Shown here: positions 1 through 35,654 of the stretch, piece after piece
How the letters are laid out: each line of letters starts with the position of its first letter
Position numbering within the stretch: the stretch's first letter is position 1
Virus record (IMG/VR): IMGVR_UViG_3300050014_001324
Location: 1 to 35,654 of that record
Origin: a virus
Reading direction: 5' to 3' (one strand)
DNA: 35,654 bases
The notes under the pieces: generated by a model
What the model saw: the letters and a program-made list of their open reading frames with translations, nothing else
The model's database searches: none
Told to the model about the DNA's origin: nothing
Position numbers and translations under genes: made by a program

Positions 1-5
1 GTCGG

Positions 6-503
6 TCACTCCGCCGTACGCAGGAGGGATTCGGCGATCTGCACGTCGGCGGAGACGGCCAGAGCCTTGGCTAACTCGAACACCCGCTTACGCACCTGGT
101 GGTCGGTGATGCGGTAATAGGCGCGGACCAGTTCCAGGGTTTCGCGCTTGGCCAGCGGGTCGTTGTCGTCGGAAGGGGCGGGCAGAGCGGCGCCGCAGAG
201 GAGTCGGGCCGGGCTGGCGGCGGAGATGTCGGGGGCCATGTCGTCGTAGAAGAACGACACCGGGACATCGAGGACGCGCGACAGGTCGAACAGGCGCGAG
301 GCGCCGATGCGGTTGGCGCCGCGTTCGTATTTCTGCACCTGCTGGAAGGTCAGGCCGATGGCCTCTCCCAGCTTTTCTTGGCTCATGCCGAGCAAGGTGC
401 GGCGCAGTCGGACGCGGGCGCCGACATGCACGTCGATCGGGTTCGGCTTGCCGTCAGGCGTGCGGCCGCGTTTGTTGGGCTGGCGGGGGAGAGTCTTGGT
501 CAT
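6..503 (-). CDS. XRE-family transcriptional regulator (repressor-like)
   Basis: A 165-residue DNA-binding protein with an N-terminal Cro/CI-type helix-turn-helix (about residues 25-80; the stretch MSQEKLGEAIGLTFQQVQKY is the HTH) and a C-terminal helical part. The stretch around SFFYDDM is typical of a widespread alphaproteobacterial XRE regulator type. An in-frame ATG exists at 515, but GGAGG lies between the two ATGs, 7 bases ahead of the ATG at 503, so 503 is the better start. The gene reads away from the AbrB/Doc pair. Two TCAC-N5-GTGA palindromes lie in its upstream region (537-549 and 570-582), and the same operator recurs at the cI-like/Cro-like locus, so it probably either represses itself or is controlled by the phage repressor. 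Its target genes are inferred, not shown. Confidence 0.85.
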   Translation of the reverse strand: MTKTLPRQPNKRGRTPDGKPNPIDVHVGARVRLRRTLLGMSQEKLGEAIGLTFQQVQKYERGANRIGASRLFDLSRVLDVPVSFFYDDMAPDISAASPARLLCGAALPAPSDDNDPLAKRETLELVRAYYRITDHQVRKRVFELAKALAVSADVQIAESLLRTAE

Positions 504-529
504 TGGGGCCTCCATCGGTTGTGATGGCC

Positions 530-550
530 CACAATGTCACGCATTGTGAC
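530..550. promoter_or_regulatory. Operator copy 1 (TCAC-N5-GTGA) upstream of the XRE gene
   Basis: GTCAC at 536-540 and GTGAC at 546-550 form an inverted repeat with a 5-base spacer. A second inverted repeat, CACAATG (530-536) with CATTGTG (542-548), overlaps it. The core matches three other sites in the window. The position just upstream of the minus-strand regulator suggests a repressor binding site. Confidence 0.6.
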
Positions 551-568
551 CTATGGCAATTGGCAAAT

Positions 569-583
569 GTCACTTTATGTGAC
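569..583. promoter_or_regulatory. Operator copy 2 (TCAC-N5-GTGA) upstream of the XRE gene
   Basis: GTCAC at 569-573 and GTGAC at 579-583 form the same inverted repeat as copy 1, with its centre 33 bp away (about three helical turns). This spacing would place two dimers on the same face of the DNA. Confidence 0.6.
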
Positions 584-644
584 AATGCTACCCCGCCCCT
601 ACATCCAACATGGTTGCATATTGAGGTGGGAGCTTCACGGCATC

Positions 645-685
645 TTGCCCAGAGATGGTTGTATCTATATAATGAACATTATATA
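645..685 (+). promoter_or_regulatory. Promoter and palindromic operator of the toxin-antitoxin operon
   Basis: A -35 element TTGCCC (645-650), 17 bp, and a perfect -10 TATAAT (668-673) precede the antitoxin ATG at 704. The -10 lies inside a perfect inverted repeat: TATATAATG (666-674), AA, CATTATATA (677-685). This is the arrangement expected for autorepression by an AbrB-type antitoxin, alone or with its toxin. Confidence 0.75.
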
Positions 686-703
686 CCGCAGTGGAGACAA
701 ACC

Positions 704-931
704 ATGCTCACGTTCAAAGTGACCACCATCGGGGCTTCGGCCGGCGTCATCCTGACCAAGGAGGCGATGGCCCGGCTCAAGGTGCAAAAGGGCGACACGC
801 TCTATCTGACCGAAGCGCCGGATGGCGGCTATCGGCTGACGCCCTTTAACCCTGATTTCGCGCGGCAGATGACCCTGGCCGAGGAAATCATGCATGACGA
901 CCGCGACATCCTGCGGGCGCTGGCCAAGTGA
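704..931 (+). CDS. AbrB/MazE-type antitoxin
   Basis: A 75-residue swapped-hairpin AbrB-family protein. The N-terminus (VTTIGASAGVILTKEAMARL, then a KGDTLYL segment) is the diagnostic fold-forming stretch; the acidic C-terminal tail (about residues 45-75) probably wraps the toxin. The ATG at 704 follows GGAG at 693-696. The longer open frame upstream has no coding character and runs through the promoter. Its stop overlaps the toxin start as GTGA, so the two are translationally coupled. It should neutralise the Doc toxin and bind the palindrome at 666-685. Doc is classically paired with a Phd-type antitoxin, so this is an AbrB-Doc pairing. Confidence 0.85.
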   Translation: MLTFKVTTIGASAGVILTKEAMARLKVQKGDTLYLTEAPDGGYRLTPFNPDFARQMTLAEEIMHDDRDILRALAK

Positions 932-1311
932 CGGCGTGGCGTTGGGTCGGAACGGACATCGCTCACGCCATCCACGAGCGGCAATTGGCCGAGCATGGCG
1001 GGCTGGATGGCGTTCGCGACGTCGGCGCGGTGGACTCGGCGCTGGCCCGGCCGCGGAACCTGGCCGGTTATGGGCAACCCGACGCCGCCGATTTGGCGGC
1101 TGCCTATGCCTATGGCCTGGCCCGCAATCACGGCTTTTCCGACGGCAACAAACGCACGGCGTGGATCGTCGCGCGTTTGTTCCTGGCCGATAACGGTTAT
1201 CGTCTGCGGTTCGATCCGGTCGAAGCGGTCAGGACCATGGAGGCGGTGGCGGCCGGCGAGATCGAGGAAAGTCACCTCGCCGCGTGGTTCCGCCAGCGCC
1301 TTGTGAATTAG
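928..1311 (+). CDS. doc: Doc (death-on-curing) family toxin
   Basis: A 127-residue Fic-fold toxin. The motif HGFSDGNKR (residues 68-76) matches the Doc variant of the Fic core, HxFx(D/N)xNKR; in the characterised P1 Doc this centre phosphorylates elongation factor Tu and stops translation. The catalytic His68, the acidic Asp72 and Lys75-Arg76 are all present and the length matches the family, so it looks intact. The GTG start at 928 overlaps the antitoxin stop by 4 bases. Within a prophage the pair would act in lysogen maintenance or in defence against other phages; which one is inference. Confidence 0.88.
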   Translation: MTAWRWVGTDIAHAIHERQLAEHGGLDGVRDVGAVDSALARPRNLAGYGQPDAADLAAAYAYGLARNHGFSDGNKRTAWIVARLFLADNGYRLRFDPVEAVRTMEAVAAGEIEESHLAAWFRQRLVN

Positions 1312-1404
1312 GCAGGTCGATCCACCCGATCCCATAGAGGCCATCAAATATCGGATGGAGCAGAAGGGATAGGGCTAATGTCTAAAGTCTACGGCTGCCC
1401 GCAG

Positions 1405-1707
1405 TTAGCCGCCAGTGCGGGAAGACTTTGATAGTAGAGGATCTATCTTGGTTGCCAGCGAAAGCTGCAGTCCAGACATATTGCCCCAATATATCCAATC
1501 CATTGTCGCGCCATATCGTTCAGCTAGTCGTGCCATAGCTAGCGGATCGGGCATTCGGTCGCCTTTTTCCCAATTGGTCAGCGTCGTTCGTCCAACATTG
1601 ATGCTGGTTGCCATCTCGTCCTGAGTGAGGCCGAGCGCAATGCGCGTCGCCTTCAGGCGAAGGCCGATTTCCCTCATCTGGTCCGGTTTTTCGATATTTT
1701 GCGACAT
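1405..1707 (-). CDS. cI-like XRE repressor
   Basis: A 100-residue helix-turn-helix protein with the HTH core LGLTQDEMATSINVGRTTLT (about residues 23-42) followed by NWEKGDRMPD. It lacks the C-terminal peptidase domain of lambda CI, so RecA-stimulated self-cleavage is unlikely. The start at 1707 gives the compact family length; starting at 1812 would translate the operator. No convincing Shine-Dalgarno is present and an operator lies 3 bases upstream, so the mRNA may be leaderless or nearly so. It is divergent from the small Cro-like gene at 1793, the standard lysogeny switch layout. Confidence 0.8.
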   Translation of the reverse strand: MSQNIEKPDQMREIGLRLKATRIALGLTQDEMATSINVGRTTLTNWEKGDRMPDPLAMARLAERYGATMDWIYWGNMSGLQLSLATKIDPLLSKSSRTGG

Positions 1708-1709
1708 GC

Positions 1710-1722
1710 TCACAGACTGTGA
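1710..1722. promoter_or_regulatory. Operator copy 3 (TCAC-N5-GTGA)
   Basis: TCAC (1710-1713), AGACT, GTGA (1719-1722). It matches the core and spacing of the copies at 537 and 570 and sits directly ahead of the cI-like gene's start codon. Confidence 0.5.
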
Positions 1723-1749
1723 TGCCGCAGCTTGAGGATCACGCCACTT

Positions 1750-1780
1750 TTGAGTATTGCTTAATGTCACGTATGGTGAC
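1750..1780 (+). promoter_or_regulatory. Operator copy 4 overlapping the Cro-like promoter
   Basis: GTCAC (1766-1770), GTATG, GTGAC (1776-1780), extended to ATGTCAC/GTGACAT. A possible rightward promoter overlaps it: -35 TTGAGT (1750-1755), 16 bp, -10 TATGGT (1772-1777). Repressor bound here would block the Cro-like gene. The promoter call is weaker than the palindrome. Confidence 0.55.
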
Positions 1781-1792
1781 ATCTTTTGGCGT

Positions 1793-2089
1793 ATGCAAAA
1801 CGACATTCGCACTTTCTATGACCTAGAGGACCGATTTGGAGGCCGTGCATCAATGGCGGCGGCTCTTGGAATTGGGCGCACCTGCTTGTGCAACTGGGAG
1901 CGTCGGAAGGGTATTCCTCCAACTCAGTGGCCGAAGATTGTCGATGTTGCCGAAGCGCGCGGAATCGTCGGCGTAACTTATGCCGTCCTTCGATGCATCA
2001 TTTTTGACCTACCGCGCCCGGCCCCCCCAGCCCGGCGGCGAGCGGGCGCGACGTTCCCCGAACATCCTTCGATGGAGGCAACGCAATGA
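1793..2089 (+). CDS. Cro-like small HTH protein
   Basis: A 98-residue protein with an N-terminal helix-turn-helix (SMAAALGIGRTCLCNWERRK, about residues 18-37) resembling Cro/YdaS-type phage switch proteins that read one strand of the lysis-lysogeny switch. The ATG at 1793 is chosen because the in-frame start at 1757 lies upstream of the operator and promoter. It is divergent from the cI-like gene and separated from it by two shared operators. The C-terminal 40 residues are proline- and arginine-rich and weakly structured. Its stop overlaps the next ORF by ATGA. Confidence 0.7.
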   Translation: MQNDIRTFYDLEDRFGGRASMAAALGIGRTCLCNWERRKGIPPTQWPKIVDVAEARGIVGVTYAVLRCIIFDLPRPAPPARRRAGATFPEHPSMEATQ

Positions 2090-2580
2090 GCGAAACATTT
2101 CGCCCCGAACGGTGTGTCGAAGCTTTGCTTCGCGCGGCAGGACATCCCGGCGCGGGGACCTTGGACAGAAGTGGCAACGATCCCCGCGCGCCTGCATTGG
2201 GCTATTACCTGGACGAGTTGGGGCGGCTTCGGGCACTCAGGGTTCTGCCGCTGCGACGGCTTGCCGTGCAGGGCGGGGTGCCCGTGAGCGCCTGGGCTAC
2301 TGTGTACGGCTCGATCCTGACCGAAGCGCCAGTGCGATCTGGGACAGGTCGCCGATTGTCGTTTCTAGAGCTGCCACCGGCAGAAGAATCGGCACAACGG
2401 CGGCGCCAAAGCGGAACGTCAGCGTCACGGCTTGATGATCGCTGGTCAGAGCAAAGCCCAGTTCGTCGGCGGATGTGGCATTTTCCGGTATCGGCATGGC
2501 TCCGCGCGACATGGTCTTTCCTGACGGGGCGGCGGGATTGCATTCGGCCGCGATCCGCGCCGCCAGCAGCAGATCGATGA
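2086..2580 (+). CDS. Hypothetical protein, 3' half probably not native
   Basis: The reading frame starts at an ATGA overlap with the Cro-like gene and encodes 164 residues. The first 70 or so residues (through the segment ALGYYLDELGRLRALRVLPL) have convincing composition. From about 2297 the frame becomes Arg/Ser-rich and lies antisense to a convincing minus-strand gene (2297-2710). The likely explanation is a mosaic junction that removed the original 3' end. No family recognised. Confidence 0.4.
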   Translation: MSETFRPERCVEALLRAAGHPGAGTLDRSGNDPRAPALGYYLDELGRLRALRVLPLRRLAVQGGVPVSAWATVYGSILTEAPVRSGTGRRLSFLELPPAEESAQRRRQSGTSASRLDDRWSEQSPVRRRMWHFPVSAWLRATWSFLTGRRDCIRPRSAPPAADR

Positions 2581-2710
2581 TCATGCGCTCCGTCTGGGAG
2601 GGGGTCAGCGACAGCACAGTTGGTGTGCCCGATGTCGGGTGCACGAGCAGAGCGATTCCACCGTCCGATGTGGGCTGCACCTCGATCTCCGCAGGGGAAA
2701 AAATCTCCAT
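2297..2710 (-). CDS. Hypothetical phage protein
   Basis: A 137-residue acidic protein with strong coding character and no family I recognise. It starts with a beta-rich segment (FSPAEIEVQPTSDGGIALLV), then a helical stretch (SQTERMIIDLLLAARIAAE) and a second strand-rich half. The start at 2710 is preferred to 2713 because GGAG sits 6 bases ahead of it and only 3 ahead of the other. It is the only minus-strand gene between the Cro-like gene and the early operon, so it may belong to the repressor-direction (lysogenic) transcript or be an accessory gene with its own promoter. Confidence 0.65.
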   Translation of the reverse strand: MEIFSPAEIEVQPTSDGGIALLVHPTSGTPTVLSLTPSQTERMIIDLLLAARIAAECNPAAPSGKTMSRGAMPIPENATSADELGFALTSDHQAVTLTFRFGAAVVPILLPVAALETTIGDLSQIALALRSGSSRTQ

Positions 2711-2982
2711 CATATTCTCCGATTCTGGTAACTGGCGTTTCCAGGATAGCGGAGGGCAGGCCGGGTGTCATGCTCGGCCTGCGCGTGTTGTCGGAGGAGC
2801 CAAATCCAGGCGCTCCGACAATTGCCGAAGAGAGGGTGATCGTCATGGCTGAGGCGATTTCCTCCGGAGTGAGCGCGGTGGATCGGGGTTGCACCCCCGA
2901 TCACCCAACGATGCGCTTTGCCATTTCCCAAGACCTTCCGGCCTCACGCTTCGCAGTATCGGGCGGTGAGGGTGGAAGTTCC
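2711..2982. other. Divergent intergenic region with a small hairpin
   Basis: 272 bases between a minus-strand and a plus-strand gene, where early-operon control should lie. The one clear structure is an inverted repeat, GATCGGGG (2881-2888), TTGCAC, CCCCGATC (2895-2902). No convincing sigma-70 promoter could be picked out. Open frames here look like shadows. Confidence 0.4.
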
Positions 2983-3345
2983 ATGGGCGCAACTACGGAA
3001 ATGATTCGGTTAGGCGACCGCTGGGCGGCGGCGCTGAAGCGGCGTTACCCCGGGCGGTTGCCCGGCAGTTTGGATGCCAAGCGCTGTGCGCAGGCGTTCG
3101 AGGTCAGTCCGCGCACGGCGGAAAGCTGGGCCGCTGGTCAGGGGCCTCGGGTCGAGAACATCGAACGCGCCTGGTTGCTGCATGGCGCGGCCTTCGCCGC
3201 CGAGGTGCTGTCGCCCGGCGAGGACATCGAGCGGCTGGCCCGCATGGATCAGATGGTCGACGAGTTGGAAACCAAGTTCGAGGCGATGGGACGGGAAATC
3301 AAGCAACTGCGTGCCGACCGCAAGTCGGGGGTTTCGGCGCGATGA
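2983..3345 (+). CDS. Phage HTH-type regulatory protein, first gene of early operon
   Basis: A 120-residue protein. The middle (LDAKRCAQAFEVSPRTAESW) resembles a helix-turn-helix; the C-terminal half (MDQMVDELETKFEAMGREIK) should form a coiled coil, so a dimeric DNA-binding protein is likely. GGTGGAAG precedes the ATG at 2983. The frame stays open far upstream but without coding character. It opens the run of overlapping early genes and overlaps the next ORF by ATGA. The regulatory role is inferred from the fold pattern and position. Confidence 0.65.
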   Translation: MGATTEMIRLGDRWAAALKRRYPGRLPGSLDAKRCAQAFEVSPRTAESWAAGQGPRVENIERAWLLHGAAFAAEVLSPGEDIERLARMDQMVDELETKFEAMGREIKQLRADRKSGVSAR

Positions 3346-3506
3346 TTGACCGCCTGATTCGTCGCCTGATTGAGCGCCTGTCGTTCGATCTCGATGGGCT
3401 GCTGTTGGCGCTGGCCACCGGAATTCAGGTCTGCGGCCAAGTGTTGGTGACGGCGGTCAGCCGCCGTCAGGACCGTCGCCGGACCCAACAGGGACGGCGC
3501 AGATGA
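3342..3506 (+). CDS. 54-residue microprotein
   Basis: A small ORF whose ATG overlaps the preceding stop (ATGA at 3342-3345). The product is very basic at both ends, with a central hydrophobic stretch (GLLLALATGIQVCGQVLVTA) that could be an amphipathic or short membrane helix. The N-terminus carries a repeated Leu-Ile/Arg pattern (DRLIRRLIERL). No family recognised; support comes from the overlap and from codon use like that of its neighbours. Confidence 0.5.
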   Translation: MIDRLIRRLIERLSFDLDGLLLALATGIQVCGQVLVTAVSRRQDRRRTQQGRRR

Positions 3507-3522
3507 TGTTGGGGAGGGGAGC

Positions 3523-3825
3523 ATGCACAGTGTTGACATCCATGTGGTCGATGCCCGGCGCGCCGCTTCGGCCAAAGTCGCGGCCATCGAAGCGCGTTGG
3601 GCCGGCATCGCGGCAGCCCGCGACGGCGTCGAGGTTTGCCCCTTCACCGACAGCGAAGTTGATCTTTGCGAGAGCTTCGACCAAGGCCGGCAGATGTATT
3701 TACGGGCTGGCACCTCGGCACCACCGGCCTCGCGCGGCGGCAGTCCGTGGCGCGCCCGGAGCGGATCGACGCAGGCCGCTCACTCCGCCGGTCCCGACGA
3801 TGACGAACCGGGTTCGCTGTTTTGA
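3523..3825 (+). CDS. Hypothetical early protein, 100 residues
   Basis: The ATG at 3523 follows a strong GGGGAGGGGA. The first 65 residues have a mixed alpha/beta composition (VDIHVVDARRAASAKVAAIE, then EVCPFTDSEVDLCESFDQG) and two cysteines; the last 35 are low-complexity Ala/Ser/Gly with an acidic end. No family recognised. It overlaps the following microprotein frame by TTGA. Confidence 0.6.
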   Translation: MHSVDIHVVDARRAASAKVAAIEARWAGIAAARDGVEVCPFTDSEVDLCESFDQGRQMYLRAGTSAPPASRGGSPWRARSGSTQAAHSAGPDDDEPGSLF

Positions 3826-3926
3826 GGCGGCGGCGCGCCTTCGCCTTGCCCAGCTGGGTGACGCCGGCGGCGTCGTTCGGTCTGGTGCTAGTGTTGATCT
3901 TGATAACGGGAGTGCGCTGGCCATGA
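3822..3926 (+). CDS. Putative single-pass membrane microprotein (34 residues)
   Basis: A frame opening at TTG (3822) that overlaps the upstream stop and closes in an ATGA overlap with the downstream ATG at 3923. It encodes a basic N-terminus (four consecutive arginines), then a long hydrophobic segment (AASFGLVLVLILITGV), as expected for an inner-membrane helix with its N-terminus in the cytoplasm. The Shine-Dalgarno is weak, so translation would depend on coupling. Evidence is the overlaps at both ends plus the membrane helix; function unknown. Confidence 0.45.
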   Translation: MRRRRAFALPSWVTPAASFGLVLVLILITGVRWP

Positions 3927-4198
3927 GCGCATTCGCCCAAACCCAACCGGCTGCCGGCCGCCGGGCCTCGCGTGAGGTAAAGGCTGGGGACTCCTCCCTC
4001 GACTGCCCCCGGAGCACTTTCCCCGCTCCGGGGGATTCTTTGGCGCCTCCCGCCAAGCTGTCGGCCGTTCTGTGGCGCGACGGTTTGGCCGGGGGCGGCA
4101 TTCGCGCGGGTCGCCTCTCCCCCGTGCGGGACCACATGGGCAATGCGGCGCTGCCCCCGACCAATTTCCGTGACGCCCCGGCACGGGTGCCGGCATGA
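3923..4198 (+). CDS. Low-complexity hypothetical protein
   Basis: A 91-residue frame bounded by ATGA overlaps at both ends, which is the main reason to accept it. The product is rich in Ala, Pro, Arg and Gly with no recognisable domain. Two perfect hairpins lie inside the frame (4006-4034 and 4040-4056), so this stretch may instead be a structured RNA or a processing site. Confidence 0.4.
   Translation: MSAFAQTQPAAGRRASREVKAGDSSLDCPRSTFPAPGDSLAPPAKLSAVLWRDGLAGGGIRAGRLSPVRDHMGNAALPPTNFRDAPARVPA
4006..4056 (+). other. Tandem perfect hairpins inside the early operon
   Basis: CCCCCGGAGC (4006-4015) pairs with GCTCCGGGGG (4025-4034) over a 9-base loop, followed by TTGGCG (4040-4045) and CGCCAA (4051-4056). 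There is no T tract, so a classical terminator is unlikely. An mRNA-stability or processing structure, or a recombination scar, is possible. Confidence 0.5.
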
Positions 4199-4581
4199 GC
4201 GCGCAGCCCGAACGCCAGCGGCTGCCAAACCGGCGGCTGATTGTCACTCAGGTGGTGCATTGGAGCGGTCAGACCTGGCTAGCCAGCATCGGTTTCGACA
4301 AAGGCGGCAAGGCGCGTGAGGTGTTTTTCGACGGGGTGAAGTCGGGCGGCCAGTTGGAAGGGCTGCTCGACGACGCCTGCGTGCTGTTGTCGCTGTTGCT
4401 GCAATCCGGCTGGCATCCGGACTCGCTGGCGGCGCGCATGGGCGGCGGTGACGGCCCCGAAGCCAGCCCAATCGGCGCGGTGGCCTGGGTGGTCGCCAAG
4501 CTGGAAGACCAATCGAGCGCCGGTATCCGCGACGCTTATGCGGCGGCGGATGCCTTGGCCCTGCGGAGGGCGCCCGAATGA
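4195..4581 (+). CDS. TSCPD-domain protein
   Basis: A 128-residue protein related to the TSCPD domain found at the C-terminus of some ribonucleotide reductases and as a stand-alone protein in alphaproteobacterial phages. The pattern FDKGGKAREVFFDGVKSGG, then DDACVLLSLLLQSGWHPDSL (about residues 35-80), matches the family. Stand-alone versions have no established role; a link to nucleotide metabolism is only suggested by homology. It overlaps both neighbours by ATGA and lies directly ahead of the primase gene. Confidence 0.75.
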   Translation: MSAQPERQRLPNRRLIVTQVVHWSGQTWLASIGFDKGGKAREVFFDGVKSGGQLEGLLDDACVLLSLLLQSGWHPDSLAARMGGGDGPEASPIGAVAWVVAKLEDQSSAGIRDAYAAADALALRRAPE

Positions 4582-5687
4582 ATCGTCGCCAATACCCGCC
4601 GCGCGATCTGATGCCTGTCGAGCAAATCTCGGCGATGCTGGCGGCGCGCATTCTGGATTTGTGCCGCTACCTGTTGCCCAACGGCGTCGTCGAGGGGCCG
4701 GAATTTCGCGTTGGCTCGTGCTCCGGCGAGGCGGGGCGGTCGATGGCGGTGCATCTGCGCGGGCACCGGGCCGGCACCTGGGCGGATTTTTCCAGCGGCA
4801 CCGACCGTGGCGATGCGCTTGACCTGGTGCGCCTGGTCGCCTGCGGCGGCGATGCCGGGCGGGCGGTGGCTTGGGCTAAATCCTGGCTGGGGCTCGACGG
4901 CACCGACCACGATGCCTTGCAGCGCACGCGGCGGAGCGTTGATCAGCAAGAGCGGCTGGCCAAGACCTCGGAAGAGGACGACGAGCGCAAGCGCAAGAAC
5001 ATGATGGCGATCTGGCTGTCGAGTCAGCAAAGCATCAAGGACACTCCGGTCGAGGCCTATCTGGCCGGGCGCGGTATCCCGCTCGATGTGCTGGGGCGGC
5101 AGCCGCGCGCCCTGCGCTTTCACTCCGGCCTGCGCCATCCGGAGACGCAGCGCCACCACCCGGCGATGGTGGCGACCATTCAGGGGCTGGACGGCAAACA
5201 GCGGGCGATCCATCGCACCTGGTTGCAGGTCGAGCCGGATGGGCGGGTGATCAAGCTGCAAGGCGTCTCCGACAGCAAGCTGTCGCTGGGGCGCTATCGC
5301 GGCGGCTTCATCGCGTTGTGGCGCGGCGCCAGCGGCAAGCCGATCAAGTCGGCGGAGCCAAGCGAGGAAATCGCCATCTCGGAAGGTATCGAGGACGGGC
5401 TGTCGGCGGCGCTGGCCAAGCCCAGCCTGCGGGTGATTGCCGCCGTCAGCGGATCGAACATGCTCAACATCGATCTGCCGCCCGGTTGCGGCGTGCTGCT
5501 GGTCGGACAGAACGATGCCGCTGACAGCAAGGCGGCGGCGATGTGGGCCAAGGTGATCGCCCGGTTCCAAAGCCAGGGGCGGCGGGTGCGGATCGCACGG
5601 CCTCCCGCTGGCGTGAAAGACATCAATGACGTGGTGCGGGGGCTGGCGGCAACGCCAAACCCGACAGAGGGGGAGAAGGTCGGATGA
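4578..5687 (+). CDS. Toprim-domain phage primase
   Basis: A 369-residue replication protein. Residues 60-84 (AGTWADFSSGTDRGDALDLV) match the conserved segment after the zinc ribbon in DnaG-like phage primases; the zinc-binding cysteines themselves are not evident. The Toprim domain is residues 265-355: the catalytic Glu is in AISEGIEDGLSA (266-277), the metal-binding acidic motif is VLLVGQNDAADSKA (306-319), and KDINDV is at 347-352. It should make RNA primers at the phage origin together with the helicase two genes downstream. ATGA overlaps exist at both ends. Confidence 0.85.
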   Translation: MNRRQYPPRDLMPVEQISAMLAARILDLCRYLLPNGVVEGPEFRVGSCSGEAGRSMAVHLRGHRAGTWADFSSGTDRGDALDLVRLVACGGDAGRAVAWAKSWLGLDGTDHDALQRTRRSVDQQERLAKTSEEDDERKRKNMMAIWLSSQQSIKDTPVEAYLAGRGIPLDVLGRQPRALRFHSGLRHPETQRHHPAMVATIQGLDGKQRAIHRTWLQVEPDGRVIKLQGVSDSKLSLGRYRGGFIALWRGASGKPIKSAEPSEEIAISEGIEDGLSAALAKPSLRVIAAVSGSNMLNIDLPPGCGVLLVGQNDAADSKAAAMWAKVIARFQSQGRRVRIARPPAGVKDINDVVRGLAATPNPTEGEKVG

Positions 5688-6082
5688 CCATTCTGGAAGA
5701 AATAGACGCAGAACGGCGGCGCCAGATTGATGTCGAGGGGTTCTCGGCTAAGCATGATGATAGGCACGGTAACCGTGAACTTCTGTGCGCGGCCTTAGCC
5801 TACCTGGATCATGCAAGGGCACACGGAGGGGCGGATGTCGATGTATCCGCCTCGATGTATCAGGGGTTCCCTCCACCGCGTGACTGGCCATGGGACCCGA
5901 TTTGGTGGAAGCCGAAGAACCCTCGGCGTGACTTGATCAGAGCTGGGGCGCTAATCCTGGCGCAAAGAGACGTGAACCTTCGTTTTCGACGAAGCGAAGA
6001 CGGAATATTCTTCAAGTTTCGCGCGGTGGTTGCCGAAATTGAACGTCTCGATCTGGCTGAAATCGAGACATCCGATGAATGA
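5684..6082 (+). CDS. Conserved phage protein of unknown function
   Basis: A 132-residue member of a common phage family recognised by the pattern EIDAERRRQIDVEGF, HDDRH, then WPWDPIWWKPKNPRRDLIRA and GALILA. No biochemical function is known to me. In relatives as I recall them, ALILAE runs straight into EIERLDR; here about 24 residues are interposed between GALILA (about 93-98) and AEIERLD. Codon use is AT-richer than in both flanking genes, suggesting later acquisition despite ATGA overlaps on both sides. Confidence 0.7.
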   Translation: MTILEEIDAERRRQIDVEGFSAKHDDRHGNRELLCAALAYLDHARAHGGADVDVSASMYQGFPPPRDWPWDPIWWKPKNPRRDLIRAGALILAQRDVNLRFRRSEDGIFFKFRAVVAEIERLDLAEIETSDE

Positions 6083-8021
6083 CGACGGCCTGAGCCAAGC
6101 GCGGGACATTCTGGACGGCGCCGAGGAAATCCCGCCGCCGCCCGGCGCCGACGACATGCCGCCCGATGGGCAGGCCGGTGACCGTCCGGAAGGATGGCGA
6201 CCGGCGTGGTTGCCCAAGGGCTGCCCGGTAGTGCCGTTGGGGGTGCGCGGCGATATTTGTTATTACCTCGACGCGCTGTGCCAGCTGCGCGAGGTCAAGG
6301 ACAAAGACCATGCGCGTCTGCGGGTGCAAAACCTGTTCGGTCATCTCTCCGACATGCTGGAGGAATACTGGCCACGCAAAACCAAGATAGACAATGATTG
6401 GGTGGTCACCGGCTGGAAGCCGGAGGCGGCGGCGCAGGCCTTGATGGGCGCGGCGGCAGAATGCGGCGTGTGGTCGCCGTTCGGCCGGGTGCGCGGCGCG
6501 GGGGCATGGCTGGGGGCCGATGGCGAGTTGATTCTGCACCTAGGCGACCGGTTGTTGATCCTGGAGCCGGGGCATAAGGCGCGCAAGGCTAATCCCGGCG
6601 TCGTCTCCGATCAGGTCTATCCCGCCGCACCCCGCACCCAGCGGCCCGCCGACAAACCGCAATTGGGCGGCGAGCGGGGGCCGGCGGCGGAGTTGCTGTC
6701 GATCCTCAAGACGTGGAATTTCCGGCGCGGCGAAGTCGATGCGGTGTTGCTGCTCGGCTGGATCGGTGCAGGCATGCTGGGCGGGGCGCTGAAATGGCGC
6801 CCGGTGTTGTGGACCACCGGCGGCAAGCATACCGGCAAATCGACGCTGCAAGATTTGCTGGAATGGATCATGGGGCCGAACGGGCTGTTGCATACCGGCG
6901 ACGCCTCGGAGGCCGGCATTCGCCAGACCTTGGGGCATAGCGCGTTGCCGGTCGCTATCGACGAAGCCGAGAGCGAAGAGGACAACCGGCGGCTCAATGC
7001 GCTGGTCAAGCTGGCGCGTAATGCTGCGTCTGGCTCGCTGGGGGTGCGCGGCGGCTCGGACCACAACGCCGCCTCGTTCGTCCTGCGCAGCTGCGTGATG
7101 TTCAGCTCAATCCTGTTGCCGCCTCTGCTGGGGCAGGACCGTTCGCGCATGGCCATTCTGGAACTGGGCAAACTGGGATCGACCAAGCCGCCGGTGATCA
7201 GTCAGGCGCGCATGGACAAGATGGGGCAGGCGTTGCGCCGTCGTCTGGTCGATGGCTGGGACCGATGGCCCCAAACCCTGGAGGCCTACCGTCAAGGCTT
7301 GGCCGATGTTGGCCATGTCGGCCGTGGCTGCGATGTGTTCGGTACGCTGCTGGCCTGCGCCGATCTGCTGATGCATGACGGCCTGCCCGACGAACAGGTG
7401 GTCAAAGGCTGGGCCAGCAAGCTGGCGGCTGAGACGCTGTCCGAACTGGAGGGCGATATCTCCGATGAGGCGCATTGCCTCAACCATCTGCTGACCACCT
7501 CGGTCGAGCTCAAGGGGCGCGGCGACCGGCGCACCCTGGGCAGCTGGATCCAGGATGCGGCCAAGTCCCTGGATCGCGATCGCTACACGGCAGAGGCGCT
7601 GATGACGGCGGATGCCACGGCCAAGGCGCTGACCGCGCATGGCGTCAAGCTGATACGGCAAAACATGCGGCCCTATCTGGCGGTGGCCAACTATCATCAG
7701 GGCTTGGCGGCGATCTTCCGCGACACCCATTGGGGTACGCGCTCCGGCACGCTGGGCGTCTGGGTGCAGGCCCTGCGGCGCCTGCCGGACGCGGTGGTGC
7801 CGGGCGCCACGCTATGGATCGGCGGCGCCGTGAAGGGCACGCTGGTGCCGCTGGGTCTGTGCCTGCCCGGCGGGCGGGCACACGCGAGCGAGAGCGAGCC
7901 TTTAGAAACTCCGGCGGCTGGCGTGGCCCGCCCGCCGTTAGCGGGCGGGGCGGGACAGACGACGCTTCCGTATGATAACTCCCCACCCCAGGATGACTTC
8001 GCCCTGGATGACCCATATTGA
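6075..8021 (+). CDS. AAA+/superfamily 3-like replication helicase
   Basis: A 648-residue protein. Walker A is GGKHTGKST (249-257), Walker B LPVAIDEAE (291-299), and the arginine-bearing stretch LGQDRSR (352-358) is a candidate arginine finger. The N-terminal 200 residues carry no motif I can name; the C-terminal 50 are Pro/Gly-rich linker. It would unwind DNA at the origin. The start at 6075 is within ATGAATGA, overlapping the previous stop by 8 bases. A perfect 9-bp hairpin (7927-7935 with 7941-7949, loop CGTTA) lies in the sequence for the C-terminal tail. Confidence 0.8.
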   Translation: MNDDGLSQARDILDGAEEIPPPPGADDMPPDGQAGDRPEGWRPAWLPKGCPVVPLGVRGDICYYLDALCQLREVKDKDHARLRVQNLFGHLSDMLEEYWPRKTKIDNDWVVTGWKPEAAAQALMGAAAECGVWSPFGRVRGAGAWLGADGELILHLGDRLLILEPGHKARKANPGVVSDQVYPAAPRTQRPADKPQLGGERGPAAELLSILKTWNFRRGEVDAVLLLGWIGAGMLGGALKWRPVLWTTGGKHTGKSTLQDLLEWIMGPNGLLHTGDASEAGIRQTLGHSALPVAIDEAESEEDNRRLNALVKLARNAASGSLGVRGGSDHNAASFVLRSCVMFSSILLPPLLGQDRSRMAILELGKLGSTKPPVISQARMDKMGQALRRRLVDGWDRWPQTLEAYRQGLADVGHVGRGCDVFGTLLACADLLMHDGLPDEQVVKGWASKLAAETLSELEGDISDEAHCLNHLLTTSVELKGRGDRRTLGSWIQDAAKSLDRDRYTAEALMTADATAKALTAHGVKLIRQNMRPYLAVANYHQGLAAIFRDTHWGTRSGTLGVWVQALRRLPDAVVPGATLWIGGAVKGTLVPLGLCLPGGRAHASESEPLETPAAGVARPPLAGGAGQTTLPYDNSPPQDDFALDDPY

Positions 8022-8407
8022 CGCCCCCGGCCCCCACCCAGAGGTTGGCCAACATGAAAGCGCGCGGCGCTTTTGCCGGCTGCGGCGACGGGTTTGGGGA
8101 ACCTGACGGTGCTGGTTAGGGCAAAGTTTGGCTGCAAGTTAGTAAAAAACCCATCGTTACTGCCCGTCACAGCCATACCTAACGGTCTAACCGTCAAAAT
8201 GCCTCACTCTATTATATGCGTATGCACACACATCTATATCTATGTGGTTATGTAGTTAGATCGTTAGGTAGATATGGATTAATAAGCGTTTTCAGCGCCT
8301 TAAGCGCTTCTTTGGAACAAACCGATACTCAACGGGGCGGTAGGTTCCGGGGTTAGGGGGAGGCGGCATCGGCTAAGTGTCTGAAACCAATAAAATAATG
8401 GGATGAT
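8022..8407. other. AT-rich gene-free stretch, candidate replication origin
   Basis: 386 bases without a credible gene and much more AT-rich than the rest. GTTAG occurs seven times on either strand: 8115, 8138, 8255, 8263 and 8352 (plus) and CTAAC at 8179 and 8187. Other structures are ACGGT-CTA-ACCGT at 8183-8195 and AGCGC-CTTAA-GCGCT at 8294-8308. Position right after the primase/helicase genes suits an origin with iterons. A role in late-promoter control is the alternative. Confidence 0.45.
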
Positions 8408-8929
8408 ATGAGCGACGGGACCAAAACAGCGGTCGATCTGGCGGTGGCGCAGGCGGCGGAGGCGGGCGAGCCGGAGGGGGCGGAGCAATTCGACCTTTTG
8501 GGCATGCCGAGCCTGTCTGAATTGCAGGAATCCATGGTCGCGGCGCGGCGCGGGCCGGGCCGGCCGAAGGGCGCGCGCAACCGCCGCACCACGGCGACCG
8601 TGGATTACCTGTTGGCGCGTCACACCATGCCGCTCGAAGGGCTGCTGTCCATGGCCGAGATGGGTGTTGACGAACTGGCCAAGCGGCTGAAGTGCTCGCC
8701 GCTGGAGGCGTGGCAGGAAAAGCGCCTGTGCTGGGCTGCCGCGTTGCCCTATTGCCACCAGCGTCAAGCCATCGCCGTCGATGTCACCAGTCACGGCATG
8801 GTGCAGCTGGTGGTCGAGGCCAGTCCTGAGGTGGCGGCATTGATCAATCAGGCCGGGGCGGGGGAGGGTGCCATCATCGACATGCTGCCGCTCGATGACG
8901 ATGACGACACGGGGAGGGGGGATCAGTGA
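8408..8929 (+). CDS. Candidate terminase small subunit
   Basis: A 173-residue protein with an AT-hook-like basic motif (RRGPGRPKGARNRRT, about residues 48-62), a helical middle and an Asp-rich tail (LPLDDDDD). Basic RPKG-type N-terminal segments occur in phage proteins encoded before the large terminase, which supports a DNA-recognition role in packaging. It is separated from the large terminase by about 2 kb of inserted genes, which weakens the positional argument. It overlaps the convergent resolvase by 7 bases. Confidence 0.5.
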   Translation: MSDGTKTAVDLAVAQAAEAGEPEGAEQFDLLGMPSLSELQESMVAARRGPGRPKGARNRRTTATVDYLLARHTMPLEGLLSMAEMGVDELAKRLKCSPLEAWQEKRLCWAAALPYCHQRQAIAVDVTSHGMVQLVVEASPEVAALINQAGAGEGAIIDMLPLDDDDDTGRGDQ

Positions 8930-9468
8930 GCTTTCAGCAGCCGATAGACCGACGCGCGGTCGATGTCGAGGCGCTTGGCAATGGCGGTGGCGCCCAAGCC
9001 CTCGGCCTTCAAGGCGCGGATCGCCTCGGCGTCGATGCTCGGCTTGCGGCCCTTGTAGACACCTTCGGCCTTGGCCTTGGCGATGCCCTCCAACTGGCGT
9101 TCCTTGCGGATGTTGGTCTCGAATTCGGCGAACACCCCCAACATGCCGAGGAAGGCCTTGCCTGCCGAGGTGCTGGTGTCAACCGGCTGTTCGGTGCAAG
9201 CCAGCGCGGCGCCCTTGGCTTCGATGGCGCGGACGATCTGTGCCAAGTCGCCGATGGAGCGGGCCAAGCGGTCGATGCGGGTGACCACCAGCGTGTCACC
9301 GGGGCGCAGGAAGGCAAGCACGGTGGCCAGTTCGGCGCGGCCGTCCGTGCTGGTGCCGCTGACCTTCTCCTCACGGATGACTTCGCAGCCGGCGAGGCGG
9401 AGGGCTTCGATCTGGATAGCGGTGTCCTGGTCGGTGCTGGAGACGCGGGCGTAACCGATCTTGCTCAT
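8923..9468 (-). CDS. Serine recombinase (resolvase/invertase family)
   Basis: A 181-residue, full-length Tn3/Gin-type recombinase. The catalytic serine is Ser10 in YARVSSTDQD; the active-site arginines lie in LVVTRIDRLARS (about residues 60-71); the long E helix and the C-terminal HTH (GLGATAIAKRLDIDRASVYR) are present. It acts by double-strand cleavage and 5'-phosphoserine links at short sites. It is the only recombinase in the window, on the strand opposite to the late genes and between the terminase candidates. It is too short to be a large serine integrase. A candidate res-like inverted repeat lies just upstream. Confidence 0.9.
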   Translation of the reverse strand: MSKIGYARVSSTDQDTAIQIEALRLAGCEVIREEKVSGTSTDGRAELATVLAFLRPGDTLVVTRIDRLARSIGDLAQIVRAIEAKGAALACTEQPVDTSTSAGKAFLGMLGVFAEFETNIRKERQLEGIAKAKAEGVYKGRKPSIDAEAIRALKAEGLGATAIAKRLDIDRASVYRLLKAH

Positions 9469-9481
9469 GGCGGCGTTCTTC

Positions 9482-9562
9482 CGTTGTTTTTGGGTTTAGA
9501 CCCTTCTCTTGTACCGTCGCATAAATCGAAAATCAACCCTAAAACAACGAATAAACCGTCGC
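9482..9562. repeat. Candidate resolvase (res-like) site
   Basis: A 15-bp inverted repeat, 9482-9496 against 9535-9549, matches at 14 of 15 positions (CGTTGTTTTTGGGTT versus the complement of AACCCTAAAACAACG). ACCGTCGC also occurs directly repeated at 9513-9520 and 9555-9562. Resolvase target sites usually lie just upstream of the recombinase gene, as here. Confidence 0.45.
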
Positions 9563-9614
9563 GCGGCTCTGTTGCACTAAACTATACTCAAATACCACGC
9601 TTCTGGGGGTGATC

Positions 9615-10121
9615 ATGGTCGAAATCAGCTATTCGGGGAGCGCGGCGCGCCATGTCGAGACGGTGTCGCTGTGCTGGTCGCCTTCGGTCGATCCGGTGGT
9701 GGCGCTGGTGCATCCCTGTGCCGAGGACATGCGGGCGCGGCTGGCGGAGGCGATGCAGACGCTTCGGCGGCTGGGCAGTAAGGGTGTCTTTCCGTCGCAA
9801 CTGCGCTCCGCGCATCCCGATATCGTCCGGCTTGCCAGCGAGAGCTATGGTTATGGCGCGGCGCGCGTGCAGCGGCATGCCACGGCGGCCGAAATCAGCC
9901 GCATGGATGCGCTGCTGCCGCATCTGCATGCCCTGCCGCCCGACGAACGGCAGGCGGCGACGGGCGTTGCCCTAGGGCTGTCGCTCCGTCGCCTGGGGCG
10001 GCAGCTTGAAATTTCTTACGAAACGGTGCGGACCCGCGAGCGGGACGGGATCAATCGATTGCTGGCTCTGGTGCTGACAGCCGCCGCGACACCTCGCAGC
10101 ACGCCAGTTCGACGACTTTAG
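9615..10121 (+). CDS. DUF6362-like HTH protein, possible late-gene regulator
   Basis: A 168-residue protein resembling the DUF6362 phage family: a helical segment with TLRRL, a PDIVR...YGYGAARV stretch, SAA/ISRMDALL, and a C-terminal sigma-factor-like HTH (SLRRLGRQLEISYETVRTRE, about residues 121-140). Proteins of this shape next to terminase genes can be late-transcription activators, as with RinA in staphylococcal phages; that role here is inferred. The ATG at 9615 follows GGGGGTGA. Its 3' end overlaps the convergent XRE gene by about 70 bases. Confidence 0.6.
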   Translation: MVEISYSGSAARHVETVSLCWSPSVDPVVALVHPCAEDMRARLAEAMQTLRRLGSKGVFPSQLRSAHPDIVRLASESYGYGAARVQRHATAAEISRMDALLPHLHALPPDERQAATGVALGLSLRRLGRQLEISYETVRTRERDGINRLLALVLTAAATPRSTPVRRL

Positions 10122-10266
10122 GGATGGTGACCGGGCGGTCGTCGCCGCGGCGCTTGCCGGCCTCGTACAGGATGATGCTGCCCTTGCTTATCCCCAATGC
10201 GTCGGCGGCCTCTTGCTGGGTCAATCCGATGCCCTTGCGCCAATCCTTAAATTCTTGTGGCGTCAT
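10051..10266 (-). CDS. Small XRE-family regulator
   Basis: A 71-residue single-domain HTH protein; the HTH is GLTQQEAADALGISKGSIIL (residues 14-33) followed by YEAGKRR. It would bind DNA as a dimer. It is the second gene of a minus-strand pair with a 33-residue hydrophobic microprotein, separated by a strong hairpin. Phased repeats at the pair's promoter are the obvious binding site. It sits against the direction of late transcription, as an accessory gene would. Confidence 0.8.
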   Translation of the reverse strand: MTPQEFKDWRKGIGLTQQEAADALGISKGSIILYEAGKRRGDDRPVTIPKVVELACCEVSRRLSAPEPAID

Positions 10267-10297
10267 GGTGTTTGGCCTTATTCTGGACGGAGAGGAA

Positions 10298-10323
10298 GGG
10301 TGCAGGGGGCTAGCCCTGCACCC
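10298..10323 (-). terminator. Hairpin between microprotein and XRE gene
   Basis: GGGTGCAGGG (10298-10307), GGCTAG, CCCTGCACCC (10314-10323): a perfect 10-bp stem. No T tract follows on either strand, so it is more likely an attenuating or mRNA-processing element than an efficient terminator. Confidence 0.45.
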
Positions 10324-10329
10324 CCATCC

Positions 10330-10431
10330 TTATCGGATGTCGAGGAGCTTCACGACGTACTTACCGTCGCTGGTCTTCTCAACACTGATAAAGACGATGA
10401 TCGGCAGGAAGCTCTTGAGCCAATTGATCAT
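10330..10431 (-). CDS. 33-residue hydrophobic microprotein
   Basis: A very small gene supported by an excellent Shine-Dalgarno (AAGGAGAA just upstream of the ATG at 10431). The N-terminal half (MINWLKSFLPIIVFISV) is a hydrophobic, probably membrane-associated helix; the C-terminal half (KYVVKLLDIR) looks like a beta strand. No family recognised. It is co-oriented with and upstream of an XRE regulator, an arrangement that could be a small toxin-regulator pair, but nothing in the sequence proves toxicity. Confidence 0.55.
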   Translation of the reverse strand: MINWLKSFLPIIVFISVEKTSDGKYVVKLLDIR

Positions 10432-10491
10432 CGTTCTTCTCCTTGTGTGTGGCGGGGAGCCGGACAACCCGTCTCCCTGTCCACAACAAGG

Positions 10492-10543
10492 ACATTAGTG
10501 TACTGAGTGCACCTAGGCAAGCGATAAAGTGCACCTAGTGCAA
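10492..10543 (-). promoter_or_regulatory. Minus-strand promoter with phased direct repeats
   Basis: AGTGYAM repeats begin at 10497, 10506, 10528 and 10537: two pairs with 9-base steps, the pairs offset by 31 bases (about three turns). An 11-base copy AGTGCACCTAG is exact at 10506 and 10528. A minus-strand promoter overlaps: -35 TTGCCT (10520-10515), 17 bp, -10 TAATGT (10497-10492). It is a likely autoregulatory site of the XRE protein. Confidence 0.55.
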
Positions 10544-10815
10544 TTTTATTCCCCATCTCTCCGAAGTCCAGCCTTGCCGTGCCCCGCCACGCGTCGTCTC
10601 GTTCATGAGCGTCGCCTGTCGCCTTCCATATGCTGGCGCTCTCCCGCCCCGTGACATGCGGCCCGCAGACCGTCCGCATACCCCCCGCCCCCCTTTGGCC
10701 GAAGGTCACCCCGACGGTGCGGGGAGTGACCTGACACGGCGTTGTCGCTGGGGGTTTTCCGCACCACGGGGAAATAGCGCGTCGAAGGGGGCCGGGGTCA
10801 GGGCTGAATTTTCCG

Positions 10816-10843
10816 TTTGACGAAACTGTCAAAATTTGACAGT
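10816..10843. promoter_or_regulatory. Three-half-site operator upstream of the large terminase
   Basis: ACTGTCAAA (10825-10833), A, TTTGACAGT (10835-10843) is a perfect 9+1+9 palindrome. A further TTTGAC at 10816-10821 forms a second inverted pair with GTCAAA (10828-10833). A TTGACA hexamer (10836-10841) lies inside, but no good -10 follows it. Confidence 0.6.
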
Positions 10844-10949
10844 GATTACCGTAGGGCTGGAGGATTACGCATTCTCCGGCCTTTTTCCGTTTCATCCCCG
10901 ATTTTGCTTCCTCTTCCGCCGGCTTGTCTGGCGCGGATGCTGTGCGCCC

Positions 10950-12380
10950 ATGGCCGATATGATCACCCTGCGCTATCGCCCGCCGGGGCCGGTCAGCAGC
11001 CGGTTCAGCGTCTGGGGCGGGGGTGCCGACGATGACGCCTGGGTCAAGGCGATGATGGGTCCGATTGGGTCAGGAAAGTCCACGGCCTGCATCATGGAGA
11101 TTGTTGGCCGTGCCCTGCGTCAGCAACCTGGCTTACAAACCGGCAAGCGGCGCAGTCGCTGGGCGGTGGTGCGCAATACCTACCCCGAACTGAAAACCAC
11201 GACCATCAAGTCCTGGCATCAATGGGTGCCGGAGACCTTCGGCCAATGGCAGAGCGAGGGTCCGCCAACCCATAACGTGCGCTTCAAGCACGGCAACGAT
11301 GTCATCGAGCTAGAGGTGATCTTCCTGGCGCTGGATCGGCCCGAAGATGTACGCAAGCTGCTTTCGCTGGAACTCAGTGGCGCTTGGATCAACGAAGCGC
11401 GCGAGGTGCCGCGTTCGATCCTCGACAATCTGACCGGCCGTGTCGGGCGCTTTCCGCCGATGTCCGATGGCGGTCCGAGCTGGTCGGGGATCATCCTCGA
11501 CACCAACCCGCCCGATACCGATGGCTGGTTTTACAATTTGTTCGAGGTTGAGCGGCCGGAGGGCTTCCGCCTGTTCCGCCAGCCCGGCGGCCGTTCGCCG
11601 CAGGCGGAGAACCGTACTAACCTGCTGCCGACCTATTACGAGCGCGCCGCTGTCGGCAAGAAGCCGGAATGGATCCGCGTCTACATCGATGGGGAATACG
11701 GCGTCGTCATGGACGGCAAGCCGGTGTTCCCCGATTACCGCGACCTGGTGCATTGCCGCCATGTGCCGTTGATCCCCGGCTTGCCGATCTATGTCGGGCT
11801 GGATTTTGGCCTGACCCCGGCGGCAAGCTTTGGTCAGCGCTCGGCCTCGGGCCAATGGCGGGTGTTCAAGGAGCTGGTCAGCGAGAGCATGGGAATCAAG
11901 CGCTTCGCCGAACTGCTGCTGGGGCCGGAGCTGCGCGGCCCGCTAGCGGGCTATGAGTTCATCATCACCGGCGACCCCGCCGGCGATTCGCGGGCGCAAA
12001 CCGACGAGCGGACCCCCTTCGATATCCTGAAGGCCGCTGGTATCCCGGCGCGGCCGGCGCCGACCAACGATATCAGCCTGCGGCTTGAGCCAATCGAGGG
12101 GGCGCTGACCCGCACCATCGACGGCGAGCCCGGCTTTGTCATCGATCCGGTGGGGTGCCCAACCTTGCGCAAGGGTCTGGCTGGCGGTTATCGCCTGCGC
12201 CGCCTGAAGGTGTCGGGGGCCGAACGCTTTGAGGACAAACCGGACAAGAACGAGTTCAGTCATGTCGCCGACAGCGCCCAATATATGTTCCTCGGCGCAG
12301 GAGAGGCGCGCGCTTTGGTGCGCGGGAAAGATCACGCTGGCGGTCAGCGTCGTAGTTTCGTCGGCCATATGGGGCGCTGA
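10950..12380 (+). CDS. Terminase large subunit
   Basis: The DNA-packaging motor ATPase and nuclease, 476 residues. The ATPase has Walker A GPIGSGKST (37-45) and a Walker B-type strand ending SGAWINEARE (about 140-150). The RNase H-like nuclease shows its acidic residues in YVGLDFGLTP (about 279-288), ITGDPAGDSR (about 338-347) and HVADSAQYMF (about 436-445). The frame is open from 10836, but that start lies inside the operator palindrome; 10950 (MADMITL) is the first sensible ATG, with 10959 as the alternative. Its stop shares a base with the portal ATG (TGATG). Confidence 0.88.
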   Translation: MADMITLRYRPPGPVSSRFSVWGGGADDDAWVKAMMGPIGSGKSTACIMEIVGRALRQQPGLQTGKRRSRWAVVRNTYPELKTTTIKSWHQWVPETFGQWQSEGPPTHNVRFKHGNDVIELEVIFLALDRPEDVRKLLSLELSGAWINEAREVPRSILDNLTGRVGRFPPMSDGGPSWSGIILDTNPPDTDGWFYNLFEVERPEGFRLFRQPGGRSPQAENRTNLLPTYYERAAVGKKPEWIRVYIDGEYGVVMDGKPVFPDYRDLVHCRHVPLIPGLPIYVGLDFGLTPAASFGQRSASGQWRVFKELVSESMGIKRFAELLLGPELRGPLAGYEFIITGDPAGDSRAQTDERTPFDILKAAGIPARPAPTNDISLRLEPIEGALTRTIDGEPGFVIDPVGCPTLRKGLAGGYRLRRLKVSGAERFEDKPDKNEFSHVADSAQYMFLGAGEARALVRGKDHAGGQRRSFVGHMGR

Positions 12381-13900
12381 TGTTTAAAACCATCTCCGCC
12401 GGTATCCCGCGCGATCAGGATTATCCGGAACGCACCTGGGACATCGATGTCCGCGCGCGCGTGCTCAACGGCAGCTTCTACGACCATCTGCAATTTTGTT
12501 TTCAGGACGAAACGCGCGAGGACGGCACCTATATTCCGCTGCGCGAACGCCGTCCCTCGGTGATTTACAAACTGGCTGCCATCATCGTCGATGACTCTGT
12601 CGGCATGCTGTTCAGCGATGGCCACTTCCCCCAGGTGCGTTGCGAGGACGAGGCGACGCGAACCGGGTTCGCCACCTTGATCCGCGAATGCCGCCTGAAC
12701 AGCGTGATGATCGAGGCCGCCAGCACCGGCAGCACCGGTTCGGTCGCCATCCTGATGCGCATCCTGTCCAATCGGGCGTTCTTCGATGTTTTCGATACGC
12801 GGTTCCTGACCCCGGTGTGGAACCCGAAGGAACCCGACACCCTGTTGCGGATCGAGGAGCGCTACAAGGTGTCGTCCGCCAGCTTGGCTGTACAGGGCTA
12901 TGCCGTCGCCTCCGACAAAGCCGAATATTGGTTTGGCCGCGATTGGGATAGCCAAAGCGAGACATGGTATCTGCCTTGGACCGCCGAGGATGCCGCCAAG
13001 CCGGGGTTCATGCCTGCCGCCGATGACGCCCGGACGGTGAAGCATGCTCTCGGCTTCGTGCCATGGGTGTGGATCCGCAATCTGCCCGGTGGCGATGGTA
13101 TCGACGGGTCTTGTACCTTCGCCGCCGCCATCACCGAATCCATTGAAATCGACTACCAACTGTCGCAATTGGGGCGCGGCTTGCGCTACAGCTCGGACCC
13201 GACCTTGTTGATCAAGGAACCGGCGATGGGGCAGGGCGCGATGGTCAAGGGCGCCGCCGACGCCATCGTCGTCGATCGCGACGGGGATGCCAAGCTGCTG
13301 GAAATCAGCGGCACGGCGGCGGCGGCGGTGCTCGATTATGCCCGTCATCTGCGCGAGTTGGCCCTGGAAGCCACGCATGGCAACCGCAGCAACGCCGATA
13401 AGATCGCGGCGGTGCAGTCCGGGAGGGCCATGGAGTTGATGCATCATGCCTTGATCCTGCTGGCGGATAAGCTGCGCATTTCCTATGGCCAGGACGGCTT
13501 GCTGGAACTGCTTTGCCTAGTACAGCGCGCCGTGCGTCAGGGGAAAAAGCTGCAAACGAAGAAGGGCAAGCCGCTGGAGATCGATGCCGATGCCGATCTG
13601 CAATTGGGCTGGCCGGCGTGGTTCGCCCCCACCAGTCACGACCTGCTGGAATTGGGCCAAGGCTATCAGGTGCTGCGCGGCGCCGGGCTGCTCAGCCAGG
13701 AAACCGGCGTCGGCCTGGTGGCCAAGGATTACGATCTGCCCGACGCCACGGCGGAGCTGAAGCGCATCAAGGCGGAACCGCCGCCGGCGGTGACACCGGC
13801 CGCATCGCCGCAAGATGCTCAAATCACATCCGAGGAGGCGGCCGATGCCGCCGCCGCGACCAAGGCGGCAGACCAACCCGTCGCCAAAACCGCCGCCTGA
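12380..13900 (+). CDS. Portal protein
   Basis: 506 residues; length, position after the large terminase and composition fit a dodecameric portal. Features include an N-terminal segment (KLAAIIVDDSVGMLFSD), a central stretch with TESIEIDYQLSQLGRGL (about residues 250-270) and the helical GNRSNADKIAAVQSGRAMEL before an acidic, Ala-rich tail. It most resembles the SPP1 gp6-like portal group, a call based on layout rather than single motifs. It forms the DNA entry channel of the head and docks the terminase. Confidence 0.75.
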   Translation: MFKTISAGIPRDQDYPERTWDIDVRARVLNGSFYDHLQFCFQDETREDGTYIPLRERRPSVIYKLAAIIVDDSVGMLFSDGHFPQVRCEDEATRTGFATLIRECRLNSVMIEAASTGSTGSVAILMRILSNRAFFDVFDTRFLTPVWNPKEPDTLLRIEERYKVSSASLAVQGYAVASDKAEYWFGRDWDSQSETWYLPWTAEDAAKPGFMPAADDARTVKHALGFVPWVWIRNLPGGDGIDGSCTFAAAITESIEIDYQLSQLGRGLRYSSDPTLLIKEPAMGQGAMVKGAADAIVVDRDGDAKLLEISGTAAAAVLDYARHLRELALEATHGNRSNADKIAAVQSGRAMELMHHALILLADKLRISYGQDGLLELLCLVQRAVRQGKKLQTKKGKPLEIDADADLQLGWPAWFAPTSHDLLELGQGYQVLRGAGLLSQETGVGLVAKDYDLPDATAELKRIKAEPPPAVTPAASPQDAQITSEEAADAAAATKAADQPVAKTAA

Positions 13901-13918
13901 TGCGGCATAGGAGCCACG

Positions 13919-14209
13919 ATGGCTGAAACTGAGAAACCACGAGAGATTTTCGACAACAGCGCCCGTCATTTGGTGTGGGCTCTGCGCGGCGCCGGGGCCA
14001 GCACCAAAGCCGCCGTCGTCCTGGTGCAGGATGGCGATGGCAAGATCGGCATGGTATCGCACGGCGTAAATCACGCCGAGGCCGTCAATCTGCTGTCCAC
14101 CGGCATCCATCTGGCCCTGACCGACCACGACAAACACGTCCTTGCCGGTGCCGCCGGGGCCGATGCCCAGTGCGGCGCCGTCGAATGCCAACAGGACAAG
14201 GAGGGTTGA
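13919..14209 (+). CDS. Hypothetical head-region protein
   Basis: A 96-residue protein with AGGAGCC ahead of the ATG at 13919. Its core (TKAAVVLVQDGDGKIGMVSH, then LSTGIHLALTDHDKHVLAG) predicts a small alpha/beta fold. It lies between portal and scaffold, where many phages have a head morphogenesis or small unknown gene. No family recognised. Confidence 0.65.
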   Translation: MAETEKPREIFDNSARHLVWALRGAGASTKAAVVLVQDGDGKIGMVSHGVNHAEAVNLLSTGIHLALTDHDKHVLAGAAGADAQCGAVECQQDKEG

Positions 14210-14214
14210 TCCCA

Positions 14215-14805
14215 ATGAAACACCACACTCCTACCGCGCACCGCGTCATGTTTCCCGAATCCCGTTTCTTCGGCTTGTGTGGCCCGCGTGTTTGCTATGC
14301 CCCCGAAGACGGCACCGGCACCCAGGTGCCCCCCGAACCGCAAACCTTCTCGATTGACTACGTCAAGGAGCTGCGCGGTGAAGCGAAGGGTCTGCGCCTC
14401 AAAGTGGCCGAACTCGAACAGGCGCGCAAAGCCGCCGAAGAGGGTCTCACCAAGGTGCAGAAGGATGCGGATGAGAAAACCACTGCCGCTCAGCAAGCGG
14501 CGAATGACCGCATCATCCGCGCCGAAATGAAAGCCGCCGCCCTCAAGGCCGGCATGGTCGATCTGGACGGCTTGAAGCTGGCCGATCTATCCAAGGTCAA
14601 GCTGCTGGAGGATGGCAGCCTTGAAGGCGCCGATGATTTGATGAAGGCTTTGAAGGAAGCCAAGCCTTATCTGTTCGGATCCGCCGGCGATACCGGTCAT
14701 GCCGGCAAGCCGCCGCCGGCGAAGGATGTCGAAGCCAAGAGCGCCACCAAGATGACCCCCGAGGAATACGCCGCTGCCAAGAAGGCGGCGGGCATTAAAG
14801 CCTAA
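14215..14805 (+). CDS. Phage scaffold-type protein (GP20-like)
   Basis: 196 residues. A long coiled coil (VKELRGEAKGLRLKVAELEQ through about residue 110) is followed by a compact domain with LKAGMVDLDGLKLADLSKVK and DDLMKALKEAKPYLF, then a charged tail. This is the layout of GP20-type scaffolds that guide capsid assembly and leave the head. GGAGG at about 14200 sets the start at 14215; the longer open frame upstream overlaps the previous gene. No prohead protease gene was found nearby. Confidence 0.7.
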   Translation: MKHHTPTAHRVMFPESRFFGLCGPRVCYAPEDGTGTQVPPEPQTFSIDYVKELRGEAKGLRLKVAELEQARKAAEEGLTKVQKDADEKTTAAQQAANDRIIRAEMKAAALKAGMVDLDGLKLADLSKVKLLEDGSLEGADDLMKALKEAKPYLFGSAGDTGHAGKPPPAKDVEAKSATKMTPEEYAAAKKAAGIKA

Positions 14806-14837
14806 TCGTCTTTCCGACCGACCTACCGGGGCCTGAC

Positions 14838-14889
14838 GCCCATGGGGTCTCCCACTGAAACGTGATCAGAGGAGAAAGCCCCCATGGGC
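14838..14889 (+). promoter_or_regulatory. Inverted repeat enclosing the capsid gene ribosome binding site
   Basis: GCCCATGGGG (14838-14847) is perfectly complementary to CCCCATGGGC (14880-14889). The right arm contains the capsid ATG (14884) and the loop contains the Shine-Dalgarno AGAGGAGA. Folded mRNA would hide the start codon. Both arms hold the self-complementary CCCATGGG, so they are also direct repeats. Confidence 0.55.
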
Positions 14890-16200
14890 ATTCAGAATTT
14901 TCCGGCGGCGTTGCAGCCGCTGATTCAGCAGAATTTTTTGGAACGCGAGTTTCAGGACGGCTTGGAATCGACGCTTGGCTTCCGCGAAGTGGCCGACCGT
15001 GAAGATTTCGCCATCAAGGTCGGTGAAACCGTCACCAAGACTCGCTCCGGCTTGAAAGCTCCCGTCGAAGCGCCGATGGCTCCGGCCAACAACACCAATC
15101 TCGACAACGGCCTGACCCCATCGGGCTGGACCGTCGAGCAATACACGCTGTCGCTTGGCATGTATGGCGACACCATGGATCTCAACATGGTGACGCAGAA
15201 GGTGGGCATCGCCGACCAGTTCCTAAAAAACGCCAAGACCAACGGCACCCAGGCCAAGCAATCGCTGGACCGCATCGCCCGCAACACGCTTTTCGCTGCC
15301 TATATGACCGGCAATACCCGCGTGCGGGTGACTCTGGGGGCTCCGGCGGCAACGCTGGCGGTGGACGACATTAACGGCTTCCTGATGGTCTTCAACGCGC
15401 AAAATCAGCAGGTTCCGGTCTCGTCCGCCAACCCGCTGCCGGTGACCGTGGGCGGCGGTGTTTACAGCCTGGTCGGCGCGGCGGCCGATGCCGTCAATAT
15501 CTCGACCACGCCCAAGGGCGTGTCCGGCACGCTGACCTTCAGCGGCAATGTCAGCGTTGCCGATGGGACGGCCGGAAATGCCGTGGTGCATCTTTATGCT
15601 CCGACCGTGCTGCGTCCGAACAGCCGCGCCACCACGGCGGCATTGACCTCTGCCGACACCCTGACCATGTCGCTGTTGCTCGATGCGGTGACGGTGCTGA
15701 ACAACAACGCAGTGCCGCACGTCAAGGGGTTGTTCAACTGCTATCTTGACCCGACCTCGGCCCGCCAGTTGTTCGCCGATCCGGAATTCCAACGGCTGTT
15801 CCGAGGAACCGGCGTGTCGTCGAGCGCCTTTAAACTCGGCGAGGTGGTCGAAATCCTCTCCTGCCGGATCATTCAGACGACGGAAGCCTACCAGCAGAAA
15901 TTGGGCGGCGTGAAGATACATCGGCCGATCATCGTTGGCGAGGGCGCCCTGGTTGAAGGCGATTTCGCCGGTCTGGCCTCCAGCGACGTGAAGCCGGGCG
16001 ATTCGATGGTCGAAGTGGTCGATGGCATCGCCATGGTCACTCGCGAACCGCTCGACCGCCTGAAGCAGATTATCGCTCAATCCTGGTATTGGATTGGCGG
16101 CTTTGCCGTGCCGACCGATGTCACGGCCAATCAGACGATCATCCCGACCGCCACCAGCTCGTACTACAAGCGCGCGGTGATGCTGGAAGTCGGCGGCTGA
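14884..16200 (+). CDS. Major capsid protein
   Basis: 438 residues, read as an HK97-fold coat protein. It follows the scaffold, is followed by a strong terminator, and has a typical start (FPAALQPLIQQNFLEREFQD) plus late segments VKIHRPIIVGEGALVEGDF and LDRLKQIIAQSWYWIGGFAV. A Gly/Val/Ser-rich beta region (about residues 155-250) probably forms an inserted domain as in P22-type coats. It forms the icosahedral head. The Shine-Dalgarno AGAGGAGA is inside a possible start-hiding hairpin. Confidence 0.78.
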   Translation: MGIQNFPAALQPLIQQNFLEREFQDGLESTLGFREVADREDFAIKVGETVTKTRSGLKAPVEAPMAPANNTNLDNGLTPSGWTVEQYTLSLGMYGDTMDLNMVTQKVGIADQFLKNAKTNGTQAKQSLDRIARNTLFAAYMTGNTRVRVTLGAPAATLAVDDINGFLMVFNAQNQQVPVSSANPLPVTVGGGVYSLVGAAADAVNISTTPKGVSGTLTFSGNVSVADGTAGNAVVHLYAPTVLRPNSRATTAALTSADTLTMSLLLDAVTVLNNNAVPHVKGLFNCYLDPTSARQLFADPEFQRLFRGTGVSSSAFKLGEVVEILSCRIIQTTEAYQQKLGGVKIHRPIIVGEGALVEGDFAGLASSDVKPGDSMVEVVDGIAMVTREPLDRLKQIIAQSWYWIGGFAVPTDVTANQTIIPTATSSYYKRAVMLEVGG

Positions 16201-16206
16201 TTTTCA

Positions 16207-16241
16207 GCGGGGAGGGGCGTCGTCTCCTCCCCGCATTTTTT
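16207..16241 (+). terminator. Rho-independent terminator after the capsid gene
   Basis: GCGGGGAGG (16207-16215), a 10-base loop, CCTCCCCGC (16226-16234), then ATTTTTT. The next gene starts only 21 bases later, so partial read-through is needed to express downstream genes. Confidence 0.85.
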
Positions 16242-16261
16242 CGTTCATTGGAGACATGGCC

Positions 16262-16459
16262 ATGGCTGAAGACGCACCTCCAGTACTTCCTATTCCCAGC
16301 GAGGCTCCGCCCGATCTTCCGGAATCCGTCACTCTTGCGGCTCCCTATGCTTATTACGACGTGACCGGTGGTTTTCATGCCTGGACGGCGGGGCAATCCG
16401 TCGCCGATGCCGGTCAGGTCGCCGATCTGATCGCCCGTCAAGCCCCGCTTAAGGATTGA
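16262..16459 (+). CDS. Small connector-region protein
   Basis: 65 residues. TTGGAG (16248-16253) is optimally spaced for the ATG at 16262 and too close to the in-frame ATG at 16256. The C-terminal part (YAYYDVTGGFHAWTAGQSVA, then VADLIARQAP) follows a pattern common in small phage proteins encoded after the coat gene. Exact function unknown; a capsid-associated or connector role is inferred from position. Confidence 0.65.
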   Translation: MAEDAPPVLPIPSEAPPDLPESVTLAAPYAYYDVTGGFHAWTAGQSVADAGQVADLIARQAPLKD

Positions 16460-16462
16460 TCG

Positions 16463-16840
16463 ATGTTCACCGACGCCGAAAAGACCGATATCCGCCGCTA
16501 TTGCGGCTATCCGGCCTATGGCGCCGGTGCGTCCGGGTTCCAGTCGTGGCGGTTCTTCCAAGCCTACGGCACCTTGGAATACCGTCTCAACAATCTGTCG
16601 TCAGGCGAGGAGGCTGTCATTCGCGGCACCTACCTCGTCCCCTTGGCCCAACTCGAAACCGCCATTCCGGGCGCTGGCGCCAACCTCGACACCGATGCGG
16701 CGGCGGTGTGGACGCATAACAAGAACGAAGTCGGTGACCGCTCGGCGCTGTTCGACGACTGGCGCCGCCGGCTGTGCGGCTTCCTCGGTCTGCCGGCGGG
16801 GCCGGCATTGGCTCAGGCTGGCGTGAGGTTCGTCGTCTGA
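16463..16840 (+). CDS. Head-completion or head-tail connector protein
   Basis: 125 residues, starting MFTDAEKTDIRRYCGYPAYG. Length, aromatic N-terminus and position between coat and tail genes fit a connector/adaptor protein binding the portal, but I cannot name the family. Its stop shares a base with the next ATG (TGATG at 16838-16842). Confidence 0.65.
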   Translation: MFTDAEKTDIRRYCGYPAYGAGASGFQSWRFFQAYGTLEYRLNNLSSGEEAVIRGTYLVPLAQLETAIPGAGANLDTDAAAVWTHNKNEVGDRSALFDDWRRRLCGFLGLPAGPALAQAGVRFVV

Positions 16841-17106
16841 TGTCCAATCTGATCCCCATCGACTGCGGCTATGTGCCGCCCGGCCGTCAGGAGGACGTTG
16901 TCACCCTGCTGCGTGAGATGCTGGCCAAGGCGGAGGCGGGCGAGTTCAACGGCATATGCCTGCTGACCATTTCTGCCCGCGAGGGAGGGGGATATGACGC
17001 CATTGGCGAGGCTTGGGCCGGTTCAGTCACGACGAATGTTCACGCCGTGCTGGGCGGCCTGCGGGTGCTGGAAGCTCGGTTCATTCGGGAAGAGGTCCGC
17101 TTCTGA
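16840..17106 (+). CDS. Hypothetical structural-region protein
   Basis: 88 residues beginning MSNLIPIDCGYVPPGRQED. It predicts a small alpha/beta domain (ICLLTISAREGGGYDAIGEA is the clearest stretch). Coupled to both neighbours by TGATG junctions, so it is surely part of the head-tail operon. No family recognised. Confidence 0.65.
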   Translation: MSNLIPIDCGYVPPGRQEDVVTLLREMLAKAEAGEFNGICLLTISAREGGGYDAIGEAWAGSVTTNVHAVLGGLRVLEARFIREEVRF

Positions 17107-17753
17107 TGGATGCCGTAACTCTCCAAGGGAAGATCTATAGCGGCTATGCGCAGGCGGCGCTACGCATCGGCCTGCCGCATGATCTGTACCGGCCGCGCAG
17201 CTCGACCAGTCCGACGCCGCTCGATCCGGTCAACAAGCTGACCACCCTGCCGGCGCATTTCCGCGTCGATGACAAATTCGCCCGGCCGAACGTCTATGGC
17301 AAGCCGCTGTGGCTGGCTTATGTCGATGGATCGCAGTTGCAAGTCGGGGACTATCTGAGCGGTTCGCCCGGCATCAAATTCGTGGCGGCGATGCAGCCTT
17401 TGCTGCCGATTCTCTGCGTCGAGTGCAATCGCACCATCACCGTCACCCGCCCGGCGCTAACCACTCAAGTCGGCGCCATATCCGATTACAACGGTCAGTC
17501 CGCCGCCGATATTACGCTGATGGCCGGTTGGCCGTGCTCGATCCTGGCCGGCACCAAGGGAGACCGCAACGAAGTCGGCTTGCCCGGCGACGTGCGCACG
17601 TCCTATTGGGCGATCCTGCTGCCGGCCTGGCCCGGCCTTGTGTTGAACAATGCCGACGCCATCTCGGACGATTCGGACCGGCGTTACATCATTTCCACGG
17701 CCGAACTGACCGACCTCGGGTGGCGGTTGACGGCGCAACAGGCGGTGACGTGA
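17106..17753 (+). CDS. Structural protein, probable head-closure or neck component
   Basis: 215 residues, beta-rich, with a possible capsid-joining start (LQGKIYSGYAQAALRIGLPH) and a C-terminal segment ending RRYIISTAELTDLGWRLTAQ. This pattern is common in phage proteins lying between connector and tail-terminator genes. The ATG at 17106 overlaps the previous stop by one base. The head-closure role is inferred from order. Confidence 0.6.
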   Translation: MDAVTLQGKIYSGYAQAALRIGLPHDLYRPRSSTSPTPLDPVNKLTTLPAHFRVDDKFARPNVYGKPLWLAYVDGSQLQVGDYLSGSPGIKFVAAMQPLLPILCVECNRTITVTRPALTTQVGAISDYNGQSAADITLMAGWPCSILAGTKGDRNEVGLPGDVRTSYWAILLPAWPGLVLNNADAISDDSDRRYIISTAELTDLGWRLTAQQAVT

Positions 17754-17754
17754 T

Positions 17755-18585
17755 ATGGCCGATCTATCCGAGGTCGAGAGCGCCTTGGTGGCAGCCATCT
17801 CTCAGGCGCTTTACCCCAATGGCATCGGCCAACCCTCGGCTATCGCGGCGCTGTGCAAGGTGTTTCGCGGCTGGCCAACCACGGCCGAACTGATGGCGGA
17901 TTTGAAGGCCGGCACCGTGATCGTGTCGGTATTCCCCTTGCCGGTCGAACAGAACGTCAGCCGGTTTCAGCGGCGCTGGCGGGACTTGCCGTTGCCGACG
18001 GCGGCGCTGACGGTCGCCGTCTTGGGCAACAGCGTCACCCTTGGCGGCACGCCGTCGAGCCCGCTCAATGTCGCGGTGATCGTGAACAAGGTCGGTTTCG
18101 TCTATACCGTCCAGCCGGGCGACACGCTCGATATGATCGCCACCGGCTTGGCGGCGTTGATCGGCGCCCCGGCGACGTCGAACGGTCCGGTGCTGACGGT
18201 ATCGGGGGCCACGTCCCTGGTTGCCCGCATCGGTGTCGTGTCGGGGGTGATCCGCGAGACCAAGCGACAGAAGCGCCGCGTCCAGATGACCATTTTTGCG
18301 CCGTCTCCCGATCTACGCGACGCCGCATCGAAAATTATCGACCCGGCTCTGTCGGCCATCGACTTCTTGTCCTTTCCGGATGGCTCCGCCGGGCGGCTGA
18401 TTTACGCCCTGAGCAATGTCGATGACGGCGATCAAAAGGAAAATCTCTGGCGCCGCACCCTGGTTTACAGCGTCGAATACCCCACCACGCAGACCGCGCC
18501 GACCTATCAGGTCGTGGTCGAGCGCACCACCATTACCGGCGGGACCGATCCGGCCGCGCCCGTCCTCTCCACCATCGACCAGTGA
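17755..18585 (+). CDS. Tail-completion/neck protein candidate
   Basis: 276 residues, one base after the previous stop. The middle (FVYTVQPGDTLDMIATGLAA) looks LysM-like; the C-terminal half (RRVQMTIFAPSPDLRDAASK, then an IDFLSFPDGSAGRL segment) resembles proteins that terminate the tail tube and join it to the head. Function inferred from position just before the sheath gene. Confidence 0.55.
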   Translation: MADLSEVESALVAAISQALYPNGIGQPSAIAALCKVFRGWPTTAELMADLKAGTVIVSVFPLPVEQNVSRFQRRWRDLPLPTAALTVAVLGNSVTLGGTPSSPLNVAVIVNKVGFVYTVQPGDTLDMIATGLAALIGAPATSNGPVLTVSGATSLVARIGVVSGVIRETKRQKRRVQMTIFAPSPDLRDAASKIIDPALSAIDFLSFPDGSAGRLIYALSNVDDGDQKENLWRRTLVYSVEYPTTQTAPTYQVVVERTTITGGTDPAAPVLSTIDQ

Positions 18586-18592
18586 GGCATCC

Positions 18593-18814
18593 ATGAAAGT
18601 CGCCGTCGTCATCCACGCCTTTGGCGGCCGCCAGACCGGCGACCGCGTTACCGACCCCGCCGAAATCGCCGGCATTTTGGCGGGCGAACAGGCTCACCGG
18701 GTGGTGATCTCCGACCATGACGACGTGCCGGAGCCGCCGCCCGCGCCCGAACCGGCGGTTTCCCTCGCGCCTCCGGTTGGGCCCACGCCCGAGCCGGAGC
18801 CGATCTCCGGCTGA
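18593..18814 (+). CDS. Small tail-operon protein
   Basis: 73 residues. The N-terminal half (MKVAVVIHAFGGRQTGDRVT, then AEIAGILAGEQAHRVV) has the pattern of small proteins found just before tail sheath genes in Mu-like phages; the C-terminal third is Pro/Glu-rich and disordered. The start at 18593 follows GAGGCATCC; the longer frame upstream overlaps the previous gene. Confidence 0.65.
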   Translation: MKVAVVIHAFGGRQTGDRVTDPAEIAGILAGEQAHRVVISDHDDVPEPPPAPEPAVSLAPPVGPTPEPEPISG

Positions 18815-18840
18815 TCGTGCCTTACCGTCCGACCTGTCAC

Positions 18841-18881
18841 GGGCCGTCCTCTGGGGCGGCCTTTTCTTTTGAGGACCGCCC
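18841..18881 (+). terminator. Terminator with a mutually exclusive RBS-covering fold, ahead of tail sheath
   Basis: Fold 1: GGCCG (18842-18846) with CGGCC (18857-18861), then TTTTCTTTT. Fold 2: 18841-18851 with 18871-18881, 10 of 11 pairs, which buries the GAGGA Shine-Dalgarno of the sheath gene. The two folds share their left arm, so only one can form at a time. Confidence 0.6.
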
Positions 18882-20390
18882 ATGACTATCGCTCAGCAAG
18901 GCGCGATCAACACGACCGCCCAAATTGTCCCCGACCTCACCGTCCTGATCGTGCCGCCGCAAACCACGCTGCTCAATGGCGTGCCCACCAATGTCGGCGG
19001 CGTCGTCGGTACGGCCTGTTGGGGACCGGTGAATTCCCCCACCACCATCGGCGACATGACCGCCTACGCGCGGACCTTCGGCCCGGTGATGGCGCGCAAA
19101 TACGATGCCGGCACCATTGTCGCCTGCGCGGTGATGCAGGGTGCCAACAATTTCCAGGTGGTGCGCGTCACCGATGGCACGGACACGGCAGCCAGCGGTG
19201 TACTGACCATGCCTAGCGCTGGTGTGGCGGCCGCTGCCGCCGCCGCTATCAATAACGGCCAAAGCGGGATGCGCGGCCCCTCGAACTTCGTCGTCGCCAG
19301 CGCGTCGAGCACCACGCTGACCATCACCAGCAAATACACCGGCAGTATGGGCGCCCTTATCTCGGCCAGCGCCGGAGCGGGGTCGGCGGGCACCAGCACC
19401 CGCATTGTGATTGGCATGCCCAACCAGATGCCGGAATCCTTCGACAACATCGGCACGGCCTCGGCTACGGTCGCCACGGTGGCGCTCACGGGCGGCACCG
19501 ATGGGGCCGCCACCATTACCGGGTCTGTGTTGCTTGGCCAGGACATCGTGCCGCGCAAGGGCATGTATGCCCTGCGCAACACCGGAACATCGGTCGCGGC
19601 CCTGGCCGATTGCGACGACTCGACCACCTGGACCTCGCAGCTTGCCTTTGGCCAGTCCGAAGGCATTTACATGCAGGTGATCGGGCCGGCCGGCGACACC
19701 ATCAGCAACGCCGTGACCGCCAAGCGCACCGCCGGTATCGACGACTACACGCCGAAAGTCATCTTCGGGGACTGGGTCTATTGGCTGGATACCGCCAACG
19801 GCACCACCCGCATGGTGTCGCCGCAAGGGTTCATGCTTGGGCGCCTGACCAATCTCAGTCCCGAACAGTCAGCCCTGAACAAGCCGATGTACGGCATCGT
19901 CGCCACCCAGAAAAGCGCGATGAACCAGACGTACAGCGATGCCGAACTCCAGCAGCTCGGCAGCGCCGGCATCGACGTTATCACCAACCCCATCCCGCGC
20001 GGCTATCAGTTCGGTGCCCGTTTCGGCCGCAATGCCAGCAGCAACCCGGTCATGCATGGCGACAACTACACCCGCATGACCAACTATCTGGCCAGCACCC
20101 TCAATGCCGGGATGGGCCTGTTCGTCGGCGATTTGCAGTCGAAACAGGATGGCGACGCCACGCGCGCCGCCGTCAAGGGAACCATCGACGCTTTCCTGTT
20201 GAACCTCAAAGACAACGGGATGATCGATGACTACCAAGTCATCTGCGACAAATCGAACAACTCCGACGCCAGCATTGCCCTTGGCTACCTACAGGTGAAG
20301 GTGAAGGTCATCTACATGTCCGTCGTCGAATACCTGATTGTCAGCCTGGAAGGCGGCCAGTCCGTCACAATCACCAAAGTTGCGGCATAA
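18882..20390 (+). CDS. Tail sheath protein
   Basis: 502 residues, the contractile sheath subunit of a Mu/P2-type tail. The C-terminal third carries the conserved polymerising part (SAGIDVITNPIPRGYQFGAR about residues 362-381, then YTRMTNYLASTL and a C-terminal strand VVEYLIVSLEGG). It makes the phage a myovirus. GAGGA precedes the ATG at 18882 and is part of an alternative hairpin. Confidence 0.9.
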   Translation: MTIAQQGAINTTAQIVPDLTVLIVPPQTTLLNGVPTNVGGVVGTACWGPVNSPTTIGDMTAYARTFGPVMARKYDAGTIVACAVMQGANNFQVVRVTDGTDTAASGVLTMPSAGVAAAAAAAINNGQSGMRGPSNFVVASASSTTLTITSKYTGSMGALISASAGAGSAGTSTRIVIGMPNQMPESFDNIGTASATVATVALTGGTDGAATITGSVLLGQDIVPRKGMYALRNTGTSVAALADCDDSTTWTSQLAFGQSEGIYMQVIGPAGDTISNAVTAKRTAGIDDYTPKVIFGDWVYWLDTANGTTRMVSPQGFMLGRLTNLSPEQSALNKPMYGIVATQKSAMNQTYSDAELQQLGSAGIDVITNPIPRGYQFGARFGRNASSNPVMHGDNYTRMTNYLASTLNAGMGLFVGDLQSKQDGDATRAAVKGTIDAFLLNLKDNGMIDDYQVICDKSNNSDASIALGYLQVKVKVIYMSVVEYLIVSLEGGQSVTITKVAA

Positions 20391-20404
20391 GGGAGGCGCG
20401 GACC

Positions 20405-20833
20405 ATGCCCATCAATAACCAGTCCATTGGCCGTGATCTGGCGGTCGTGCTGACCACCTCGGCCGGCCCGGTGACCTTCAATCTCACCGAATACGACCCC
20501 AAGCCGCAGTTTACGTCAATTAAATCGAAGAAGCTGAGCGGCGAGACCTTCAGCGCCGGCATTCCCGACGGCTGGAAAGTCACCTTCAAGATGGAGCGCG
20601 AAAACTCCAGCCTTGACGATATGGTGGCGCAGAACGAGGACGACTATTTCAATGGTGTCGTCGTCACCGCCATCACCGCCATGGAAACCATCAGCGAGCC
20701 GGATGGATCGGTCAGCCAGTTCCGCTACACCAAGGGCTCGATCACCGGCGCCGATCTGGGCAACTGGAAGCCGGAAAGCTTCGTCGGTCAGTCCGTTGAA
20801 GTCTCGTTTTCCCGCCGTCAGAAGGTTTCTTGA
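20405..20833 (+). CDS. Tail tube protein
   Basis: 142 residues, beta-rich, directly after the sheath gene. The pattern KKLSGETFSAGIPDGWKVTF and the C-terminal FVGQSVEVSFSRR fits tube subunits that stack into the inner conduit of contractile tails. Function rests on size, fold pattern and order. Confidence 0.78.
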   Translation: MPINNQSIGRDLAVVLTTSAGPVTFNLTEYDPKPQFTSIKSKKLSGETFSAGIPDGWKVTFKMERENSSLDDMVAQNEDDYFNGVVVTAITAMETISEPDGSVSQFRYTKGSITGADLGNWKPESFVGQSVEVSFSRRQKVS

Positions 20834-20835
20834 TT

Positions 20836-21228
20836 ATGGTTAATGTTAAAGTTCATGATGATGTTGTTCAGCTCGAAACCCCGTCGCAGCAGAGCGCGCA
20901 GCCGTCCGCCAAGCCGGGAACGGCGACGGTGACGGACAGCCTGGGTCGCCGGATCGCCATCGCCACGCTCGGCCCCGTCGAGAAGATGCGCGCCTTCGCT
21001 GCTGTTGGCCCCGAAAATGCCAAGAACGACGGCTATATGAGCATTGCCCAGCTCGCCTTCCTGGTGACGGAAATCGACGGGGAGCCGATCCCTCGCCCGA
21101 AGAACGTCCTTCAGCTTGAGGGACTGCTGGCGCGACTGGGCAATGAGGGGGTCGATGCCATTATCGCCGGGGCGGTCGAGCATCTTCAGGCCAAGCCGAT
21201 CAACGAGGCCGCAGTAAAAAACTCGTAG
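20836..21228 (+). CDS. Tail assembly chaperone, short (unshifted) form
   Basis: 130 residues. This is the gpG-like partner that coats the tape measure during tail assembly. GAAGG (20821-20825) is 10 bases ahead of the ATG at 20836; a TTG at 20830 is the alternative. The final codons are GTA AAA AAC TCG TAG, which embed a canonical slippery heptamer, so most ribosomes end here and a fraction shift. The central part (AQLAFLVTEIDGEPIPRPKN) has the helical look of the family. Confidence 0.8.
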   Translation: MVNVKVHDDVVQLETPSQQSAQPSAKPGTATVTDSLGRRIAIATLGPVEKMRAFAAVGPENAKNDGYMSIAQLAFLVTEIDGEPIPRPKNVLQLEGLLARLGNEGVDAIIAGAVEHLQAKPINEAAVKNS

Positions 21229-21395
21229 GGGACTTCGGCTTCACCGGCCCGTTGGTGCTGGTGAAAAACGGAGTCCCCTATGACCGCGCCTTCGCCATGG
21301 AGGCGGACGAACTGGCCGCCCACGTCATCGTCTTTGGGCAGCTTGACGGCGGCGAGTGGGATTGGTCGAGCATGCGATGGAAGGAGCGGAAATGA
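20836..21395 (+). CDS. Tail assembly chaperone, -1 frameshift fusion
   Basis: The long gpGT-like form: 129 codons up to the slippery AAC, then 57 codons in the -1 frame from 21222 (starting LVGDFGFTGPL, with VPYDRAFAMEADELAAH and WDWSSMRW). The extension has normal coding composition and a tryptophan-rich end. It stops at TGA 21393-21395, overlapping the next gene by ATGA, which is independent evidence that ribosomes use this frame. The ratio of short to long form matters for tail length control in lambda; here it is predicted. Confidence 0.82.
21216..21280 (+). promoter_or_regulatory. Programmed -1 frameshift signal
   Basis: The slippery heptamer A AAA AAC is at 21216-21222, in the right phase. 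After a 3-base spacer TAGGGGACT (21226-21234) pairs perfectly with AGTCCCCTA (21272-21280), extended by a wobble pair and a C-G pair to 11 bp. A second stem, TTCACC (21240-21245) with GGTGAA (21260-21265), lies inside the loop. The unshifted stop TAG is part of the outer stem. Confidence 0.85.
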
Positions 21396-21886
21396 GGGAG
21401 TTCGGTTCTCTTGGGGCTCTGGGGCGATTCCTGGAGGTGGCGGCGGCGCAGGCATTGGAGCAAGAGGCGACCATGCGCCGCGCCGCCCGCGTCGTCGAAA
21501 AAGCAGCCAAGGCCAAGATCAGGCACTACCAGGACGCTTCCGGCCCGTTCGTTGGCTGGGGCGAACTGGCGGACAGCACCAAGGCCGACCGTGTGCGGTT
21601 GGGCTACACCGAAAACGACCCGCTGTTGCGCAGCGGCGCGCTTCAGGCCGGCATCACCCACGCGGCCAACCCGGTGCTGGCGGTGGTCGGCGTCTTGGAA
21701 TCGTCTCCAGTGGCCGATATCGCCGAATATTCGGAGCTTGGCACGGCCAAACAGCCGCCGCGCTCCTATCTGGGCGGGGCGGCGGCCGACAAGGCGGAGA
21801 AGGTCGCCGAAATCATCGGGGAGGGCGTCGCCCTGGCGCTGGTCGGGAAGGCGGTTCACCTGGGGCGGATGGCGATTGGCGATTAA
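21392..21886 (+). CDS. Phage virion protein (HK97 gp10-like/morphogenesis type)
   Basis: 164 residues. AAGGAG precedes the ATG at 21392, which overlaps the frameshift product's stop. The composition (RVVEKAAKAKIRHYQDASGP, then NDPLLRSGALQAGITHA and AEYSELGTAKQPPRSYLGGA) matches gp10/virion-morphogenesis proteins in which the ELGT...PPR segment is characteristic. It probably acts in tail completion. Its position after the chaperone, rather than before the sheath, is unusual. Confidence 0.7.
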   Translation: MREFGSLGALGRFLEVAAAQALEQEATMRRAARVVEKAAKAKIRHYQDASGPFVGWGELADSTKADRVRLGYTENDPLLRSGALQAGITHAANPVLAVVGVLESSPVADIAEYSELGTAKQPPRSYLGGAAADKAEKVAEIIGEGVALALVGKAVHLGRMAIGD

Positions 21887-22140
21887 TGGCCCGGCGGCAG
21901 ATAGCGGAGGGCGGCTAGGATAATTCCGGTGGCGGCGATGATCAGGCCGCCCAGCTTGATGGTCATGCGATGTTCGAGGAGTTGGATGGTCGTTTCAACC
22001 CGCGTGATATCGGTCTTCGTTGCCAGTTCCTGGCTGGTGGCTTCGGCGAACGCTTCCGCCGCCGCTTTGGCCTGGGCATGCGTGAACCCGCCGTTCTCCA
22101 GCTTCTCGACGAACTTCAGGGTATCGAAGGTGGTTGCCAT
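21883..22140 (-). CDS. DUF1640-like coiled-coil membrane protein
   Basis: 85 residues: a helical N-terminus (FDTLKFVEKLENGGFTHAQA), a coiled coil (about 25-60, with ITRVETTIQLLEHRM) and one C-terminal membrane helix (LGGLIIAATGIILAALRYL). The pattern is that of DUF1640 proteins, small bacterial relatives of mitochondrial CCDC90/MCUR1. Function is unknown. The start at 22140 gives the family length. It reads away from the ribbon-helix-helix gene on the same strand and converges on the virion gene with a 4-base overlap. Confidence 0.7.
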   Translation of the reverse strand: MATTFDTLKFVEKLENGGFTHAQAKAAAEAFAEATSQELATKTDITRVETTIQLLEHRMTIKLGGLIIAATGIILAALRYLPPGH

Positions 22141-22145
22141 GGCGG

Positions 22146-22334
22146 TTATGTGGCCTCTGGTGTGGTGGGTTTCAATTTTTTCTGCCGGGCCGCTTCCAAG
22201 CCGAGTTCGATCAGGCGGCGGGCAGCTTCGGCACGATTGGGCAATCCAGGCTCGTCGCGCCGCCACAGGTCAATCCTATCGCCGAGGTCAGGCGGCAGCC
22301 GCAATTCAAATCGGGTGGGTTTGCGCGTTTCCAT
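22146..22334 (-). CDS. Ribbon-helix-helix regulator
   Basis: 62 residues. The strand TRFELRLP is followed by two helices (DLGDRIDLWRRDE and NRAEAARRLIELGLEAA), the Arc/MetJ-type fold that binds palindromes as tetramers. The ATG at 22334 coincides with the predicted transcription start of the minus-strand promoter, so the mRNA is probably leaderless, consistent with the lack of a Shine-Dalgarno. It is the likely binder of the two ATACGTAT palindromes between it and the divergent accessory genes. Confidence 0.8.
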   Translation of the reverse strand: METRKPTRFELRLPPDLGDRIDLWRRDEPGLPNRAEAARRLIELGLEAARQKKLKPTTPEAT

Positions 22335-22340
22335 GGCTGG

Positions 22341-22406
22341 ATAATACGATAGATACGTATGGCCCGTCAATTATCTTGACGTTGACCCGGATGATACGTA
22401 TCATCC
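22341..22406. promoter_or_regulatory. Divergent promoters with two ATACGTAT operators
   Basis: Minus promoter: -35 TTGACG (22370-22365), 18 bp, -10 TATTAT (22346-22341). Plus promoter: -35 TTGACG (22376-22381), 17 bp, -10 TATCAT (22399-22404). Each contains a palindrome: ATACGTAT at 22353-22360 in the minus spacer and the perfect 18-mer GGATGATACGTATCATCC at 22389-22406 over the plus -10. Centres are 41 bp apart. Confidence 0.75.
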
Positions 22407-22478
22407 GAAGCATCAAGACGGCCCGACAAGGTGGTGGAACACCAAGCCGGGCCTAACTCAAACCACGAGGAAGATCTC

Positions 22479-22877
22479 ATGGCCCAAGCTGCTGCAAACA
22501 CTATCACAGTCCAGTCGCGCCGCGCATTCCTGGCGGTGGCCGCCGCCGCTGTCGTCGTTGCCCTGCCTCTGGCCGATGCCGGGGCGGGCATCGGTGGCCC
22601 CGATCCCGATGCGGTGTTGGTTGCCGCCTGGGAACATCTGCAAAATCTGGAGCATCAAGCCCGCGACAACATCGGTGATATTCCCGACGCGATGACCGAT
22701 GCGATCATCCAGATGGAAAATGTCATCGCCTATACGCCGTGCCATGGCGTCAACGGCGTGATCGTAAAGCTGCGATTGCTCGACTTTCTATGCACCGAAG
22801 GCAACAGCGTCACCGACTGGCAGGGGCCGTTGATCAAAAGCATCCTGGCGGTGCTGCCTGCCGCGTCCTTGGCATAG
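22479..22877 (+). CDS. Accessory protein with twin-arginine-like signal
   Basis: 132 residues. The N-terminus has SRRAFL (residues 13-18) followed by an Ala/Val-rich hydrophobic core (about 19-32) and an AlaXAla-type end (ADAGAG), matching a Tat export signal. The mature part is helical with two cysteines (about residues 87 and 102). Similar proteins recur in alphaproteobacterial phages and have no known function. GAGGAAG sets the start at 22479. It is first in the operon driven by the promoter at 22376-22404. Confidence 0.7.
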   Translation: MAQAAANTITVQSRRAFLAVAAAAVVVALPLADAGAGIGGPDPDAVLVAAWEHLQNLEHQARDNIGDIPDAMTDAIIQMENVIAYTPCHGVNGVIVKLRLLDFLCTEGNSVTDWQGPLIKSILAVLPAASLA

Positions 22878-22886
22878 GGGGCGAAC

Positions 22887-23078
22887 ATGATCGGACCCTG
22901 CCCGCTGTCCTTCGAGGAAGCCCGCCTTCTGGCCCTCTACCGCCGCCATGACGAGGCGGAGCGCCGCTTGGTGATGCGGCTGCTCCGCTTCCTGGATCAA
23001 CCGCCGCCGTCCGAAGTGGCAGCGCAAGACCCTTGCTTGAACTCCAACGTTGTCGCGTTTCCCAGAGGTTCCAAATGA
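22887..23078 (+). CDS. Small accessory protein (63 residues)
   Basis: A helical protein (FEEARLLALYRRHDEAERRL then VMRLLRFLDQPPP) with a loose C-terminus. GGGGGCGA lies ahead of the ATG. It overlaps the Rha-like gene by ATGA. No family recognised. The helical half could form dimers; a DNA- or protein-binding role is not shown. Confidence 0.65.
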   Translation: MIGPCPLSFEEARLLALYRRHDEAERRLVMRLLRFLDQPPPSEVAAQDPCLNSNVVAFPRGSK

Positions 23079-24010
23079 ACGACCTGTCCCCCAATGTCTC
23101 TTTGCGCGACGGCGCCGTCGTCGCCAACAGCCGCGATATCGCCGCCTTCTTCGATAAAAACCACCGTGATATTCTCCGGGATATTGATAACCTGTTGAAA
23201 TCGTTAGCTGCGCAAAATTGCGCAGCCGGTTTTGATGGCATGTTCACCCTTCGGAACGAGTTCCACGAAGGGGCCAACCGCGAGGTTCGTTCCTTCGACC
23301 TGACCAAGGACGGTTTCACCCTGCTGGTGATGGGCTTCACCGGCGACAAGGCGTTGAAGTTCAAGCTGCGCTACATCGAGGCGTTCAACACCATGGAGGC
23401 CGCGGTCAAACGGTTGGGCGCGCCCGACCGCGAAACCGACCGCTTCGACAGTTCGGACCTCAGCCGGCGGGTGGCGATGGTCACCGAATGCCGGCTGGCC
23501 TTCGGCGAAGCGCAGGCCCAAGCCTTATGGAAGAAGTTGGGCTTGCCGCTGGAACCGGACCTGCCGGTGAAGGGGCGGGCGCTGTCCGGCTGGGCCGCGC
23601 CGCGTTGGGCCGACGATCCCGAAAGCTGCCTGAAGCATCTACTGACCTGGCCGATTGACCGGGACCAGCACCGGACGGTGCACGAGTTGATCCTGCGCGC
23701 GGGCTATGATGTTGACGGCCCCGATGGGCAGAGCCATTCGGTGTTGCGCCACCTGGGCCTGATTCTCGGCCCCAAGGGCTGGGATGGATGGTTGGCGGTG
23801 TCCGACAGCTTGGGGCCGCTGCTGAACGTCTTCGGCGGCTCACCCTGGATGGACAACTGGTCGCGGACGCTGGCGCAATTGCCGGGGGCGCGGCTCAGCC
23901 CGGCGCCGCTGGATTTCGGCGGGTTCAAAACCCCCGCCGTGCTGCTGCCCGCCAAGCTGTGGGCCGGGCAAATGCGCTGGCACGCCGATAACGTTTGGCG
24001 CAGCCGGTAA
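23075..24010 (+). CDS. Rha-family phage regulatory protein
   Basis: 311 residues. The N-terminal half (about 1-110) is a pRha domain: NSRDIAAFFDKNHRDILRDI, then SFDLTKDGFTLLVMGFTGDK and KLRYIEAFNTME. The C-terminal half (LPVKGRALSGWAAPRW onwards) has a composition often seen fused to antirepressor-type domains. Rha proteins are linked to control of phage lytic growth in enterobacterial phages; the target here is unknown. It ends just before a strong terminator that closes the accessory operon. Confidence 0.78.
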   Translation: MNDLSPNVSLRDGAVVANSRDIAAFFDKNHRDILRDIDNLLKSLAAQNCAAGFDGMFTLRNEFHEGANREVRSFDLTKDGFTLLVMGFTGDKALKFKLRYIEAFNTMEAAVKRLGAPDRETDRFDSSDLSRRVAMVTECRLAFGEAQAQALWKKLGLPLEPDLPVKGRALSGWAAPRWADDPESCLKHLLTWPIDRDQHRTVHELILRAGYDVDGPDGQSHSVLRHLGLILGPKGWDGWLAVSDSLGPLLNVFGGSPWMDNWSRTLAQLPGARLSPAPLDFGGFKTPAVLLPAKLWAGQMRWHADNVWRSR

Positions 24011-24032
24011 GTCTGAGTTCGTCTGTTTCTAA

Positions 24033-24065
24033 CGCCATCGCCCCGCCGTGGGGCGGTGGCGTTTT
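24033..24065 (+). terminator. Terminator closing the accessory operon
   Basis: CGCCA-T-CG-CCCC (24033-24044) pairs with GGGG-CG-G-TGGCG (24050-24061) around the 5-base loop GCCGT, giving 12 pairs including one wobble, followed by TTTT. The tape measure gene starts 39 bases on. Confidence 0.8.
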
Positions 24066-24103
24066 GCTGCCGCCTGTCCTGATAGCGTGAAGAGGAAAGC
24101 GTC

Positions 24104-26125
24104 ATGATCGAATCGTTCAAGATCGGCATCACGGTGGGCTTGATCAATCATGCCTCGGGGGCTTTGGCCCTGCTCGGACGCGATCTGTCTCGGGCCGATG
24201 GGTCGGCGCAGAAGCTGGAGGCCAGCCTTAAGCGCATTCAGATGATGACCTTTGGCGGGGCCGCGCTGGCTGGCGCGGGGTTCCTTGGCATCAAGGGCAT
24301 CGAAAGCACCTATGAGGCGGCGAAGACCTATGAGCAGGCCTTCGCCCGCTTTCAGGCTCTGAACCTTGGCGTTTCGGTCAACAGTGATGCCGACAAATTC
24401 GCCCAATCGACCCGCATCATGGGGGCGAGCGCCACCGATCTGATCACCACCCTGACCGATTTGCATACGGTGATGGGCGATTTCAACAACGCCAAGGCCG
24501 TCGCGCCGCTGATTGCCAAGATGGAATTCGCCAACAAGGCGGTGTTTGACAAAGCTGGCGTCAAATTCGACCAAAAACAGGCGCTGGATCTGGCCAAGGT
24601 CATTGAGTTGCGCGGCGGCTTCCGCTCGTCGGACGAGATGATGCTTCAGGCCGATTTCTCCCAGCACGTCATGAGCGGAACCGGCGGCCGTGTTATGCCA
24701 AGCGATTACCTCAGTTTTCTGGGAACAGGTGGTGTGCCTGCCCGGCTACAATCGAATGATGTCTTCTATTATCAGATGGAACCGTTGATTCAGGCGATGA
24801 AGGGGGGCGGCTCTGCTGTCGGTGCGGGCCTTCGGGCTGCCTATCAGAATCTGGGGCAGGGACGCACCACAACTCGGTCTGCCAAGGAATTGGAGCGCCT
24901 CGATTTGCTCAAGCCGAACATGGTCGAATACGACAAGATCGGTCGGGTCAAACAGATCAAGCCGGGCGGCGTAAAGGGCGGCGACCTTGTCGGCTCCGAT
25001 CCGATGGAGTTTCTGAAGACGGTCCTGCTGCCAGCCTTCGCGGCGCACGGCATTACCAGCGACAAAGACATCATCAATGAATTTGCTACGGTCTTTTCCA
25101 ACCCTCGGGCGGCGGCGCTCTACTCCACCTTGTTCCAGCAGATGGACAAGATCGACAAGAATATGGCGATCAACCGCAAGGCGGCGGGCATCACGGATTT
25201 GGAGAAGCAAGCGGAGAACACCCCGGCCGGCGTCGAAATCAAGGCTGAAAAGGCGTGGGAGAATCTTCGCATTCAGCTAGGCCTAAAGATTATCCCTCTT
25301 GTTGTGCCGATGATCGACAAGCTGGCCAATGGGCTGCAATTCCTTGCCGGTGTAGCGGAGCGCCATCCGACCGCGACTGCCTGGATCATGGGAACGGCGG
25401 GCGCGCTGTCGGTGCTGGCGCTGGCTGGCGGGTCCGCGCTGCTGGTTGCCGCCGGTTTTAGCATGATCGGTCTGGCGCTGCCCGGCCTTGCAATTGGCCT
25501 GGGATCTATGATGCCGCATCTGGCTGCTATCGGTCTGATTATCGGCGGCACGATCTTCATCGCTAAGAATTGGGAATCGGCCATGCAGGGCTACAGCCTC
25601 GCCTGGAAATACTATTCCAAGGAGTTCGTGCGGTGGTGGGAGTGGCAAAAAACCGCTGCCATGGACAAGATAGACCAGATGAAGGCCGCCCTTTCCGAGA
25701 AGTGGAAGGGGATCACCGACGCCTGGGACAACGGTTTGAAGATGATTTCTTCATCGGTCTTTGCCCTGTTCGACAGGATCGCTAAGTCCCTCCCTAACTT
25801 CATGCAGCCGACCGCTCCGCATGTCGAAGGTAAGATCGACGACCCTTCGGCTGCTGATGATACACGCAAAGTTCACCTTCCCATGCCGCCGCCGTTGACG
25901 ACGAACACGGCCATCCCGCCCTACTACAGTGCATCGAATGTCCCACCGGACGCGTCCCGTGCCGATCCCTCCGCCGGCCCCCGTAAGGTCACCATCGAGA
26001 ACAATATTCACCTCGACGGCCGCCAGATCGCCAAGACCACCGCTGATCATTGGCTGTCCGAGATGAACGGCCCTGCCGCAGGCCGCACCTCCTTTGACCC
26101 CCGCATGAGCTTCGTGCAGCCATGA
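24104..26125 (+). CDS. Tail tape measure protein
   Basis: 673 residues, the longest tail gene after the fibre. It sets tail length and is expelled ahead of the DNA. It has long helical stretches and a hydrophobic block at about residues 425-490 (with TAWIMGTAGALSVLALAGGS and GLALPGLAIGLGSM) for membrane contact. GAGGAAAG precedes the ATG at 24104. It is normally adjacent to the chaperone gene; here an accessory module separates them. It overlaps the next gene by ATGA. Confidence 0.85.
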   Translation: MIESFKIGITVGLINHASGALALLGRDLSRADGSAQKLEASLKRIQMMTFGGAALAGAGFLGIKGIESTYEAAKTYEQAFARFQALNLGVSVNSDADKFAQSTRIMGASATDLITTLTDLHTVMGDFNNAKAVAPLIAKMEFANKAVFDKAGVKFDQKQALDLAKVIELRGGFRSSDEMMLQADFSQHVMSGTGGRVMPSDYLSFLGTGGVPARLQSNDVFYYQMEPLIQAMKGGGSAVGAGLRAAYQNLGQGRTTTRSAKELERLDLLKPNMVEYDKIGRVKQIKPGGVKGGDLVGSDPMEFLKTVLLPAFAAHGITSDKDIINEFATVFSNPRAAALYSTLFQQMDKIDKNMAINRKAAGITDLEKQAENTPAGVEIKAEKAWENLRIQLGLKIIPLVVPMIDKLANGLQFLAGVAERHPTATAWIMGTAGALSVLALAGGSALLVAAGFSMIGLALPGLAIGLGSMMPHLAAIGLIIGGTIFIAKNWESAMQGYSLAWKYYSKEFVRWWEWQKTAAMDKIDQMKAALSEKWKGITDAWDNGLKMISSSVFALFDRIAKSLPNFMQPTAPHVEGKIDDPSAADDTRKVHLPMPPPLTTNTAIPPYYSASNVPPDASRADPSAGPRKVTIENNIHLDGRQIAKTTADHWLSEMNGPAAGRTSFDPRMSFVQP

Positions 26126-27141
26126 GCGGCCCGATTCTCCGGCTCGGCGATGTCGCTCTTTCCGGCGACGAATATAGTTTTTATGGCTGGGAACAGCCGG
26201 AAAGCATCCCCTTCGGTGGCGAACAGGAACTGGTTGTTCATCGCCTGGTCGGCGGGATGCGGGTGGTTGACGCCATGGGTGCCGACGACATGGATTTGAC
26301 CTGGTCGGGGCGCTTCCGTGATGTCACCGCCGAGATGCGGGCGCAACGGCTGAATACCTTGCGTCAACAGGGGCAGCCGCTGGTGATGACCTGGAGCAGC
26401 TTTCGCTATCTGGTGATCATCCGCTCGTTCCGCGCCGATTATCAGCAGCCGTGGGAAATCCCCTACACCATCACCTGCCTGGTCATTCAGGACCAGACAG
26501 CGCCGCAACTAGTGACGTTCCCGTCGTTCGAGGAGCAAATGGAGATCGACATGGCGGCGGCCATGGACACCGGTCTTGGACTCAACGACCCCGCCATTTC
26601 CACGGCGCCGACCGCCCCCGTGGCCCCTGACGTTTCCGCCATCTCCACGGCCCTGGCCACGGTGCAGAACGCTTACAACACCTATAAGCATATCAAGGCG
26701 GGCAACTACGCCGCCGCCCTGGGATCGGTCAACCGCACCTTGGGCAGTGTCGGCGGGCTGGGTACTCTGGCGACCAATGCCGGGCTGACCAGCGGCGAGG
26801 CGGGGGCCGCCTTGCAAACGGCCATCGGCGGGGCGCAACAGGCGGTCTCGGCGGCGAAGGTTGTTGCGAATACCGTCATCACCGCCACCAATCTCGGCGG
26901 CGGTTTCGCCTCGGCGAGCGTCATCACCGAATCCCTGACCAGTCAGGCGGGGGCATTCACTCAGTTGTCCGGCCTGACCAGCCTGGGGAGCCGCCTCGGC
27001 CGCATGTCGGACAACACCGCCACCGAAACCGGAACCAGCATCAAATGGGATGGGCCGCGCGTGCCGGTTCAGGATGCCTCCGCGACCGGGGCAAACATCC
27101 AATGGACCGGCCCGGCGGCCGCTCCGCAAACGGTGGCATGA
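26122..27141 (+). CDS. Tail/baseplate protein following the tape measure
   Basis: 339 residues. The first 140 residues are beta-rich (SFYGWEQPESIPFGGEQELV, then ADDMDLTWSGRFRD and FRADYQQPWEIPYTITCLVI); the remainder is Ala/Thr-rich and probably extended helix and linker. Proteins of this layout between tape measure and a LysM-like protein belong to the baseplate-hub assembly in myoviruses. ATGA overlaps on both sides. Confidence 0.65.
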   Translation: MSGPILRLGDVALSGDEYSFYGWEQPESIPFGGEQELVVHRLVGGMRVVDAMGADDMDLTWSGRFRDVTAEMRAQRLNTLRQQGQPLVMTWSSFRYLVIIRSFRADYQQPWEIPYTITCLVIQDQTAPQLVTFPSFEEQMEIDMAAAMDTGLGLNDPAISTAPTAPVAPDVSAISTALATVQNAYNTYKHIKAGNYAAALGSVNRTLGSVGGLGTLATNAGLTSGEAGAALQTAIGGAQQAVSAAKVVANTVITATNLGGGFASASVITESLTSQAGAFTQLSGLTSLGSRLGRMSDNTATETGTSIKWDGPRVPVQDASATGANIQWTGPAAAPQTVA

Positions 27142-27326
27142 TGAAAACCATTACCGTGATCGGCGGCGATCTGTTCCGGATCGCGCTGGAACAACTTGGC
27201 GACGCCACGCAGTGGAGCCGTATCGCCGCGCTGAACGGCCTGACCGATCATCGTATCAGCGGGATGATGACGCTGAAAATCCCCGCCCGCGACCCGAAGG
27301 CCGGAGGAGGAGTCCTTGGCCCTTAA
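27138..27326 (+). CDS. LysM-like tail protein X
   Basis: 62 residues, essentially one LysM-type domain (GGDLFRIALEQLGDATQWSR, IAALNGL, then MTLKIPA). In P2- and Mu-like phages a small LysM protein (gpX) sits here and links the tail tube to the baseplate hub. It starts in ATGATG overlapping the previous stop and overlaps the next gene by 11 bases. Confidence 0.78.
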   Translation: MMKTITVIGGDLFRIALEQLGDATQWSRIAALNGLTDHRISGMMTLKIPARDPKAGGGVLGP

Positions 27327-28428
27327 CGATAATCCCTATGCCGGCTGGAGCTACAAACCGCGCGGCCGGGTGCTGGTCGAAGGCGAGGCCTTGGCGGGCG
27401 TCATCGATGTCGAGGTGGTGTCCAACAGCCACTTCACCGCCGATACCTTCCGTATCACTGTCGCCACCTCGGCGTTGCAGGCATCGTGGTCGCCGGCCAT
27501 ATGGTCGGCCATCGACGGCGCCGATATCGCCATTGCCGTGGGCTTCGAGGATGCGAACGGGCAGGTAGCGGAATGGTTCACCTTGATCGAAGGGCAGGTT
27601 GACGACGTGGCGCTCGATCTGCGCGGGCGCTGCATGACCGTGACCGGGCGGGATTATTCGGCGAGATTTCTCGACAACCGCACCACAGAGAAATGGGCGA
27701 ATCTAAAATCGTCGGAGATCGCGCAGCAACTGGCCAAGCGGCGAGGCCTGCAAGCCGTGGTGAAGGCTACAACCGCGCGGGCCGGGCATTATTACGAAAT
27801 CGACCACGCGCATCTGTCATCGGAACAGACCGAATGGGATGTGCTGACCTATCTAGCCGAACGCGAAGGCTACGACGTGTGGGTGTTCGGGCAAACGTTG
27901 TATTTCCAGCCGCCGACCGATCCTGCGACCACCAATTATTTTCCGCTGATGTGGCGCGAAGCCAATGGCGCCACGCTGCCGGGCTCTCCGAGCTTCACCG
28001 ATATCCAGTTGAGCCGGTCCCTGACCTTGGCCAAGGATGTGATCGTGAAGGTCAAGAGCTACCATCAAATGCAAGAGGCCTCGTTCACGGTCACGGTCAA
28101 GGCGCAGAATTCTGCCAAGTTGCAGCGGAAAGGCGGCTCCGGTCAGGTCTACAGCTTCGTCGTGCCGAATTTGAACCGTGACCAGGCGCTGCAATGGGCC
28201 AAGGCCAAGGCGGAGGAAATCACCCGCCACGAGCGGGTGCTGAACGCCGATATGCCGGGGGACACGCTGCTGACCGCCCGATCCGTGGTCCGCCTGATCG
28301 GCACCGGCACCAGTTGGGACCAGACCTATTTTCCCGACACCGTCACGCGGCGGCTCTCCCTGAAAGATGGGTATCGCCAAAGCCTGCGCGCCAAGAACCA
28401 TTCCCCTCAATCGATGGTGACCCTATGA
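27316..28428 (+). CDS. Baseplate hub protein (gpD/gp27-like)
   Basis: 370 residues. The layout (RGRVLVEGEALAGVIDVEVV, then FRITVATSAL and the C-terminal QALQWAKAKAEEITRHERVL) matches the hub proteins of contractile tails that hold the central spike. It starts at TTG (27316) with GGAGGAGG 5 bases ahead, a strong signal; no ATG fits. ATGA overlap with the spike gene. Confidence 0.8.
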   Translation: MALNDNPYAGWSYKPRGRVLVEGEALAGVIDVEVVSNSHFTADTFRITVATSALQASWSPAIWSAIDGADIAIAVGFEDANGQVAEWFTLIEGQVDDVALDLRGRCMTVTGRDYSARFLDNRTTEKWANLKSSEIAQQLAKRRGLQAVVKATTARAGHYYEIDHAHLSSEQTEWDVLTYLAEREGYDVWVFGQTLYFQPPTDPATTNYFPLMWREANGATLPGSPSFTDIQLSRSLTLAKDVIVKVKSYHQMQEASFTVTVKAQNSAKLQRKGGSGQVYSFVVPNLNRDQALQWAKAKAEEITRHERVLNADMPGDTLLTARSVVRLIGTGTSWDQTYFPDTVTRRLSLKDGYRQSLRAKNHSPQSMVTL

Positions 28429-29180
28429 GCGCGGAGATTCTGAATATCATCCGCCGCGAGGTGGCGGCAGCCCTGGCCGGGCACGGCAAGTCGCGTCGGG
28501 GCCGCGTCGTCAGCTATGACCAGACCCACTACGCGGCCAAGGTCTTCATCCTGCCCGATGGGCCGGAAACCGCGTGGATGCCGGTGTCGTCGGACTGGGT
28601 GGGCAATGGCTGGGGCATCTTTGCCCCGCCGTCCGAGGGTGACATCGTCGAGGTGGCCTTTCAGGAAGGCGGCCTTGCAGCGCCGCACATCGTCAACCGC
28701 TTCTATTCGGCTGTGACCAAGCCGCTGCCGGTGCCAAGCGGCGAGTTCTGGCTTGTCCACAAAACGGGAAGCTTCCTCAAGTTTCACAATGACGGATCGG
28801 TCGAGGTCAATGTCGCCACCAACCTGACGGCGACCGTGGGTGGGAACCTGTCCGCCACCATCACCGGCACCACCGACGTCGCCTCGCATGGCAATCTGAC
28901 CGTCCAGACCGACGCGGTGTTGACATTGAATGCGACTGGCCTGCTGCAAGCGCTGTCATCGGATGGAATCATCCTGCAAGCGCCGAGTATCGCCATCGTC
29001 GGCAACCTGAGCCAGAGCAGCGGCGGCAGTGGGCCGACCAGCGCGAACTTTGAGGGCACCATCCACGCCACTCAGAATATCAGCTCCGACACCGATGTCC
29101 TGGCGGATGGCACCAGCGGGCACGGTCACACCCACAGAAACACCCAGCCCGGATCGGGTAGTTCAGGAGCGCCGAACTGA
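28425..29180 (+). CDS. Baseplate spike protein (gpV/gp45-like)
   Basis: 251 residues. An N-terminal OB-fold (RRGRVVSYDQTHYAAKVFIL, then SDWVGNGWGIFAPPSEGDIV) precedes a repetitive beta helix (NVATNLTATVGGNLSATITG and on). The C-terminus carries GHGHTH, similar to the His-rich, metal-binding tip of gpV/VgrG-like membrane-piercing spikes. ATG at 28425 in an ATGA overlap; ends in a TGATG junction. Confidence 0.85.
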   Translation: MSAEILNIIRREVAAALAGHGKSRRGRVVSYDQTHYAAKVFILPDGPETAWMPVSSDWVGNGWGIFAPPSEGDIVEVAFQEGGLAAPHIVNRFYSAVTKPLPVPSGEFWLVHKTGSFLKFHNDGSVEVNVATNLTATVGGNLSATITGTTDVASHGNLTVQTDAVLTLNATGLLQALSSDGIILQAPSIAIVGNLSQSSGGSGPTSANFEGTIHATQNISSDTDVLADGTSGHGHTHRNTQPGSGSSGAPN

Positions 29181-29545
29181 TGGCGGACCTTGATCACACC
29201 TTCGGCGCCGATATCGGCCCCTCGGCGACCGGCGACCTGTCCGTCGTTGCCGGACTGACGCAGAGCAAGCAGCGCGTCCTGCGCCGCCTGCTGACCAATC
29301 CAGGCAGCTACCTGTGGCATCCGAATTATGGCGCCGGTCTGGCCTCCTATATCGGCGGCGTCGCCACGGTGCAGGAAATGCAGGCGTTGATCCTGGCCAA
29401 CATGCTGTTGGAAGCCAGCGTGGCGCGGTCGCCGGCTCCGGTGGTCACCGTCAGTATGGAGGCCAACAGCATGGCTGTCCGCATCACCTATACCGAAGCC
29501 TCGACCGGCCTTTCGACCGGCCTTGGCTTCACCGTTTCGCCCTGA
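29180..29545 (+). CDS. Baseplate wedge protein (gpW/gp25 family)
   Basis: 121 residues with the lysozyme-like gp25/gpW pattern: QSKQRVLRRLLTNPGSYLWH, the PNYGAGLASYIGG segment and a C-terminal strand (ITYTEASTGLSTGLGFTV). In contractile tails it joins the sheath to the baseplate wedge. It shares a base with the previous stop. Confidence 0.85.
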   Translation: MADLDHTFGADIGPSATGDLSVVAGLTQSKQRVLRRLLTNPGSYLWHPNYGAGLASYIGGVATVQEMQALILANMLLEASVARSPAPVVTVSMEANSMAVRITYTEASTGLSTGLGFTVSP

Positions 29546-29554
29546 GGATCGAGC

Positions 29555-30679
29555 ATGGCAGCCTTCACCACGAAGAATTTCAGTGCCCTGGTTAGCGATT
29601 TCGCGGCGGCGGTGCAGTCGGCGTCCTCGATGCTGGTGGATTTCAGCCCCGGCTCAATCCTGCTGGCGACCGGCGAGGCGGTGTCCGGCGTGGCGCTGTG
29701 GCTGCAAGGTCTCGTCTTGACCCTGCTGGGGTTGACACGCGCAGCCACCTCGACCGGAGCCGATCTGGATTCGTGGATGGCGGATTTCAGCTTCGCCCGG
29801 CTGGCTGCCACTTTTTCGACTGGGCCGGCGACCTTCTCCCGCTTCACCGCGACCCAACAGGCCGTGGTGCCGGTCGGCGCCAGTGTGCAGACGCAGGACG
29901 GCACCCAGGCCTTCACCGTCACCATCGACACCACCAATGCCGCCTATAGCGCGGCGTTGGGCGGCTATGTGCTGCCGCCCGGCGCATCGAGCGTCACCGT
30001 TCCGGTGATGGCCAACGCGGCGGGCAGCGGTGGCAATGTGTTGTCCGGCGCCATTGCCACCATCGCCGGGGCGATTCCCGGCATCGATACCGTGACCAAT
30101 GCCGCCGCCTTCACCAATGGCGTCGATGCGGAAACGGACCCCTCCTTTCTGGTGCGCTTCGCCCTTTACATCGCCAGCTTGTCGAAGGCAACGAAGGTGG
30201 CGGTCGCCAGCGCTGCCGCCAATGTCCAGCAGGGCTTGGTCTACACGATCACCGAAAACGCCGATTACAACGGGACGCCTGATTACGGCTTCTTCTATGT
30301 GGTGGTCGATGACGGCAGCGGCACCCCGCCCTCGACCCTGATCGCCACGGTGGCCAATGCCATCGACGCGGTGCGCGGCCTGACCATCCGCTTCGGCGTG
30401 TTCGCACCGGTGGTGGTGACGGCAACCCCGGCGATGACCATCACCAGCGCCGCCGGCTTTGTCCATGCCGCCGTCGTCGCGGCGGTCGGTCTGGCGCTGC
30501 AAACAGCCATCAACGCGCTGCCGCTGGGGGTGTCGCTGCCCTATACCCAGCTATCCGCCATCGCCTATTCGGTGGCGGGCGTCACCAATGCCAGCAGCAT
30601 CACACTCAACGGCGGCACGGCGGACCTGACGGCCACGGCCAAACAGGTCATCAAATGCGGCAACCCGGTGGTGGCATAA
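29555..30679 (+). CDS. Baseplate J-like protein
   Basis: 374 residues, the wedge protein of the gpJ/gp47 family. Supporting stretches are VLTLLGLTRAATSTGADLDS, TNGVDAETDPSFLVRFALYI and the C-terminal AIAYSVAGVTNASSITLNGG. It extends and rotates during contraction. It follows gpW and precedes the gpI-like gene, the standard order. Confidence 0.88.
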   Translation: MAAFTTKNFSALVSDFAAAVQSASSMLVDFSPGSILLATGEAVSGVALWLQGLVLTLLGLTRAATSTGADLDSWMADFSFARLAATFSTGPATFSRFTATQQAVVPVGASVQTQDGTQAFTVTIDTTNAAYSAALGGYVLPPGASSVTVPVMANAAGSGGNVLSGAIATIAGAIPGIDTVTNAAAFTNGVDAETDPSFLVRFALYIASLSKATKVAVASAAANVQQGLVYTITENADYNGTPDYGFFYVVVDDGSGTPPSTLIATVANAIDAVRGLTIRFGVFAPVVVTATPAMTITSAAGFVHAAVVAAVGLALQTAINALPLGVSLPYTQLSAIAYSVAGVTNASSITLNGGTADLTATAKQVIKCGNPVVA

Positions 30680-31345
30680 ATGGCGACCGGCGATCAACCC
30701 GATATCCTGTCCCGCCTGACGGCGCTGCTTCCGGCCGGATGGTTTCCCGACAAATCCCCATTCCAAGATGGCGTGATGGCGGGGGCGGCGAATATGGGGG
30801 CCTTCATCTATTCCCTAATCGCCTATGCCCGCCGGCAGTTGCGCATCGGCACGGCGACCGATGGCTTTCTTGATCTGATTGCGCGGGACTTTTTCGGGGA
30901 CCGACTGCCCCGGCGGACAAACGAACTCGACGATCCCTACCGCGCCCGCATCAAAGCCGAGTTGCTGGTCGAGAAGGGGACGCGCGCCGGCATGATCGCC
31001 ATGCTGACGCGCCTGACCGGCCGCGCCCCGGTGATCTTCGAGCCGCAACGCCCGGCCGATACCGGAGCCTATGGCGCGCCGAACTGCGGTTATGGCGTGG
31101 CGGGGGGCTATGGCTCGCAGCTTCTGCCCTGCCAAGCCTTTGTGACGGCCTTTCGTCCCTCCGGCAGCGGCGTGCCGCTGGTGGCCGGCTACGGCGTCCC
31201 GACTGGTGGTTATCGCACTCCCAGCCGGGCTGATTACGCCAGCATGAGCCAAATCATCGGCGCCGTGACCGATGCCGACATTTACGCCGCCGCCGACAAC
31301 GCCAAGCTGGCTGGAACCTGCATCTGGGTTCGCCTGAGAAACTAG
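30680..31345 (+). CDS. Tail protein (Mu gp48/P2 gpI-like)
   Basis: 221 residues. The N-terminal segment (DILSRLTALLPAGWFPDKSP, then RIGTATDGFLDLIARDFFGD) matches the family that attaches tail fibres to the wedge. The start directly follows the gpJ stop with no gap. A Gly/Tyr-rich middle (GAPNCGYGVAGGYGSQ) is characteristic of some members. Confidence 0.8.
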   Translation: MATGDQPDILSRLTALLPAGWFPDKSPFQDGVMAGAANMGAFIYSLIAYARRQLRIGTATDGFLDLIARDFFGDRLPRRTNELDDPYRARIKAELLVEKGTRAGMIAMLTRLTGRAPVIFEPQRPADTGAYGAPNCGYGVAGGYGSQLLPCQAFVTAFRPSGSGVPLVAGYGVPTGGYRTPSRADYASMSQIIGAVTDADIYAAADNAKLAGTCIWVRLRN

Positions 31346-31403
31346 AAAGTCGCAGAGAGGCGAACCCGGTTCGCCCGACCGCTTCCGCCTTCAATCCCCA
31401 AGC

Positions 31404-31424
31404 CGCCTTCTGGCGGATTTTTTC
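31404..31424 (+). terminator. Terminator ahead of the tail fibre gene
   Basis: CCGCC (31404-31408), TTCT, GGCGG (31413-31417), then ATTTTTT. The fibre ATG is 12 bases beyond, and GTGGAG lies between. This is the same compact layout as before the sheath and lysis genes. Confidence 0.7.
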
Positions 31425-31435
31425 GTGGAGAAACC

Positions 31436-33592
31436 ATGGATCGTCTGTTTGCCTATCCAGGCGCCATCCCCCTGGAAACCGACCTGTTATCCACCAACCG
31501 CAACACCATGGTAGCGTTGGCCTGGGCGATGCAGTCGGTGCTGGGAACGTCCACATGCCTGAGTGGCTTGGCCTGCACGCCGACCAGTCCCGCGACTCTC
31601 GGCGTTCAGGTTGCCCCCGGCGCCATTTACAGCCTGCAAAACCTGGAAGCGACGGCTTATTCGTCGCTGCCTGCCGATACCGCACACAACATCGTTAAGC
31701 AGGGGTTGAGCCTCGATTCGGTCCCGCTGTCCTGCCCGGCGCCGACTACCTCGGGCTTCTCGGTGGTCTATCTGGTCCAAGCGGCCTATCAGGACCAGGA
31801 CAGCGGCAGCACGGTGCTGCCCTATTACAACAGCAGCAACCCGAGCGTGGCCTATAGCGGCCCCGCCAATTCGGGGACGGCGCAGTACACCACCCGCAAG
31901 GGCGTCTGTGTCCTCGCGGTCAAGGCCGGCGTCGCTGCTGCTACCGGAACCCAGGTCGCTCCCGCCGCCGATGTCGGCTATGTCGGTCTCTTCACGGTGA
32001 CCGTCGCCTATGGTCAGGTCAGTGTTACCAGCCCGAACATCGTCATTGTGAGCGGCGCGCCGTTCGTCAGCGAAACGCTGACTCAGAAAATCAGCCAGGC
32101 GACTGGCGACGCCCGCTACTTGCTCGCCTCGGTCGCCGGCGCTTTGGCGGCCTTGGGCATCGGCGCGGGGCTGGAAAATGACGGCAGCGGCAATCTGCGC
32201 GTCAAAAATCCGGTGAATGCCAAGACGGCGCAGGCCAGCTACACCCTTGCCGCCACCGACCGCGCCGCCCTGGTGCGTCGCTCCAACAGCGGCGCGGCCA
32301 TGACGGATACGCTGCCCGGTGGCGGTTCCGTGCTGCCCGCAGGGTGGGCCACTGCCATTGTGAATAACGACACCGCCGCCAGCATCACCATCAGCGGCGG
32401 ATCATCGACGCTCACCGGCACCTTGACCAGCACCTCGCCGACCATCACGGCGGTCAGCAGCGCCGCAGGCCTGGCGGTGGGACAGCCGATCTCTGGCACC
32501 GGCATTCCGGCCGGGACGACGATCCTATCGATCAATGCCGGAGCGGCGACGATCACCATGTCAGCCAACGCCACGGCCGGCGGCGCCGGCGTGACCGTGA
32601 CCGCCTCGTCACAGATCGACGGCGGCGCATCGCTGATGGTGCCGCCGGGGCAAAGCGTGACGGTCAACTCGGATGGGGCGAATTACTGGAGCGAGCGAGG
32701 GACAGCGACATATCGCCGCAACATCTTGATCAACGGCGCGATGCGGGTAGCTCAGCGGGGAGCGTCTGGCGCCTTGACCACCGCCTTTACATATCCGTCG
32801 CTTGATCGTTGGTGTGCCATGCAAGCCGGTACGGCGGCGGGTATCTTGGCTCAGGTTGCTGGCGGACAGACTAGCTTTCAGTATGCGATGAAGTTGGCGC
32901 GGAACAGCGGCGCCTCGGCAGCGGGTGCGATCACCGTCTTGCAGGCGCAAGAGAGCATTAATAGCATCCCCTTAGCTGGACAAACCGTCACCCTGTCCTT
33001 TTGGGCCAAGGCTGGGGCGAATTACAGCGGGGGCGCCTTGGTCTCGACGGTCACCCAAGGGGCCGGCACCGATCAATCGGCGGCATCCTATGCCACCTGG
33101 ACCGGCGCCATCGCCAACAGCCAGAACAATACCCTGACCACCAGCTATCAGCGGTTCGCACAGATCCTGGCCTTGAGCGCCAGCACCACCCAGCTTGCGA
33201 CATCTTTTGCCTGGACACCAAGCGGCACAGCGGGGGCGGATGACGCGGTTTACATTACCGGCGTGCAGTTGGAGGCGTCGTCATCGGCTACAGCATTTGA
33301 GGTGATCGACTACGGCGAGGAGCGTCGCCGCTGTCAGCGCTACTGCTTTTCAGGGCCAACCCAGAGCGCCGGCTTAGGGGCATCAGCTGGAGGCGGCTTC
33401 GGCGGTGCCGTCGCATTGCCTGTTGAAATGCGCGCCACCCCCGCCTTGAGTACGTCGGGGGTGACCTACGTAAACTGCTACTCGTTGACCACCACCCAAA
33501 TAACCCCAACCGGGTATGTCGCGTGGGTTGTCACTTCTTCTGCAAATTCTTACTACGTAATATTTACTATATTAGCCAGCGCGGAGCTTTGA
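31436..33592 (+). CDS. Tail fibre / receptor-binding protein
   Basis: 718 residues with a modular layout. The N-terminal 250 residues are the baseplate-attachment part (LFAYPGAIPLETDLLSTNRN start); the middle (about 320-410) carries Thr/Ser-rich beta repeats with GQPISGTGIPAGTTI; the segment from about 428 (ILINGAMRVAQRGASGALTT, then DRWCAMQAG) resembles jelly-roll carbohydrate-binding modules in phage fibres. The last 60 codons have AT-rich third positions unlike the rest, suggesting exchange of the receptor-binding tip. Confidence 0.82.
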   Translation: MDRLFAYPGAIPLETDLLSTNRNTMVALAWAMQSVLGTSTCLSGLACTPTSPATLGVQVAPGAIYSLQNLEATAYSSLPADTAHNIVKQGLSLDSVPLSCPAPTTSGFSVVYLVQAAYQDQDSGSTVLPYYNSSNPSVAYSGPANSGTAQYTTRKGVCVLAVKAGVAAATGTQVAPAADVGYVGLFTVTVAYGQVSVTSPNIVIVSGAPFVSETLTQKISQATGDARYLLASVAGALAALGIGAGLENDGSGNLRVKNPVNAKTAQASYTLAATDRAALVRRSNSGAAMTDTLPGGGSVLPAGWATAIVNNDTAASITISGGSSTLTGTLTSTSPTITAVSSAAGLAVGQPISGTGIPAGTTILSINAGAATITMSANATAGGAGVTVTASSQIDGGASLMVPPGQSVTVNSDGANYWSERGTATYRRNILINGAMRVAQRGASGALTTAFTYPSLDRWCAMQAGTAAGILAQVAGGQTSFQYAMKLARNSGASAAGAITVLQAQESINSIPLAGQTVTLSFWAKAGANYSGGALVSTVTQGAGTDQSAASYATWTGAIANSQNNTLTTSYQRFAQILALSASTTQLATSFAWTPSGTAGADDAVYITGVQLEASSSATAFEVIDYGEERRRCQRYCFSGPTQSAGLGASAGGGFGGAVALPVEMRATPALSTSGVTYVNCYSLTTTQITPTGYVAWVVTSSANSYYVIFTILASAEL

Positions 33593-33594
33593 TC

Positions 33595-33927
33595 ATGGCC
33601 TATCTTTGGAAAGAGCAGGGTTATTTGATTCTCGACACCGATAGCGGTGCCTTGATTCCCTGGCCACCCGCCGAATCGCTTGGCTTCGCGGTGCAAGCCT
33701 GGATCGACGAGGGCAACGTGATTGCAGATCCTGCGCCCGATCCCGTTGCCGCCAAAGCCGCGCACAACGCGCCGATCCTGGTGCAGATCGCCGCCATCGA
33801 CGTCTTTATTCCGCGCGGGCTGGAGGATACCTGGGCGGCGATGGGCTTCGATACCACCAAACTTCCCGCCATCCAGCAAAGCCGTCTGGCGCAAAAGATC
33901 GCCTTGCGGGCACAGCTTCAGGCGTAA
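33595..33927 (+). CDS. Tail fibre assembly-like protein
   Basis: 110 residues, two bases after the fibre stop. Its start (MAYLWKEQGYLILDTDSGAL, then PPAESLGFAVQAWID) and C-terminal helix (QQSRLAQKIALRAQL) resemble short proteins encoded beside fibres. Chaperone function is inferred from position. It could alternatively be a small structural tip subunit. Confidence 0.55.
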   Translation: MAYLWKEQGYLILDTDSGALIPWPPAESLGFAVQAWIDEGNVIADPAPDPVAAKAAHNAPILVQIAAIDVFIPRGLEDTWAAMGFDTTKLPAIQQSRLAQKIALRAQLQA

Positions 33928-33952
33928 CCCACATGCCAATCCATCCCCACCC

Positions 33953-33974
33953 GGCCGCCGCGTGCGGCCTTTTT
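33953..33974 (+). terminator. Terminator between fibre and lysis genes
   Basis: GGCCGC (33953-33958), CGCGT, GCGGCC (33964-33969), then TTTTT. The lysis gene starts 23 bases later. Confidence 0.78.
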
Positions 33975-33996
33975 CATGCCCGGAAAGACCCGCATC

Positions 33997-34359
33997 ATGC
34001 CCGATAAAACCATCCCACCCGACTGGTGGCCCACCATCGTCGCCGCCGCCTGGAGCACCCTATGGGCCTTCATCGGCCGCTTGCTTTACGTCACCAATAT
34101 GGTCCGCACCGGCCGTCGCCGCCGGTTCCTCACCGTTCAAACCGCCTGGGAGCTGAGCGTGGCCCTGGGCATGGGCGTCGTGGCCGGAGGCCTGGCCAAT
34201 TACATCGGCCTGACCGGGCTGCCGGCGGTGGGCTTCATTTCGGCGGCCAGTTATCTGGGGCCGCATGCCATCGAAATGGGCCTGGGCTGGATGGCGCAGC
34301 GGGCGGGGGCGGTGTCGCCTTGCGCGGCGGAAACGCCGCAGGAAGAGGTGCGGTCATGA
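33997..34359 (+). CDS. Holin (LydA-like)
   Basis: 120 residues. Hydrophobic segments are at about 8-32 (WWPTIVAAAWSTLWAFIGRL) and 60-90 (SVALGMGVVAGGLANYIGLT, then AVGFISAASYLG), separated by a very basic loop (GRRRR). This is the pattern of LydA-type holins that permeabilise the inner membrane for the endolysin. GGAAAG precedes the ATG at 33997; an in-frame ATG at 33976 is the alternative. ATGA overlap with the endolysin gene. Confidence 0.75.
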   Translation: MPDKTIPPDWWPTIVAAAWSTLWAFIGRLLYVTNMVRTGRRRRFLTVQTAWELSVALGMGVVAGGLANYIGLTGLPAVGFISAASYLGPHAIEMGLGWMAQRAGAVSPCAAETPQEEVRS

Positions 34360-34961
34360 CCACCCTCAACTTCACCGGCCCTGCCACCAAGCTCGCCCCC
34401 GACGACATCGCCCGAGCCGCTCAGGCGCTGGGCTGCGACCCCGCCGCCGTCGCCGCCGTCTGTCATGTCGAATCCTCGGGCGGCGGCTTCCTGCCCGATG
34501 GCCGCCCCAAAATCCTGTTCGAGGCGCTGACCTTCCACCGCCTGACCCTCAGCCGCTGGGACAGCAGCTACCCCGGCATTTCCTCGCCGCATTGGGACCG
34601 CTCGCTGTACGGCGCGCCCGGCGGGCACCAATACGACCGGCTGGCCTCTGCCATGCCGCTCGACCAGTCGGCGGCGCTGCAATCGGCGTCGTGGGGCCTG
34701 TTCCAGATCATGGGCGGAAATTTCGGCCGCTGCGGCTTCGTGAGCGTCGAAAACTTCGTCGCCGCCATGGTCGCCGGCGAGGGCGAGCAGTTGGACGCCT
34801 TTGTCGGCTTCATCCGCTCGGACACGCGGCTGCTGGCGGCGATCCAGGGGCAGGATTGGCCGACCTTCGCCCGGCTCTACAACGGGCCGGGCTATGCCGA
34901 CAATCACTACGACACCAAGCTGGCGGCGGCGTTCGACGCGGCACATAGCATGGATGCATGA
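34356..34961 (+). CDS. Endolysin, N-acetylmuramidase (DUF3380 family)
   Basis: 201 residues. It cleaves the peptidoglycan glycan strand. The motif HVESSGGGFLPDGRPKILFE (about residues 37-56) contains the presumed catalytic glutamate, followed by ALTFHRLT; a conserved SWGLFQIMGGNF lies at about 110-121 and the C-terminal LYNGPGYADNHYDTKLAAAF closes the domain. No signal peptide, so holin-dependent export is expected. Confidence 0.88.
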   Translation: MTTLNFTGPATKLAPDDIARAAQALGCDPAAVAAVCHVESSGGGFLPDGRPKILFEALTFHRLTLSRWDSSYPGISSPHWDRSLYGAPGGHQYDRLASAMPLDQSAALQSASWGLFQIMGGNFGRCGFVSVENFVAAMVAGEGEQLDAFVGFIRSDTRLLAAIQGQDWPTFARLYNGPGYADNHYDTKLAAAFDAAHSMDA

Positions 34962-35040
34962 GCCCCTTCCCTGAATTGTGCATCGCACAACGCCAGGGCG
35001 GTTTCTGATTTTTCTCCGCCCGCCTCCTAACAACATCCCG

Positions 35041-35068
35041 CCGCCCGGTTTCGCCGAGGCGGTTTTTT
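35041..35068 (+). terminator. Terminator ahead of the last gene
   Basis: CCGCC-CGG (35041-35048), TTTCG, CCG-A-GGCGG (35054-35062, one bulged A), then TTTTTT. Confidence 0.7.
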
Positions 35069-35096
35069 CATGCCCAAATCCCTGAAAGGAAAATCC

Positions 35097-35654
35097 ATGG
35101 ACTGGTCCGATATCGGTTCATTCGTCGGCAAGGCGGCCCCGCTGCTGGGCGATGTTCTCACCGGCAACATCCCCGGCGCCGCCGTCGAAGCGGGCAGCCT
35201 GATTGCCTCCGCCCTGGGCTGCGACGCGACCCCCGCCGCCGTCAACACGGCGCTGCTGGCCAACCCGGATGCTCAGGTCAAGCTGGCCCAGATCGAGGCC
35301 GACCGAACGGTGCGCCTGCAAGAGCTGGCCAACCAATCCGCCGCCGCCGCGCAGCAAGCCGAACTGGCGCCGACCCTGGAAACCAACGCGACGATGCGCG
35401 TCGAGGACGGCACCGGGCGCGGCTACTGGCGCGATTTCGTCGGCTATTGCTTCGGCGTGGCGTTTTCGGTCGTCACCCTGTTGTGCTGCGTCCTGGCGTG
35501 GCGCGCGCTCGATACCCGCGACATGACGATCCTGGCGCAAATCCCCGTCATCGTCGGGTCGTTCATCCCGCTGTTCGGCGTGCCGGCAGGCGTGCTTGGC
35601 GTCGTCGCTCATCACGCCGGCAAGGTGAGCCAGATCAAGGCGGGGGCGGCGTAA
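35097..35654 (+). CDS. Holin of the three-transmembrane GTA-type family
   Basis: 185 residues. It resembles the GTA holin 3TM family that assists release of gene-transfer-agent particles in alphaproteobacteria. Two strong hydrophobic segments lie in the C-terminal half (FGVAFSVVTLLCCVLAW and PVIVGSFIPLFGVPAGVLGV), preceded by a helical soluble part. AAAGGAAAA sets the start at 35097; MPKSLKG upstream (35070) is the weaker alternative. A second possible holin besides the LydA-like one. The gene ends exactly at the window edge. Confidence 0.75.
   Translation: MDWSDIGSFVGKAAPLLGDVLTGNIPGAAVEAGSLIASALGCDATPAAVNTALLANPDAQVKLAQIEADRTVRLQELANQSAAAAQQAELAPTLETNATMRVEDGTGRGYWRDFVGYCFGVAFSVVTLLCCVLAWRALDTRDMTILAQIPVIVGSFIPLFGVPAGVLGVVAHHAGKVSQIKAGAA

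Follow-up and report, generated by a model that had tools for sequence, protein, structure and literature searches.

A probable immI-like regulatory cassette, opened by a conserved structured leader RNA, between late tail genes of a contractile-tailed phage

The closest described counterpart of the locus presented here is the immI region, or 'ant moron', of phage P22 (mnt, arc, ant, sar, sieA), in which ribbon-helix-helix (RHH) repressors control an antirepressor-type gene from promoters of their own, and which is inserted in the late operon and absent or different in relatives (PMC8022706; PMC2629481). Despite lying inside the late operon, it escapes most expression from that operon (PMC8022706). 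The immI operon of P1 and P7 (c4 antisense RNA, icd, ant) opens with a structured RNA that is followed by a small ORF and then by the antirepressor. The isrK-orf45-anrP leader of Gifsy-1 governs its downstream anti-repressor gene through an RNA structure that lies at a small upstream ORF (PMC4825925). The accessory block described here lies in a window of 35,654 nucleotides (the whole stretch of viral DNA analysed, an IMG/VR record from a temperate phage) and would be the P22 arrangement with Ant replaced by Rha and with Mnt plus Arc replaced by one divergent RHH gene. Whereas P22 immI sits between genes 16 and 9, the block occupies the tape-measure junction of a contractile-tailed phage, and it adds a conserved leader RNA and extra small genes. 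It shares with P1/P7 the order of structured RNA, small ORF and antirepressor-type gene, but its hairpins are different and its repressor gene is divergent. Compared with Gifsy-1, its leader is unrelated in sequence and no sRNA pair or terminator was found in it. The KilA-N block of Komagataeibacter phage phiKX1 (L008 18762-21572; L numbers are our locus labels) likewise has minus-strand genes divergent from a regulator, among related tail genes, but it lies right after the tape measure, has no match to the leader, and no RHH or Rha homologue was found there.

The block (21883-24063) comprises two minus-strand and three plus-strand genes, with divergent promoters, a palindrome resembling an operator and a strong terminator; on its left is a tail-completion gene and on its right the tape measure gene. 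A preliminary description had proposed such a self-contained accessory module, and its five reading frames, its divergent promoters (two consensus matches in the divergent gap) and its closing terminator were all recovered where it had placed them. It had also set the module between the tail chaperone region and the tape measure, which is right on the tape measure side, but the direct left neighbour is a tail-completion or neck-type gene and the chaperone lies one gene farther upstream. The features are as follows.

20833-21228, tail chaperone
21392-21886, plus strand, tail-completion or Phage_tail_S-like late gene, left flank (phrog_222, 5.5e-11; PF05069, 0.0028, weak)
21883-22140, minus strand, CCDC90/DUF1640-like small protein with a C-terminal membrane helix (phrog_17872, 3e-10)
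22146-22334, minus strand, putative RHH repressor (phrog_4738 'transcriptional repressor', 1.3e-6)
22341-22370, minus strand, candidate promoter of the repressor side (TTGACG-18-TATTAT, 10/12, consensus match only)
22352-22361, operator-like half site GATACGTATg, between the -35 and -10 of the minus promoter
22376-22404, plus strand, candidate promoter of the Rha operon (TTGACG-17-TATCAT, 10/12, consensus match only)
22388-22407, perfect 20-bp palindrome CGGATGATACGTATCATCCG, proposed RHH operator, covering the plus -10
22420-22453, plus strand, hairpin P1, with a covarying outer stem and a conserved GGUG-6nt-CACC
22463-22482, plus strand, hairpin P2, spanning the Shine-Dalgarno (SD) sequence and the start codon (CCA pairs with the UGG of AUGG)
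22479-22877, plus strand, small helical protein with a Tat-like signal, encoded at the head of the operon (in other genomes the same leader precedes genes for related proteins)
22887-23078, plus strand, 63-aa protein (read from the sequence)
23075-24010, plus strand, Rha-family phage regulator, proposed antirepressor (PF09669, 2e-25; phrog_518, 7e-28; TIGR02681, 2e-22)
24031-24063, plus strand, intrinsic terminator, a 14-bp stem then TTTT (z -2.9)
24104-26125, plus strand, tape measure protein, right flank (phrog_28, 3.6e-24)

The flanking tail genes allowed the same junction to be followed into relatives: the left-flank gene has a homologue in phiKX1 (27%), and the tape measure protein is 35-40% identical to those of Burkholderia and Acidovorax P2-like phages. 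The tail_S and tape measure genes are 35 bp apart in a Ralstonia prophage, 17 bp in phiKX1 and 10 bp in a Komagataeibacter nataicola prophage, while an alphaproteobacterial prophage in genome G336, whose tail_S protein is 47% identical, has a 200-bp gap with one small minus-strand membrane ORF; chaperone and tape measure genes are also adjacent in the Burkholderia and Acidovorax phages. Because the junction is empty or nearly so in these four relatives and the five genes are absent from it, the block is an accessory insertion within the late operon, variable among relatives as in P22-type immI, and the accessory character first proposed is borne out by this comparison. A scan of IMG/VR by peptide pattern returned no close relatives of the tape measure, circularisation-type, Tat-like or Rha C-terminal proteins, and comparison of the block DNA with phage records returned matches to the Rha domain and no other DNA-level relatives. 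At the end of the chaperone ORF, an AAAAAAC slip site (about 21211-21217) precedes an ORF in the -1 frame (to 21395); this is the usual tail chaperone frameshift.

On the repressor side, the RHH protein shares 31-39% identity with RHH proteins that other phages have at this position and aligns with those divergent from the same leader in four other loci. It has no Pfam match of its own, and its structure model (mean pLDDT 66) places two helices after a short N-terminal stretch; the matches to solved structures were spurious and were set aside. The phrog_4738 match and the alignment, with the Arc-family (PF03869) partners at L027, identify an Arc/Mnt-type RHH gene of the kind found in P22-type immI. 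The last four bases of the CCDC90-like gene are shared, tail to tail, with its left neighbour, and no terminator separates the two. Its product matches PF07798 at E 1.4e-6 and 28.8 bits, below the curated gathering cut-off of 33.5 and thus outside the family by that measure. It is most similar (51% identity over 70 aa) to the product of a small gene on an Azospirillum plasmid (L022 2853-3134) that adjoins transporter genes, so this part of the block may be host-derived.

The plus-strand genes are tightly packed: 9 bases separate the Tat-like gene from the 63-aa gene, whose stop codon runs into the Rha start in an ATGA overlap; by this layout the three form one translationally linked operon. 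Read from its sequence, the Tat-like protein has an SRRAFL motif and a hydrophobic stretch that form a candidate Tat signal; relatives elsewhere keep SRRxLL, and some members are without the signal. Its structure model is helical (pLDDT 63), and it is weakly but recognisably related to the proteins of L090-L095 and to one in L096. The 63-aa protein matched no family in any library searched. The N-terminal domain of the last gene scores well above the curated cut-offs for Rha (PF09669, 89.5 versus 29.9 bits; TIGR02681, 79.2 versus 45.95), and its proposed role as an antirepressor rests on that family annotation.

Signals between the two gene sets point to local control. The two candidate promoters are the only sigma-70-like matches in 5 kb, where 1.1 would be expected, and both lie in the divergent gap. 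The palindrome core, GATACGTATC, allowing at most one mismatch, has only two copies in the 35.7-kb window, both also in the gap, the second of them inside the minus promoter. This pair of sites fits the needs of a dimeric RHH autorepressor, and we infer that the RHH protein binds there. No exact LexA box is present at the plus promoter, and one-mismatch sites occur no more often than by chance.

The plus operon begins with a 5' leader (22420-22482) in which P1 and P2 are joined by a CURACC linker. This element came to light when 73 bp ahead of the Tat-like gene matched a phage-like plasmid of Rhodoplanes, whose cassette has the same layout: tail-completion gene, minus-strand gene with a hydrophobic C-terminus, minus-strand RHH gene, leader and plus-strand genes. 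Further copies were gathered by an exact-pattern scan, a covariance model, genome scans and two further pattern scans, giving about 30 distinct leaders with the outer stem, the CURACC and the start codon, in proteobacterial prophages and viral contigs. Many exact matches to the P1 core in viral contigs had neither outer stem nor start codon and were dropped by inspection as chance, as were weak genome matches inside coding sequence (L068, L069, L071-L073, L077-L079, L084, L086, L088).

The leader is a conserved structured RNA. In the P1 alignment, both sides had changed in 22 cells, where shuffles gave 4.8, and 95% of cells were paired, against at most 51% in slid controls. P2 provides independent evidence, since it lay outside the search model: it folds better than dinucleotide shuffles, with a combined z of -9.3 over 28 leaders that are not all independent, and the listed z values of 20 less similar leaders combine to about -8.3. 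The AUG bases pair with an upstream segment in 26 of the 28, and the base of P2 re-pairs as the nucleotide after the AUG varies, from CCA/UGG to GCA/UGC (L096, L099) and UCA/UGA (L026). In the class with a divergent RHH gene, a gap of 5-19 nt separates the promoter -10 from P1, which would then be the 5' end of the mRNA; the promoter score of a single locus is often not beyond chance. Across leaders, P2 sequesters the ribosome binding site no more than is seen in background: opening energy and SD accessibility are at the background level, and only the start codon shows somewhat more pairing (p about 0.006-0.008). Given this background accessibility, the leader may act by silencing, by insulation or through access regulated by a factor. 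None of the Rfam 15 covariance models matched the leader, and C4 antisense RNA (RF01695) had no match in the window or in ten leader loci at E values up to 5 or 1. The family is therefore undescribed in Rfam 15; the c4-a1b1 motif is listed without an Rfam number (PMC2864571) and so stands outside that comparison.

The leader recurs beside repressor and antirepressor genes. A divergent RHH gene accompanies it in the window and in L021, L044, L060 and L097, a divergent Xre-type HTH gene in L090, L091, L093, L067, L066 and L062, and an Arc-family RHH pair in L027 (PF03869; 7e-11 and 2e-7). Downstream lie antirepressor-type genes of several families, namely Rha in the window, Bro-N in L063/L096, L065/L097 and L067/L092, and ORF6N in L027; in a survey of alphaproteobacterial genomes, three of the seven leaders judged genuine lead into Bro-N genes within 1 kb. 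The first gene after the leader often encodes a small helical protein. Immediately before the tape measure, the cassette is found in the window and in two phages unrelated to it that have the same architecture: L097 reads chaperone, RHH, leader, 127 aa, Bro-N (1e-18), 108 aa and TMP_2 (2e-8), and L027 reads two Arc-family proteins, hairpin, ORF6N (2e-17) and TMP_3 (3e-48). In a second context, the leader precedes HNH nuclease genes that have no divergent repressor (L029, L030, L032, L052), several of which are followed by terminase or other head genes. At L102 (G290:C1) it stands before genes that resemble IS605-type TnpB by eye; with the HNH genes at other copies, this raises the possibility that homing-type nuclease genes are also among those the leader marks. 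One chromosomal copy with a divergent Xre repressor (L098, G016:C1:27900-43900) has no obvious phage genes just downstream and is possibly a remnant.

We consider it probable that the block is an immI-like regulatory cassette, an 'ant moron' between late tail genes in which an RHH repressor is set against a Rha-type antirepressor operon. Its anatomy, its insertion, the palindrome, and the covarying leader that recurs with repressor and antirepressor genes are the observations on which the following regulatory scheme is built. The RHH protein would bind the GATACGTATC sites in the divergent gap, repress the plus promoter and tune its own. The preliminary description took the layout to suit expression of the module in a lysogen with silent late genes; by the P22 model, the repressor side alone would be on in a lysogen and the Rha operon off. 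Should repression fail, upon induction or when phage DNA enters a cell that lacks the RHH protein, the operon would be transcribed from about 22411, as an mRNA beginning with the P1/P2 leader and ending at the terminator. The leader would set translation of the first gene and, through translational coupling, could set Rha output too, given the 9-nt spacing before the 63-aa gene and the ATGA overlap before Rha; it may also keep late read-through RNA from making Rha. The Rha protein would then act as an antirepressor or lytic-control protein. The window's candidate repressors (minus strand, 6-515 and 1405-1812) have HTH domains only, at E 0.001, and no peptidase domain was found in them; Gifsy prophages have non-cleavable repressors that are inactivated by antirepressors (PMC3121763), and by this analogy induction of the window phage may need an antirepressor. 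Several points speak against the scheme: it gives the CCDC90-like and Tat-like genes nothing to do, the background-level SD accessibility of the leaders does not demonstrate an OFF function, and some leaders precede HNH genes without a divergent repressor.

Superinfection exclusion and host conversion were proposed at the outset as jobs for the module alongside lytic control. The RHH gene, the operator, the Rha-type regulator and the recurrence with other antirepressors favour lytic control, while the other two have no positive evidence and may still be served by the two putative membrane or exported proteins. A moron whose Tat-exported and CCDC90-like membrane proteins act at the lysogen envelope, with RHH and Rha only regulating them, would account for two of the five products looking membrane-linked or exported, for sieA standing beside immI in P22 (PMC8022706; PMC2629481) and for the lone membrane ORF at the junction in the G336 relative. 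We judge it unlikely, as the block has no match among PADLOC defence families, the regulators recur while the Tat-like family does not always follow the leader and sometimes lacks the signal, and the Tat-like gene lies on the side that the RHH protein should silence in a lysogen. Small adjacent ORFs, the frequency of RHH proteins among antitoxins and a Fic/Doc gene elsewhere in the phage could also suggest a toxin-antitoxin or addiction module, formed by the RHH and CCDC90-like genes or by the Tat-like and 63-aa genes, with Rha incidental. This seems very unlikely to us: no toxin family was found in any library searched, the RHH and plus-strand genes are divergent rather than in one operon, and the partners of the leader in L063, L065, L067 and L027 are antirepressors, not toxins.

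A different objection concerns the leader itself, which might be a DNA element, either a binding site or a recombination hairpin, that helps morons move. It is indeed found at late-gene junctions with unrelated cargo, from antirepressors to HNH genes and a likely TnpB gene; at the DNA level P1 forms a palindrome, and it has few GU pairs (6 of 339 pairs). Yet the leader always points to a start codon, in most cases within AUGGC, that lies about 50-63 nt further on, its internal loops are flexible, and it has a second hairpin that spans the SD and compensates at its base for changes after the AUG; with promoters ending just short of P1 in the RHH class, these features make a DNA element quite unlikely. 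The broader proposal, which we put forward tentatively as possible, is that an undescribed family of structured 5' RNAs in phages of several proteobacterial groups marks morons that lie within late operons but are transcribed independently, and controls how these are translated; antirepressors and nucleases would then be produced from transcripts of their own rather than through late read-through.

On the immI-like reading, secondary immunity cassettes of the P22 kind, which have long been familiar from a single branch of Salmonella phages, would recur at the tape-measure junction of unrelated phages, with repressors and antirepressors interchangeable among them. The leader would provide a specific, searchable RNA signature for finding such cassettes in poorly annotated prophages, and it makes testable the old question of how a moron in a late operon avoids being expressed from late mRNA.

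Two further observations concern other parts of the window. A small ORF (503-931), AbrB-like by eye and without a Pfam match, precedes a plus-strand Fic/Doc gene (928-1311; PF02661, 2e-17), and the two may be a toxin-antitoxin pair next to the repressor genes. A minus-strand serine recombinase gene (8923-9468; Resolvase PF00239, 1.4e-39), located immediately upstream of the terminase region, is possibly a second accessory insertion or an invertase.
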